Assembly: GCA_903789595.1 (NCBI GenBank)
Contig: CAIFEZ010000007.1
Span: forward strand, 1-53,422
Direction: 5' to 3'
Source of the DNA: an uncultured eubacterium 1-6
Lineage (GTDB): Bacteria > Bacillota > Clostridia > Lachnospirales > Lachnospiraceae
DNA length: 53,422 nt
Positions 1 to 53,422 of the stretch are shown one piece after another. A program made the translations under genes and the position numbers. Positions within the stretch are counted from its first letter, which is position 1, and each line of letters opens with the position of its first letter. The notes under the pieces were generated by a model that was given only the letters and a program-made list of their open reading frames with translations, did not search any database and had not been told where the DNA came from.

Positions 1-3000
1 TTAACATCGTATTTTTTTATCGTGGTTTTTCTCCTCCTTAACTGCATGACATTGCTCAATAGCTATTCTTCTTATACTCCTGATCGTCCTGCTGGCCTTC
101 CGGAAGCATATACCTTCCAGGGATGGTTCAAGGATAAGGAATGCACGGTTCCATTTGATTTCGACAGCACCATGTCTGCAAATGATGTCATGATCTATGC
201 GAAGTGGGCAGCTCCGACCTATACGGGAACGGTCCATACGAATATTGAGGGAACCGGAACCCCGATGAAACTCACCATCAATTACGGCGACAAGATCAAT
301 GAAAATGATATGCCGATCGTAAAAGATGCTGACGGCAATGTGATTCAGGAAGGCAATGGTTCTTATACAGTTACTGTACCTGCTGGATATACATGGGCTG
401 GTTGGGCAACAAAGTCAGGCGATGACTATACAATCTATAACTTCAACACAGAAGTATATAGTGATATCACTCTCTATCCGTACTATATCAACGGAGAAAA
501 ATATACAGTTTCCTATCTTCTGGGTAAAGGAACCGGGAAAGCTCCGGTAGACATCAAACAGTATGCAGAGAATTCCTATGCAGACATTATGTCGGCATCC
601 GGAATTAGTGCTCCTGAGGGAAAGACGTTCCTTTACTGGACGGATGGCAGGAATAATTACTATCCTGGAGACAAAGTAAAAGTAACAGCTAATCTTGAAC
701 TTACTGCGGTCTATGGAGATATAGCTCAGAAAACTTCTATCACGTATCATTCCAATTATCCGGCAGACTCTGGATTGAATGAAGAAACTTCCACAGTTGA
801 CGGACAGGACAACAACACTGCGATAACGCTGGAAAAGGCTGGATTTGCAGCACCGGCTGGATACTATTTTGCACACTGGAAAGATGCTGACGGAAAGCAG
901 TATGCAGTTGGAACGGAAATCGGAATCGACAATACTTCTGTAAATGATCTCTATGCTGTATGGGAAAAGAAGAAGGAGATCACATTAAAAGCGAATTCCG
1001 GAACATATACCTATGATGGTTCAACGCATAGCGCTGCCGGTGTAGAAACTGACACCTTTACGATCAGTGGAGTCAGCTATACCGTAAGCGGCTATACCAC
1101 AAGCAGCCCGGAGAAAAAAGACGCAGGGAATTATTCTAATATCATTTCCGGAACATATGTGGTAAAAGACGGCAGCGGTGTCGATGTCACGGATCAGTTC
1201 ACGGTAAATACCGTAAATGGATCGCTGACGATCAACAAGCGCACGGTAAATCTGAAGTCGGAAAGTGCAGGCAAGGCCTACGACGGCACTGCTCTCACGA
1301 AACCGGAAGTCACTGTTACTGGTGATGGGTTTGTTAGCGGTGAAGTAAGTGATCTTAGAGCTACCGGAACGATCACGACGGAAGGCAGTGTTCCCAATAC
1401 GATTGCTTATACCGAAGGAACTGGCTTTAAGGCTGGCAACTACAATATTTATAAATCTGAAGGAACGCTGACGATTACTGCCAATACTGCAGTGATCAAA
1501 GTTACTGCAGGAAGCAGCAGAAAAAAATACGATGGTACTGCACTGACAAAGAATGAATACTTCATCACAGGTCTTCCGGAAGGATTCACTGCAGTAGTGA
1601 CGGTAAGCGGAAGTATCACAGATGCTGGCTCAGTTGAAAACAAAGTTACCTCAGTCATCATCAGGAAGGGCAATGAAGATGTAACCAGTCAGTTCTCCGG
1701 AATTGAGACTGCCAGCGGAACGCTGAACGTTACGAAGCGGACTGTTACGCTGAAATCCGAGAGTGCAAGCAAAGCGTTTGATGGAACACCGCTGACAAAG
1801 CCGGAGGTTATCGTGGGCGGCGACGGATTCGTAGATGGAGAAGTAAGTAATCTCAAAGCGACGGGCAGCATCACGAAAGCTGGCAGCGTCACAAATACGA
1901 TCGAATATACAGAGAACAGCGGATTCAAAGCTGAAAACTACACGATCACGAAGGACGAAGGCACTCTGACAATCACGCAAAGTGAAAACGAGATTGTCGT
2001 CAATGCCAAGAATGCTGAGAAGAAATATGATGGCACAGCTCTGACTGAAAGTGCTGCGAATGTTACCGGACTTCCTAAAGGATACACCGCGGAGGTGAAG
2101 GTGACTGGCAGCATTACCGATGCTGGAACAGCGGATAACGTTGTTGGAACTGTCATTATTCACGATGCGTCCGGAAATGATGTAACCGATCAGTTCAAGA
2201 CGATTACAAAGAATAACGGAACGCTGACCGTTACCAAGCGGAGTGTCACGCTGACTTCGGAAAGCATGAGCAGAGAATATAATGGCACTGCCCTGACAGC
2301 ACCGAATGTCACAGTGACTGGTGATGGATTCGTGAATGGAGAGGTTACAGATCTTAGGGCAACCGGCACGATCACGAATGTCGGCAGTGCAACAAATACC
2401 ATTGCTTATACCGAAGGAACTGGCTTCAAAGCAGATAACTACGAAATAGAGAAATCTGAAGGAACGCTGACGATTACTGCCAATACTGCAGCAATTGAAG
2501 TAAAAGCAGACGGCGACAGCAGGACCTACGATGGTACCGCTCTAACAAAGAGCAGCTACAGTGTCACTGGTCTTCCTGAAGGGTTTGCGGCGGAAGCGAC
2601 AGTGACTGGAAGCATTACGGATGTCGGAACTGTGGCCAATAAGGTAGACTCCGTAACGATTAGGAAAAATGGCGAGGATGTTACAGGACAGTTCTCCGGG
2701 ATCCAGACAGCTGATGGAACCCTGACCGTTGAAAAGCGGAAAGTGACCCTGACCTCTGAGAGCGCAAGCAAGGCATATGACGGCACAGCGCTGACAGCAC
2801 CAGCAGTAACAATTTCTGGTGATGGATTCGTGGCTGGCGAAGTGAGCGATCTCAAGGCTACCGGAACGATCACGAATGTCGGAAGCGTTGGAAATGCGAT
2901 TGCTTACACTGAGAATCGCAGCTTCAAGGCAGACAACTACGAGATTACAAAGTCTGAAGGAACCCTGACGATCACTCAGAATACTGCGGCAATTACAGTA

Positions 3001-6000
3001 ACTGCTGGAAGTGACACCAAGATGTATGATGGTACCGCTCTGACCAAGAACACTTACAGCATTACCGGACTTCCGAAAGGATTCACTGCGGCAGTGACGG
3101 TAAGCGGAAGTATCACAGATGCTGGTTCAGCTGAAAATAAGGTTACTTCAGTCATCATCCAGAAGGGGAATGAAGATGTAACCAGTCAGTTCTCTGGAAT
3201 TGAGACTGCCAGCGGAACGCTGACCGTTACGAAGCGGACGGTTAAGCTGACTTCTGAAAGTGCAAGCAAGCAGTTCGATGGCAAACCTCTGACGAGACCT
3301 GCAGTTGCAGTAAGCGGAGACGGTTTCGTGGCAGGAGAAGTAAGTGATCTTCAGGCCTCTGGATCGATTACGAATACAGGCAGTACAGCAAATACGATTA
3401 CTTACAAGACCCTGGAAGGATTCAAAGCAGACAACTATTCGATTGAACTTGATGAAGGAACATTGACAATCAAGCAGAATGAAAACGAGATTGTAGTCAA
3501 TGCCAAGAATGCTGAGAAGAAATACGATGGCACAGCTCTGACTGAAAGCGCTGCGGATGTCACGGGACTTCCGGAAGGCTATACAGCAGAAGTGACCGTA
3601 ACCGGCAGCATTACCGATGCTGGAACAGCAGATAACGTTGTTGGAACTGTCATTATCTACGATGGGTCCGGAAATGATGTAACCAGTCAGTTCAAGACGA
3701 TTACAAAGAATAACGGCACCCTGACGGTTACGAAGCGGAGTGTCGTGCTGACCTCGGAAAGCATGAGCAGAGAATACGATGGCACTGCCCTGACAGCACC
3801 GAATGTCACAGTGACTGGTGATGGATTCGTGAATGGAGAGGTTACAGATCTTAGGGCAACCGGCACGATCACGAATGTCGGCAGTGCAACAAATACCATT
3901 GCTTATACCGAAGGAACTGGCTTCAAAGCAGATAACTACGAAATAGAGAAATCTGAAGGAACGCTGACGATTACTGCCAATACTGCAGCAATTGAAGTAA
4001 AAGCAGACGGCGACAGCAGGACCTACGATGGTACCGCTCTAACAAAGAGCAGCTACAGTGTCACTGGTCTTCCTGAAGGATTTACGGCGGAAGCAGCAGT
4101 GACTGGAAGAATCACGGATGCTGGAACAACTGATAACGTAATTGCCTCCGTAGTGATCAAGAAGGGTAATGAGGATGTAACAGATCAGTTCTCCAATATT
4201 GCAAAGACAAATGGAACGCTGACGGTTACTCAGAGAAAAGTGACACTGACCTCTGGATCTGCAAGTAAGGCTTATGATGGAACAGCGCTGACGAAACCGG
4301 AAATTGAAGTTTCAGGCGACGGATTCGTAGCTGGCGAAGTAAGCGATGTCAAGGCGACCGGGAGTATCACAAAGACGGGCAGCGTAATCAATACCATTAC
4401 ATATAGTGAAAATAAGGGATTCAAGGCAGGCAACTACGAGATCACCAAGACGGAAGGAACGCTGACGATCACTGCAAATACTGCATCTATCAAGGTGACT
4501 GCAGACAGCGACAGCAAGACTTACGACGGAACGGCACTGACCAAGAGCACATTCAGCATCACTGGTCTGCCGGCAGGATTCACTCCTGATGTAACTGTAA
4601 GCGGATCTATAACAGATGTTGGCTCAGCTGCAAACGAAGTGAAGTCTGTAGTTATCCGGAAAGATGGCAAGGATGTCACTGATCAGTTCACAAACATTGA
4701 AACTGCAAGCGGAACGCTGACAGTGAATAAGCGCACGGTGAATCTGAAATCTGAAAGTGCAACCAAGGTATTTGACGGAACGGCACTGACTGCACCGAAT
4801 GTCACAGTAACTGGCGACGGATTCGTAGCCGGTGAAGTAGCTGATCTTAAAGCGGTCGGAACGATCACGAGGGCAGGCAGTGTAAAGAACGAAATCAGAT
4901 ACACTGAAAAGAGCGGATTTAAGGTTGACAACTACACGATCAGTAAAGATGAAGGAACGCTGACCATTACTCAGAATGAAAATGAGATTGTCGTAAATGC
5001 TAAGAATGCAACAAAGACTTATGATGGTACGGCTCTGACTGAGAGCGGATCAGAGGTTACTGGTCTGCCGAATGGCTACACTGTGGAAGTGACGGTAAGC
5101 GGCAGCATCATGAATGCGGGAACTGCTGAAAACAAAGTCACATCAGTAGTCATCAGGAAAGGCGATGAAGATGTCACTGATCAGTTCAAGACGATTACGA
5201 AGAACAACGGTACTCTGACAGTCAGCAAGCGCAGCGTGTCCTTGAGCTCTGAGACTGTAAGCAGAGAATACGATGGCACCGCACTGACGGCACCAACTGT
5301 CACAGTGGCTGGCGACGGATTTGTGGCTGGAGAAGTTACAGATCTCAAAGCAACCGGCACGATCACCAAAGTCGGAAGCACGGCAAACCCGATTACTTAT
5401 ACGGAGAGAGCTGGCTTCAAAGCTGGAAACTACGAAATCTCAAAGTCTGAAGGCACGCTGACAATTACTGCCAATACAGCTGCAATTGAAGTAAAGGCAG
5501 ACAGCGACAGCAAGACCTACGATGGAACAGTACTGACAAAGAACAGCTACAGCATCACAGGACTTCCGGCAGGATTCACCGCAGAAGTAAAGGTAAGCGG
5601 CAGCATCACGGATGCAGGAACGACAGACAACAAAGTCACCTCGGTAGTGATTCGAAAGGGTGATGAAGTTGTAACGGATCAGTTCTCCGGAATCAAGAGG
5701 ACAGATGGAGCGCTGACCGTTGAAAAACGGAAGGTTACACTGACATCCGAGACCGCAAGCAAAGAATATGACGGAACAGCTCTGACAAAACCGGAAGTTA
5801 CAATTGGCGGCGACGGATTCGTACCTGGTGAAGTAAGTGATCTTAAGGCAACCGGCAGCATTACGGATGTCGGCTCAACAGGGAACAATATCACCTATAC
5901 CAGGGAACTTGGTAAATTTAAGGAGGAGAACTACGACATCATAGAGAAGCCTGGAACTCTGACCATTACCATGAATGGTGCTGCAGTAATCACTGTCACC

Positions 6001-7758
6001 GCTGCTAGTGACACAAAGGAATATGACGGAACAGCATTGACAGCATCAGGTGTAACGGTGACCGGTCTCCCGGAGGGCTTTACGGCAGAAGGGAAGGCAG
6101 TGGGAAGCATTGTAAATGTCTGGGAGTCAGAAGAAGGCAACAATCCGGTTGATAACGTGATTATTCGTGACAAAGCTGGAAAAGATGTAACGAAATTCTT
6201 TACGAATGTCACAACAAAACCGGGAACACTGACCATTACTCCAAAATCGATCACTCTGAAGAGCGGCAGCGCCGCAAAGAGGTTTGACGGTGAAGTGCTG
6301 ACCAACCACACACTGGAACTTCAGGACGAAAGTATTCTGGTTCCGCTGCCGATACTGGCAGAAAATGACCAGAGGACCCTCGGAATCGCTGAGAAGGATC
6401 AGATTACTTTCGAGTTCACCGGAAGCCAGACCTATGTCGGATCAAGTGATAATGTCTTTACCTATGAGATCAGCGAAAAACCGCAGACCACGGTTCAGCC
6501 GAAGCTGGCGAGTGCTCTTATAGCACCGGTTGTTAAGGCGGAAGCTTCCGAGTCGGAGAATCATAAGGTATCTGACAACTACAAGGTTAGCGTTGTATAC
6601 GGAACGCTGAAAGTGACCGACGACAATGTGCCATCGGACCTGGTAGTGACAAAGACACATGATGACAAGACGTATCAGATTGGAGATACGATTGAATTTA
6701 CGATTACAGTAACCAATATTTATGACGATGCGAGAACAATCACTCTTGAGGAGCAGGAAGGCGTAACGTTTGAGAACGGAAAATCTTCCATCATCTTCGA
6801 GAATGTAAAGGCCGGAGAGACCAGAAGTGCGGTAGTTACTCATGTGGTAACGGCGGCGGATATCAAGGCCGGGGAGTACAGCAACACCGTGAAAGCAGTG
6901 TTCGGCAATGGCGGCGGCAGCGAGCCGGGAGGCAATCCGGATGAACCGGGAGGCAATCCGGGCGAGCCGGGCGGAACTCCGGAAGATCCGGGAAAGACGT
7001 GGGAGACCACAGACAAAGAGGATGAATTCGCGCACATGACGATCAGCAAGGCGGTTACGAGCACGCCGAAGAACGGCAGCAAGTATGTGGCAGGAGAAAC
7101 GGTAACATACCTGATTACCGTGACGAATGACGGAACCGTTACTCTGACGGGACTGGTGATCAAAGATGATCTTACCAATGCAACATGGACGGCGGACAGC
7201 CTGAGTGCAGGCGATGAGCTGACCTTCACGACATCCTACACAGTGACTGCGGCAGATGCAGAAAACGGAAGTGTAATGAATGAAGTGACGGGACAGGCGG
7301 ATAGACTTAAGACCCCGGATCCGGGAACTGCAACCGTGACAACCGAAGCGGAGGAGCCGGAGAATCCGGAACCGACACAGCCGACCAAACCGGAAACGAC
7401 CGTCACACCGACACCGGTGCCGACAGAGCCGGAGGAGCCTGAACCTGCAGAGCCGACGAAACCCGCGGAGCCGGCAGAGCCTCAGAAACCGACGGTTACA
7501 CCGCAGGCAACTGTGACACCGACCCCGATGGTGACTGCACCGCCGACGGAAGTGCCGTCGACCAGACCGGTTCATACCGGGAATACGATCCGGAAGAATC
7601 CGGACACGGTTCAGCAGCAGACAACAAGGCTCGTTCACACCGGAGCGGTTCGTACCGGTGATGCGGGAATGATCGGAGTCAATGTGATCATCGTGATCGG
7701 AGCGGCAGCCGGAATCGGCGTTCTCGTTCGCAGAAGAAAAAAGGAGAAAAAGCAGTAA
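1..7758 (+). CDS. Giant MBG-repeat cell-surface protein (5' partial)
   Basis: The frame is open from base 1, so the gene runs off the left edge. At least 2578 residues are visible. The N-terminal 300 residues contain InlB-type (Listeria-Bacteroides) repeats, each ending in a YAKW, AVYG or AVWE turn. Then come about 22 MBG-type repeats (nt 980-6640), each with a (Y/F)DGT(A/P)LT core. Two DUF11-like domains follow (around nt 6640 and 7030), then a Pro/Thr/Glu-rich wall spacer (7330-7580). The C-terminus has VRTGD, a hydrophobic helix and the basic tail RRRKKEKKQ. That is a sortase-type anchor with a non-LPXTG motif. The likely role is a wall-anchored adhesin or stalk; no ligand can be named. 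The first roughly 20 codons are hydrophobic and unlike the rest, so the true 5' part may lie outside or the edge may be imperfect. Confidence 0.85.
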   Translation, partial: LTSYFFIVVFLLLNCMTLLNSYSSYTPDRPAGLPEAYTFQGWFKDKECTVPFDFDSTMSANDVMIYAKWAAPTYTGTVHTNIEGTGTPMKLTINYGDKINENDMPIVKDADGNVIQEGNGSYTVTVPAGYTWAGWATKSGDDYTIYNFNTEVYSDITLYPYYINGEKYTVSYLLGKGTGKAPVDIKQYAENSYADIMSASGISAPEGKTFLYWTDGRNNYYPGDKVKVTANLELTAVYGDIAQKTSITYHSNYPADSGLNEETSTVDGQDNNTAITLEKAGFAAPAGYYFAHWKDADGKQYAVGTEIGIDNTSVNDLYAVWEKKKEITLKANSGTYTYDGSTHSAAGVETDTFTISGVSYTVSGYTTSSPEKKDAGNYSNIISGTYVVKDGSGVDVTDQFTVNTVNGSLTINKRTVNLKSESAGKAYDGTALTKPEVTVTGDGFVSGEVSDLRATGTITTEGSVPNTIAYTEGTGFKAGNYNIYKSEGTLTITANTAVIKVTAGSSRKKYDGTALTKNEYFITGLPEGFTAVVTVSGSITDAGSVENKVTSVIIRKGNEDVTSQFSGIETASGTLNVTKRTVTLKSESASKAFDGTPLTKPEVIVGGDGFVDGEVSNLKATGSITKAGSVTNTIEYTENSGFKAENYTITKDEGTLTITQSENEIVVNAKNAEKKYDGTALTESAANVTGLPKGYTAEVKVTGSITDAGTADNVVGTVIIHDASGNDVTDQFKTITKNNGTLTVTKRSVTLTSESMSREYNGTALTAPNVTVTGDGFVNGEVTDLRATGTITNVGSATNTIAYTEGTGFKADNYEIEKSEGTLTITANTAAIEVKADGDSRTYDGTALTKSSYSVTGLPEGFAAEATVTGSITDVGTVANKVDSVTIRKNGEDVTGQFSGIQTADGTLTVEKRKVTLTSESASKAYDGTALTAPAVTISGDGFVAGEVSDLKATGTITNVGSVGNAIAYTENRSFKADNYEITKSEGTLTITQNTAAITVTAGSDTKMYDGTALTKNTYSITGLPKGFTAAVTVSGSITDAGSAENKVTSVIIQKGNEDVTSQFSGIETASGTLTVTKRTVKLTSESASKQFDGKPLTRPAVAVSGDGFVAGEVSDLQASGSITNTGSTANTITYKTLEGFKADNYSIELDEGTLTIKQNENEIVVNAKNAEKKYDGTALTESAADVTGLPEGYTAEVTVTGSITDAGTADNVVGTVIIYDGSGNDVTSQFKTITKNNGTLTVTKRSVVLTSESMSREYDGTALTAPNVTVTGDGFVNGEVTDLRATGTITNVGSATNTIAYTEGTGFKADNYEIEKSEGTLTITANTAAIEVKADGDSRTYDGTALTKSSYSVTGLPEGFTAEAAVTGRITDAGTTDNVIASVVIKKGNEDVTDQFSNIAKTNGTLTVTQRKVTLTSGSASKAYDGTALTKPEIEVSGDGFVAGEVSDVKATGSITKTGSVINTITYSENKGFKAGNYEITKTEGTLTITANTASIKVTADSDSKTYDGTALTKSTFSITGLPAGFTPDVTVSGSITDVGSAANEVKSVVIRKDGKDVTDQFTNIETASGTLTVNKRTVNLKSESATKVFDGTALTAPNVTVTGDGFVAGEVADLKAVGTITRAGSVKNEIRYTEKSGFKVDNYTISKDEGTLTITQNENEIVVNAKNATKTYDGTALTESGSEVTGLPNGYTVEVTVSGSIMNAGTAENKVTSVVIRKGDEDVTDQFKTITKNNGTLTVSKRSVSLSSETVSREYDGTALTAPTVTVAGDGFVAGEVTDLKATGTITKVGSTANPITYTERAGFKAGNYEISKSEGTLTITANTAAIEVKADSDSKTYDGTVLTKNSYSITGLPAGFTAEVKVSGSITDAGTTDNKVTSVVIRKGDEVVTDQFSGIKRTDGALTVEKRKVTLTSETASKEYDGTALTKPEVTIGGDGFVPGEVSDLKATGSITDVGSTGNNITYTRELGKFKEENYDIIEKPGTLTITMNGAAVITVTAASDTKEYDGTALTASGVTVTGLPEGFTAEGKAVGSIVNVWESEEGNNPVDNVIIRDKAGKDVTKFFTNVTTKPGTLTITPKSITLKSGSAAKRFDGEVLTNHTLELQDESILVPLPILAENDQRTLGIAEKDQITFEFTGSQTYVGSSDNVFTYEISEKPQTTVQPKLASALIAPVVKAEASESENHKVSDNYKVSVVYGTLKVTDDNVPSDLVVTKTHDDKTYQIGDTIEFTITVTNIYDDARTITLEEQEGVTFENGKSSIIFENVKAGETRSAVVTHVVTAADIKAGEYSNTVKAVFGNGGGSEPGGNPDEPGGNPGEPGGTPEDPGKTWETTDKEDEFAHMTISKAVTSTPKNGSKYVAGETVTYLITVTNDGTVTLTGLVIKDDLTNATWTADSLSAGDELTFTTSYTVTAADAENGSVMNEVTGQADRLKTPDPGTATVTTEAEEPENPEPTQPTKPETTVTPTPVPTEPEEPEPAEPTKPAEPAEPQKPTVTPQATVTPTPMVTAPPTEVPSTRPVHTGNTIRKNPDTVQQQTTRLVHTGAVRTGDAGMIGVNVIIVIGAAAGIGVLVRRRKKEKKQ
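1984..4080 (+). repeat. Higher-order duplication inside the surface protein gene
   Basis: Blocks of six MBG repeats recur with an offset of 1497 bp (499 codons). The block starting at 1984 (ENEIVVNAKN) recurs at 3481 and again, more diverged, near 4975. Within it, 2284-2580 and 3781-4077 are identical by eye over about 297 bp, synonymous sites included. This points to recent duplication or gene conversion. Confidence 0.85.
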
Positions 7759-7885
7759 CAGAAGCGACAGCTAAGGAAACAAAGCAGCAGAAACAGCTGA
7801 GCAGCATGGACAGCTGAGGAATACAGACAGCTGGGCAGCAAGAGCTGCTGAGGATACAGACAGATGAACATGATGAGCAGCTGAG
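7759..7885 (+). repeat. 17-bp tandem repeats directly after the surface-protein stop codon
   Basis: Starting at the first base after TAA, 17-bp units of the type CAGCAGAAACAGCTGAG occur at 7759, 7785, 7802, 7819, 7836, 7853 and 7870 (the last is 16 bp), with a 9-bp partial unit at 7776. The units carry TGA or TAA in one frame and resemble the AAGCAGTAA end of the gene. Confidence 0.8.
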
Positions 7886-7902
7886 ATTAAGCAACTGAAA
7901 GG

Positions 7903-7952
7903 CAGCCCCTCTCACAGCCGGAAATACCGCGGCCGGAGGGGCTGTCTCTTTA
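7903..7952 (+). terminator. Terminator of the surface protein gene
   Basis: A perfect 9-bp stem, CAGCCCCTC with GAGGGGCTG, encloses a 24-nt GC-rich loop and is followed by TCTCTTT. Confidence 0.65.
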
Positions 7953-7993
7953 TACATTCATATAAAAAAGTTAAGATATAGGCAATATTACGG

Positions 7994-8022
7994 TTGACGA
8001 ACGGCGCTGTTTTTTATATAGT
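7994..8022 (+). promoter_or_regulatory. Promoter of the opp operon
   Basis: TTGACG and TATAGT are separated by 17 bp. They lie about 170 bp upstream of oppB. A weaker second candidate, TTGTAA-18-TATAGA, ends at 8148, beyond the leader terminator. Confidence 0.65.
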
Positions 8023-8078
8023 ACTTATTATCATTCGAATAATTGTAGAATAAAATAAGCAGACATGATGTACAAGCT

Positions 8079-8109
8079 GTGCAGATCTCGATCTGTACGC
8101 CTTTTTTTT
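8079..8109 (+). terminator. Terminator-like hairpin inside the opp leader
   Basis: GTGCAGATC pairs with GATCTGTAC (one G-U pair, minimal loop), and eight T residues follow almost at once. It sits between the strong promoter and oppB. It therefore either attenuates the operon or ends a leader RNA of about 80 nt. Confidence 0.55.
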
Positions 8110-8195
8110 GCTTTATTGTTGTAAAGCGTTAATTGGAAGAAATATAGATGTTACACAGCTCCGAGGCAGTCTCTGCTTAGAAAGAGGAGGAAAAA

Positions 8196-9104
8196 TTGAG
8201 TAAGTACATGGTAAAACGTGTGTTGCTGGCGATCGCGTCCATCATCATCGTTACACTCATCACATTCTTTGTTATGAACCTGATCCCCGGCGGGCCCTTC
8301 ACGGCGGAGAAGGCGCCGAGCCAGGCTGTCATGGACGCGCTGACAAAGCGGTACAACCTGGATAAGCCCCTGGGAGAGCAGTATATGCTCTATATGAGAA
8401 ATCTCCTCCACGGAGACTGGGGAATCGACATGAAGAACGGAAGAGAGATCGGACCGGATCTGTTCTCCAAGTTTGCGGTATCCGCGAAGCTCGGCGGAAT
8501 CGCTATGATCATCGCGATTGTGGTCGGCGTGATTCTCGGTTCCATTGCCGCTCTGAAGCGGAATAAGGTTCCGGATCGTATCATTATCTTCTTCACGACG
8601 CTGGGTACGGCGATGCCCTCCTTCATTCTGGCAACCCTGCTGCTCCTGATCTTCTGCGTGCAGCTTGCGATTTTCCCGGTATTCAGCTCGAATCCGAGCC
8701 TGGTGCTTCCTGTGATTTCTCTGGCTGTCTATCCGACGGCTTACATCACGCGTCTGACGAAGACCTCCATGCTGGACGCGCTGAGTCAGGATTACATCCG
8801 CACCGCACGCGCGAAGGGCGTCAGCCGCTCGAAGATCATCTTCGTGCACGCGCTGAAGAACGGCCTGATTCCTGTTGTGACCTATCTCGGACCGCAGATC
8901 GCGTATATCATCACCGGATCGATGGTCGTGGAGACGATCTTCACCGTTCCGGGTCTCGGAACCTATTTCGTGAAGGCAATCACCGACCGGAACTATTCCG
9001 TGATCATGGCGACCACGATTTTCCTCGCGGTTCTGATGATTGTCGCCAACCTGATTACAGATATTGTATATAAGCTGATCGATCCGAGAATCAATTTTGA
9101 ATGA
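8196..9104 (+). CDS. oppB: Oligopeptide ABC transporter permease OppB
   Basis: Inner-membrane permease of a peptide uptake system, 302 residues, the usual length. Hydrophobic segments cover residues 9-30, 98-125, 130-155, 170-190, 230-255 and 275-295. The cytoplasmic loop with RTARAKGVSRSKIIFVHALK matches the EAA coupling motif that docks on the ATPases, and the C-terminus DPRINFE is typical of OppB. The start is TTG at 8196: AAAGAGGAGG sits 5 bases upstream, while the next ATG would cut the first helix. It is the first gene of oppBCDF-A and is followed 21 bases later by oppC. Specificity for oligopeptides rather than dipeptides is inferred from the operon and the size of OppA. Confidence 0.93.
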   Translation: MSKYMVKRVLLAIASIIIVTLITFFVMNLIPGGPFTAEKAPSQAVMDALTKRYNLDKPLGEQYMLYMRNLLHGDWGIDMKNGREIGPDLFSKFAVSAKLGGIAMIIAIVVGVILGSIAALKRNKVPDRIIIFFTTLGTAMPSFILATLLLLIFCVQLAIFPVFSSNPSLVLPVISLAVYPTAYITRLTKTSMLDALSQDYIRTARAKGVSRSKIIFVHALKNGLIPVVTYLGPQIAYIITGSMVVETIFTVPGLGTYFVKAITDRNYSVIMATTIFLAVLMIVANLITDIVYKLIDPRINFE

Positions 9105-9125
9105 TCGCACAGAAGGAGCTTTGAA

Positions 9126-10217
9126 ATGACTGAAACAGAGAACATATACAAGAAACGCCAGATTTTATCTGCGCAGATCGATCTGAGCAAATTCAATAAG
9201 AAGAATTTCGATAAGGCCACCGATGAGGAGAAGAAGCAGCAGGAGGTTATGGGCGAGTCGTCCAGCTTCCTGAAGGACGGTCTTCGCCGCCTGAGAAAAA
9301 ATCACATGGCGATGGCTTCCATCATCATTCTGATCGCTCTGATTGTGGCGATCATCGTGATCCCGATGATTGTTCCTTACAGCTACAGCGACATGATCAC
9401 CGTGAACGGGCATCGTGACGGAACGGCGGTCAACCTGCCGCCGATGTACTATTCCCAGCGGGAGCTGCAGTACATGCAGGAGACCGGCGAGAAGCTTTTT
9501 CCTCACATTCTTGGAACCGATTCCCTGGGACGTGATTACTTCATCCGTGTCGTATACGGCACCAGAGTCAGCCTGTCCGTCGGCGTCGTATCCGCGGTCA
9601 TGGTTCTGATCATCGGTGTCATCTACGGAACGATCTCCGGATACTTCGGCGGCAAGGTAGACCTGATCATGATGCGTATCGTCGACATCATCTATTCTCT
9701 GCCGGACATGCTGATCATCATTCTGCTGTCGGTAGTGCTGAATGCGCGGCTGACGCCTCTGATCAAGGGAACGGTGCTCGCGAAGCTCGGCGGCAACATG
9801 CTCGCCATGTTTATCGTGTTTGCCCTTCTGTACTGGGTCGGCATGGCGCGGCTTGTCAGAGGCCAGATCCTTTCAATTAAGAACAACGAGTACATTCTCG
9901 CGGCGAAGGCCATCGGAACGCCGAACGGTCAGATCATGAGAAAGCATATCGTGCCGAATGTACTTTCTATCATCATCATTACAACGGCTCTTCAGGTGCC
10001 GAGTGCTATTTTCACCGAAAGCTACCTCTCCTTCCTCGGACTTGGTGTCAATCTTCCGATGACCTCCCTCGGATCCCTGGCGAATGACGCCCGGGCCACG
10101 ATCACCTCTGCGCCGTACCGTCTGCTGGTTCCCGCGCTGGTAATCGTCGTTATCGTACTTGCGCTGAACCTGATCGGCGACGGTCTCCGGGATGCGTTTG
10201 ACTCGAAGCTGAACTGA
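9126..10217 (+). CDS. oppC: Oligopeptide ABC transporter permease OppC
   Basis: Second membrane subunit, 363 residues. A charged cytosolic N-terminus of about 60 residues precedes the first helix (MASIIILIALIVAIIVIPMI). A periplasm-side loop follows, containing the family motif HILGTDSLGRDYFIRVVYGT, then the permease core. The coupling loop with AAKAIGTPNGQIMRKHIVPN is present, as is FTESYLSFLGLG, typical of OppC/DppC. AAGGAG precedes the ATG. A gap of 143 bases to oppD holds a weak TTTCCC/GGGAAA hairpin (10286-10306) but no gene. It forms the transmembrane pore with OppB. Confidence 0.93.
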   Translation: MTETENIYKKRQILSAQIDLSKFNKKNFDKATDEEKKQQEVMGESSSFLKDGLRRLRKNHMAMASIIILIALIVAIIVIPMIVPYSYSDMITVNGHRDGTAVNLPPMYYSQRELQYMQETGEKLFPHILGTDSLGRDYFIRVVYGTRVSLSVGVVSAVMVLIIGVIYGTISGYFGGKVDLIMMRIVDIIYSLPDMLIIILLSVVLNARLTPLIKGTVLAKLGGNMLAMFIVFALLYWVGMARLVRGQILSIKNNEYILAAKAIGTPNGQIMRKHIVPNVLSIIIITTALQVPSAIFTESYLSFLGLGVNLPMTSLGSLANDARATITSAPYRLLVPALVIVVIVLALNLIGDGLRDAFDSKLN

Positions 10218-10360
10218 CGGGTCCGGCAGAAAAATACAGCTGTTCCGCACATCGATGAATGGTTATCAAAAATATTGGCGTTGTATTTCCCTTGAGAAAC
10301 GGGAAAGAACGAATGGGAAAGGGTTAATAAAGGGCAATCAGAAAGGACAGAGAGGAAATC

Positions 10361-11368
10361 ATGTCTGAAGAAAATAATTTATTATTGGAGGTGGACAATC
10401 TCCATACAAGCTTCTTCACGGATGCCGGTGAAGTAAAGGCGGTCAACGGCGTCACATTCAACCTGGAGAAGGGCAAGACCCTCGGAATCGTGGGCGAGTC
10501 GGGCTCCGGAAAATCGGTGACGGCGTATTCGATCATGCAGATCCTCGCCGAAACCGGAAGGGTGGTGGAAGGAGAGATCCGCTACAAGGGCGAGGACATC
10601 ACGAAGTGGGATGAGAAGAAGCTGTCGAAGTACCGCGGCGAGAAGGTGTCGATCATCTTCCAGGACCCGATGACTTCCCTGAATCCGGTCTTCACGATCG
10701 GCTATCAGCTGAAGGAGGCGATCCTTCTTCACACGAACAAGAATAAGGACGAGGCGTGGAAGCGTGCGGTCGAGATGCTGACGCTGGTCGGTGTGAATGA
10801 GCCGGAGAGCCGTATGAAGCAGTATCCCTTTGAGCTGTCCGGCGGTATGCGCCAGAGAGTGATGATCGCGATGGCGCTTTGCTGCGAGCCGGATATTCTG
10901 ATCGCGGACGAGCCGACCACCGCGCTGGATGTTACGATTCAGGCGCAGATCCTGGAGCTGATGCAGGATCTGCAGAAAAAGTTGGGAATGGCGATTATCA
11001 TGGTTACGCATGACCTGGGTGTCATCGCCTCCATGTGCGACGAGATCATCGTCATGTACGGAGGCCGTGTCTGTGAGCGCGGCACGGCGGATGATATTTT
11101 CTACCATCCGGCGCATGAGTACACGAAGGGACTGCTCCGTTCCATTCCTACGACAGAAAATATGAACGAGCGGCTGGTTCCGATCGGCGGCACTCCCATC
11201 AACCTGCTCAACATGCCGAAGGGGTGCGCGTTCTGTCCCCGCTGTGAAAATGCCATGAAGATCTGTCTGGAAGAGGTTCCGGAGGAGTATCAGGTTGGCG
11301 AGCATCATCGGGCAAGCTGCTGGATGAATGTGATGGATCTGTATGAGAGCGAGGAGGCAAAGGCATGA
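10361..11368 (+). CDS. oppD: Oligopeptide ABC transporter ATPase OppD
   Basis: Cytoplasmic ATPase, 335 residues. Visible motifs are Walker A (GESGSGKS, near residue 45), the ABC signature (LSGGMRQR), Walker B (ILIADEPTTALD) and the switch histidine (MVTHDLG). The C-terminal oligopeptide-transporter extension has the cysteine cluster CAFCPRCENAMKIC, which in relatives can hold an Fe-S cluster. GAGAGGAA precedes the ATG. The 3' end overlaps oppF by four bases (ATGA), so the two ATPases are translationally coupled and probably work as a heterodimer. Confidence 0.95.
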   Translation: MSEENNLLLEVDNLHTSFFTDAGEVKAVNGVTFNLEKGKTLGIVGESGSGKSVTAYSIMQILAETGRVVEGEIRYKGEDITKWDEKKLSKYRGEKVSIIFQDPMTSLNPVFTIGYQLKEAILLHTNKNKDEAWKRAVEMLTLVGVNEPESRMKQYPFELSGGMRQRVMIAMALCCEPDILIADEPTTALDVTIQAQILELMQDLQKKLGMAIIMVTHDLGVIASMCDEIIVMYGGRVCERGTADDIFYHPAHEYTKGLLRSIPTTENMNERLVPIGGTPINLLNMPKGCAFCPRCENAMKICLEEVPEEYQVGEHHRASCWMNVMDLYESEEAKA

Positions 11369-12411
11369 GTGAGAATGAGAAAAAGCCGCTCCTTAAGGTT
11401 GAGCATCTGAAGCAGTATTTTCCCGTATCGCAGGGATTTCACAAAATTCCGCTGAAGGCGGTGGACGATATCAGCTTCGAGATCATGCCGGGCGAGACGC
11501 TGGGTCTCGTGGGAGAATCCGGATGCGGCAAGACGACGGTCGGCCGCACGATTCTGCGGCTGTACGAGCCGACGGCCGGAAGGATCGCCTTCGAGGATCA
11601 GGTGCTCTTTGACAGCGGAGAGCTGTACGACGAGGAAGGAAATCAGATCCTCGACGAAAAGGGCAGACCGAAGAAGGGCAGGCGCGTCGAGGTCAATATG
11701 CTTCCCTACAGGAAGAAGATGCAGATGGTATTCCAGGACCCGTATTCTTCGCTGGATCCGCGGATGACCGTCGAGGAAATCGTCGGAGAGCCTCTGGACA
11801 CCCATCACCTGTATAAAAACAAAAAGGAGCGGAGGGAAAAGGTCCTGTCTCTGCTGGAGACGGTCGGACTGAATGCGGAGCACGCGATGCGCTACGCGCA
11901 TGAATTTTCCGGCGGACAGAGACAGCGAATCGGCATCGCCCGGGCGCTGGCTGTGAACCCGTCCTTCATCGTCTGCGATGAGGCGGTATCCGCTCTGGAT
12001 GTGTCCATTCAGGCACAGGTTCTGAACATGTTTGAGGATCTGCAGGACAAGCTGGGAATCGCGTACCTCTTCATTGCCCATGATCTGCTGGTGGTACAGC
12101 ACATTTCCGACCGGATCGCCGTAATGTATCTGGGCCATATGATGGAGATCGCGGACGCGGACGAGCTGATGAATCATCCGATTCATCCGTACACGCTGTC
12201 TCTGCTTTCTGCTATTCCGATTCCGGATCCGGAAACTGCCAGACACAGCCACCGGATCATTCTGGAGGGCGATGTGCCAAGCCCTCTGCATATGCCGACC
12301 GGATGCCCGTTCCGGACCCGCTGCAAATACGCGACCGAGAAGTGCGCGATGGAGAGACCGCCTCTGACAGACAGAGGAAACGGACATAAGTGCGCATGCT
12401 GGAATCGATAA
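11365..12411 (+). CDS. oppF: Oligopeptide ABC transporter ATPase OppF
   Basis: Partner ATPase of OppD, 348 residues. Walker A is GESGCGKT, the signature FSGGQRQR, Walker [13 protein letters not shown] and the switch IAHDLL. The C-terminal zinc or Fe-S type cluster is [14 protein letters not shown]. Between Walker A and the Q-loop there is a charged stretch of about 30 residues ([12 protein letters not shown] onward) that replaces the short linker of classic OppF. This insert is common in clostridial OppF-like proteins. The bases after the stop repeat part of the gene end (12400-12475). Confidence 0.94.
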
Positions 12412-12554
12412 TGCCTGCGGGAAATGCATGGACGCGGGATCGATACTGCCTGTGCTGTCAGAATGCACGGATGCGGAACCGCGGGTGAAATCGCAGCATG
12501 CAGGCTCCGCGAAAGAAGCACTGCGTCAGCAGCATGCAGGCTCCGCGAAAGAAG
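12400..12554 (+). repeat. Degenerate copies of the oppF end and a 26-bp direct repeat
   Basis: The oppF end (GAATCGATAATGCCTG) recurs about 40 bp downstream as GGATCGATACTGCCTG, with TAA changed to TAC. A perfect 26-bp repeat then occurs at 12493-12518 and 12529-12554 (core GCATGCAGGCTCCGCG). No gene is visible between oppF and oppA. Confidence 0.7.
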
Positions 12555-12596
12555 GATTGCGGTCATACCTCCCGCCGGGGAGTTTGACATAAATAT

Positions 12597-12615
12597 CTAT
12601 CTGGAGAACAGATAG
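12597..12615 (+). promoter_or_regulatory. Hairpin in the oppA leader
   Basis: CTATCT, a 7-base loop and AGATAG lie just upstream of the oppA ribosome site. TTGACA is present at 12584-12589, but no convincing -10 box follows, so a separate oppA promoter is only possible. The hairpin could stabilise a processed oppA transcript. Confidence 0.35.
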
Positions 12616-12636
12616 CAGAAAACAGGAGGAAGAAAT

Positions 12637-14415
12637 ATGAAAAAGAAGTTAGTCGCATTAGCGCTGGCGTCTGCCATGGCAGTCGGCCTCGGCGCATGTG
12701 GAAATGCCGGTTCTATCGAGCAGAACGGCAATGCTGTTTCCGGTTCCGCTGCCAGCACCAGCACCGCAGACGCAGCCGGCAATACCGGAGACAAGACTCC
12801 GTCCACAGCAAAGCTGAACAGCGACGCAACCACACTGTACATCAACCTTGCGTCAGAGCCGCAGCATCTGGATCCGGCTCTGAACAACACCGTTGACGGT
12901 GCCTGCCTGGCTGTCAACTCCTTCGTAGGTCTCTACACCTATGACAAGGACGACAAGCTTACACCGGCGATCGCAGACGGCGATCCGCAGATTTCCGATG
13001 ATGGAACCCAGTGGACCGTTAAGCTGAAACAGACCAAATGGTCCGACGGCACCGATCTGACGGCAAAGGATTTCGTTTACAGCTGGAACCGCGCGGCGGA
13101 TCCGAATACCGCGGCGGACTACGGTTACCTCTTCGACATCATCGCGAAGAACGATGACGGTACCCTGAAGGTTGAGGCGACAGACGACTATACACTGACC
13201 ATCACGCTGAACAATCCGTGCGCATACTTCGATCAGCTCCTTGCGTTCCCGGTATTCGATCCGGTTCCGCAGGCATCGGTTGAAGCAGCAGATCCGGACG
13301 GCAGCAACCCGGGCAACTGGGCAGCTGAGGCAGGATTTGTCTCCAACGGCGCTTACACCTGCACCGCATGGAATCATGACGCGTCCATGGAGTACACAAA
13401 GAACCCGAACTTCTATGACGCTGACAACGTAACCATCGAGAAGCTGAACTTCATGCTTTCCGCGGACGACACCGCGACCTTCGCGGCTTACAACAGCGGT
13501 GACCTCGACTTCATCGATAATGTTTCCACCGATGAGGTTCCGAATGTGAAGAACTTCTCTGACTTCTACATTGCGGATATGCTTGGAACCGTATATACCG
13601 GCTTCAATGTAAACGCTTCCCTGTTCGATGGAATGACCGAGCAGCAGGCCAGCGACTTCCGCAAGGCATGCTCTCTCGTGATTGACAGACAGTACCTGGC
13701 TGATACCGTTGGTCAGACCGGACAGGAGCCCGCAGGTTCCTATGTTCCGTCCGCTATGTCCGACGGAAACGGCAATACCTGGTCTCAGACCTATTATGAT
13801 GCAGCTACCACCGGAGCGGATAATCTTGAGGAGGCTGTGAAGCTTCTGGAGAGCGCGACCGGCTACACCTTCACCGATAACGGCGACGGAACCTACACAC
13901 CGTCCACACCGATCTCCATCGAGTATCTGACAAACTCCGGTTCCACCAATGAGAAGGCTGCACAGCTGATCCAGGACGACCTGAGCAAGCTCGGAATCGA
14001 AGTAACCATCAAGACTGAGGACTGGAAAGTATTCATCGCAGACCGTCAGAACGGAAACTACACCATGTGCCGCGGCGGATGGGTTGCAGACTATGATGAT
14101 CCGTCCAACATGCTCGAGGTATTCCAGACCAACAGCGGAAATAACGATATGCAGTTTGGCAAGAACCCGACCTCTGCCGCACCGCAGAACTGGGCCGACT
14201 ACGACAAGCTTCTTGAGGAGGCGCGCACAGAGGTTGACACCGCAAAGCGTACCGACGAGCTTGTACAGGCTGAGAAGATGCTTATGGATACCAACGCGGT
14301 AATCCCGCTCTATTTCTACAACGATATCTACATGATGAAGTCCAACGTTTCCGGCGTTTACATGACAAAGACCGGCAACAAGTACTTCATGTACGCGACA
14401 AAGACCGCACAGTAA
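12637..14415 (+). CDS. oppA: Oligopeptide-binding lipoprotein OppA
   Basis: Extracellular substrate-binding protein of the SBP_bac_5 family, 592 residues. Residues 1-21 form a lipoprotein signal peptide with KKK and the lipobox LGAC; Cys21 would be lipidated. A Gly/Ser/Ala/Thr-rich linker follows, then the binding fold with family motifs such as EPQHLDPALNNTVDGA and WTVKLKQTKWSDGTDLTAKDF. AGGAGG lies upstream of the ATG. It is the last opp gene and is closed by a strong terminator at 14468. Position and size support peptide uptake; the preferred peptide length cannot be read from sequence. Confidence 0.94.
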   Translation: MKKKLVALALASAMAVGLGACGNAGSIEQNGNAVSGSAASTSTADAAGNTGDKTPSTAKLNSDATTLYINLASEPQHLDPALNNTVDGACLAVNSFVGLYTYDKDDKLTPAIADGDPQISDDGTQWTVKLKQTKWSDGTDLTAKDFVYSWNRAADPNTAADYGYLFDIIAKNDDGTLKVEATDDYTLTITLNNPCAYFDQLLAFPVFDPVPQASVEAADPDGSNPGNWAAEAGFVSNGAYTCTAWNHDASMEYTKNPNFYDADNVTIEKLNFMLSADDTATFAAYNSGDLDFIDNVSTDEVPNVKNFSDFYIADMLGTVYTGFNVNASLFDGMTEQQASDFRKACSLVIDRQYLADTVGQTGQEPAGSYVPSAMSDGNGNTWSQTYYDAATTGADNLEEAVKLLESATGYTFTDNGDGTYTPSTPISIEYLTNSGSTNEKAAQLIQDDLSKLGIEVTIKTEDWKVFIADRQNGNYTMCRGGWVADYDDPSNMLEVFQTNSGNNDMQFGKNPTSAAPQNWADYDKLLEEARTEVDTAKRTDELVQAEKMLMDTNAVIPLYFYNDIYMMKSNVSGVYMTKTGNKYFMYATKTAQ

Positions 14416-14467
14416 TCATTTCTGTCTGCGGTGTGAATGACAGCAAACCATATATGTTGATTGTGGA

Positions 14468-14505
14468 CGAGACCGTCCGGGAGATTCCCGGGCGGTCTCG
14501 TTTTT
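14468..14505 (+). terminator. Terminator of the opp operon
   Basis: A 14-bp stem (CGAGACCGTCCGGG with CCCGGGCGGTCTCG, one G-U pair), a 5-base loop, then TTTTT. Confidence 0.9.
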
Positions 14506-14513
14506 CCGGATCT

Positions 14514-14721
14514 GTCTGCGTTTTCGTTGAACTTATTTTTTTAGCGGTCTCGCCGCGCTTCGCACGGCTCCACACTCATATCTTTTGCCTTCGAAATCGC
14601 GTCCGGTCTCTTACGCACACTTCGCGTGCGATGATCCCGTCTGCGTTTTCGAAGAGCTATTTTTCTCTTACGCACGCTTCGCGTGCGACGATCCCGTCTG
14701 CGTTTTCGAAGAACTTATTTG
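14514..14721 (+). repeat. 57-bp tandem repeats with an internal hairpin
   Basis: Two near-identical 57-bp units lie at 14608-14664 and 14665-14721, with a degenerate third copy before them (14514-14607). Each carries the palindrome CGCACGCTTCGCGTGCG or a close variant and ends in TTTTCGAAGA. The rest of the 475-bp gap between oppA and hydC is AT-rich promoter DNA. Confidence 0.8.
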
Positions 14722-14806
14722 GTTAAAATTACAGCATTAAATTCTGAAATAAGAAGTTCACCCCATCATATACCACAAAATAATTAAAATATTTACGTGG
14801 AAATTG

Positions 14807-14835
14807 TTTATATTTCAAGATAATTGAGATATAAT
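14807..14835 (+). promoter_or_regulatory. Promoter of the hydrogenase operon
   Basis: TTTATA, 17 bp, then a perfect TATAAT, in AT-rich DNA 56 bp upstream of hydC. A GCGGCC/GGCCGC hairpin (14854-14871) sits in the leader just before the ribosome site. Confidence 0.6.
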
Positions 14836-14890
14836 CGCATTATGGCCAAAACAGCGGCCGCGAAGGGCCGCATGGATAAGGAGGGATGGT

Positions 14891-15373
14891 ATGCTAGACG
14901 AATGCTACTACAAGAAGGCGGATGAGATCATCGCCGGCTATGGGAAGAAGCCATCGTCGCTGATTCCGATTATGCAGGATATTCAGGCGGAATATCGGTA
15001 TCTGCCCGGGGAACTGCTCACCTATGTGGCGAAGCAGATCGGTATCAGTGAATCCAAGGCTTACAGCGTAGCGACATTTTACGAGAATTTTTCCTTTGAG
15101 GAGAAGGGAAAGTACGTGATTAAGGTCTGTGACGGCACGGCTTGCCATGTCAGAAAATCCGCACCGATTCTGGAGGCGTTCCAGAAGGAGCTCGGACTCA
15201 GTGCGAAGAAGCACACGACGGATGACATGCTTTTTACGGTTGAGACGGTTTCCTGCCTCGGAGCGTGCGGACTGGCTCCGACGGTGATGGTTAACGAGGA
15301 GGTTCATCCGAAGATGACACCGGAGGCGGCGTTGGATCTGATTCATGAACTGCGAGGTGACCGGAATGATTAG
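14891..15373 (+). CDS. hydC: NuoE-like [2Fe-2S] subunit of NAD-dependent [FeFe] hydrogenase
   Basis: 160 residues, thioredoxin-like ferredoxin of the NuoE/HydC family. The four cluster cysteines are in CDGTAC and CLGAC, with the usual roughly 40-residue spacing. The N-terminal helical part (IPIMQDIQAEYRYLPGELL) is the standard NuoE lead-in. The ATG at 14891 follows AAGGAGG; an ATG five bases earlier overlaps that site and is less likely. The stop overlaps the hydB start. In HydABC complexes of thermophilic and acetogenic anaerobes this subunit helps couple NADH, ferredoxin and H2. The same role is inferred here from order and domains. Confidence 0.92.
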   Translation: MLDECYYKKADEIIAGYGKKPSSLIPIMQDIQAEYRYLPGELLTYVAKQIGISESKAYSVATFYENFSFEEKGKYVIKVCDGTACHVRKSAPILEAFQKELGLSAKKHTTDDMLFTVETVSCLGACGLAPTVMVNEEVHPKMTPEAALDLIHELRGDRND

Positions 15374-17246
15374 AACGAGAGAAGATCTGAGAAAGAGAAC
15401 GGAGCTTGCCAATGAGGAGATGGCCTCCTATGACTGCCGCATCCTCGTTTGTTCCGGTACCGGCTGCATCGCGTCCGGATCTGAAAAGGTTTACGATGAA
15501 TTCCTGCGTATCGCGGGGGATACGCCGGGAGTGACCGTGGAGTTCGCGTCTCACGGTCCGGAAGCGCATCTCGGAGTGAAGAAAACCGGCTGTCAGGGCG
15601 TCTGCGAGCTCGGACCGCTGGTCAGAATCCAGAAGGGCGGGAAGGTTGTTCAGTATACGAAGGTGCACCCTTCCGACTGTCAGGAGATTTTCAGCCGCTC
15701 GGTTCTGGGTGATGATGTGATTGAGAGCCTGCTGTACAAGCAGAAGGGCGTGACCTATACGTCTCCGGACGAGATCCCGTTCATCGCGAAGCAGACGAGA
15801 ATCGTTCTGGAGAACTGCGGAAAGTACGATTCGGAGTCTCTGGATGAGTATCTTGCGTCCGGAGGATTCCAGGCGTTTCAGAAGGCGCTTTTCGAGATGA
15901 AGCCGGAGGAAATCGTGGATGAGGTCGACCGCTCGGGACTCAGAGGAAGAGGCGGCGGCGGATTCCCCACCGGCAGGAAATGGAAGCAGGTGGCGCGCCA
16001 GAAGGAGAAGGAGCGCTATGTCGTCTGCAACGGCGACGAGGGAGATCCGGGAGCGTTCATGGACGGCTCCGTGATGGAGGGAGATCCCTACAAGCTGATT
16101 GAGGGAATGATGATCGCCGGATACGCGGTGAGTAGTGAGAACGGATATATCTACGTGCGCGCGGAGTACCCGATGTCCGTTGCCAGACTGCGCCACGCGA
16201 TCGCCGAGCTGGAGGACAAGGGCCTTCTGGGCGACCACATCCTCGGAACGGATTTTAATTTCCATATGCACATCAACCGCGGCGCAGGCGCGTTTGTCTG
16301 CGGCGAGGGATCTGCTCTGACCGCGTCGATCGAGGGAAACCGCGGCATGCCGAGAGTAAAGCCTCCGAGAACTGTTGAGAAGGGTCTGTGGGCGAAGCCG
16401 ACCGTTCTGAACAACGTTGAGACCTACGCGAACGTTCCGAAGATTGTGCTGCAGGGCGCGGACTGGTACCGCAGCATCGGAACGGAAAGCTCGCCCGGAA
16501 CGAAGACCTTCTCTCTGACCGGTTCGATTCAGAACACCGGTCTGATCGAGGTTCCCATGGGAACGACGCTCCGCGAGATCATTTTTGACATCGGCGGCGG
16601 AATGAAGGACGGAGGAACGTTCAAGGCGGTTCAGATCGGCGGACCCTCCGGCGGGTGTCTGACGAAGGACCATCTGGATGTGCCGCTGGATTTTGAAACG
16701 GTGAAGAAATACGGAGCCATCGTAGGATCGGGCGGTCTCGTCGTCATGGACGACAGCACCTGTATGGTGGAGGTTGCGAGATTCTTCATGAGCTTCACGC
16801 AGAGAGAATCCTGCGGAAAGTGCGTTCCGTGCCGTGAGGGGACGAAGCGCATGCTGGAGATCCTGGAGAAGATTGTAGGCGGCAAGGGCGAGATGGAGGA
16901 CCTTGACCGCCTTGAGGAGCTGGCAACGATGGTCAAGAGCATGTCCCTGTGCGGACTCGGGAAGAGTGCGCCGCTGCCTGTTCTGAGTACCCTGAATACC
17001 TTCCGCGACGAATATATCGAGCATATCGTGGACAAGAAGTGCCGTGCCAAGGTCTGCACCGCGCTGCGCCGGTTTGTGATCAATCCGGAGTTCTGCCGCG
17101 GCTGCGGGAAGTGCGCGAAGAACTGTCCGGTCGGCGCGATTACAGGCGTCCGCAAGGAGTGCTACCACATAGACAACGATCTGTGTATCAAGTGCTCGAC
17201 CTGCAAGGACAACTGCGCGTTCGACGCGATTTATATTGAGGCATAG
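15366..17246 (+). CDS. hydB: NuoF-like NADH-binding subunit of [FeFe] hydrogenase
   Basis: About 626 residues. Domain order: N-terminal thioredoxin-like [2Fe-2S] domain (CSGTGC and CQGVC), NuoF core with FMN/NADH loop (GRGGGGFPTGRKW, GDEGDPGAFMD), SLBB region, NuoF [4Fe-4S] site (ESCGKCVPCREGTKR), then two C-terminal [4Fe-4S] ferredoxin sites (CRGCGKCAKNCP and CIKCSTCKDNC). This layout is that of HydB or NfnB-like bifurcating subunits rather than plain NuoF. The chosen ATG at 15366 overlaps the hydC stop and has GAGGTGA upstream. An in-frame ATG at 15345 would overlap hydC more and lacks a better ribosome site. Flavin here is the likely bifurcation site. Confidence 0.94.
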   Translation: MIRTREDLRKRTELANEEMASYDCRILVCSGTGCIASGSEKVYDEFLRIAGDTPGVTVEFASHGPEAHLGVKKTGCQGVCELGPLVRIQKGGKVVQYTKVHPSDCQEIFSRSVLGDDVIESLLYKQKGVTYTSPDEIPFIAKQTRIVLENCGKYDSESLDEYLASGGFQAFQKALFEMKPEEIVDEVDRSGLRGRGGGGFPTGRKWKQVARQKEKERYVVCNGDEGDPGAFMDGSVMEGDPYKLIEGMMIAGYAVSSENGYIYVRAEYPMSVARLRHAIAELEDKGLLGDHILGTDFNFHMHINRGAGAFVCGEGSALTASIEGNRGMPRVKPPRTVEKGLWAKPTVLNNVETYANVPKIVLQGADWYRSIGTESSPGTKTFSLTGSIQNTGLIEVPMGTTLREIIFDIGGGMKDGGTFKAVQIGGPSGGCLTKDHLDVPLDFETVKKYGAIVGSGGLVVMDDSTCMVEVARFFMSFTQRESCGKCVPCREGTKRMLEILEKIVGGKGEMEDLDRLEELATMVKSMSLCGLGKSAPLPVLSTLNTFRDEYIEHIVDKKCRAKVCTALRRFVINPEFCRGCGKCAKNCPVGAITGVRKECYHIDNDLCIKCSTCKDNCAFDAIYIEA

Positions 17247-17257
17247 GAGGGGATGAG

Positions 17258-18958
17258 ATGGGAGTTATAACGATTGACGGCAGAAAAGTCGAATTTACCG
17301 ACGAGAGAAACCTTCTTACGATCATCAGAAAAGCGGGCATCGATATCCCTACCCTTTGCTATCATTCAGAGCTGTCAACTTTTGGCGCGTGCAGACTGTG
17401 CATGGTCGAGGATGAACGGGGGAGAATGTTTGCTTCCTGTTCCGAGGAACCGCGGGACGGGATGGTGATCCGCACCAACACGGAAAAGCTCCGCAAATAT
17501 CGCAAGCTGATCATTGAGCTTCTGCTGGCGGCGCACTGCAGGGACTGCCTGACCTGTGAGAAAAGCGGAGACTGCAACCTTCAGACACTGGCAAAGCGCT
17601 TCGGCATCATGCGCGTGCGTTTTCAGAACTACAAGGAGCAGATGCCTCTGGATTTCAGCTCCCCGTCGATTGTGCGGGATCCGAACAAGTGCATCCTCTG
17701 CGGGAACTGCGTGCGCGTATGCAGCGAGCTGCAGGGAATTGAGGCGATCAATTTCGCAAACCGCGGCGCGGAAGCCATGGTTATGCCGGCGTTTGACAAG
17801 CCGATCGGAGAGACTGACTGCGTAAACTGCGGCCAGTGCCGTGTATTCTGTCCGACGGGCGCGATCAGCATCCACCACAACCGGACGGAGGTGTGGAATC
17901 TTCTGGGGGATCCGGATGTGCGGGTGATCGCGCAGGTTGCTCCGGCTGTCCGGGTGGCGGTAGGCGCCGCCTTCGGACTTCCGAAGGGCAAGAGCGTGAT
18001 GGGCAAGATCGCGAATGTGCTTCGCCGGATCGGTTTTGACGAGGTGTATGACACGACGTTCGGCGCGGATCTGACCATTATGGAAGAAGCTTCGGAGTTT
18101 GTGGACCGTGTGGAGAACGGCGGAACGCTTCCGCTTCTGACGAGCTGCTGTCCTGCCTGGGTGAAGTATGTCGGCGATCAGTTCCCGGAGCTTACGCCGA
18201 ACGTCTCGACCTGCCGCTCGCCGCAGGGAATGCTTTCTGCGGTCACAAAGGAATATTACCGTGATCCGGCGAACAATCCGGACGGCAGACGAACGGTTAT
18301 GGTTTCGATTATGCCCTGTACGGCGAAGAAAATGGAGGCGAAGAGACCGAACAGCTTCACGGAGGGCGAGCAGGACACGGATTATGTTCTGACGACGACG
18401 GAGCTGATCGATATGATCCGCACCTCGGGAATCGATTTTGCGAACCTGGAGCCGGAAGCGTCCGATATCCCGTTTGGTCTCGGGTCGGGCGGCGGCGTCA
18501 TCTTTGGCGTATCCGGCGGTGTGACCGAGGCGGTTCTCCGCAGGATTACAGAGGGACATGATCAGGAAACGCTGGATCGGATCGCTGCCTGCGGCGTGCG
18601 TGAGGATGAGTTTATCCGCGAGTTCTCCGTTCCGTATAAGGACAGAGAGCTGAATATCTGCGTCGTATCCGGCCTTGCGGATGCCGGAAAGTTGATGAAG
18701 GAGGTAGAGAGCGGCGAGAAGCACTTTGATCTCATCGAGGTCATGGCCTGCCGCCGCGGGTGCATCATGGGAGGAGGACAGCCAAGGCTTGCCGGCGACC
18801 GCACGAAGGCGGCCAGAAGAGACGGCATCTACAAGGCTGACCACAGCTCCGTGATCCGCAAGTGCAACGAGAACCCGACGATTCTGTCTCTCTATGACGG
18901 AATGCTCAAGGGGAAGGAGCACAAGCTTCTTCACAATGAAAGCTTCTGCGCGGAATAA
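17258..18958 (+). CDS. hydA: [FeFe] hydrogenase catalytic subunit
   Basis: 566 residues. N-terminal [2Fe-2S] ferredoxin (CYHSELSTFGACRLC), His-Cys [4Fe-4S] motif (HCRDCLTCEKSGDC), two [4Fe-4S] sites (CILCGNCVRVC and CVNCGQCRVFC), then the H-cluster domain. H-cluster motifs are TSCCPAW (L1), MPCTAKKMEAKR (L2) and EVMACRRGCIMGGGQP (L3). All H-cluster cysteines are present, so it should be active. L3 has RR where the commonest consensus has P/R-G-G. The small-subunit-like tail ends in NESFCAE. It reduces protons or oxidises H2 with electrons from NADH and ferredoxin via HydBC. Maturases HydEFG are not in the window. Confidence 0.95.
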   Translation: MGVITIDGRKVEFTDERNLLTIIRKAGIDIPTLCYHSELSTFGACRLCMVEDERGRMFASCSEEPRDGMVIRTNTEKLRKYRKLIIELLLAAHCRDCLTCEKSGDCNLQTLAKRFGIMRVRFQNYKEQMPLDFSSPSIVRDPNKCILCGNCVRVCSELQGIEAINFANRGAEAMVMPAFDKPIGETDCVNCGQCRVFCPTGAISIHHNRTEVWNLLGDPDVRVIAQVAPAVRVAVGAAFGLPKGKSVMGKIANVLRRIGFDEVYDTTFGADLTIMEEASEFVDRVENGGTLPLLTSCCPAWVKYVGDQFPELTPNVSTCRSPQGMLSAVTKEYYRDPANNPDGRRTVMVSIMPCTAKKMEAKRPNSFTEGEQDTDYVLTTTELIDMIRTSGIDFANLEPEASDIPFGLGSGGGVIFGVSGGVTEAVLRRITEGHDQETLDRIAACGVREDEFIREFSVPYKDRELNICVVSGLADAGKLMKEVESGEKHFDLIEVMACRRGCIMGGGQPRLAGDRTKAARRDGIYKADHSSVIRKCNENPTILSLYDGMLKGKEHKLLHNESFCAE

Positions 18959-19056
18959 GAAAAACGGCACAGGATGAGAAAAACAGCGCGGAACAAGAAA
19001 ACAGCGGAGGATGAGAAAAACAGCACGTACTAAGAGGTACAGTGCGGAACAAAAAG
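18948..19056 (+). repeat. Six 18-19-bp echoes of the hydA 3' end
   Basis: The gene end (GCGCGGAATAAGAAAAAC, with the TAA stop at 18956) is followed by five more units of 18-19 bp with the same GCRCGGANNAAGAAAAAC pattern. The stop position reads TAA, TGA, CAA, TGA, TAA. No ORF of note continues through it. Confidence 0.85.
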
Positions 19057-19069
19057 AATAGGAAGAATA

Positions 19070-19101
19070 GGAAGGCCCTGCCAATTCTGGCAGGGCCTTC
19101 C
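19070..19101 (+). terminator. Strong hairpin between convergent hydA and AraC gene
   Basis: A perfect 13-bp stem (GGAAGGCCCTGCC with GGCAGGGCCTTCC) and 6-base loop between convergent genes. No clean T run follows on either strand, so it may act as a bidirectional but imperfect terminator. Confidence 0.6.
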
Positions 19102-19207
19102 GGCTTGTGTGAGGCGGACCGAGGAAGCTGGTCTAACTGTTGTAGGAGTGAGAAGCATGAAGCAATTCGCAGCGCATGCAGTATGCGGTGTCGTTTATTG
19201 CATGGGG

Positions 19208-20344
19208 TTACTGTGCGGCAAGGGATGCCTGCCTCCGGTAGTCTCTGGGCGCCATGTGGTATTTGGCCTGGAAGGCGCGGTTAAAGGTTGCCTGGCTCTG
19301 GAAGCCGCAGTCGAGGTAGATGTCTGTGACGGACCGGTCGCTGTCGGCGAGAAGCGCGGAAGCATGCTGGAGCCGGACATCATTGAGATAGTGATTGAAG
19401 TTCTGATGAAACACGCCGGAGAAGACCCGGGACAGGGCGAACTGGCTGATTCCGAGTGCCTGCGACATCGTGGTCAGGGAGATGTCCTCGCGGTAATGAG
19501 CGGAGATATACACCGCCGTCTGGTAGACGATGTCGTGATCCTTCAGATCTGTTCGCTTCTGGAGCTTCAGAAGCGGGAGACAGCTGGCGAGAATGATTTG
19601 CGTGAAGGAGTGGTTCAGCGTGTTGAGGCAGGCTGCGGTCAGCTGTTCGGACAGTCGGGAAGACCGGGCGTCTTTTTCCGGCTTCACGGCTCCCTTGATA
19701 GAGTCGTGTGTGTGCGTGGCGTGATTCGGCCCGGAAGTGACAGCTGCGCTTCGTATCGCGGCACGATCGTTTGAGGCGTCAGGGCGGGAAGAGCGCTGTT
19801 GTGAGGATGCCTTTCTGTTCTGTGCTGCGGGTGGTGCTGCTGACACGCCGGGAAAAGCGGCCATGTCTGCCGCCTCTGAGAGGCCGGAAAGATCCTGCGG
19901 CGGAAGCTCCGGCACATTTTTGTTTCCATGTGTCGGGTTCAGAAAATCAGGAGAGGAATACAGGTGTTCCTGGTTGATTTCCATCAGGTTTTTCAGTGCG
20001 TAGATGACATTCGGAGGCACCTGCTCCTTTGAAATCACCGGATTCTTAGGCTCATAATTCCGGAAAAAGTCGGCATAGATCCCGAAATAGGCCGGAGACG
20101 CCAGAAGTGTGACGTGCCGGTTTGTGCCCGGTACAAAGACCTGATAGTGATGGATGAGATTGGGAAAGATCACGCCGAGATCGCCCGGATGCATCTCGAA
20201 CAGGTCGATTCCGGTTCCGGCCACCAGGGTGCCGTCCGTCACCAGAATGATTTCGATGGACTGGTGCAGATGGGGCGGAATATGAATGGAGTTCTGTTTC
20301 ACGATCTGCAGATGATCGGCGCTTTCTTCATAAATCGGTATCAC
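19208..20344 (-). CDS. AraC-family regulator with long low-complexity linker
   Basis: 378 residues from the GTG at 20344, chosen because AAGGAGG lies just upstream; the longer frame adds only hydrophobic filler. The N-terminal cupin sensor has HIPPHLHQSIEIILVTDG and MHPGDLGVIFPN. The C-terminal double helix-turn-helix has DISLTTMSQALGISQFALSR and SVTDIYLDCGFQSQATFNRAF. Between them is an unusual roughly 100-residue linker rich in Ser, Ala, Pro, Arg and Asp, where normal relatives have a short hinge. It probably binds a small sugar-like ligand and regulates the divergent gene at 20481. The amylase downstream of that gene is a possible second target. Confidence 0.88.
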   Translation of the reverse strand: MIPIYEESADHLQIVKQNSIHIPPHLHQSIEIILVTDGTLVAGTGIDLFEMHPGDLGVIFPNLIHHYQVFVPGTNRHVTLLASPAYFGIYADFFRNYEPKNPVISKEQVPPNVIYALKNLMEINQEHLYSSPDFLNPTHGNKNVPELPPQDLSGLSEAADMAAFPGVSAAPPAAQNRKASSQQRSSRPDASNDRAAIRSAAVTSGPNHATHTHDSIKGAVKPEKDARSSRLSEQLTAACLNTLNHSFTQIILASCLPLLKLQKRTDLKDHDIVYQTAVYISAHYREDISLTTMSQALGISQFALSRVFSGVFHQNFNHYLNDVRLQHASALLADSDRSVTDIYLDCGFQSQATFNRAFQAKYHMAPRDYRRQASLAAQ

Positions 20345-20395
20345 GGCGGTTCCTCCTTGCAAGATTTGATTGGTTTTTGTGGCCTTTTGAAGCGA

Positions 20396-20424
20396 AGTAT
20401 AGCAGAATATGAGGTATTTTACAA
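20396..20424 (-). promoter_or_regulatory. Promoter of the AraC gene (minus strand)
   Basis: Read on the minus strand: TTGTAA, 17 bp, TATACT, with a TG one base before the -10. The -35 box directly abuts the -35 box of the divergent plus-strand promoter. Confidence 0.7.
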
Positions 20425-20454
20425 TTGCAGCAGGGAAGTACAGAAGAATATAAA
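20425..20454 (+). promoter_or_regulatory. Promoter of the 62-aa protein gene
   Basis: TTGCAG, 18 bp, TATAAA, back-to-back with the AraC promoter, so one regulator binding here could control both directions. Confidence 0.6.
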
Positions 20455-20480
20455 TAAATATGAAAGAGAGGATATAGATT

Positions 20481-20669
20481 ATGATGAACGCAAATACAAA
20501 TACAACTACAAAGAACAATGCAATGGGAAAGAATACTGCAAGAGTATACAATGGAAGAAACACAAAGGCTTCTCTGAAGGAGCGCATTCGTGCATACTTT
20601 GAAGAGGTTGTTGAATTCTACGGAGATATCGCAAGAAGAAGCGGATATCGTGCTCCGATGGGCTTCTGA
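20481..20669 (+). CDS. Small protein of unknown function, 62 residues
   Basis: Not recognised. The first 20 residues are Asn/Thr-rich (MMNANTNTTTKNN), followed by a basic helical part (KASLKERIRAYFEEVVEFYGDIARRSGYR). No membrane helix or cysteine. It has its own promoter, a ribosome site (AGAGAGGA, 8 bases before ATG) and a terminator at 20799, so it is more credible than a chance ORF. Divergent position next to the AraC regulator suggests it belongs to that regulon; no function is claimed. Confidence 0.6.
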   Translation: MMNANTNTTTKNNAMGKNTARVYNGRNTKASLKERIRAYFEEVVEFYGDIARRSGYRAPMGF

Positions 20670-20798
20670 TGGAAACGGGTGGCCGGACAGCAGAGGCTCC
20701 GGCGGGCATGTCGTTGAGCTTCGGCGCAGAATCAGAGGACAGATTTCACAGAGCAGGTATCTTCTCCGGAGAAAAAACCGGAGAGCGGAAACGAAAGG

Positions 20799-20850
20799 GC
20801 AGAAAACGGATGGATCTCAGGAACGAGAACGCCGGTTTTCTGCTTTTTTT
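20799..20850 (+). terminator. Terminator after the 62-aa protein gene
   Basis: GCAGAAAAC pairs with GTTTTCTGC across a 27-base loop, followed by seven T residues. A separate TCTCCGG/CCGGAGA hairpin lies just upstream (20763-20783). Confidence 0.75.
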
Positions 20851-20891
20851 GTTTGGCTCGTTGTCTGATGCCACACTGTATGGATGAAATC

Positions 20892-20900
20892 TGGTATAAT
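20892..20900 (+). promoter_or_regulatory. Extended -10 promoter candidate for the amylase gene
   Basis: TG, one base, then perfect TATAAT. No good -35 box, as expected for an extended -10 or activator-dependent promoter. The 230-bp leader is filled by the repeats that follow. Confidence 0.5.
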
Positions 20901-20907
20901 GGATCAG

Positions 20908-21090
20908 GCTGTATCATTATCGAAAAATGGATCTGGATAGTTTCGATATGACACGAAATGCATGTGAAAATTTTTAATATACTAATGAATGCATCTGGAT
21001 GCTTTTAATATATCACAAAATGGAACAGGATGGTTTCGATAAATCACGAAATGCGTTTGGACGTATTCCATATGATACATGAATGTCTTT
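20908..21090 (+). repeat. Six degenerate 31-33-bp tandem repeats in the amylase leader
   Basis: Units with the approximate pattern ATATCACGAAATG, GATCTGGAT and GGTTTCGAT recur six times with strong decay. The last unit reaches the region just before the amylase start. There is no ORF of note. This accounts for the gap between the small gene and the amylase. Confidence 0.7.
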
Positions 21091-21133
21091 CAAGGTAATG
21101 AAAGAAAATATACAGGAAAAGGGGAAATGCATC

Positions 21134-22852
21134 ATGGCATGGTATGAGGAAGCTGTTTTTTACCATATTTATCCTTTGGGACTTACCGGCGCGCCGAAGC
21201 AGAATGACTACGGCGAACCGGTGCATCGCATGAAGAAGCTGATTCCGTGGATCGATCATATCAGGGAGATCGGGTGCAATGCGCTGTATATCGGACCGCT
21301 TTTTGAATCCGCGAGTCACGGATATGACACCACCGATTACCGGAAGCTGGACAGCAGACTGGGAGACAACGAGGATCTGAAGGATTTCGTGGCAAAGTGC
21401 CACGAGGCAGGGATCCGGGTGATTTTCGACGGGGTTTTCAACCATACGGGAAGAGATTTTTTCGCGTTCCGGGATCTTCAGAAAAACCGCGAGAGCTCGC
21501 CATACCGTGACTGGTACTGCAATGTGAATTTCGGCGGGAACAACGAGTACAATGACGGTTTTTCCTATGAGAACTGGGGCGGGTATAATCTGCTGGTTAA
21601 GCTGAACCAGAGAAATCCGGAGGTCCAGAATTACATCTGTGACACGATCCGGTTCTGGGTGAAGGAGTTTGATGTGGACGGCATCCGGCTGGATGCGGCG
21701 GATGTTCTGGACTTTGATTTTATGAAGTGTCTGCGCAGGACCGCCAATGAGGTGAAGAAGGATTTCTGGCTGATGGGCGAGGTCATTCACGGCGACTACA
21801 TCCGGTGGTCCAATCCGGAAATGCTTCACGCCGTAACGAACTACAATTTGCACAAGGCGCTTTATTCCGGGCACAATGAGCACAACTATTTTGAGATCGC
21901 GCACACGGTTCGCAGGCTGTACGAGATGGGCGGCAACCGCCCTGACGGGCTCGGCCTTTATAATTTTGTGGACAACCACGATGTGGAGCGGATCTATACC
22001 AGGCTGAACAACAAGGCGCATATGTTCCCGGTACATGTCCTGCTTTATACACTCCCGGGTGTGCCGTCTATCTATTATGGATCGGAGTTCGGCATAGAGG
22101 GCCGTAAGGAGTGGGGAAGTGACGCTTCGCTTCGCCCGGAGCTGAATCTCGACGATTACCGAGGCGCGGTCAGAACCAACCCGATCACGAGAGAGATCGC
22201 CGCGCTCGGGCGGATCCGGCAGTCGGAGAAGGCGCTTTCCTACGGCGCGTATAAGGAGCTTCTTCTCACGAACCGGCAGTACGCGTTTGCCAGAGAGTGG
22301 AATGGAGAGAACATTCTTGTAACGGTCAATAACGATGATGGCGATTTCACTATGACGGTGTCCGCCGAGGGCGGGAAACAATTCGTCGGAGGCCTCAGCG
22401 GGACAAAGGCAGCTGCGCAGAACGGACAGCTGACGGTCACGGTTAAGGCAAATTCCGGCGAGATCTGGATTCCCGTCGCGGAAGGGAAAACGCTGCCGGA
22501 GAACATGGAGGACAGTGCGCCTGTTTCTTGTGAAAAGGAATCTGAGAAGAAACATGTGGAGCGGACTGCGCGGGAGGATCGAACCGGAGATGCGGGGCAG
22601 ACTGCGTCGATTGATTCTGCGGCACAGCAGGCGGATAAGCGGGAGCCGGAGGAGAGCCTTGAGGAGAAGACTGGAAGGTTGCTCAGAGAGGCGACCGGGA
22701 AAACATATGAGGAGATGACGGTCGAGGAGCTGCAGGCGGCGATTCTGGCAAAGCTTGCTGCAAACGGTCCTGTCACGGATCAGATGAAGCGCGACGTCTC
22801 GGAAAACATCTGGCATGATTCTCTGGTGAACTGGGTGAAGAGCTTCCGATAA
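21134..22852 (+). CDS. Cytosolic GH13 alpha-amylase-like enzyme
   Basis: 572 residues from the ATG at 21134; AAGGGG lies upstream, and an earlier in-frame ATG at 21083 lies in repeat DNA. No signal peptide. The GH13 barrel has all conserved regions: DGVFNHTG, DGIRLDAADV (nucleophile Asp), GEVIHGDY (acid/base Glu) and NFVDNHDVE (transition-state Asp). It probably cleaves alpha-1,4 glucan or maltodextrin inside the cell. After the C-terminal beta domain (to about residue 455) there is an unusual charged tail of about 115 residues, rich in Glu, Lys, Arg and Ala. It includes a helical stretch (EEMTVEELQAAILAKL) not seen in standard family members. The substrate cannot be fixed from sequence. Confidence 0.88.
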   Translation: MAWYEEAVFYHIYPLGLTGAPKQNDYGEPVHRMKKLIPWIDHIREIGCNALYIGPLFESASHGYDTTDYRKLDSRLGDNEDLKDFVAKCHEAGIRVIFDGVFNHTGRDFFAFRDLQKNRESSPYRDWYCNVNFGGNNEYNDGFSYENWGGYNLLVKLNQRNPEVQNYICDTIRFWVKEFDVDGIRLDAADVLDFDFMKCLRRTANEVKKDFWLMGEVIHGDYIRWSNPEMLHAVTNYNLHKALYSGHNEHNYFEIAHTVRRLYEMGGNRPDGLGLYNFVDNHDVERIYTRLNNKAHMFPVHVLLYTLPGVPSIYYGSEFGIEGRKEWGSDASLRPELNLDDYRGAVRTNPITREIAALGRIRQSEKALSYGAYKELLLTNRQYAFAREWNGENILVTVNNDDGDFTMTVSAEGGKQFVGGLSGTKAAAQNGQLTVTVKANSGEIWIPVAEGKTLPENMEDSAPVSCEKESEKKHVERTAREDRTGDAGQTASIDSAAQQADKREPEESLEEKTGRLLREATGKTYEEMTVEELQAAILAKLAANGPVTDQMKRDVSENIWHDSLVNWVKSFR

Positions 22853-22955
22853 AAAAGATATGAGAGGCCAGGCTGCTAAGAAAGATATAAGATGACAAGC
22901 TGCCAAGAAGCATGAGATGGCAGGCTGCCAAGAAACATATGAGATGCTGGCTGGC
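22851..22955 (+). repeat. Four 25-27-bp tandem repeats right after the amylase stop
   Basis: Units of the type AAGAAAGATATGAGATG...GGCTGCC start at 22851, 22878, 22905 and 22930. The first begins within the TAA stop codon itself. Confidence 0.8.
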
Positions 22956-22994
22956 TGGTGCGTCAGATGGTGCGTCAGCCTGCTTCGAGAAGGC

Positions 22995-23023
22995 AAAAAT
23001 CCGGCCGACAGGCCGGATTTTTT
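22995..23023 (+). terminator. Terminator of the amylase gene
   Basis: A perfect 12-bp stem (AAAAATCCGGCC with GGCCGGATTTTT), loop GACA, with the T run inside and after the arm. The A-tract on the other side makes it potentially bidirectional. Confidence 0.9.
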
Positions 23024-23037
23024 GCTGTGGGAAAGTT

Positions 23038-23434
23038 TACCATCAAGATTTCATTTCCGGCAGAGGGATGGTAGATCGGAGGGACAAGTACCATCTGAAA
23101 TGGCAACGGGTGGTGTAGATGGTAATTGTCTGGAGAGGTTACCATCAAGATCTCATTTCCGGCAGAAGGATGGTAAGAGTGGAGGTGGAAGTACCATCGG
23201 AACCGGCAGCTGGAAGGATAAGATGGTAATTGTCTGGAGAGTTTACCATCAAGATTTCATTTCCGGCAGAGGGATGGTAAAAGCGGAGGGACAAGTACCA
23301 TCAGTAGCGGCAGCGGGAAGCCATGATGGTAATTGTCTGGAGACGTTACCATCAAGATTACATTTCTGGCAGCGGGATGGTAAGAGCGGAGGGACAAGTA
23401 CCATTAGAAATGGAAGCAAGAAGCCTGGATGGTA
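23038..23434. repeat. Palindrome array 1: eight TACCATC/GATGGTA units
   Basis: Eight units, each TACCATC, 22 bp (one has 23), GATGGTA. TACCATC starts are at 23038, 23089, 23140, 23192, 23244, 23296, 23347 and 23399 (the last reads TACCATT). Spacers between units are 15 or 16 bp. The steps are 51 or 52 bp throughout. Interiors alternate: odd units share AAGATTTCATTTCCGGCAG-type DNA and even units vary. Spacers alternate too (CGGAGGGACAAG and ATTGTCTGGAGAG types), giving a super-unit of about 103 bp repeated four times. Every 7-mer can pair with either neighbour, so two alternative fold registers exist. It lies between the amylase terminator and the P-type ATPase promoter and codes for no credible protein. 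Confidence 0.95.
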
Positions 23435-23452
23435 AATAAGCTTCCCGTAGCA

Positions 23453-23481
23453 TTGACAAACACAGGATCAGGGTGTATTTT
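23453..23481 (+). promoter_or_regulatory. Promoter of the metal ATPase gene
   Basis: TTGACA, 17 bp, TATTTT, located just before the SmtB-type operator. Confidence 0.65.
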
Positions 23482-23488
23482 TAAATTA

Positions 23489-23510
23489 CATATGAACAAA
23501 TGAGCATATG
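23489..23510 (+). promoter_or_regulatory. Candidate SmtB/ArsR-type operator
   Basis: Imperfect inverted repeat: CATATGAACA, two bases (AA), then TGAGCATATG; 8 of 10 positions are symmetric. The arms resemble the ATATGAACA-type half sites known for SmtB, CzrA and NmtR. It covers the expected transcription start of the ATPase gene, so a bound repressor would block initiation and metal would release it. Confidence 0.6.
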
Positions 23511-23596
23511 TTTAATGAATCAAGAGATTGATTCTTCTTATGATAGCAGCGTTTAACATTGTAAGAGGAAGAATTCAAAATTGCCAGGGGGTGCCT

Positions 23597-26125
23597 ATGA
23601 GCGACATGGACGACATCAGGAAGAAGGGTGCGGAGCTGATTCGTGACGCGGAGGAAGCGTCAAAGGAGGTGCAGGCCGCGGAGAGGGAGCAGAAGGAGAG
23701 AGAGGAACGTCTTGCGGAAGCGCGGGCGGAGGCTCTGAAGAATTCTGAGACCAGGAAATTCGACGCGGCGCGGTTGTTCCGTGAGGAAGAAGCCCGGAGA
23801 CGGGAGCACGCTAGACAGGAACAGACAGAACAGTTGCAGCCGGGGCAGAAGCAGTTTGCGCAGGAAGCTTCCGAGCAGGGACGGTCAGAACAGTTGCAGC
23901 CGGAGCAGAAGGAATTTGCGCAGGAAGCTTCCGAGCAGGGACGGTCAGAACAGTTGCAGCCGGAGCAGGAGAAGTTTGCGCAGGAAGCTTCTGAACAGAA
24001 ACAGTCTGAATTGAAACGGCCCGAGTATCTGACACCCGGACAGGAGCATACAGAGGAGGGCGTAGAGGAAAGCGAAGAGGAAAGCGAAGAGGAAAGCGAA
24101 AAGGAAGGTGTAGAGGAAAGCAAAGAGAGAGGCGGAAAGAAAGGCGCAGAGAAAGGCGAAAAGGAAGGTGCAGAGGAAAGCGAAAAGGAAGGCGCAGAGG
24201 AAAGTGAAGAGGAAGAAGATGACGATGATGACGACGAGATGGAGCCGAAGCAGAAACTGATCCAGATTCTTGTCTCGACTGGGCTTCTGATCGGCGCGTA
24301 CCTGATTAACCGCGCGCTCCCGGGTCTGGAAATGTGGCAGCGGCTTCTGATCTATCTGGTGCCTTATCTGGCGGCGGGATTTGACGTTCTTCGTGAGGCC
24401 GGCGAAGGGATTGCTCACGGAGAAGTGTTTGACGAGTCATTTCTGATGAGCATAGCGACCATCGGAGCGCTGCTGATCGGGTTTGTACCGGGCGGTGAGG
24501 AGATGTTCCCGGAAGCGGTATTCGTGATGCTGTTTTTCCAGGTGGGAGAGCTGTTCGAGGGAATTGCCGAGGGCAACAGCAGGAGGGCAATATCCCAGCT
24601 GCTTGACATCCGTCCGGATACCGCGAACCTGGAGCGTGACGGCGAGGTGAAGGTGGTCAGCCCGGAGGAAGTGAAGGTCGGCGATATCCTTGTGGTGAAG
24701 CCGGGAGAGAAGGTTCCGATGGACGGCATCGTCGTGGAAGGAAATTCCAGTCTGGATACTGTGGCGCTCACCGGTGAGAGCGTGCCGAGAGACGTAAGAG
24801 AGGGCGACATGATTCTCTCCGGATGTGTGAACCAGAACGGACTTCTCCGGATGAAGGTGGAAAAGGAATTCGGGGAGTCGACGGCCTCGAAGATTCTGGA
24901 GCTTGTCGAAAATGCCGGAAGCAAAAAGTCGAGGAGCGAAAAGTTCATTTCAAAATTCGCGAAGGTCTACACGCCGATCGTTGTGGCAGCCGCGGCTGTT
25001 CTGGCATTCCTGCCGCCGCTTCTCTCAGGTGATTTTGTCGGAAATTTTGCCACCTGGCTGCTCCGGGCGCTGACCTTCCTGATCGTATCCTGCCCGTGCG
25101 CGCTGGTGGTTTCGGTGCCGCTCGCGTTTTTTGGAGGAATCGGTGCCGCGTCCAAGATCGGTGTCCTGATCAAGGGCTCCGGTTACATGGATGCTCTCTC
25201 CAGGGCGGATACGGTGGTGTTTGATAAGACAGGTACGCTGACAAAGGGTGTATTCGAGGTGACGACGCTCCATCCGGAGTGCATCGAAGCGAAGGAATTG
25301 CTCCATCTGGCGGCCCATGTAGAGAGATATTCGAACCATCCGATCGCTGTTTCCCTCAGACAGGCATTCGGAAAAGAGGATGACGGATGTGAGGTTGAGA
25401 ACGTGGAAGAAATCGCGGGTCATGGAATCCGCGCTGTCGTAAACGGAAAGACTGTGTGCGTCGGAAATCAGAAGATGATGGAGGACGTCGGCGCAAAGTG
25501 GAGGATCTGCGATGAGCCGGGCACGATCATTCATGTGGCCATTGAGGGAAAATATGTCGGACACATCCATATCAACGACGTTGAAAAACCGGATGCCGCT
25601 GAGGCGGTCGCTTCCCTGAAGGCAGCCGGAATCCGGAAGACGGTGATGCTCACGGGAGACCGAGAGAAGGTCGCGCAAAAGGTGGCCGCGGATCTGGGTC
25701 TGGACGAGTACCGGGCGGAGCTGCTTCCCGCGGACAAGGTATCCGAGGTGGAGAAGCTGATCGATCAGAAGCCGGATGGAACGTCTCTTGTGTTTGTCGG
25801 AGACGGAATCAATGATGCGCCTGTCCTTGCGCGGGCGGATGTCGGCATCGCCATGGGCGCGCTTGGATCGGACGCCGCGATTGAGGCGGCGGATGTCGTG
25901 CTGATGGATGACAAGCCTTCGAAGATCGAGAAGGCGGTCCGGATTTCCAGAAAAACGATCCGGGTTGCGAGACAGAATATCGTGCTGGCCATTGTGATCA
26001 AGGTGGCAATCCTTATTCTGGCTGCCGTCGGCCTTGCGCCGATGTGGCTTGCGGTATTCGGGGATACCGGCGTACTGCTGATCTGTGTTTTGAATTCGAC
26101 GAGAACACTGACTTACAAGGAGTGA
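23597..26125 (+). CDS. P1B-type zinc/cadmium-exporting ATPase with repeat-rich N-terminus
   Basis: 842 residues from the ATG at 23597 (AGGGGG upstream). Core motifs: actuator TGES, metal-site SCPCALV in the membrane, phosphorylation site DKTGTLTKG, HP motif SNHPIA, nucleotide motif GDGINDAP. This set marks a P1B-2-type pump for Zn, Cd or Pb efflux. The first roughly 215 residues are not the usual GMTCxxC metal-binding domain. They are a charged coiled region with three 20-residue repeats (LQPEQKEFAQEASEQ), then a Glu-rich stretch ending in EEEEDDDDDDE, which could bind cations loosely. The SmtB-type repressor gene follows, and an SmtB-like operator precedes it, which supports zinc or cadmium as substrate. 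Confidence 0.92.
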   Translation: MSDMDDIRKKGAELIRDAEEASKEVQAAEREQKEREERLAEARAEALKNSETRKFDAARLFREEEARRREHARQEQTEQLQPGQKQFAQEASEQGRSEQLQPEQKEFAQEASEQGRSEQLQPEQEKFAQEASEQKQSELKRPEYLTPGQEHTEEGVEESEEESEEESEKEGVEESKERGGKKGAEKGEKEGAEESEKEGAEESEEEEDDDDDDEMEPKQKLIQILVSTGLLIGAYLINRALPGLEMWQRLLIYLVPYLAAGFDVLREAGEGIAHGEVFDESFLMSIATIGALLIGFVPGGEEMFPEAVFVMLFFQVGELFEGIAEGNSRRAISQLLDIRPDTANLERDGEVKVVSPEEVKVGDILVVKPGEKVPMDGIVVEGNSSLDTVALTGESVPRDVREGDMILSGCVNQNGLLRMKVEKEFGESTASKILELVENAGSKKSRSEKFISKFAKVYTPIVVAAAAVLAFLPPLLSGDFVGNFATWLLRALTFLIVSCPCALVVSVPLAFFGGIGAASKIGVLIKGSGYMDALSRADTVVFDKTGTLTKGVFEVTTLHPECIEAKELLHLAAHVERYSNHPIAVSLRQAFGKEDDGCEVENVEEIAGHGIRAVVNGKTVCVGNQKMMEDVGAKWRICDEPGTIIHVAIEGKYVGHIHINDVEKPDAAEAVASLKAAGIRKTVMLTGDREKVAQKVAADLGLDEYRAELLPADKVSEVEKLIDQKPDGTSLVFVGDGINDAPVLARADVGIAMGALGSDAAIEAADVVLMDDKPSKIEKAVRISRKTIRVARQNIVLAIVIKVAILILAAVGLAPMWLAVFGDTGVLLICVLNSTRTLTYKE
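23828..24007 (+). repeat. Three in-frame 60-bp repeats in the ATPase gene
   Basis: Units at 23828, 23888 and 23948 encode EQLQPEQKEFAQEASEQGRS-type 20-mers and differ at only a few bases, so they are recent. Shorter Glu/Lys codon repeats follow (24050-24235). Confidence 0.9.
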
Positions 26126-26151
26126 GACGGCGGACGCGGCGCCGAGACGAT

Positions 26152-26263
26152 ATGATTTAAGAGAATGCGCGAAATGACAGATGATTTAAGAGAATGCGCA
26201 AAATGACAGATGATTTAAGAGAATGCGCAAAATGACAGATTAAGAGAATGCGCAAAATGACAG
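26152..26263 (+). repeat. Four 29-bp tandem repeats upstream of the repressor gene
   Basis: Units at 26152, 26181, 26210 (29 bp each) and 26239 (25 bp, internal deletion). Core: TTTAAGAGAATGCGCAAAA. They fill the gap between the ATPase stop and the ArsR start. Confidence 0.9.
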
Positions 26264-26285
26264 GAAGAGAGAAAAAGGATTCAAG

Positions 26286-26606
26286 ATGGAAGAATATACA
26301 GATCAGGAAAGAAAATGCGGTCTCCCTGATGAGGATGAGATGTTTGATCTGGCCGAGCTGTTCAAGGTTTTCGGCGATTCTACACGGATCAAAATTTTAT
26401 TTGCGCTCTTTGAGACGGAGCGGAGCGTCGGAGAAATTGCCGAGCTTCTGAATATGACACAGTCCGCGGTATCACATCAGCTGAAGATCCTGCGGCAGTC
26501 CAAGCTGGTAGAAGCAAGAAGAGACGGAAAGCAGATTTTTTATTCGCTTGCCGACGAGCATGTGCACACGATCATAAGGGTCGGAAGAGAGCATATCGAG
26601 GAGTAA
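26286..26606 (+). CDS. SmtB/ArsR-family zinc-responsive repressor
   Basis: 106 residues, a typical winged-helix ArsR/SmtB protein. The recognition helix region reads SVGEIAELLNMTQSAVSHQLKILR. The C-terminal alpha-5 segment is DEHVHTIIRVGREHIEE, giving D-x-H-x10-H-x2-E. That matches the alpha-5 zinc ligands of SmtB (Asp, His, His, Glu). No cysteine ELCVCDL-type alpha-3 site is present. Zinc is thus the best guess for the inducer. The ATG follows AAAAAGGA. It probably represses the ATPase through the 23489 operator, and itself if co-transcribed. Its last codons are duplicated downstream (26605-26689). Confidence 0.92.
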   Translation: MEEYTDQERKCGLPDEDEMFDLAELFKVFGDSTRIKILFALFETERSVGEIAELLNMTQSAVSHQLKILRQSKLVEARRDGKQIFYSLADEHVHTIIRVGREHIEE

Positions 26607-26689
26607 GGGTCGGGAGACAGCATATCGAGGAGTAAGAGCCGCAAGAGCATATCGAGAAGTAAGGATCAGGAGGGCGCACATCGAAGAGT
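26576..26689 (+). repeat. 3'-end echoes of the repressor gene, stop codon included
   Basis: Four units of 29, 29, 27 and 29 bp start at 26576, 26605, 26634 and 26661. The first is the real gene end (codons for VGREHIEE and TAA). Each copy keeps CATATCGAGGAGTAAG or a near variant, including the TAA. Confidence 0.92.
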
Positions 26690-26744
26690 AAGAAGATGCG
26701 CGGCACTGCATAGCCCTGCGCAGAAAGAAGATTATACTTGGAAG

Positions 26745-26804
26745 ATTCCACAGTCCATTGTCGGAGCCGCGGTACGGCAGACAGAGGGGCTGTGGGATTT
26801 TTTT
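26745..26804 (+). terminator. Terminator of the metal-efflux region
   Basis: ATTCCACAG pairs with CTGTGGGAT (one G-U pair). Inside lies a nested TTGTC/GACAG and GCCG/CGGC hairpin. Seven T residues follow. Confidence 0.85.
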
Positions 26805-26842
26805 GTTGAATAGGAAAGTTCTATCTGCAGTTCCGTTTTTTC

Positions 26843-26871
26843 TTGACATTTTCTGCCGAAAGCCGTACAAA
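26843..26871 (+). promoter_or_regulatory. Promoter of the aldolase-kinase-DeoR operon
   Basis: TTGACA, 17 bp, TACAAA, 239 bp upstream of the aldolase start. Confidence 0.7.
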
Positions 26872-26882
26872 TAATATGCCAT

Positions 26883-26915
26883 ACGAAATAAATAAAACTT
26901 ACGAACGAAATAAAA
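26883..26915 (+). promoter_or_regulatory. Candidate DeoR-family operator
   Basis: ACGAAATAAA occurs twice (26883 and 26906, 23 bp apart), with ACGAAC in between, right at the expected start of transcription. Direct CGAA-type repeats are usual for DeoR-family regulators, and the operon ends with one. Confidence 0.4.
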
Positions 26916-26933
26916 TGACTGGTATTAGAAAGC

Positions 26934-27090
26934 ACAAGCGGTGCAGAAAGCGGAGGAAGCGCAAGTAGTGCAGAAAGCGCAGAAAACGCAGGCAGCACAA
27001 GTAGTGCAGAAAACGCAGGCAGCGCAGCAAGCACAAGCGGTGCAGAAAATGCAGGCCGTGCAGAAAGCGCAGGCAGTGCAGCAAGTGTAT
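26934..27090 (+). repeat. Short GCAGAAAGCGCAGGCA-type repeats in the aldolase leader
   Basis: Imperfect units of 12-15 bp (CAGAAAACGCAG, GTGCAGAAAGCG) fill the leader. In one frame (from the GTG at 26941) they read as Gln/Ala/Val/Lys repeats and stay open into the aldolase gene. No ribosome site supports that frame. Confidence 0.75.
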
Positions 27091-27109
27091 GAAGTGAAAG
27101 GAGTTGTTT

Positions 27110-27787
27110 ATGATGGAAATTCTGATTGACACCGCAAATATTGAGAAAATCCGGAAGTACGACGAGATTCTGAATCTGACGGGTGTGACCTGCAACCCGA
27201 CGATTATTTCGAAGGAGAAGGGGGATTTCTGGAAGATTCTGGAGGAGATCCGCTCTGTGATCGGCGGGAAGCAGCTGCACGTGCAGGTGACGGCGCAGGA
27301 CTATGTGGGAATGCTGCGGGAGGCAGACGTGATCGCGGACCATCTCGGCCGGGAGAACACCTATATCAAGGTGCCGGTCAACGAGACGGGACTTCATGTG
27401 ATCCGCACGCTGAAGGAGAAAGGATTCAAGGTTACCGGAACGGCGGTGTACATGACACAGCAGGCGATGCTGGCATCATCCGTCGGAGCGGATTATGTGG
27501 CGCCGTATTTTAATCGGATGAACAACAATAATGTGCGGGCCGGTGAGGCAATCGCGGATATGGCGGATCTGTTCCGGATGCATGGGGCGGAGACGAAGAT
27601 TCTCGCCGCGAGCTTCCACAATACGCAGCAGATCATGGATGCGTTTCTGGCGGGAGCAGACGCATGCACCGCGGATCCGTCCTATTTTTCCGCGATGGTC
27701 GAAAATCCGCTCATCGCGGATGCTGTCCGGGGATTCGACGATGACTGGAAGAGTGTCTACGGAGACCGGAGAATCTACGAGCTTTGA
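27110..27787 (+). CDS. Fructose-6-phosphate aldolase / transaldolase-like protein
   Basis: 225 residues, the length of the FSA/TalC family. Motifs: LIDTANIEKI at the N-terminus, GVTCNPTIISKEKGDF, and TYIKVPVN with the Schiff-base lysine. Also visible are KVTGTAVYMTQQAMLA and VAPYFNRMN. AAAGGAG sits 6 bases before the ATG at 27110; the next codon is also ATG and could be used. It is the first gene of an operon with a pentulose-kinase-like gene and a DeoR regulator. It therefore probably cleaves or transfers a three-carbon unit of a sugar phosphate made by that kinase. True substrate unknown. Confidence 0.88.
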   Translation: MMEILIDTANIEKIRKYDEILNLTGVTCNPTIISKEKGDFWKILEEIRSVIGGKQLHVQVTAQDYVGMLREADVIADHLGRENTYIKVPVNETGLHVIRTLKEKGFKVTGTAVYMTQQAMLASSVGADYVAPYFNRMNNNNVRAGEAIADMADLFRMHGAETKILAASFHNTQQIMDAFLAGADACTADPSYFSAMVENPLIADAVRGFDDDWKSVYGDRRIYEL

Positions 27788-27805
27788 GGACAGGGGGTGC
27801 AGCCA

Positions 27806-29329
27806 ATGGCAAAATATCTGCTGGCCCATGATCTCGGCACATCCGGCGACAAGGTGACGCTGTTTGATACGGACGGGAACAGCGTGAGCAGCTCGACGAT
27901 TCAGTACCCGGTGCACTATTTCGGAGGGCACTGCGCGGAACAGAATCCTGATGACTGGTGGAGGGCGGTTGCCGAGGGCACCAGAAGGGCAATTGAGGGA
28001 ATCCGTCCAGCGGATGTGATTGGTGTTTCTTTTTCGGCGCAGATGCAGTGGTGCCTTCCGGCAGACCGGGAAGGCAGGCCGCTTCGGCCCGCAATGATCT
28101 GGGCGGACCACAGGGCGGTCCGTGAGAAGGAATTTCTGACCCGGGAGATCGGGTTTGAAGATTTCTGCGGGATCACGGGGCACAGGCCGAATGAGAGCTA
28201 TACCTTGGAAAAAATCATGTGGCTGAAGAGCCATGAACCGGATGTCTATCGGAAGACTTACAAGGTGCTTCAGGTGAAGGACTACATCATTTTCCGGCTG
28301 ACCGGTGCGTTTGTGACGGATTATTCGGACGCGTCGGGGACCAATGCGCTGGATCTCAGGCGCATGGACTGGTCAGAGCCGATTCTGACCGCTTCCGGCA
28401 TTGACACCGCACTGTTTCCGGAGCTTCACCAGTCGGTGGATGTGGCAGGGTATGTCACAAGGGAAGCTTCGGAGCTGACGGGGCTGGCCGAGGGAACCCC
28501 GGTTGTCTGCGGAGGCGGAGACGGTCCGTGCTCCGCGGTCGGTGCCGGATGCGTGCAGGACAATGCGCTGTTTGCCACCTTCGGAACGTCCGCGTGGATC
28601 GGCGGGACATCAAAGCAAATTTTTGAGGATAAGGACCGCATACTGATGTGCTTTGCGCATGTGATTCCGGGAAAATACATGCCGTGCGGGACCATGCAAG
28701 CGGCAGGAAGCTCCTATTCGTACATCCGCGGTCTTTTGGAACCGGGAGCGGACTATGAGGAGCTTGACCGGCTGATCGAAGCGGCGGGTCCCGGAGCGGG
28801 AGGGCTGATTTTTCTCCCGTACCTGATCGGGGAGCGTGCGCCTAGGTGGAACGAGAAATGCAGCGGCGCATTTCTCGGCATGCGCATGGAACACGGAAAA
28901 CCGGAATATCTGAGGGCGGTTATTGAGGGCGTCGCGATGAACCTGAACCTGATTCTCGAGGCGTACAGAAGACAGATGCGCGCGGAGGAGATGATCCTCA
29001 CGGGCGGAGGCGCGAGGAGTGATACCGTCTGTCAGATACTCTCCGACGTCCTGCAGGTCCGGCTGAATGTTCCGGATCATGTAGACACCGCGACATCCAT
29101 GGCTGCTGCCGTGATCGCAGGAGTCGGGGTCAGGGCATATCCGGATTTCGGCGAGATTCGCCGTTTTCTGGGGCAGGACAGAAGCTTCCGGCCGGATCAG
29201 CGGAATGCCGCTCTCTATCAGCAGATGGAAAGAATTTTTGACGACAGCTATCACGCGCTGGAGCCGGTGTTCGACGAACTCGAGACTCTGCATCGGGACG
29301 AAGCGGGAGAGCAGGCGGATCATGCATGA
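27806..29329 (+). CDS. FGGY-family sugar kinase, xylulokinase-like
   Basis: 507 residues from the ATG at 27806; AGGGGG lies 10 bases upstream, while the GTG at 27797 is too close to it. The N-terminal phosphate loop is AHDLGTSGDKVTLFD. Other motifs are WWRAV, AMIWADHRAV, ATFGTSAWIGG (ATP region) and LTGGGARSDTVCQILSDVL. These fit xylulokinase (XylB) best among FGGY kinases, though related kinases for other ketoses cannot be excluded. It phosphorylates a sugar with ATP in the cytosol. It ends four bases into the next reading frame (ATGA). Confidence 0.88.
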   Translation: MAKYLLAHDLGTSGDKVTLFDTDGNSVSSSTIQYPVHYFGGHCAEQNPDDWWRAVAEGTRRAIEGIRPADVIGVSFSAQMQWCLPADREGRPLRPAMIWADHRAVREKEFLTREIGFEDFCGITGHRPNESYTLEKIMWLKSHEPDVYRKTYKVLQVKDYIIFRLTGAFVTDYSDASGTNALDLRRMDWSEPILTASGIDTALFPELHQSVDVAGYVTREASELTGLAEGTPVVCGGGDGPCSAVGAGCVQDNALFATFGTSAWIGGTSKQIFEDKDRILMCFAHVIPGKYMPCGTMQAAGSSYSYIRGLLEPGADYEELDRLIEAAGPGAGGLIFLPYLIGERAPRWNEKCSGAFLGMRMEHGKPEYLRAVIEGVAMNLNLILEAYRRQMRAEEMILTGGGARSDTVCQILSDVLQVRLNVPDHVDTATSMAAAVIAGVGVRAYPDFGEIRRFLGQDRSFRPDQRNAALYQQMERIFDDSYHALEPVFDELETLHRDEAGEQADHA

Positions 29330-29346
29330 TGCCGGAGGGGTGCAGG

Positions 29347-30108
29347 ATGGGAAAAGTTGAGGATAGACGCGGAAGGATTCTGAGGCTTCTCAGTGAGAGA
29401 GGGCAGATCAGCGTCAGAGAGCTGGCGGAGTCGGAGAACACGTCCATCGTGACGATCCGGAAGGACCTGACCGATCTGGAGGAGCAGCGCTTTATTCGAA
29501 GAGAGCAGGGATACGCGTCCCTGAATACCGATTCGGCGATGACAGGGCGGATGTCGGTCAATTATGAGGCAAAATGCCGCATTGCAGCAAAGGCCGCGTC
29601 TCTGGTGCAGGATCGTGACACGGTGATGATTGAGTCGGGGTCATCCTGCGTCCTGCTGGCGAGGGAACTCGCAAAATCGGGAAAGCATGTGACCGTCGTC
29701 ACGAATTCGGTGTTTATGACCGGATTTGTGCGGAAGACGGGAAATGTGTCGTTTGTCCTGACCGGCGGGGAGTACCTGCCGGACTCCGAATGCATGACGG
29801 GGACGCTTGCCGTCCGCGCCGTCCGGACCTTTCACGCGCGAATCTTGTTCTCGGGAACAGACGGATTCAGCCGGGAGCAGGGATTCACCGGTGACAGCCT
29901 GGCCAAGGCGGAGGTGATTCAGGCAATGGCGGAGCAGTCAGATCGGACCGTTGTTCTCGCGGAACAGGCAAAATTCCGCAGACAGGGCGCCGTGTCCGTT
30001 TTTCCGGACGGCAGCCCGGACGCCGTCGTGACCGATTGCGAGCCGGACGCCGGCGTGCGTGCGGGTCTCAGGGAACGCGGCATCCGGATCCTGTACGCAA
30101 ACAGCTAG
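29347..30108 (+). CDS. DeoR-family sugar-phosphate-responsive regulator
   Basis: 253 residues. The N-terminal DeoR helix-turn-helix reads RRGRILRLLSERGQISVREL and SIVTIRKDLTDLEEQRFIRR. The C-terminal sensor domain reads VMIESGSSCVLLARELA, FSGTDGFSREQGFTG and SDRTVVLAEQAKF, the usual sugar-phosphate isomerase-like fold. The ATG at 29347 has GGAGGGG upstream; an ATG at 29326 overlaps the kinase stop but lacks its own site. As last gene of the operon it probably autoregulates through the CGAAATAAA repeats near 26883 and responds to a phosphorylated intermediate. Confidence 0.9.
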   Translation: MGKVEDRRGRILRLLSERGQISVRELAESENTSIVTIRKDLTDLEEQRFIRREQGYASLNTDSAMTGRMSVNYEAKCRIAAKAASLVQDRDTVMIESGSSCVLLARELAKSGKHVTVVTNSVFMTGFVRKTGNVSFVLTGGEYLPDSECMTGTLAVRAVRTFHARILFSGTDGFSREQGFTGDSLAKAEVIQAMAEQSDRTVVLAEQAKFRRQGAVSVFPDGSPDAVVTDCEPDAGVRAGLRERGIRILYANS

Positions 30109-30117
30109 AGGTATCTG

Positions 30118-30248
30118 TACTGATTTTACTTGTTCGCGCGGCCCCTGCGCTGCGCCTGCTTCGAGATCGAAAGAATCGCCAGAGCACTGATTTCCGCCGT
30201 TCGTGTGGTCCTTGCGTTGCGTATGCTACGGCGAAAACAGATTGCCGG
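30118..30248 (+). repeat. Two degenerate 63-67-bp direct repeats
   Basis: ACTGATTTTACTTGTTCGCG at 30119 and ACTGATTTCCGCCGTTCGTG at 30186 start two diverged copies of one unit. They fill most of the gap between the DeoR gene and the siroheme reductase. Confidence 0.6.
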
Positions 30249-30257
30249 TGTTACAAT
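30249..30257 (+). promoter_or_regulatory. Extended -10 promoter of siroheme reductase 1
   Basis: TG, one base, TACAAT, 32 bp before the start codon. No -35 box stands out. Confidence 0.4.
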
Positions 30258-30289
30258 GATCCGAAAATCTGCGAAAAGGGGTAATCGGC

Positions 30290-31870
30290 ATGACCAGCAT
30301 AAATCATACCAATCAGAACGAGGTCTGGAAGAAAGAAAAAGATGGTCTTGAGATTCTGAAAGAAATGGACGCTCTGGCGGAGACACCGTTTGAGCAAATT
30401 GACAAGTCGGACATCGAAAGACTGAAGTGGGCGGGCATATACTGTCAGAGGCCGAAAAACGGACGGTTTCTGATTCGTGTGAAGCTTTCGTCCGGAAAGC
30501 TGACCGCTGATCAGGCCGGGGTGATCGCCGGGATTTCACATGATTATGGTGCCGACAGCATTCAGATCACGATTCGGCAGTGCATTCAGATACATAATCT
30601 GCAGCTTTCGGATATGCCGGATATCTTCGCCAGACTGAAAAAGGCCGGGCTTACGACCGTCGAGGGCTGCGGCGACGTTCCGAGAAATATTCTGGGAAAT
30701 CCGCTGATGGGAGTTGATCCGGAGGAACTTTTTGACACGACGCCGATCGTGGAAGAGGCGGCCCGGAGATTTGTGGGGAATCCGCTGTACTCCAATCTTC
30801 CGAGAAAATTCAAGCTGAGTTTTTCCGCGAATCCTCATGATCCGGGATACGCCGGCATCAACGATCTGGCATTTGTCCCGGCGGTAAGCGAGGAGGGGGA
30901 GACTGGCTTTCACGCGTGGATCGGCGGAGGCCTCTCTGCGGAGCCGATGCTCGCGAAGAAGCTGTCCTTCTTCATTCCGGCGGAACGGGCGGTGGATGTC
31001 GCGGAGGCGGCCGCTGCCGTCTTCCGGGACCATGGCTTTCGCGAGGCCAGAAATCACTGCCGCTTGAAGTATCTTGTTGAGGAAATCGGGACCGCGCGGA
31101 CAGAGGAGATGCTGGAAGCCATCACGGGGCCGCTTCCGAGAGGCGGCCGGACGGTGATGAAAAGCTGGAACCGGGGAAATTTCTACGGCATACACAGACA
31201 GAAGCAGGATGGCCTGTGCTATGCCGGACTTGCGGTTCCGGGAGGGACGATGACCGCCCCCGAGCTGATGGAGCTGGCGGAGCTCGCAAGGCAGTACGGC
31301 GACGGGGAAATGCGGACCACGAACACACATCAGATCCTTATCCTGAACATTCCGGAGGAAAAGACAGCGTTGTTCCGGAAGGAACCCGTTCTTAAGAAAT
31401 TCAAGCTGTCTCCGGGAGCATTTTCCGGGTATGCCGCGTCCTGCACGGGCAATCAGTACTGCAATTTTGCCGGAGCGGAGACAAAACAGAGACTGAAGCT
31501 TCTGACAGAGGAGCTGGACCGCCGTTTCCCGCATCTCAGAATGCCTGTCCGCGTGAATATGACCGGGTGCCCACACTCCTGCGCGCATCCGCAGATTGCC
31601 GACATCGGCCTTACCTGTGCGAAAATCCGTACGGAAGCAGGAGTGAAGGACGGATTTTCCGTCTGCGTCGGAGGCCATCTCGGAAAGGATCCGAGGTTCG
31701 GATTCCGTCTTGAAGGGCGAATTGTGAGCGAAAAGACTGCGGATTTTATCACAGATGCCGTCCGCTATTATCTGGACAACCGGAGAAAAGGGGAGCGGTT
31801 CTACAGCTTCGCGGAGCGGGTGGGTGCGGAACCGTTCCAGAACATTCTGAATATCTATACGCAGGAGTAA
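30290..31870 (+). CDS. Siroheme nitrite/sulfite reductase 1
   Basis: 526 residues. Two nitrite/sulfite-reductase half domains are visible. The [4Fe-4S]-siroheme ligands are in CTGNQYC (C-x5-C) and MTGCPHSCAHPQ (C-x3-C). The N-terminal ferredoxin-like half reads IRVKLSSGKLTADQAGVIA and QITIRQCIQIHNL. It probably reduces nitrite or sulfite with six electrons, supplied by ferredoxin since no flavoprotein subunit is fused. Genes for siroheme synthesis or sulfate/nitrate uptake are not adjacent. AAGGGG precedes the ATG. A second, divergent member lies at 44038. Substrate choice cannot be read with certainty. Confidence 0.9.
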   Translation: MTSINHTNQNEVWKKEKDGLEILKEMDALAETPFEQIDKSDIERLKWAGIYCQRPKNGRFLIRVKLSSGKLTADQAGVIAGISHDYGADSIQITIRQCIQIHNLQLSDMPDIFARLKKAGLTTVEGCGDVPRNILGNPLMGVDPEELFDTTPIVEEAARRFVGNPLYSNLPRKFKLSFSANPHDPGYAGINDLAFVPAVSEEGETGFHAWIGGGLSAEPMLAKKLSFFIPAERAVDVAEAAAAVFRDHGFREARNHCRLKYLVEEIGTARTEEMLEAITGPLPRGGRTVMKSWNRGNFYGIHRQKQDGLCYAGLAVPGGTMTAPELMELAELARQYGDGEMRTTNTHQILILNIPEEKTALFRKEPVLKKFKLSPGAFSGYAASCTGNQYCNFAGAETKQRLKLLTEELDRRFPHLRMPVRVNMTGCPHSCAHPQIADIGLTCAKIRTEAGVKDGFSVCVGGHLGKDPRFGFRLEGRIVSEKTADFITDAVRYYLDNRRKGERFYSFAERVGAEPFQNILNIYTQE

Positions 31871-31893
31871 TCGTCCGCCGGCGTATCAAAAAT

Positions 31894-31995
31894 GTCAATA
31901 CATTAGAAATGTCAGTGTGCGAGAAATGTTAATGCACGAGAAATGCCAGTGCATGAGAAGCTTCACGGAACGAAAAGTGTCAGTACATCAGAACG
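31894..31995 (+). repeat. 17-bp tandem repeats after siroheme reductase 1
   Basis: Four exact-length 17-bp units start at 31894, 31911, 31928 and 31945 (pattern GTCAGTGCACGAGAAAT). A fifth copy lies at 31979. The rest of the gap to asnS holds no gene. It contains a short element (32003-32028) that is also found near 51460. Confidence 0.85.
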
Positions 31996-32002
31996 ATCAT
32001 TG

Positions 32003-32028
32003 TATCTGAAAAGGCGGGGATTTCACAG
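32003..32028 (+). other. Intergenic element shared with 51460-51484
   Basis: TATCTGAAA, an optional A, then GGCGGGGATTTCACAG occurs here and again at 51460. Both copies sit roughly 130-140 bp upstream of a TATAAT box and are followed some 40-50 bp later by GTTAAG. Role unknown. Confidence 0.6.
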
Positions 32029-32145
32029 AGCTTTTGCTGCAGCCGGTTTGCGAATGGCTGGAGAGCCGTTAAGTCCCTGCTATTCCATATACTTTGCAAC
32101 AGCTGCCGAAACCGAATGCAGCGTGCCCGTACTCAGAATTGCATA

Positions 32146-32175
32146 TTGCTTAATGCGAGAGAGGTGATATATAAT
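32146..32175 (+). promoter_or_regulatory. Promoter of asnS
   Basis: TTGCTT, 18 bp, perfect TATAAT; the leader is about 45 bases, too short for a T-box. Confidence 0.7.
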
Positions 32176-32225
32176 TCAGGATAAGTGTTTTATCAGAATT
32201 GTAATATGGAAGAAAGAGGCATATC

Positions 32226-33620
32226 ATGGAACATTTGGTTACAGTCAGAGAGATTTATAAGGAACGCGAGAAATATATCGGTCAGAAGATCAAGGTCGGA
32301 GGCTGGGTCCGCAATATCCGGGATTCCAAGACCTTCGGATTCATCGTCCTGCATGACGGAACCTTCTTCGAGACCCTGCAGATTGTGTATGCGGACAAGC
32401 TGGATAACTTCAAGGAAATCTCCTCACTGAATATCGGAGCCGCGATCATCGTCGAGGGTACGCTGGTGGCGACGCCGAACGCGAAGCAGCCGTTTGAGAT
32501 TCAGGCGGAGAGCGTCGTGCTCGAGGGAGCCTCGACACCGGACTATCCGCTTCAGCCGAAGCGTCACACGATGGATTATCTCCGGACGATCTCGCACCTT
32601 CGTCCCCGCGCGAATATCTTTCAGGCTACTTTCCGGGTACGTTCCCTGATTGCCTACGCCATTCATAAATTTTTCCAGGAGAATGACTTCGTGTATGTGC
32701 ATACGCCGCTGATTACTTCCAGTGATGCGGAGGGAGCCGGCGAGATGTTCCAGGTGACCACGTTGGATCTGGCGAATGTTCCGAAAAATGAAGACGGAAC
32801 GGTGGATTTCTCCCAGGATTTCTTCAACAAGCCGACCAACCTCACCGTGAGCGGACAGCTTTACGGCGAGACCTTTGCACAGGCATTCCGCAAGATCTAC
32901 ACCTTCGGTCCGACCTTCCGCGCCGAGAATTCCAACACCACCCGCCACGCGGCGGAGTTCTGGATGATTGAGCCGGAGATTGCTTTCGCGGACCTCGAGG
33001 ACGACATGGAGTGTGCGGAGTCGATGCTGAAGTATGTCATCCGTTACGTGCTGGAGAACGCGCCGGAGGAGATGGAATTTTTTAATAAATTCGTGGACAA
33101 GGGTCTGCTCGACCGTCTGAATCATGTCGTGAACTCCGATTTCGGCCGAGTTACTTACACCGAGGCCATCGATATCCTCGAGAAGCACAACGACGAATTC
33201 GATTACAAGGTAAGCTGGGGCTGCGATCTTCAGACCGAGCATGAGAGATATCTGACCGAGAAGGTATTCAAGAAGCCGATTTTTGTCACGGATTATCCGA
33301 AGGATATCAAGGCCTTCTACATGAAGCTGAATCCGGACGGGAAGACAGTCGCTGCCATGGACTGTCTGGTTCCGGGCATCGGAGAGATCATCGGAGGAAG
33401 CCAGAGGGAGGAAGATTACGACAAGCTGAAGTCCCGCATGGAAGAGCTGAAGATGGATATGAGCCAGTATGATTTCTATCTCGATCTACGGAAGTACGGA
33501 ACGACCCGTCATTCCGGATTCGGGCTGGGATTTGAGAGGTGCGTGATGTATCTGACAGGAATGGGGAACATCCGTGACGTACTTCCGTTCCCGAGAACCG
33601 TCAACCACTGCGATCTGTAA
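32226..33620 (+). CDS. asnS: Asparaginyl-tRNA synthetase
   Basis: 464 residues, the normal length. The N-terminal OB fold binds the anticodon ([20 protein letters not shown]). The class II catalytic core has motif 2 ([21 protein letters not shown] region) and motif 3 ([20 protein letters not shown]). The sequence suits AsnRS rather than AspRS (for example the [20 protein letters not shown] stretch). It charges tRNA-Asn in the cytosol. It has its own promoter and is followed by a diverged copy of its own last 28 bases at 33661-33688. Confidence 0.96.
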
Positions 33621-33688
33621 GAACGAGCAGACGATTTTCCGGTGAGATCAGTGCGCTGCAGAGAACCGGCAGTCGCTGCGGTCTGTAA
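33593..33688 (+). repeat. Echo of the asnS 3' end, stop codon included
   Basis: Bases 33593-33620 (gene end with TAA) recur at 33661-33688 with 23 of 28 matching, including CTGTAA. The offset is 68 bp. Confidence 0.75.
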
Positions 33689-33703
33689 CGGGCATGTCAG
33701 AGG

Positions 33704-35098
33704 GTGAGTCATTACACATTTATTATGGAAGAAAAAGAAAAGCAGGCATCGGTAACGGAAGAGAAAGCCGTCGGCAATGCGGAAACCGAAGAAGAGAAGA
33801 AGTCCGCGAAGAGAAGAATCCGGGACAATTTCCGCCCGGAATACACCAGGATCTCGTTTTATGTCGTGATCACGGTGATGATCATCTATTTTCTGATCCG
33901 GATCTTTGATCACGTCGGGAACATAGCGGGCGCAATCGGTTCGGGCTTCCGGTGGATGGGCGTGATCATCCGGCCGCTGGTTCTGGGTCTCGTGTTCGCG
34001 TATCTGCTTTACCCGATGGTCAATTTTTTCGAGCGGCACATCGATGCCCTGAGAAGCCGCCTGTCGGCAAGGAAGCCCGGGGGAGAGAAGAAAGCGGAAC
34101 GGGAAGGCCAGACAGCGAAATCTGGAAAAGAGCGAAAACGAAAGTCCTCGAGGGGACTGGCGGTTGCAGCTACCTGTGTGATCGTCGCGGCAATCATCTT
34201 CGTTATTCTGTCTCTGATCGTATCGACCATCACGAGTCAGCTGAGTGTCATCAGTCTGGACAGCTTTGATACGATCCTGAACGGGTTTATCGATGATCTG
34301 AACGGACTCGCCCGCAACATCGAATCGGTGCTGCACAGGCTGAATATTTCATCGGCGCAGATCAACGGGTTCATCAATCAGGCGGGAGACAGCCTGTCGG
34401 ATTCTATCGAGAAGCTCGCGTCAAATCTGCTCGTCGGAATCAAGAACCTGCCGTCCTTCTTCTCGATGCTCCTGTTCGCCATCATCTTCGGAATCTATTT
34501 CATGGCTGACGGCGAGGGACTGAAGAAGTACTGGGGTCATGTGTTCCGCACGATCGCCGGTAAAAAGGGCAGGAAGTATCTCGAGGAGTTTGCCTCGGAG
34601 GCGGATCGGGTATTTTCCGGATACATCCGCGGGCAGCTGATGGACGCACTGTTCATGTCGGTGGCGGTGAGCATCACGCTCTCAATCATCGGGGTAAAAT
34701 ATTCGATCATCATCGGCGTCCTCACGGGGATCGGCAACCTGATTCCGTATGTCGGCCCCTTTGTGGCGTACGGCTCCACGGCAATTGTCTGCCTGCTGAA
34801 CTGGAATCTGGAGCGGTTCATCGTGGCAATGGTCGCGCTGTTTATTCTGCAGACAATCGACGGCAATGTCGTGAATCCGAAGCTTCTGGGCAACAGCATC
34901 CGGATCCATCCGGTTCTGGTCATCGTATCGCTGCTGATCGGAGGAAAGATCGGCGGCCTTCTGGGAATGATCATCGCGGTTCCCTGCGGCGGTCTGCTCA
35001 AGGTCTATTTCGAAAAGCTGATCGCTTATATCGCAAACCGCAAGAAGACGGCAGCCATGAAGCAGGAGGAGCAGAGGCCCGAGAACAGGCAGGCGTAG
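33704..35098 (+). CDS. AI-2E-family transporter-like membrane protein
   Basis: Up to 464 residues. The start is uncertain: GTG at 33704 or ATG at 33725, neither with a clear ribosome site. A charged N-terminus (EEKEKQASVTEEKAVGNAE) precedes seven or eight membrane helices. Helix 1 is FYVVITVMIIYFLIRIF. The conserved C-terminal core reads GIGNLIPYVGPFVAYGSTAIV, LQTIDGNVVNPKLLGN and GGKIGGLLGMIIAVP, which define the AI-2E/YtvI/PerM family. A charged cytosolic loop (residues 115-145) separates helices 2 and 3. Members include exporters of signal molecules and Na/H antiporters, so the substrate is open. The last 36 bp are duplicated past the stop. Confidence 0.88.
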   Translation: MSHYTFIMEEKEKQASVTEEKAVGNAETEEEKKSAKRRIRDNFRPEYTRISFYVVITVMIIYFLIRIFDHVGNIAGAIGSGFRWMGVIIRPLVLGLVFAYLLYPMVNFFERHIDALRSRLSARKPGGEKKAEREGQTAKSGKERKRKSSRGLAVAATCVIVAAIIFVILSLIVSTITSQLSVISLDSFDTILNGFIDDLNGLARNIESVLHRLNISSAQINGFINQAGDSLSDSIEKLASNLLVGIKNLPSFFSMLLFAIIFGIYFMADGEGLKKYWGHVFRTIAGKKGRKYLEEFASEADRVFSGYIRGQLMDALFMSVAVSITLSIIGVKYSIIIGVLTGIGNLIPYVGPFVAYGSTAIVCLLNWNLERFIVAMVALFILQTIDGNVVNPKLLGNSIRIHPVLVIVSLLIGGKIGGLLGMIIAVPCGGLLKVYFEKLIAYIANRKKTAAMKQEEQRPENRQA

Positions 35099-35137
35099 AA
35101 AGAGGAGCAGAGGTTCGAGAACAGGCGGGCGTAGAAA
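35066..35137 (+). repeat. 36-bp echo of the AI-2E gene end, stop codon included
   Basis: Units 35066-35101 (with the real TAG) and 35102-35137 differ at three positions; both keep GGCGTAGAAA. Confidence 0.9.
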
Positions 35138-35197
35138 TCAGAACTGTCTGGCTTGAAATCGCATTCGGCCTGTCCTGCGCGCTGGGTGTGCAGGATG

Positions 35198-36052
35198 TTA
35201 TCTCGCCGCGTATTTTCCCGGGGTCATGCCCTTGTATTTGCGGAAGATTTTGATAAAGTAGCTCACGTCTCCGAAACCGCAGGCGTAAGCCACATCGGTC
35301 ACGGTGCTGTCCGTCGTGGAAAGCTCGTAGCAGGCGTGTTCAATGCGCTGATAATTCAGATAATCCATCGGTGTCCGGTGGGTCATGCTGCTGAAGAAGC
35401 GGCAGAAATACTTCGGGGACATCGATGCGGCGGCAGCCAGTTCATCCAGTGTGATGGGCTGGCTGTAATTTTTGTCGATGTAATCCAGAACCTTGCGTAG
35501 CTGAAGGACCTTCCGGTAGCCTTTTCGGGTCTGAGGCACGGATTCCAGATACAGGTGATGGCGGAAAACGAGCGCGAAGAAGTGATAGAGCTCGCCGATG
35601 ACCATCATTTCATACCCCGGGAAGCACTCGCGCATGGCGTCGAAAATGTGATCCGTGACCGGAAGAACAGTGGAGGAGAACTTGTCTTTCTCGAAATGAT
35701 CGAAGACGAGGGCGGACCGGTCGAGGATCTTCTGAATATAGCTGCCGCTGCTGGAATTGTGCCGCGTGAAGACATTCAGATCAAATACGAGGCACTCGTA
35801 TACGCAGTTTTTCGGTGTGCCGGAGTGGAGAACGCCTCCGTGCACGAAGACCAGGTCTCCGGCTTTTACAGACGTTCTGCGCTCGTCCAGCGTCATTTCC
35901 AGCTCTCCGGACAGGACCCGGATCAGCTCATATTCCTGATGCCAGTGATAGTTCATGACATACCGCGGATGACTGATGTCAAGGTGATAGAAGGCGAAGG
36001 GGAAATCGGAGGTGCCGTGGCGGCGCTTCTCGTTCAGATCCATAAACTGCAT
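35198..36052 (-). CDS. AraC-family regulator divergent from fucI
   Basis: 284 residues from the ATG at 36052 (AGAAAGGA upstream on the minus strand). The longer frame up to 36256 has no better ribosome site. The cupin domain has YVMNYHWHQEYELIRVLSG and VKAGDLVFVHGGVLHSG. The two helix-turn-helix motifs are ITLDELAAAASMSPKYFCRFF and TVTDVAYACGFGDVSYFIKIF, followed by the usual GMTPGKYA end. Histidines in the cupin suggest sugar binding. Divergent position makes it the likely activator of L-fucose isomerase. Confidence 0.9.
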   Translation of the reverse strand: MQFMDLNEKRRHGTSDFPFAFYHLDISHPRYVMNYHWHQEYELIRVLSGELEMTLDERRTSVKAGDLVFVHGGVLHSGTPKNCVYECLVFDLNVFTRHNSSSGSYIQKILDRSALVFDHFEKDKFSSTVLPVTDHIFDAMRECFPGYEMMVIGELYHFFALVFRHHLYLESVPQTRKGYRKVLQLRKVLDYIDKNYSQPITLDELAAAASMSPKYFCRFFSSMTHRTPMDYLNYQRIEHACYELSTTDSTVTDVAYACGFGDVSYFIKIFRKYKGMTPGKYAAR

Positions 36053-36436
36053 GATGGGTTCCTTTCTGAGCCGCCGGGAAAAATTTTGCGGCTCTGATAA
36101 ATGAATACAATGCGATACGACATCGGCAGAAGACCATGCGATGCCTGCGCTGCTTTTCTGCGGGCCGGTCTGTGCGATCATAGACTTTGGGTTTCTGAGA
36201 CAGGAAGTGCACAAAGTGAATAAAAACCGGCGGACCTTTTTGTGATTATCGTACAAAAATTATAAAAATGTGAATATTTTACCATACGAAACGATTATAT
36301 CACTATCTTTTGATCGGGGAAAGTGCTACAATTGTGCCATGAGTTGGGCGGTATGCCCATTATATTTTGGATTGCCGGTGAAACGTTACGCTGAGCAATC
36401 CTCAGGCAGCAAATATCATATGGGAGGTAAGCAATT
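36053..36436. other. Divergent control region between AraC gene and fucI
   Basis: 384 bp with no gene. It holds the extended -10 promoter of fucI, an AT-rich core (36245-36300) with an ATTATA on the plus strand that may be the minus-strand -10 (36259-36264), and a TGGGC/GCCCA inverted repeat in the fucI leader. AraC binding sites probably lie in the AT-rich core. Confidence 0.5.
36324..36332 (+). promoter_or_regulatory. Extended -10 promoter of fucI
   Basis: TG, C, TACAAT with no usable -35 box, as expected for an AraC-activated promoter. The leader is about 98 bases. Confidence 0.55.
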
Positions 36437-38275
36437 ATGGCAGACGAGAGAAAACTGGTCGGTGGACATCCGGTCATCGGAATTCGTCCGGTAATTGACG
36501 GACGTAAGGGCCCTCTGGACGTCAGAGGATCTCTGGAAGAGCAGACGATGGGAATGGCTCAGAGAGCGAAAAAGCTCTATGAGGACAACCTGAGATATGC
36601 GGACGGAACACCGGTTAAGGTTGTCATTTCCAATACTACGATCGGACGTGTACGCGAGAGCGCGCTCTGCGCGGAGCAGTTCAAGAAAGAGGGCGTTGAC
36701 ATCACTCTTACCGTTACACCGTGCTGGTGCTACGGATCCGAGACCATGGATATGGATCCCACGACAATCAAGGGCGTGTGGGGACTGAATGCGACAGAGA
36801 GACCGGGAGCTGTATATCTGGCATCCGTTCTTGCGACACACGCGCAGAAGGGAATTCCGGCATTCGGAATGTATGGCCGCGACGTACAGGAAGCAGACGA
36901 TGATACAATTCCGGAGGATGTTACGGAGATGCTTCTCCGCTTCGGACGCGCAGCAGTTGCCGCGGCATCTCTCCGCGGAATGAGCTATCTGCAGATCGGC
37001 TCCGTTACCATGGGAATCGGCGGATCCATCATGGACCAGGATTTCATGGAGTCCTACCTGGGCATGCGTGTAGAGTCTGTGGATGAGGTTGAAGTACTCC
37101 GCCGTATGGAAGAGGGTATCTATGACAAGGCAGAGTTCGAGAGAGCTCTGAAGTGGACAAAGGAGAACTGCAAGGAAGCATGGGACAAGAACCCGGAGTG
37201 GATCCAGAAGTCCCGTGAGGTCAAGGATGAGCAGTGGGAGTTCACGGTTAAGATGTATATCATCATCAAGGACCTGATGCGCGGCAACGCGAAGCTCGCG
37301 GATGAGAAGGTTACCGCAGGCGGACAGAAGTTCGAAGAGGAGGCTCTCGGACACAATGCAATCGCCGGCGGATTCCAGGGCCAGAGACAGTGGACCGATC
37401 ACTGGCCGAACTGCGACTATCCGGAAGCATTCCTTTCCACTTCCTTTGACTATGACGGCGCACGCGAGCCGTATGTTCTCGCAACCGAGAACGACTGCCT
37501 GAACGGACTGTGCATGCTGTTCGAGAAACAGCTGACCGGACGCGCGGCTATGTTCTCTGACGTTCGTACCTACTGGAGCGGCGAGTCTGTAAAGAGAGTA
37601 ACCGGATATGATATCGAGGGACACGCAAAGGACGCCGACGGCTTCCTGCACCTGATCAACTCCGGCGCATCCGCACTTGACTTCTCCGGCGTCTGCAAGG
37701 ACGCTGACGGCAATCCGACCATCAAGCCGTGGTGGGAGCTGACCGAGGATGATCAGAAGGCAATGTGTGAGGCTACCGAGTGGCCGCCGGCTGACAACGG
37801 ATATTTCCGTGGAGGCGGATATTCCTCCAGATTCCTGACAAAGACAGAGATGCCGGTAACCATGGTTCGTCTGAACCTGGTAAAGGGCCTCGGACCGTTC
37901 CTGCAGATCGCAGAAGGATGGACCGTAGCACTTCCAGATGAGGTTACCGATACCCTCTGGAAGAGAACCGACTACACATGGCCCTGCACATGGTTCACAC
38001 CTCGTGTCGACCACATTCCGGGAAGCGCATTCTGCACGGCATACGATGTGATGCGCAACTGGGGCGCAAACCACGGCGCTACTGTATTCGGTCATGTAGG
38101 AGCAGATCTGATCACCTTTGCTTCTATGCTCCGTATTCCGGTTGCCATGCACAACATTCCGGATGAGAAGATCTATCGTCCGGCTGCATGGAACGCATTC
38201 GGCACAAAGGACAAGGAAGCGGCTGACTACAGAGCATGCGCTGCATTCGGACCTCTGTACAAGAAATATAAATAA
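36437..38275 (+). CDS. fucI: L-fucose isomerase
   Basis: 612 residues, slightly longer than the E. coli enzyme. It converts L-fucose to L-fuculose (and D-arabinose to D-ribulose) with Mn. Metal ligand motifs are recognisable: Glu in ATENDCLNG, Asp in [10 protein letters not shown] and His in [10 protein letters not shown]. The N-terminal [20 protein letters not shown] and [15 protein letters not shown] are typical of FucI. GGAGGT precedes the ATG. Fuculokinase and aldolase genes are not adjacent. The kinase and aldolase at 27110-29329 are 7 kb away with their own regulator, so linkage is only a thought. Expected role: use of host mucin fucose. Confidence 0.95.
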
Positions 38276-38293
38276 TACAAAGAATAACGGCAC

Positions 38294-38339
38294 GAAGACT
38301 ATGCTGTGACCGGAGAAAACCGATTACAGCATAGTCTTC
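38294..38339 (+). terminator. Long hairpin after fucI
   Basis: A perfect 14-bp stem (GAAGACTATGCTGT with ACAGCATAGTCTTC) and an 18-base loop that can itself fold. No T run follows. Confidence 0.6.
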
Positions 38340-38370
38340 AGAAAAGGCCGGAATCACTCATGACAGCACG

Positions 38371-38426
38371 TATTTTCTGCAGGAGACTTACTTAGACGGA
38401 CATCACATGGAACCCTGCAGAAAATA
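38371..38426. repeat. 13-bp inverted repeat with 30-base loop
   Basis: TATTTTCTGCAGG and CCTGCAGAAAATA are perfect inverted copies. The core is the CTGCAG palindrome. Role unknown. Confidence 0.65.
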
Positions 38427-38435
38427 TTGCTAAAT

Positions 38436-38477
38436 CCTCGTATACAGACCGCAGGTCTTTATACGGGGCTATTTTTT
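38436..38477 (+). terminator. Terminator downstream of fucI
   Basis: CCTCGTATACAGACC pairs with GGTCTTTATACGGGG (one mismatch, one G-U), tight loop, then ATTTTTT. It is the third hairpin in a row between fucI and the gene remnant at 38524. Confidence 0.75.
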
Positions 38478-38523
38478 GCGGAAAAGCTCTATGCCATCTC
38501 TGTGTATCTGCTCTAAATTTCCC

Positions 38524-38802
38524 TTAAAAACTTTTCTGTGTAATCCTTAATAAGATGATCAGATGATCCCTAAGACTCTGAAATTCCTGAATATATTTTG
38601 TGAGGATCTTTTCTGCGAGCCTTTCTGCAGCGTTGCCGTCGTAAATGTGAGCGGTTTGATTTCGGTCATTGAGCATATCCAGCCAGATTTTTTCATGAAT
38701 AAAATCGTAGTTCTTGAAAGCTGCTTTTAAAATCTGGCGGGGAGACCCGGATGCCGCTTTGATGCTGCCCTCATATTTCAGGAGTTCTTTTAATACTTTC
38801 GC
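38524..38802 (-). pseudogene. HI0074-like (NTase-substrate-binding) gene remnant
   Basis: The minus-strand frame reads VLKELLKYEG, SPRQILKAAFKNYDFIHEKI, WLDMLNDRNQTAHIYD and KYIQEFQSLRDHLIILL. This is the C-terminal two thirds of the HI0074/HEPN-like family that pairs with MNT nucleotidyltransferases in toxin-antitoxin-type modules. The usual N-terminal helix (about 45 residues) is missing. Beyond about 38802 the frame reads antisense to a membrane-protein gene. No nucleotidyltransferase partner is nearby. It is therefore a truncated, probably dead gene. Confidence 0.65.
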
Positions 38803-39244
38803 ATTAGTCATAGTGATATTCCTCATTATGCTTCCCGATCCATTGATTCTTCCCAATATTATGCCTTCGGCGGCGATGGGGACAAACACGTTGTCTGCGC
38901 AGATTCTGTTTTCCAATGTGTATTTTATTCGGCCGGAACTCTATCTGCTGCTTTATCTGGCGATCGATTTTCTAATGGGCGGTCTTTACGCATGCTTCGG
39001 TCTGTTTCTCAGTTTCTTCATCCGGAACGCTTTTGTGATCTGGAGCGCGGGATTTTTGCTTCAGCTGTTGATAAACGCTGCAACTGACGGCTCACAGACC
39101 ACCATGTATTATTCAGCGGTGCACTGGATGCGTCCGGGAATGGGGATTGCATATCCGGCCGTTGCGTTGCTTTGGATTGTACTTCTCGGGGCAGTTCCCG
39201 GAATGCTTTACCGATTATGTGCCAAAAAGAAGGAATTTCTATGA
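38798..39244 (+). pseudogene. 5'-truncated ABC-2-type membrane subunit
   Basis: About 148 residues of a multi-helix protein (LVIVIFLIMLPDPLILPN, LLYLAIDFLMGGLYACFGLFL, GAVPGMLYRLCAKKK). The frame has no proper start: upstream it runs into DNA antisense to the HI0074 remnant. The 3' end overlaps the next gene (stop TGA 39242-39244 within ATGATG), so it was the first membrane subunit of the ABC cluster. A fused product from an upstream TTG (38714) is possible but would have an alien N-terminus. Confidence 0.6.
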
Positions 39245-39969
39245 TGCGACGACTGATAAGTGTGGCTCTGATTGCAGCCGTCTGTGCCCTGAATGTGGTA
39301 TTTCTGGCCGGGGATATTGATTTCTTCTACGTGCAGAACGGACTGCATGTATGCATAAGTGACTATCTGATGATATCAACGGTGCCGGCATATGCGGATC
39401 TCCGTGTGTTCATACCGTTTCTGATCATCCTGGTTCTTGAGGAGAAAAACAGGCAGACATATGTTTTTGTATACCGGTATTCTTCGAGAAAACGGCTTGC
39501 GGGGCATATTTTGAGACGAAGCCTGTGCAGAGCAGTATTTTGTTCCGTGGCGTGGACGGCTGCGGCTGGGATTGGCGGAGCGCTCCGGAATCTTCCGGTC
39601 ATGAACTGGTCGGAGAGCGGAAGCGTGTATGCCGGTCTGGTCCGGAGTACACTGTCATCCGGGGGAATCGTGCCGGTTCTTGCTCTTCTGTGCGTGTGGA
39701 ACGGAGTGAGCAAGCTTCTGTTGTATGAGCTTTTCTACGAAATTCTTTTCCGTGTAACCCGATATACGGCGCTTGTGTGGGCCCCGGCAGGAGTAAACGC
39801 GGGAATAGGTTATATGATGTATCTCGCGAAGCGTCACTGGTTTTACATTCTGTATGAGAAGTCCTTCTGGGTGTCGGCCTTCTGGCAGTATCTGTTTTTG
39901 TCGGCAGTGTGTGTCGCCTTATATGGGATTTTGTACGCGGTAATCTGCAAGGGGGATGTGTGCAAATGA
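39241..39969 (+). CDS. Integral membrane subunit of ABC exporter cluster (A)
   Basis: 242 residues from the ATG at 39241, overlapping the previous stop; AAGGAA lies upstream. About six helices, starting with LISVALIAAVCALNVVFLAGDI and ending with FLSAVCVALYGILYAVICKG. The family is not recognised beyond a general resemblance to permease-like proteins in clostridial ABC-2 exporter or peptide-immunity clusters. It overlaps the next gene by four bases (ATGA), so all subunits are coupled and likely form one complex with the ATPase at 41009. Confidence 0.6.
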   Translation: MMRRLISVALIAAVCALNVVFLAGDIDFFYVQNGLHVCISDYLMISTVPAYADLRVFIPFLIILVLEEKNRQTYVFVYRYSSRKRLAGHILRRSLCRAVFCSVAWTAAAGIGGALRNLPVMNWSESGSVYAGLVRSTLSSGGIVPVLALLCVWNGVSKLLLYELFYEILFRVTRYTALVWAPAGVNAGIGYMMYLAKRHWFYILYEKSFWVSAFWQYLFLSAVCVALYGILYAVICKGDVCK

Positions 39970-40808
39970 GAGGTGGCCGTGTCGGACGTTTTTCCGGATT
40001 TGCAAATAATGAAAATATGTACACGGCTTTTTTGTTCCTGGCCGGAACACTGTGTGCTGTTGCTGCGGTTGCATTTTCAGAGAATGCTCTTTACCGGGAG
40101 TACGGACTTCTGCACGGGAAAGCGTGCAGGATTTCCGCAGTTTCGCTGTGGGTGGCGCTTTTCCGGGGAACGCAGCCTGTGATCAGCACAGTATCTATGG
40201 AGACGACAGAGCCTTTCAGGATCCCTGCCTTGTGGGCGCTCTGCATGATCTGCTTCTTTCTCATGATCGGTCTGACGGTAGAAGAAATGCGCGGCGCTGC
40301 GTATCAGCGGATCCTTCGCGAGGGAAGCCGGGCGAAATGGGCAGGACGAATATGCTGTAAAATTACAGCGAGGGTGCTGCTGTGGTATGCCTGCATTTGG
40401 GGATCTGTTGTGCTTCTTGCGTTCTGTCTCGGCGGAACGTGGATGCCCGGAGACAGAGGGGCTTTTCTATTGTTGAGCGGTGTTCCGGAAGAACTTTTGT
40501 CTCGTGTTTATCTGTGCGCCGCACTGGGGCTGAGTGTCCTCGCAATGCTGGCGATGGCGTTTTTTCAGGCGGTAATCTGTCTTCTGGTATCGCCGATGAT
40601 GGGAATTGTATGTTCTGTGGCAGCGCTGGCCGCCTCGGTCTTCTGGTCTTCGCCGTTTCTTCCGGGTGAATACCTGCAGTTTGTAAGAATGAAGCCGGAC
40701 GGGCTGCTGCCGGGAGCCTGTACAATGAGTCTGATCCTGGCAGGCAGCGTTTTTCTGATATGTGTCCGTATGCGCAAAATGGATTTCCGGACGCTATTTC
40801 TTATATGA
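39966..40808 (+). CDS. Integral membrane subunit of ABC exporter cluster (B)
   Basis: 280 residues from the ATG at 39966 (AGGGGG upstream). About six hydrophobic segments (AFLFLAGTLCAVAAVAF, WALCMICFFLMIGLTV, LLWYACIWGSVVLLAFCLG, ALGLSVLAMLAMAFFQAVIC, MGIVCSVAALAASVFW, MSLILAGSVFLICVRM). No family name can be given. Coupled to the preceding subunit. A 200-bp gap with a two-copy repeat separates it from the ATPase. Confidence 0.6.
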   Translation: MRGGRVGRFSGFANNENMYTAFLFLAGTLCAVAAVAFSENALYREYGLLHGKACRISAVSLWVALFRGTQPVISTVSMETTEPFRIPALWALCMICFFLMIGLTVEEMRGAAYQRILREGSRAKWAGRICCKITARVLLWYACIWGSVVLLAFCLGGTWMPGDRGAFLLLSGVPEELLSRVYLCAALGLSVLAMLAMAFFQAVICLLVSPMMGIVCSVAALAASVFWSSPFLPGEYLQFVRMKPDGLLPGACTMSLILAGSVFLICVRMRKMDFRTLFLI

Positions 40809-40843
40809 ATCTTTCTGAGGGTGGGTTATTCATATATAGGATG

Positions 40844-40955
40844 TGTCCCGGAGCCGATGGCTGCCGGATTTTTCACAGTGAGTTAATCACACATACAATG
40901 GACCCGGAATCGAAGACTGCCGGATTTTTCACATCGAGAGAAGCACAGTTTTTCG
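40844..40955 (+). repeat. Two 57-bp degenerate repeats before the ABC ATPase gene
   Basis: CCCGGAGCCGATGGCTGCCG and CCCGGAATCGAAGACTGCCG start two copies; both contain GCCGGATTTTTCACA. No gene lies in this gap. Confidence 0.65.
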
Positions 40956-41008
40956 AGATTGGGGTACCGAGTAATTAACATGCATTATGATGGGAAAGCG
41001 GGGATATC

Positions 41009-41668
41009 ATGTATCTGGAAGTGAATCATGCGGTAAAAAAGATCGGACCAGATGAGGTCCTGAAGGATATTACATTTTCACTGGAAAGGGGAACGGTGTG
41101 CTCGCTGATGGGCGGGAACGGCGCGGGAAAATCCATGCTGATGAAGGCAATTTGCGGGCTGATTTTTCTGACGGAGGGAACGGTTTCCGTAGACGGAAAG
41201 ATAATCGGAAAGGACATTTCCTTTCCGCCGGATCTGGGCGCGATGATTGAACACCCGGGTCTGATCCCGCAGGATACCGGCTGGCAGAACCTGCGTGAGC
41301 TGGCGTCAATACGCAAGCGTATCGGAGATCCGGAAATTGAAGAAGCCATGAAACGGACGGGGATCTATGAGGCGGCGGATAAGAGGTTCCGGAAGTATTC
41401 GATGGGAATGAAGCAGCGGCTTGGGATTGCAGCGGCTATCATGGAAAAACCGTCTCTTCTCATTCTGGATGAGCCGTGCAATGCGCTGGATGAAGAGGGA
41501 AGAAACATGGTGTTCCAGATTATCCGGGAGGAAAAAGAAAGAGGAGCGCTGGTCATTCTGGCAGGGCATGAGGCGGAGGATCTGGAAGATGTATCCGACA
41601 TTATGCTGATCATGAAGAACGGGCAGATTGTAGAGCGGAGGGACTTATCGGTTCAGAACGAACCATGA
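41009..41668 (+). CDS. ABC exporter ATPase, BcrA-like
   Basis: 219 residues. Walker A GGNGAGKS, signature YSMGMKQRL, Walker B LLILDEP and switch GHEAED are visible. The YSMGMKQRL form is typical of ABC-2/bacitracin-lantibiotic immunity ATPases. It should energise the membrane subunits encoded upstream. The switch residue is the His of AGHE. The protein lacks the extra C-terminal domain of longer drug exporters. Substrate unknown; peptide antibiotic or lipid export is plausible. Confidence 0.85.
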   Translation: MYLEVNHAVKKIGPDEVLKDITFSLERGTVCSLMGGNGAGKSMLMKAICGLIFLTEGTVSVDGKIIGKDISFPPDLGAMIEHPGLIPQDTGWQNLRELASIRKRIGDPEIEEAMKRTGIYEAADKRFRKYSMGMKQRLGIAAAIMEKPSLLILDEPCNALDEEGRNMVFQIIREEKERGALVILAGHEAEDLEDVSDIMLIMKNGQIVERRDLSVQNEP

Positions 41669-41762
41669 TGAGATATGGACATTTCGGACAATTGAAATCG
41701 CTGCCGTATCCGTTTGGCGTGAGTAGATGACGCTTGCGCTGATCGACGCCCGGAAAGGCGAG

Positions 41763-41813
41763 ACATTATCTGACAATGAATGGAAAGACAATGCACTGTC
41801 TGACAATAGAAAG
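41763..41813 (+). repeat. Two 25-26-bp repeats upstream of the membrane-anchored protein
   Basis: ACATTATCTGACAATGAATG and ACAATGCACTGTCTGACAAT begin two copies of a CTGACAATGA/GAAAG unit. They lie in the frame upstream of the chosen GTG start, which argues against a longer protein. Confidence 0.55.
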
Positions 41814-41852
41814 GTGGGTCTAGTTAATGAAAAAAAGGGAGGTGACAAACCG

Positions 41853-42401
41853 GTGAAGAAGAGCAGGAAAATGAAAAAGTGGATCGTGTTGCTCTGCTGT
41901 GCGGTTTTCATCGGTGTGTTCGGCTGGAGATACTGGAAAGTCAACGCAGAATGGCCACAGGAAGAGGAAGTGAATATCCCCATGGGCGATACGTATTGCA
42001 TAGACGGTCTTGAAGTGACGGTGGAAGACGCGTCCATGATGTCTCAGGAGGATTCTGAGAAGAAGGTAAGGGCGGAACATATGGGAATCGTGACCGATGA
42101 GATACATTGTCGTATCGTGAACATTTCTCTGCGCGTGAAAAACACTGGTTCGTCGCCGCAGTCATCCGAGGCTCTTCTGGGCGATCTTGTGACGGGCGCA
42201 TATCACAACGGATTTATGCTTTCGCAGGAAGAGTTTCAGAAATTCCCTCTCGACCCCGGCAAGGAAGTAACGGTGACGGGAAACTGCCTGCTCAGCTCCA
42301 CTGGTTTCAGCAAGAACCAGTGGAAGCATTTGGAAAATCGCAGGTATGCGCTGTCCTTGTCGGTATATCCAAAATCTGTGAAGATGAAGATTGCTATATA
42401 A
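41853..42401 (+). CDS. Membrane-anchored extracytoplasmic protein
   Basis: 182 residues from the GTG at 41853; AGGGAGGTGA lies 7 bases upstream. A basic start (KKSRKMKK) and one helix (WIVLLCCAVFIGVFGW) anchor it. The outside part resembles the beta-sandwich DUF4352/DUF5027 type (ISLRVKNTGSSPQSSEA, FPLDPGKEVTVTG). Not firmly assigned. Location after the ABC ATPase suggests an accessory subunit, perhaps for substrate binding or immunity. Confidence 0.6.
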   Translation: MKKSRKMKKWIVLLCCAVFIGVFGWRYWKVNAEWPQEEEVNIPMGDTYCIDGLEVTVEDASMMSQEDSEKKVRAEHMGIVTDEIHCRIVNISLRVKNTGSSPQSSEALLGDLVTGAYHNGFMLSQEEFQKFPLDPGKEVTVTGNCLLSSTGFSKNQWKHLENRRYALSLSVYPKSVKMKIAI

Positions 42402-42406
42402 GCTCT

Positions 42407-42469
42407 GCGAAAACGCGGAAAGGCTCGTGGCACGCGAAGCGCGCTAAAGTGCCTTTCCGCGGTTTTGCG
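42407..42469 (+). terminator. Large imperfect hairpin after the ABC cluster
   Basis: GCGAAAACGCGGAAAGGC pairs with GCCTTTCCGCGGTTTTGCG (one bulge). The 26-base loop carries a further CGCG/CGCG palindrome. No T run follows, so termination is uncertain. Confidence 0.55.
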
Positions 42470-42505
42470 GGCATCAGGTATGAGTGCTTTCGTAACGTGT
42501 AAGTC

Positions 42506-42534
42506 TTGTACAATCCCGATGAATCGATTACAAT
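42506..42534 (+). promoter_or_regulatory. Promoter of azlCD
   Basis: TTGTAC, 17 bp, TACAAT, 85 bp before azlC. Confidence 0.7.
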
Positions 42535-42619
42535 CGTATACTGTTGAGTAAACCCATGCCCGGCATACAGAGATCACCGCCGGGGATTATCACAGATACG
42601 GACAAAGAAGAGTAATCAG

Positions 42620-43441
42620 ATGAACGAATTCAAAAAGGCTTTGCCGGCAACGGTTCCCGTCATGGCGGGTTATATTTTTCTGGGAATCACATATGGCATA
42701 CTGATGGCGGCAAACGGCTTTCCAATCTGGCTTCCGGTATTGACTGCCGCCGTGATCTACACCGGATCGATGGAATTTCTCATGGTAGAAATCTTATCCT
42801 CATCTTTTCATCCCCTTTCTGCTTTCCTTACCGCAGTGATGGTCGGTGCAAGGCATCTCTTCTACGGTCTGTCCATGCTGAAGAAATACAGTGGAACCGG
42901 TCCGGTGAAATTCTATCTGATTTATACCTGCAGCGATGAAACCTTTGCGGTGAATTATCACGCTGATCTGACAGGGCTGAACAAAACCCGCTATTACACT
43001 TTTGTATCGCTTCTGGATCAGCTGTACTGGATCTGCGGAGCTTTGATCGGAAGCATATCCGGTTCCCTGATTACGTTTCATACGGAGGGACTTGACTTTG
43101 TGATGACGGCTATGTTTCTTTCGATTTTTGCGGATCAGTGGCTCAAGGACCAGAATGCGGTTAAGGCCCGGAAAGCAGCCTGGGATCGGAAGGCGGAGCC
43201 GGATCAGAAAGCATTCGCAAGGCAGAAATCATTCCAGTGCAGGAAACGTATCCCCGATAAGCCGGAGCGAAGATTCTGGCTGAGAAAACATCTGCCGGAG
43301 CTGATCGGCCTTCTGGCTTCCCTCATCTGTCTGCTGGTTTTCGGAGCGGATCGATTCATTGTGCCTTCCATGATTCTAATGCTGGCATTGTTAATCGCTT
43401 TTCGTCCTTTTCTGGAAGGGGGAGAAAGCCATGTCAGATAA
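42620..43441 (+). CDS. azlC: Branched-chain amino acid exporter, large subunit AzlC
   Basis: 273 residues, about 35 more than usual. Family motifs: ALPATVPVMAGYIFLGITYG, YTGSMEFLMVEIL, VGARHLFYGLSML and YTCSDETFAV. The extra length is a charged cytosolic loop (ARKAAWDRKAEPDQKAFARQ and what follows, residues 182-220) between the third and last membrane blocks. In relatives AzlC and AzlD together export branched-chain amino acids or analogues. The gene overlaps azlD by 11 bases. Confidence 0.92.
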   Translation: MNEFKKALPATVPVMAGYIFLGITYGILMAANGFPIWLPVLTAAVIYTGSMEFLMVEILSSSFHPLSAFLTAVMVGARHLFYGLSMLKKYSGTGPVKFYLIYTCSDETFAVNYHADLTGLNKTRYYTFVSLLDQLYWICGALIGSISGSLITFHTEGLDFVMTAMFLSIFADQWLKDQNAVKARKAAWDRKAEPDQKAFARQKSFQCRKRIPDKPERRFWLRKHLPELIGLLASLICLLVFGADRFIVPSMILMLALLIAFRPFLEGGESHVR

Positions 43442-43775
43442 AGAAATGATCATCACCTTTCTTGTAATCTGGCTTGGGACGGTTCTGACCCGTTTTCTTC
43501 CCTATCTTATTTTCCCGGAGGGGAGAAAGGTACCGGAATTTGTTCACTATCTTGGAAAGGTACTTGGGCCTGCGGTTTTCGGCCTGCTGGTGGTTTACTG
43601 TCTTAGAAATACAGATTTTTCTACTTCTTTCGCAAATGGAGGAAATCATGGCATTGCTGAGCTTTCCGCCTGTGCAGTGACGCTTCTTACCTATCGATGG
43701 AAGAAGCAGATGATCCTGTCAATGGCTGCCGGAACCATTCTTTATATGATCCTGGTTCAGGTCGTTTTTGCATAG
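43431..43775 (+). CDS. azlD: Branched-chain amino acid exporter, small subunit AzlD
   Basis: 114 residues, three to four helices (IITFLVIWLGTVLTRFLPYL, GKVLGPAVFGLLVVYCLRN, MAAGTILYMILVQVVF). Typical AzlD size and the conserved TRFLPYLIFP segment. The ATG lies inside azlC with GGGGGAGAAAG upstream, so translation is coupled. Confidence 0.9.
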   Translation: MSDKEMIITFLVIWLGTVLTRFLPYLIFPEGRKVPEFVHYLGKVLGPAVFGLLVVYCLRNTDFSTSFANGGNHGIAELSACAVTLLTYRWKKQMILSMAAGTILYMILVQVVFA

Positions 43776-43840
43776 ATTTGTATTAATATTACAAAAGCCG
43801 AATAGCGAATGTCGACTGAGGGCATGGCCGATGCAGCATC

Positions 43841-43863
43841 CGGGAGGGGAATTCAGCCTCCCG
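43841..43863 (+). terminator. Weak hairpin after azlD
   Basis: CGGGAGG, 9-base loop, CCTCCCG, followed only by TTCTG. Confidence 0.4.
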
Positions 43864-43905
43864 TTCTGATCAGTTGTAAAAACAACGGAAAAACAGAGGA
43901 AATCG

Positions 43906-43914
43906 TGCTATACT
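43906..43914 (+). promoter_or_regulatory. Extended -10 promoter of siroheme reductase 2
   Basis: TG, C, TATACT; no clear -35 box. Degenerate repeats follow in the leader. Confidence 0.4.
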
Positions 43915-43930
43915 GTCAGAAGAATAAATA

Positions 43931-44020
43931 CATAGCATGGCAGACGAAAAAACATTGTTTGTCAGATGAATGAAAACATTGCATGTCAGATGAGTGCTGC
44001 ATTGTCCGGGGAATGAAAAG
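43931..44020 (+). repeat. Degenerate 21-24-bp repeats in the leader of siroheme reductase 2
   Basis: CATTGTTTGTCAGATGAATG and CATTGCATGTCAGATGAGTG are the clearest of about four units. Confidence 0.65.
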
Positions 44021-44037
44021 CGGAAAGAGGATGAAAC

Positions 44038-45585
44038 ATGGAGAAAAAGAGCTCAGCAATCAATCGTTTCTATAAGGATTTTGATGCATTTGAGAACGCC
44101 TCTCATAAATATGAAAAGGGTGAAATCGACGCCGGGGAGTACACGGGTATCTCCAAGGGGTTTGGCGACTATCTGCAGAGAGATAATCATCAGATGCTCC
44201 GAATCCGCGTGCCGGGCGGCCGGATGACTGCCGATATGGCGAAGGCGATACTGGACGCCTGCACCTATTACGGTGTGGATACGCTGAAGATTACGACAGG
44301 TCAGGCGCTTCAGCTGCATGACCTGAATCCGCATGCGGGAAGAAGGCTGGTGCTCCGCCTTCTGGACAAGGGAATTGTGACGCGGGGGAGCGGCGGAGAC
44401 AACCCGAATAATATCACGGCCTCGCCTCTGTCAGGACTGGAAACGGAGGAGTACTTTGATGTACAGCCCTACGCGGAAGCGGCAGATGCCTACCTGCTCC
44501 GCTATATCGGCGTGCGGCCGCTTCCCAGAAAGTTCAAGATCGGGTTCGCTTCTTTTCCTTCTGAGGAGATGCATATCACGATGAAGGATATCGGATTTCT
44601 GGCGAACGCGGACCACACCTTTGATGTATTTGCGGCCGGCGGCCTCGGGATCAAACCGAGAGTGGGCGTGCTGGTAGGCTCTCATGTGGATCCGTCTCAG
44701 ATTCTGTATTATCTGCGGACGATGCTGGACGTCTACATGGAGAACGGCAATTACAGCAATCGAAACAAGGCGCGGAGCAGGTTCCTGCAGGAGACCATGG
44801 GTGTCGACGGATTTAAGAGCGCGTTTGCTTTTCATCTGAAAGAGGTAATCGCGGAGAGCAATCTGGACCTTTCCGTAACGGAACATCAGGTAGGGAAAAC
44901 GGGAGAGGAGTCTCTGCCGGAGGATCCGAGAGTGATTCCGCAGAAGCAGAAGGGTCTCTGCGCGGTCGCCTATCATCCGCAGGGCGGATATCTGTCTTTA
45001 AGCAGATTCCGGGAGATGATGGAGCAGATCGGAAGCTGGAAGGAGACGGAGCTCCGTCTGACGACGAAGGGCGGGCTCTATATCGTAAACTGCACCGGCG
45101 ATGAAGCCCGGAGCATGCTGGAGCTTACAAAAGACGGCTGTTCCAGCGATATTGAACAGTCTATCTCCTGCGTAGGGCACGCAAGATGCGATATCGGCCC
45201 CGCGGATTCTCAGAAGCTTCTGAAGAACTGTCTGGAAGCGGTCAGAAAAGAGCACTTTTCACCGCACACGCTGCCGCGTATGAGGATTTCAGGCTGCATC
45301 TCTTCCTGCGCTGCACAGCAGATCGGCCTGATCGGCTGGAGAGGCGCCATCCGCAAGGACAAGGACGGCAACCGTGTGGATGCCTTCTTCTTCTCCTACG
45401 GAGGCAGCAGCATCCCGGGGAAGGAAAAACTGGCAGAAAGCAAGATTGTACTGCTGGCAAAGGACATTCCGGATTTCCTGGTCGCACTGGGAAGGATCGT
45501 CGAACAGGAGCATATTCCATTTGCAGAGTGGCTGAAAGGAAACGAGGAGACGCTTCTTGAGCTGGTGAAGCAGTACGCTGTTTGA
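44038..45585 (+). CDS. Siroheme nitrite/sulfite reductase 2
   Basis: 515 residues. Siroheme-[4Fe-4S] ligands in CVGHARC (C-x5-C) and ISGCISSCAAQQ (C-x3-C). The N-terminal half reads RIRVPGGRMTADMAKAILDA and LKITTGQALQLHDL. It is clearly related to, but strongly diverged from, the protein at 30290. The ligand loop lacks the TGCPHSC form of the first copy (CISSC here), so substrate or electron donor may differ. AGAGGATG precedes the ATG. No partner genes are adjacent. Assimilatory nitrite or sulfite reduction with ferredoxin is the safest guess. Confidence 0.87.
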   Translation: MEKKSSAINRFYKDFDAFENASHKYEKGEIDAGEYTGISKGFGDYLQRDNHQMLRIRVPGGRMTADMAKAILDACTYYGVDTLKITTGQALQLHDLNPHAGRRLVLRLLDKGIVTRGSGGDNPNNITASPLSGLETEEYFDVQPYAEAADAYLLRYIGVRPLPRKFKIGFASFPSEEMHITMKDIGFLANADHTFDVFAAGGLGIKPRVGVLVGSHVDPSQILYYLRTMLDVYMENGNYSNRNKARSRFLQETMGVDGFKSAFAFHLKEVIAESNLDLSVTEHQVGKTGEESLPEDPRVIPQKQKGLCAVAYHPQGGYLSLSRFREMMEQIGSWKETELRLTTKGGLYIVNCTGDEARSMLELTKDGCSSDIEQSISCVGHARCDIGPADSQKLLKNCLEAVRKEHFSPHTLPRMRISGCISSCAAQQIGLIGWRGAIRKDKDGNRVDAFFFSYGGSSIPGKEKLAESKIVLLAKDIPDFLVALGRIVEQEHIPFAEWLKGNEETLLELVKQYAV

Positions 45586-45623
45586 CCTACGAAAAAAGAA
45601 TTTAAAATAAAATGAAAAAAGAG

Positions 45624-45652
45624 TTGACATTCCCGTTCGTTTTTAGTAAGAT
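45624..45652 (+). promoter_or_regulatory. Promoter of tRNA-Pro
   Basis: TTGACA, 17 bp, TAAGAT, 40 bp upstream of the tRNA. Confidence 0.6.
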
Positions 45653-45691
45653 AATACTCGCTGATTGATGAACACATCAGTCGTAAGCAAT

Positions 45692-45765
<74 letters not shown>

Positions 45766-45778
45766 TACATTTTTGAAG

Positions 45779-45821
45779 ATACCGCGTACTCTTAAAGAAT
45801 GGGAGTTCGCGGTATTTTTTT
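45779..45821 (+). terminator. Terminator of tRNA-Pro
   Basis: ATACCGCG pairs with CGCGGTAT, extended by ACTC/GAGT, followed by seven T residues. Confidence 0.85.
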
Positions 45822-45970
45822 ACGCGAACAGTGAGCCGTAGCCGAATGCGAGGCATTCGTGTGCGGCGAGCGTCGCGATAGCGAGATAAAACCCGCGCAG
45901 AGTGTTTTACCTTGCATGAGCGGAGCGTATTCTGAAAAAGCCGCTTGCAGTAGCTGTTGCTTCTGTTTTA

Positions 45971-46090
45971 CTATATTGACAAACAGTGTGATTCCTTCGT
46001 TCGTTGGAATGGAATGCCGCAGCTGTTTAATGCTATATTGAGAAAGAGCGTGATTCCTTCGTTGGAATGGGGTGTCGCGGCCGTTTAATG
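45971..46090 (+). repeat. Two 58-62-bp tandem repeats upstream of crcB
   Basis: Units 45971-46032 and 46033-46090 both run CTATATTGA...GTGATTCCTTCGTT...GGAATGG...GTTTAATG. The shorter one lacks one TTCG. Each can fold ATTCC/GGAAT. The DNA before them (45822-45970) is GC-rich, with small palindromes and no gene. Confidence 0.8.
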
Positions 46091-46119
46091 CTTTAAGGAG
46101 AAATAGGGAGAATTTGAGA

Positions 46120-46482
46120 ATGGGCTTTCTATTTGTTGCTTTGGGAGGGGCGCTGGGCGCCGTCGGAAGATACGCGATCAGTCTGATTCCCGTGAAGACG
46201 GATTTTCCGCTGCTTACGCTTCTTACAAATATCGCGGGAGCGATCCTGATCGGTTTCGTGGTCGGAGTGGCTGCCGGACGAGAGAATGTGTCACAGAACG
46301 CGGTGCTGTTCTGGAAGACAGGAGTGTGCGGAGGCTTCACTACTTTTTCCACTTTTTCGCTGGAGGCCTTCCAGCTGCTGGAGAAAAAAGCGTATATCCC
46401 GGGCGGGCTGTATATCGCTCTGAGTGTTGCTTGCTGCCTTTTCGGGATTTACTGCGGGAGAAAACTTGCTGTGCTGGTGTAG
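46120..46482 (+). CDS. crcB: Fluoride channel CrcB/Fluc
   Basis: 120 residues, four helices. Family motifs: GGALGAVGRY, TLLTNIAGA and GGFTTFSTFSLE. Members act as dual-topology dimers that let fluoride leave the cell. The ATG at 46120 has GGGAG upstream at 11 bases; the longer frame adds repeat DNA. Only one copy is seen, so it is either a homodimer or the partner is elsewhere. No fluoride riboswitch was found upstream. Confidence 0.92.
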   Translation: MGFLFVALGGALGAVGRYAISLIPVKTDFPLLTLLTNIAGAILIGFVVGVAAGRENVSQNAVLFWKTGVCGGFTTFSTFSLEAFQLLEKKAYIPGGLYIALSVACCLFGIYCGRKLAVLV

Positions 46483-46583
46483 CAGGACCACAGAGGCGTA
46501 AGAAACACAAAGCATGCAGAAAATCTCGGCAAATACAGGATGCGGCGCCGTTTCTGGCATGCGGTGGCGCAGGCAGAGCTGAA

Positions 46584-46730
46584 ATGATGATTACAGATCG
46601 AATTACATATCGGATTACGGATCAGATTACGGATCAGATCACAGATCGGATTACAGGTAGGATTACGGATCGAATTACGGATCGGATTGCAGATCAGATG
46701 ATGGATAAGGAATGCTTATATGGCGGATGA
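46584..46730 (+). CDS. Possible 48-residue Ile-Thr-Asp-Arg/Gln tetrapeptide-repeat ORF
   Basis: About ten 12-bp units (pattern GGATTACGGATC) encode ITDR, ITDQ and variants in frame, bounded by MM at the start and MMDKECLYGG at the end. Codons vary at silent third positions (ACA/ACG, CGA/CGG), but changes to Tyr, Gly and Ala also occur. The stop codon overlaps the ATG at 46720 of the next frame, as in coupled genes. The ribosome site is weak. It may be real or just a minisatellite. Confidence 0.3.
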   Translation: MMITDRITYRITDQITDQITDRITGRITDRITDRIADQMMDKECLYGG

Positions 46731-46776
46731 AATCAGAAGAAAACGAAATTCTTTTATGGAGTCTCTTCGGGAGTGA
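46720..46776 (+). other. N-terminal part of the next gene, cut by an in-frame TGA
   Basis: ATG at 46720 (AAGGAA upstream) opens MADEIRRKRNSFMESLRE, then TGA at 46774. The same frame continues as RTEKSLAEQ straight into the ATG at 46804. The composition before and after the stop is alike. Confidence 0.55.
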
Positions 46777-46803
46777 AGAACGGAGAAGAGTCTTGCGGAA
46801 CAG

Positions 46804-47565
46804 ATGAATGCCGGTATGAGAAATGATCTGGACCGCATCAACGACTGCGACTACAGCAGGATGAACTTCAGAAATGTGAAGGAATATCTGCACCGGTATC
46901 ATCTGGAGACATTTCCGGAGGAAACGGCAGAGGGAACCGCGTCTTCAAAGATGGCAGCAGGTATCTGTCTGGATGAAGAGGTAATGGAGCGGATTCATCC
47001 CGGTTACGAGCCGGAGTATCGGAAGACATTGACACAGGAGAGAGAAGAGGACCAGGATCGCCTGAGACTGGAGCTTTTTCTTGCGGATCTTGTGAAAAAT
47101 GCCACGGAGACGCAGTATCATGACATCAAGCTGAAGACTGACGCTTTTCTGCCGGAGGCGGCCCGAACCTGTCAGAAGAGTGGGAATTCGGAGATCTGCT
47201 TTACGGTTCCTCTAAACAACGCGGATATCACAGCCGAGGAGATCCGTGAGATTGATGATCAGTGTCAGAAGTACCGGTACAGCCTGTACTATCTTTCCCG
47301 GAGAATCGGCGACCTCGGTTCGGGACGGTATGTGGAAGCGGAGCTGAGGCCGGAGGGAACCGCCCTCCTGAAGTGCCAGTATGACATGTTGAAAAACCTC
47401 TGCGATATGGACCGGATTCGGACAACGCTGGTCGCATACAGTCCGAAAACCGGAGAAGAATATAAGATTCCGTGCATTTACCGGTACGCGGAATATAATT
47501 TCTCTGATGTTAACGTGGTGAGACTGGGCGTGAAGTGTGAATACCGGGCGGATGTCGGGAAGTAA
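46804..47565 (+). CDS. Hypothetical protein, probably with an interrupted N-terminus
   Basis: 253 residues, not recognised. Soluble, rich in charged residues, no signal peptide or membrane helix. Stretches such as DEEVMERIHPGYEPEY, LELFLADLVKNATETQYHDI and EIREIDDQCQKYRYSLYYLS look helical. Seven cysteines are spread out. The ATG at 46804 has no good ribosome site, whereas the in-frame ATG 84 bases earlier does but is followed by TGA. It is thus either a recent nonsense mutant, a restart product, or a sequence error. Confidence 0.55.
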   Translation: MNAGMRNDLDRINDCDYSRMNFRNVKEYLHRYHLETFPEETAEGTASSKMAAGICLDEEVMERIHPGYEPEYRKTLTQEREEDQDRLRLELFLADLVKNATETQYHDIKLKTDAFLPEAARTCQKSGNSEICFTVPLNNADITAEEIREIDDQCQKYRYSLYYLSRRIGDLGSGRYVEAELRPEGTALLKCQYDMLKNLCDMDRIRTTLVAYSPKTGEEYKIPCIYRYAEYNFSDVNVVRLGVKCEYRADVGK

Positions 47566-47622
47566 GAGCTTCCCTTCTTCAGAACCTTCTTCAGGATAAG
47601 ATGAAGCAGGGAAGCTTCTTCT

Positions 47623-48093
47623 TCAAAGCCATGCGGCAAAGTTTCGTTTCAGGATGTTCTCAAGCTCTGTGCCTGAGATGCCGAAGACAATGGCTGCATT
47701 GTCGACGTACAGCGACGGGCTCTCATCTTCTTTCTTCTGCATATCACCGGCTTCGGTGATCGAAATCATACAGGTTCTGCATTCTTCCCGCACATATGCC
47801 TTGATATGTCCGATAAGCCCGCCGGAGGATTCAACATCCCCGGCGGTTTTCTGCATGGCTTCTGTGAGCATTGCCCTGGCTTCCTCATATTGACCCGGAA
47901 TTCTGCATTTGACCGTGCCGATCACAGCATGGTCCAGAACGTCTACATCGACCAGAGGAAGAGAAAAAGTGTTCTGGTGATCATGATGATGGTGATTGTG
48001 ATCAGACGGCTCTTCTGCCTGGCGGCACTGCTGTTTTTCGGTTTCTTCCGGGATAGACGGATCATTCGTATTTTTGCGGTTTTTTGTCATCAT
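47623..48093 (-). CDS. His-rich small protein next to COG0523 GTPase
   Basis: About 156 residues; three consecutive ATGs follow GGGAG, and 48093 gives the best spacing. Residues 20-45 hold a His/Asp-rich metal-binding stretch (DHNHHHHDHQN). The rest is an unassigned alpha/beta domain with VDVDVLDHAVIGTVKC, YVREECRTCMISITEAG and VDNAAIVFGISGTELENIL; the CRTC pair may also bind metal. Its frame overlaps the GTPase stop (TGATG), so the two are coupled. Role inferred: metal donor or acceptor for the GTPase. No family name can be given. Confidence 0.65.
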   Translation of the reverse strand: MMTKNRKNTNDPSIPEETEKQQCRQAEEPSDHNHHHHDHQNTFSLPLVDVDVLDHAVIGTVKCRIPGQYEEARAMLTEAMQKTAGDVESSGGLIGHIKAYVREECRTCMISITEAGDMQKKEDESPSLYVDNAAIVFGISGTELENILKRNFAAWL

Positions 48094-48095
48094 CA

Positions 48096-48707
48096 TCACT
48101 CCCTGTTCAGGCACAAAGTCGTGATCTGCGTCCACAACGTGTCGGGCTGTTCCTGTATCGCACTGATCGGGAAGATGCGGGCGCCGGAGTTATAGCGGCG
48201 GATGTCTTCGATCACCGCTTTCCGGGCTTCTTCATCGACCAGATCCACTTTATTTGCCAGTATGACAGACGCGTCCTTAAGCTGGCTGGTGACAAAATCC
48301 GGCATGGCGCATTTGACCTTACTCCACCTCTTGCAGTCGACAAGCGCAAGAATTCCCGTATTACGATATCCGCAAGCTTCCAGGGTGTGGAGGACGCTGT
48401 CGGGATATGCCATTCCGGTTGATTCGATCAGGAGGTATTCTGGCGAGTAGTTTTGTTCGATTTCCCGAACGGATTCTTCCAGCTGTGCCGAGCTGGTACA
48501 ACAGATGCATCCTGAGAAGATATTTTTTACCAGAAAATGACGGCGTGTCAGAAGCTGGTTGTCAACGCCGGCTTCGCTGATTTCGTTCTCCAGAATAACG
48601 ACAGGGTTATCCGTCTGTCTGCTGTGCGAGATCAGACTGCGGGCGTACTGGAGCAGGACAGTGGTTTTTCCGGCACCGAGAAAACCGCCGAGGATAACGA
48701 TTTTCAT
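48096..48707 (-). CDS. G3E-family (COG0523/CobW-like) GTPase, short form
   Basis: 203 residues. Walker A GGFLGAGKTT, the family metal motif GCICC, Glu/Ser switch (IESTGMAYP) and NKVDL base-recognition motif are present. The usual C-terminal CobW_C domain is absent, so it is a minimal version. COG0523 proteins deliver or sense metals (Zn, Co) or serve cobalamin enzymes. Here it sits between a UroD/MtaA-like gene and a His-rich protein, which suggests metal loading of the methyltransferase-like protein or a corrinoid partner. The stop overlaps the start of the His-rich gene. Confidence 0.88.
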   Translation of the reverse strand: MKIVILGGFLGAGKTTVLLQYARSLISHSRQTDNPVVILENEISEAGVDNQLLTRRHFLVKNIFSGCICCTSSAQLEESVREIEQNYSPEYLLIESTGMAYPDSVLHTLEACGYRNTGILALVDCKRWSKVKCAMPDFVTSQLKDASVILANKVDLVDEEARKAVIEDIRRYNSGARIFPISAIQEQPDTLWTQITTLCLNRE

Positions 48708-48784
48708 TCCTTTTCACCTCGTTTTCGATTCCTGTAATTGCGGTCCGGCTAGAAACGTCAATGTGGGTTTCAGGATGCCGGGAC

Positions 48785-49783
48785 TTAAGCGAGTGGTTTG
48801 CACTTTGTCATCCGATAGGGCATGAATTCGTCGAAGAGTATTCCGAAATTCTGTCCGAGAGCTTTCGGATCATGGTTCAGGAAGAATCCGAACAGGGCGA
48901 ATGCCTTGTGGTATTGTCCGTATTCGTCGATTACGCGTCTGGCCTCGGCGCGAATCATTTCCGGCGTCGCGTTTTCACCGGCGACGGCGCCGTTCGTGTC
49001 CATGCCTCCGGCAAAGGAGATCTGGTCGCCGTACTGACGGATCAGATTTTGAATGTCGTTGCAGGGCTGCACGGATACCCAGCAGTCCACGCCAATATCA
49101 ATCATGTCTTCGACAATCGATTCTGCATGACCGCAGGTATGCTGCATGGCATAGCAGCCCTTTTCGTGAATATGCTGAATAACTTTCTTGTGGAAGGGCT
49201 TGATCAGCTCCCGGTAAGTGGCAGGTGACATAAACAGGTTCCGCTGTGTCGCGATGTCATCATAATAATTGATGATGTCCGGATGATAATACCTGACGAT
49301 ATAGTCGACGTATTCGCACTGATAATCGGAAACCTTGTCGAAAAACTCCATACAGGCTTCGGGCTCCATGGCGAGGGAGATCAGCGCCTCTTCAAAGCCC
49401 ATCAGAGCGGCGAGCCGCTCGTATACGCCGTTTCCTACACCGAATTCAACGAGTACATTGTCGCGGTTAATACCGGAAAAATCCTTTTCCGCTTCGGCTT
49501 TCCAGTCATAATTGTCCAGATCCGGGAATTTTACCTTTTCCCATTCCGTAATATCATCGAGAATAAATTCACCGGGCGCCGGAATGGCGGCGTTGTTGCC
49601 GGAGTCGGGGGTAACCCAGCGGACGCCGAATCCATCGTAGCCGCCGCCCTCGGGTCCTTTTTCAAACCATGGACCGTTTTTTGCTCCGAATCCGAAGATT
49701 GCTCCGTCTGTAAGGGTACAGGGAGTGTATTCCACCGGTTTGTGCAGAAAAATCTGTCTGTAGTTCTCTTTTGGCGATAGCAT
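48785..49783 (-). CDS. Uroporphyrinogen decarboxylase-family (MtaA/CmuA-like) methyltransferase
   Basis: 332 residues from the ATG at 49783 (AAGGAGG nine bases upstream). UroD-fold protein. The zinc-type motif HTCGHAE plus a later Cys (VSVQPCND) resembles the H-x-C...C site of MtaA-type cobalamin:thiol methyltransferases. True UroD, used in heme synthesis, lacks it. Other family stretches: VLVEFGVGNGVYERLAALMG and PATYRELIKPFHKKVIQHIH. It probably moves a methyl group from a corrinoid protein to a thiol. The corrinoid protein itself is not in the window. First gene of a three-gene minus-strand operon, divergent from a PucR-type regulator. Confidence 0.85.
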   Translation of the reverse strand: MLSPKENYRQIFLHKPVEYTPCTLTDGAIFGFGAKNGPWFEKGPEGGGYDGFGVRWVTPDSGNNAAIPAPGEFILDDITEWEKVKFPDLDNYDWKAEAEKDFSGINRDNVLVEFGVGNGVYERLAALMGFEEALISLAMEPEACMEFFDKVSDYQCEYVDYIVRYYHPDIINYYDDIATQRNLFMSPATYRELIKPFHKKVIQHIHEKGCYAMQHTCGHAESIVEDMIDIGVDCWVSVQPCNDIQNLIRQYGDQISFAGGMDTNGAVAGENATPEMIRAEARRVIDEYGQYHKAFALFGFFLNHDPKALGQNFGILFDEFMPYRMTKCKPLA

Positions 49784-49869
49784 ATGCAATATCCTCCTTG
49801 CGTGATATATGTTGTCCTTATTGTAGTTGAAGAGGAGAGAAATGAATATGGGCTGTCAGCACGTAATTA

Positions 49870-49878
49870 TGATATAAT
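49870..49878 (+). promoter_or_regulatory. Extended -10 promoter of the PucR-type gene
   Basis: TG, A, TATAAT, 80 bp upstream of the start, in the 174-bp region shared with the divergent methyltransferase operon. Confidence 0.5.
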
Positions 49879-49957
49879 CAGAGAAACGACTTGTTATCAC
49901 ATCACAAGATATTCGCGCGGTTATGCTGGCGTTGTTTCTGGAGACGGGGAAGAAGAT

Positions 49958-51421
49958 ATGTATCTGAGCATGTGGATTATCCGGGACAATCTGAAGGAAT
50001 ATACCATAGACAGCCATATTTCGGGAGGCGAGATGAGCATCCGCAATGTTTCGCTTCTGTTTCGGGGTGACAATGTGAGCGCCCATACGGTTTATATCTG
50101 TCCTTCAGAGGATTTTATTCCGACCATGAAGGACAGGGTGATCTGTGTGAACAGGAATGACTATCTGGTTGTAGACTGCGGGAGCATGGAGGAAATCTAT
50201 GAGAAGGTGCAGGGCATCATCGACCGGTATCTGGAGTGGGATCTTCATGTGCGGGATCTGATTGATTCGCGTTGTTCGCTCCAGGATATCACACAGGAGG
50301 CGGCGGATATATTTCAGGAAATGGTTGTTGTCATGAACAGCGGATTTATCCTGAAAAGCATTGCAGGCAGGCGGTACATCGAGGAGAAAGTTTCCGCGGA
50401 TTATGCGGAGCAGCTGCAGATAGACGAAGGGATGCCTCTGGATCATGTGGTTCCGGTGGTGAAAAGCCTGCAGTCCAACCTCACGAATCGGAACGCCTAT
50501 TATTTTCAGGAACCGGTCCTGAAAAGGGATGCCCTGGTGCAGAATATCTATATCAACGGTTTCTTCTGGGGCTTCAGCTTTGTAACGCTGGGACGGCTGT
50601 CGGAAGGGGAGTCTGTCCGTCAGGTGTTTCATGTATTCAACGCGCAGATCCTGCGGTGGTGGGACCGGAATGGAATTGTTCTGGAAGCTCCGGAGCAAAA
50701 TGCAGTGTTTCTGCGGCTTTTGAGGGAAGATCCGGCGATGAAGAACGATACGGTGCGGCAGTTTTTTCGCAGAATCGGATGGAAGGATGCGGACAGCAAA
50801 CAGATCCTTCGTTTTCAGGTGGGCGTCGGCAGTGAGCTGGTGTACGAGAGACTGATTCATCAGATTTCACAGCTGTATTCGGACTGTTATGTTCTTCAGG
50901 TAGAGAAGGGCCTGATGATGGTTGTGAATGTATCGCATCTGCAGTTTTCCCGTTTCCTTGACGATTTGACCCGTTATCTCAGGCCGGTAGATCTCTTTAT
51001 GGGGATCAGTTATCCGTTTCAGGATATGATGAAGCTTCGGCAGTATTTCGAACAGGCGGATATCGCAATGCATTATGGCCGGCGGAACGGGAAGCGCATC
51101 ATGTTCTGCCGCGACTGTGCCGTGTATTATCTGCAAAATGTTCTCCGGAAAAATGTATCGGTTGGTCTGGAGCATCCGCTGCTGGAGCAGCTGCGCTCTG
51201 CTGACAAAAAGAATCATACGGAATACTTTCGTACGCTGCAGGTTTATCTCCAGGAGGAGAGAAGCCTGGTCCGGGCATCGGAGCGTCTTCACATTCATAA
51301 AAATACACTGCTGTACCGGATCAGAAGGATCGAGGACAATTATCAGGTGAATCTCAATGACACACAGGAGAGATTGGCAATCATGGTGTCGTTTCTTCTG
51401 TATCCGGAACAGGCGCTGTGA
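49958..51421 (+). CDS. PucR/CdaR-type transcription regulator
   Basis: 487 residues from the ATG at 49958 (GGGGAAG upstream); the longer frame reaches into the divergent promoter. The N-terminal roughly 110 residues are unassigned, followed by a GAF-like middle part (EMVVVMNSGFILKSIAG). The C-terminal helix-turn-helix reads LVRASERLHIHKNTLLYRIR, with the typical DTQERLAIMVSFLL end. PucR-type proteins respond to small metabolites. The divergent arrangement makes the MtaA/COG0523/His-rich operon its probable target. Confidence 0.85.
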   Translation: MYLSMWIIRDNLKEYTIDSHISGGEMSIRNVSLLFRGDNVSAHTVYICPSEDFIPTMKDRVICVNRNDYLVVDCGSMEEIYEKVQGIIDRYLEWDLHVRDLIDSRCSLQDITQEAADIFQEMVVVMNSGFILKSIAGRRYIEEKVSADYAEQLQIDEGMPLDHVVPVVKSLQSNLTNRNAYYFQEPVLKRDALVQNIYINGFFWGFSFVTLGRLSEGESVRQVFHVFNAQILRWWDRNGIVLEAPEQNAVFLRLLREDPAMKNDTVRQFFRRIGWKDADSKQILRFQVGVGSELVYERLIHQISQLYSDCYVLQVEKGLMMVVNVSHLQFSRFLDDLTRYLRPVDLFMGISYPFQDMMKLRQYFEQADIAMHYGRRNGKRIMFCRDCAVYYLQNVLRKNVSVGLEHPLLEQLRSADKKNHTEYFRTLQVYLQEERSLVRASERLHIHKNTLLYRIRRIEDNYQVNLNDTQERLAIMVSFLLYPEQAL

Positions 51422-51459
51422 TTGGATCAGCGATATAAAAGAGATGCCTGTTCACAGGA

Positions 51460-51484
51460 TATCTGAAAGGCGGGGATTTCACAG
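51460..51484 (+). other. Intergenic element shared with 32003-32028
   Basis: Same GGCGGGGATTTCACAG core with TATCTGAAA before it. The 346-bp gap to the next gene holds this element and a promoter but no gene. Confidence 0.6.
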
Positions 51485-51587
51485 CCAGTAGTGCTCAGGC
51501 AAAGGCGCTTTGAAATTCTTGCCCGATCAGTTAAGCGTGAACAGAACACAAAGGAGATGAACCGGCGTCTTCATTTGTCACATGATA

Positions 51588-51617
51588 TTGACGCCGAATA
51601 TGGCATCACCTTATAAT
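51588..51617 (+). promoter_or_regulatory. Promoter of the TPR/SEC-C gene
   Basis: TTGACG, 18 bp, perfect TATAAT. Confidence 0.7.
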
Positions 51618-51767
51618 TCTGAAAGGAGCCGACGAGGTCAGAATGGGCTAATCCTGTCATTCTCCTGAATATAGAGAACTGATGGAAGAAGATGTGAGAA
51701 ATCCGAAACATGAGTCAATGAAGAAAGAAACGCAGAAAAGGTGCGAGAAGTTGTAGGGGAGGGTTTC

Positions 51768-53066
51768 ATGGCAAAGATTGTGAAAGCAATAATAAATGAG
51801 AATGTGGCGGAAACGCTTGAGCAGTACGTGAGAGAGGCACCGGAGGAGATGCGGCCGGAGGTCCGCACGATGCTGGATGTCTTTGGAAGCGGTGACACCG
51901 AAAAGGCAGAGGAGATGTGCCGGGAAATTCTGCAGAAGAAGCCGGATTATCCCTATGTGCAGACCGTTTACGGAGTGTGTCTTTTTGAAAAAGAAAGATT
52001 TGAGGAAGCGGAACGGGTATTTCGCGAGGTGATTGAGGCACACTCGGATTTCGAAAAGGCGGCGGTGCAGCTTGCGAAATCATATCATGCGCAGGGAAAA
52101 TACCGGGAAGCGGCCGCTGAATTCGGCAAAATACTTCCGTTGAAGGAATACGAGCCGATGGTCTACTCTACGTACGGCGACTGTCTGGAACGCCTGGGAC
52201 TGAAGAAAAAGGCTCTGGAGGCGTTCCGGGAGGACATTATCCAGTACGACAAAGAAAAATTTGTTCCCAGTGAACAGTGGATGGACGGCGTATTCCAGAG
52301 AGCGCTGGAGCTTGAGGTGTCCATGAATCAGGATCTGTTCCTGAAGGACCTTGAGGATTACAAGGATTTTCTGAAGCATGCGCAGCACGCGGCGGATTAT
52401 CAGAGCTATCTTGCGGACCTGATTGTGGTCATGAGCGCGGAGCTGGAGAGAGAATGGCTCCGGAATCCGTTCGTGGAATTTGTGACCTTTGTCTCCAGGC
52501 TTGGGGTCATGCAGGGGGAATATCAGGAAACCATAACCAGCGCTTATGTAGCGGTGGAGTCGTATAACCTCCGGGATGACCGGGAGATTTCCCCGCTGCT
52601 CGAAGACTTTGTCAACAATATTTATTCGGAAGAGCACATGGACGAGATGGAGGATGCTTCAGATGAGTATGTGGCGAACGGCATCCGGATCAACGCGAGA
52701 ATCGCCTGCTGGCAGATGATTCAGTATCTGCCGCATCATGAGAACGAGATTTCCTATTTTCAGATGCATTATCCGCAGAGTTATCTGGTTGTAGCAGAGA
52801 AGATCGGGCGCATCCGGAGCGATGCTTCCGCCTTTGAAGAGGAGCTTCTTCAGGACATTCAGAAATACGCGGATATGGATGATATCGAGCTTGATGACCT
52901 GCGCGGACGGCTTGCGGATTCCTATCAGGAAATGATGAAGAAGCAGGAGCGGGTGGTACAAGACGGGGGAACCTATCGGCGCACCACCAGAAAGATCGGA
53001 AGAAACGAGCCATGCCCCTGCGGCTCCGGGAAGAAGTACAAGGATTGCTGCGGAAAAGGAAAATGA
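51768..53066 (+). CDS. TPR-repeat protein with C-terminal SEC-C zinc motif
   Basis: 432 residues from the ATG at 51768 (GGGGAGGG upstream). Residues 45-165 form three to four TPR units ([52 protein letters not shown]). The middle is helical and unassigned. The last 20 residues are a SEC-C motif, [19 protein letters not shown] (C-x-C-x8-C-C), which binds zinc and, in SecA, contacts SecB and ribosomes. A role in protein-protein contacts or ribosome association is likely; nothing more specific can be said. Followed by microsatellite DNA and array 2. Confidence 0.85.
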
Positions 53067-53108
53067 CGGAAGAATACAAGATACTGTTGTAATTGAATGG
53101 CAGAACCG

Positions 53109-53200
53109 CATGCTGCTGTTGGTACTCATACTGTTGTTGTTGTTGTTGGTACTCATACTGTTGTTGGTACTCGTGTTGTTGCTGTTGTACTCGTACTGCT
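53109..53200 (+). repeat. CTGTTGTTGGTACTCATA-type microsatellite
   Basis: GTTGTT runs alternate with GGTACTCATACT or GGTACTCGTG blocks at 18-24 bp steps. In frame it would give only a Leu/Val repeat, which is not believed to be a gene. Confidence 0.85.
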
Positions 53201-53205
53201 GCACT

Positions 53206-53422
53206 TACCATCCGTCTTGTAAGAAAATAAAACCTGATGGTAACTTTTCCAGACAAATACCATCGAGACCGGCCGGAAGCGTTACTGATGGTACATTAGC
53301 AGCGCGATTACCATTGAGACAGACCAAAGTCGTTTCTGATGGTACTAGAGCCACCGTGATTACCATCAGGACTGGTCGAAGCCGTTACTGATGGTACATT
53401 AGCAGCGCGATTACCATCGAGA
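53206..53422. repeat. Palindrome array 2: TACCATC/GATGGTA units, cut by window end
   Basis: TACCATC (or TACCATT) starts at 53206, 53258, 53309, 53361 and 53412. GATGGTA starts at 53236, 53287, 53338 and 53390. Interiors are 23, 22, 22 and 22 bp; spacers are 15, 15, 16 and 15 bp; steps are 52, 51, 52 and 51 bp. Arms and spacing match array 1, but interiors (GAGAC...CGTTACT type) and spacers (CATTAGCAGCGCGAT type) are unrelated to it. The array continues past the window edge. Confidence 0.95.

Follow-up and report, generated by a model that had tools for sequence, protein, structure and literature searches.

Opposed 7-bp arms in 52-nt-class tandem repeats of a Lachnospiraceae genome as candidate half-sites for a DNA-binding protein

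What is a strictly ordered array of short palindromes in a gap between two genes of a Lachnospiraceae bacterium, and does it belong to anything already described? The array was found at 23038-23434 of the window (the whole stretch of DNA analysed, 53,422 nucleotides) and consists of eight TACCATC-N22/23-GATGGTA units:

23038..23073, no strand assigned, unit 1, type A, TACCATC-N22-GATGGTA
23089..23124, no strand assigned, unit 2, type B
23140..23175, no strand assigned, unit 3, type A
23192..23228, no strand assigned, unit 4, type B, with a 23-bp interior
23244..23279, no strand assigned, unit 5, type A, interior equal to that of unit 1
23296..23331, no strand assigned, unit 6, type B
23347..23382, no strand assigned, unit 7, type A
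23399..23434, no strand assigned, unit 8, type B, left arm TACCATT

Fifteen of the 16 arms were exact, the sole exception being the single change in unit 8. Interiors measured 22 bp in seven units and 23 bp in one, and the spacers were, in order, 15, 15, 16, 15, 16, 15 and 16 bp. TRF returned a period of 103 with 3.9 copies at 82% matches and a period of 207 with 1.8 copies at 85%, so the A/B super-unit is real. The recount and TRF confirm what a preliminary description of this DNA had recorded (eight ordered units, 7-bp arms, 15/16-bp spacers and A/B alternation), and the fixed spacing that it placed near five helical turns was borne out by the 51-52-bp steps. Exact pairs (N15-30) within the window numbered 10, against 0 in 100 dinucleotide shuffles. 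A second array (53206-53964, hereafter C7b) runs off the window end:

53206..53422, no strand assigned, start of the second array of the family, continuing on the contig to 53964 across a run of N

The window array is flanked by the following features:

21083..22852, + strand, alpha-amylase family (GH13) gene, upstream (PF00128, E 2.6e-55)
22995..23022, + strand, perfect 12-bp inverted repeat AAAAATCCGGCC/GGCCGGATTTTT, terminator-like, in the gap between the amylase gene and the array
23453..23481, + strand, promoter-like TTGACA-17-TATTTT, just 3' of the array and 5' of the ATPase gene (consensus match only)
23597..26125, + strand, P-type ATPase gene, downstream (PF00122, E 4.2e-50, and PF00702; mechanical ORF from 23528)

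For the ATPase we infer the start codon at 23597 and a heavy-metal type. A consensus terminator scanner listed no terminator at 22995..23022, and promoter-like consensus matches numbered 3 in 901 bases against 1.1 expected. With a terminator-like repeat before it and a promoter-like site after it, the window array may lie outside both flanking transcripts. Rfam was searched over the window at gathering threshold; the array had no match, for which reason a known RNA family was rejected, and the sole match was a tRNA at 45692-45765. A mechanical 172-aa frame (22917-23435) spans the window array, and open frames spanning arrays of the family range from 93 to 172 aa, though the 51- and 52-bp steps switch frame between units; a coding repeat was judged unlikely because of these frame shifts.

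Other repeats were noted nearby. A degenerate 25-27-bp tandem repeat (22854-22953) stands right behind the amylase stop codon, and 60-bp (20-aa) and 12-bp repeats (23826-24214) occupy the Glu/Gln-rich N-terminal part of the ATPase gene, a region that is seemingly much shorter in the homologue of genome G014 (L098). An imperfect palindrome, ATATGAACAAATGAGCATATG, lies at 23490-23510, 5' of the ATPase gene; we take it to resemble an ArsR-type operator, and a similar palindrome precedes the G014 homologue. Unrelated tandem repeats are numerous in the window, further short ones being found at 26152-26263 (29 bp), 26575-26693 (29/56 bp), 26927-27085 (9-36 bp) and 46589-46706 (12/36/48 bp). At the locus that corresponds to the window array, the gene ahead of the ATPase in G014 is a hydrogenase (matched by eye), and both the amylase gene and an array are absent.

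Across the genome (3.66 Mb, 66 contigs), 108 exact pairs (N18-28) were counted against 0 for a reversed-pattern control. Ten arrays hold 106 of the 108; the remaining 2 were not located and could be single units or a further array. Together with the 0 of 100 shuffles these counts rule out a chance origin of the window motif. The dispersed repeat family suggested in the preliminary description was thereby supported, and its counter-case, a motif at chance frequency genome-wide, was contradicted. The arrays are:

C7, 23038-23434 and 53206-53964
C10, 16405-17112
C14, 48471-50040 and 54979-55423
C15 end and C41 end, one array split by a contig break, judged from similar interiors
C18, 39175-40181
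C26, 6116-6820
C43, 5951-6810
C47, 7085-7531

The count is ten with C15/C41 joined and eleven if they are separate, and some arrays contain runs of N. Beyond the arrays, stray exact arms occurred at chance level (18 seen, 19.7 expected), and no isolated unit was found in 161.5 kb of stretches picked around arrays. The gene gaps housing the arrays are convergent in six cases of ten, tandem in three and divergent in one, a soft count in that the ORF-rule orientations of C26 and C43 were overridden by eye from translations and C15/C41 was taken as one array. By the same ORF rule, orientations were mixed too around the arrays of the relatives described below (G011, RUG427, UBA1721 and Bacillus). 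Since arrays occupy convergent, tandem and divergent gaps, a terminator array was disfavoured as a general explanation.

Arms, interiors and spacers were compared using a chain finder that tolerates up to two changes per arm and favours 22/23 and 15/16 spacing. Arm identity was 95.7% between chains and 95.5% between array groups, values helped by the finder's tolerance. Taking the better strand for each of 5546 unit pairs, interior identity across array groups (C10, C14, C26, C15/C41 and C7/C18/C43/C47) was 34.3%, where random 22-mers give 31.4%. Interiors of C7, C18, C43 and C47 are related (best pairs 59-82%), and those of C10, C14, C26 and C15/C41 showed no clear sharing with them. Among arms with up to two changes 244 of 282 were exact, and TACCATC/GATGGTA was present in all ten arrays. 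Conservation of the exact arm sequence points to sequence-specific recognition. Slower evolution of the arms between species is not established, because one arm of the orthologous C7b end unit differs between this genome and its sister G011.

Chain counts gave an inner distance of 22 bp in 126 of 136 cases and 23 bp in 10, and an outer distance of 15 bp in 80, 16 bp in 50 and 11 bp in 1 (n = 131), with periods of 51 (143), 52 (100), 53 (8) and 47 bp (1). Distances between exact arms were also taken directly from the stretches of this genome, independently of finder bias. Searching up to 80 bp beyond each of 122 exact TACCATC, we met the first exact GATGGTA at a gap of 22 bp in 97 cases, 23 bp in 9 and 73 bp in 2, and none in 14; an exact GATGGTA stood at +29/+30 for 106 of 118 testable TACCATC, a control offset giving 0. 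After 141 exact GATGGTA, the next exact TACCATC within 80 bp followed at 15 bp in 67 cases, 16 bp in 37, 66-68 bp (one unit further on) in 11 and 3 bp in 1, with none in 25. Chains of RUG427 had inner distances of 21-23 and outer distances of 15-17 bp, and at the Bacillus loci the outer distance was 17 bp in 38 of 38, despite the finder's preference for 15/16. Interiors and spacers drift in sequence and keep their length.

The tandem motif was found in 2 of 61 genomes searched, this one included. The other is G011, of the same genus (contigs of the uncultured Lachnospiraceae MAG hRUG896). None of the 14 other genus genomes, 67-99% complete, carried the motif, which thus occurs in 2 of 16. A tandem-repeat scan of genus loci totalling 221 kb, of which stretches of G012 made up about 161 kb, gave no 52-bp arrays with other arms. 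A GTDB scan returned 30 stretches, of which 23 held arrays, one (L071) held two units and six held no array; these six (L067, L069, L077, L082, L086 and L087) were taken as chance matches. Arrays were located in the MAGs RUG427 and UBA1721 and in Bacillus sp. P14.5, Metabacillus indicus, Bacillus timonensis and Bacillus sp. HNG, and a two-unit case in Tb.RUG.8. The RUG MAGs are presumably of rumen origin, judging by their names. Exact TACCATC pairs numbered 108 in this genome, 13 in G011, 29 in RUG427, 8 in P14.5, 3 in UBA1721, 2 in B. timonensis and 1 each in Tb.RUG.8, M. indicus and HNG. The form TACCCTC-N20..24-GAGGGTA gave 57 exact pairs in M. indicus against 3 for its reversed control, mostly of 21 + 17 geometry among the matches listed, 6 in B. 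timonensis, 2 in HNG and 0 in both P14.5 and this genome; TRCCATC is the half-site form in one relative. The sharing of arms between Bacilli and Clostridia is suggestive, the search itself having selected for these arms. A viral scan for the motif gave three stretches only (contigs L088, L089 and L090), which carry near-identical short TACCATC/GATGGTA clusters with 3-4-bp spacings, a layout unlike that of the 52-bp arrays.

Two sites, C7b and C18, are syntenic with G011. At C7b, six units in G011 stand against at least 12 complete ones in this genome, the first and last being recognisably the same; at C18 the numbers are 2 and at least 17 complete. The C43 site of G011 has no array and is missing about 1.1 kb found in this genome. 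At this one empty site no clean insertion edge or target duplication was seen, and gain in this genome or loss in G011 are equally possible. The G011 contigs end at the C47 site and stop short of the window array's locus. Within arrays, self-identity peaks at shifts near 51, 103, 154, 207, 256 and 310 bp, a pattern suggesting growth through multi-unit duplication.

Subirana and Messeguer have described a class of 52-nt constant-length, variable-sequence repeats to which the arrays belong, and the view in the preliminary description that the layout matches nothing known was wrong (PMC8161180). Repeats of this class were reported in about 30% of Bacillus species among 176 genomes, the hosts being Bacillus, Paenibacillus and a few other Firmicutes, and the unit carries short species-wide signals 'and their reverse' (PMC8161180). 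Their function is unexplained, nucleoid protein binding or a small RNA having been discussed (PMC8161180, IJMS 2021). The literature was searched by motif and by other wording, and among the matches listed the only class papers were PMC8161180, PMC8625621, PMC6749651 and PMC11431837 (an editorial). The class is defined by a unit of 51-53 nt in at least four repeats, at least 60% of them of equal length (+/-1), and the periods of this genome, counted with the chain finder, agree with this. Several same-length families of different sequence occur in the genome (interiors at 34.3% against 31.4%), and TACCATC/GATGGTA in all ten arrays is a species-wide short signal that is reversed within the unit. 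Conservation between relatives is partial, two sites being resized and one lacking its array in G011, and the host is a Firmicute, since the same-genus G011 is a Lachnospiraceae MAG. The 52-nt repeats were reportedly first described in J Bacteriol 2020. In a check of our own, separate from the class definition, 12 of the 26 published consensi (some of them near-copies of one another) had inverted arms scoring at least 6, 17 had any inverted arms and 9 had none (PMC8161180 Table 1); among 200 random circular 52-mers the first two counts were 8 and 52. Inverted arms are a common, not universal, trait of the class.

We tentatively read the arrays, at somewhat less than an even chance, as phased half-sites for a putative DNA-binding protein; a binding-site array was among three readings offered in the preliminary description and emerges as the best of them. 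The window array is one of some ten copies of a 52-bp-class tandem repeat on the chromosome, each unit presenting two opposed copies of the 7-bp half-site TACCATC. A putative protein acting in trans would read the half-sites sequence-specifically, most probably as double-stranded DNA, and the 22-bp and 15/16-bp distances would set protomer-protomer contacts along the array. Same-direction arms recur every 51-52 bp (about five turns), with opposed arm starts 29-30 and 22-23 bp apart; the earlier idea that a bound protein would sit on one face of the DNA suits the former and fails for the latter. Arrays appear to grow or shrink by duplication of whole units or unit groups, and array sites are gained or lost between sister species. 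The purpose may be nucleoid or locus organisation, or the element's own spread.

The half-site reading is supported by arms that are conserved while interiors are near random identity, by rigid 22/23 and 15/16 gaps in the finder-independent test, by stray exact arms at chance level outside arrays, by the M. indicus geometry and, as given below, by the arm-fixed folds and the lack of a G-U preference in RUG427. It is weakened by the restriction of the motif to 2 of the 16 genomes of the genus, a pattern that a dispensable or selfish element would explain no less well than a host chromosome system, and by RNA-seq reads reported for the 52-nt repeats of B. coagulans (PMC8625621), which indicate transcription and make an RNA role possible. 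The A/G arm association, the G-U lean in this genome, the folding of C47 and C10 and the arm difference in the C7b end unit weaken it further. A broader conjecture, which we hold to be doubtful, is a putative Firmicute protein acting on phased opposed T[AG]CC[AC]TC half-sites in a dispersed centromere-like or chromosome-architectural role, with a recognition sequence common to Bacilli and Clostridia and other species having moved to other half-sites.

Compared with full shuffles, folding is strong on both strands (z -5.94 and -6.01), which, like the reported B. coagulans transcription (PMC8625621), favours arrays that act as RNA, transcribed as tandem hairpins (a small RNA, sponge or 3'-end element). 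The fold excess is due to the arms, however: when the arms were fixed (nine array pieces, up to 18 arms each, 60 shuffles, dinucleotides not kept), 15 of the 18 array-strand tests showed no better folding of native interiors (z -1.07 or higher). Only C47 on the + strand (z -5.0) and C10 (z -1.6 and -2.1) departed from this, so that excess folding beyond the arms was confined to 2 of nine arrays. Two mutually exclusive fold registers had been proposed in the preliminary description, with covariation as a check; both are geometrically possible, but the pairing evidence is weak and favours neither clearly. Association at the A/G position of the arms, calculated with units taken as independent and shared descent uncorrected, was significant for the inner register of RUG427 (phi 0.25, p 0.024) and not for its outer register (0.18, p 0.19) or for this genome (inner phi 0.25, p 0.11; outer 0.34, p 0.08). 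Double arm changes in RUG427 were equally common in the inner (23, all Watson-Crick) and outer register (23, 22 of them Watson-Crick), as were one-sided changes (74 and 74); of these, G-U and mismatch numbered 36 and 38 in the inner register and 35 and 39 in the outer, with no G-U preference. One-sided changes on the + strand of this genome leaned to G-U (inner 21 to 14, outer 20 to 10), and a compensated pair, TGCCATC with GATGGCA, was found. The data give no clear sign of selection on pairing, and neither register is set apart by them. RNA hairpins rarely need rigid loop lengths, and those of the arrays are rigid. Given also the terminator-like repeat before the window array, the promoter-like site after it and the Rfam result, an RNA role appears improbable, and a conserved folded RNA is counter-indicated in most arrays.

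A selfish non-autonomous repeat, its arms recognised in trans by a transposase or recombinase and its arrays being copying by-products with no host function, would suit the patchy occurrence, the C43 site gained or lost between sister species and the inverted conserved arms with a variable interior, which resemble REPINs (PMC3116915). The recombinase search covered the Y1_Tnp family, and no array lay within the 5-5.5 kb taken around each of this genome's two matches; Y1_Tnp is present in 12 of the 16 genomes of the genus, and 10 of these 12 lack the tandem motif. At most 2 of 108 exact pairs are single, whereas most REPINs are single (PMC3116915). The lack of a target duplication or clean insertion edge at the C43 empty site and the differing layout of the three viral stretches also tell against such a repeat, which we consider unlikely, though it is the main and a serious contender. 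Neutral growth by slippage or unequal crossing-over, merely promoted by the palindromes, would account for the higher-order periods near 103, 154, 207 and 310 bp and for large size differences at orthologous sites such as C18. Slippage alone explains neither one 7-mer kept across arrays with near-random interiors nor a unit length that stays at 51-53 bp in distant Firmicutes (PMC8161180); neutral repeats are already disfavoured, and we give them little chance.

Among known systems, REPINs/RAYTs likewise have two inverted conserved arms, a variable interior, intergenic dispersal and sometimes tandem clusters, and a transposase (RAYT) is proposed to serve REPINs in trans (PMC3116915). The arms described here differ in being 7 bp long and in having no palindrome of their own, and no more than 2 of 108 exact pairs fall outside arrays. 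REPIN identity was rejected because no array stands beside the Y1 matches and 106 of 108 exact pairs are in arrays, not single. CRISPR arrays share the strict alternation of constant and variable segments; here, unlike in CRISPR, interiors recur within their own arrays, the constant parts are just 7 bp and there are about ten loci. CRISPR identity was rejected on layout, since interiors repeat within an array.

The 52-nt class shares with the present arrays the 51-53-nt unit, several sequence families of one length per genome, dispersal and a copy number that varies between strains. The arrays differ from it in the Lachnospiraceae genus that hosts them and in the one dominant arm, TACCATC, of all ten, and both half-site distances are spelled out here, unlike in the class paper. 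Family 7_52_18 of Metabacillus (Bacillus) indicus, with TACCCTC/GAGGGTA arms, a mostly 21-bp interior, a 17-bp spacer and a 52-bp unit, appears from its sequence to be the closest relative in arms and geometry among those compared; its arm is one base off TACCATC and its interiors are unrelated by eye. The Lachnospiraceae members, the half-site anatomy, the array turnover between sister species and the evidence against a conserved folded RNA are new here. The 52-nt repeats are a published puzzle, of constant length, changing sequence and unexplained function. This genome is a clean case of it: a single half-site runs through all ten arrays, and in a sister species individual arrays are shared, resized or missing. 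Near-identical arms occur in M. indicus, a culturable Bacillus relative, and the 7-bp half-site is a defined bait.
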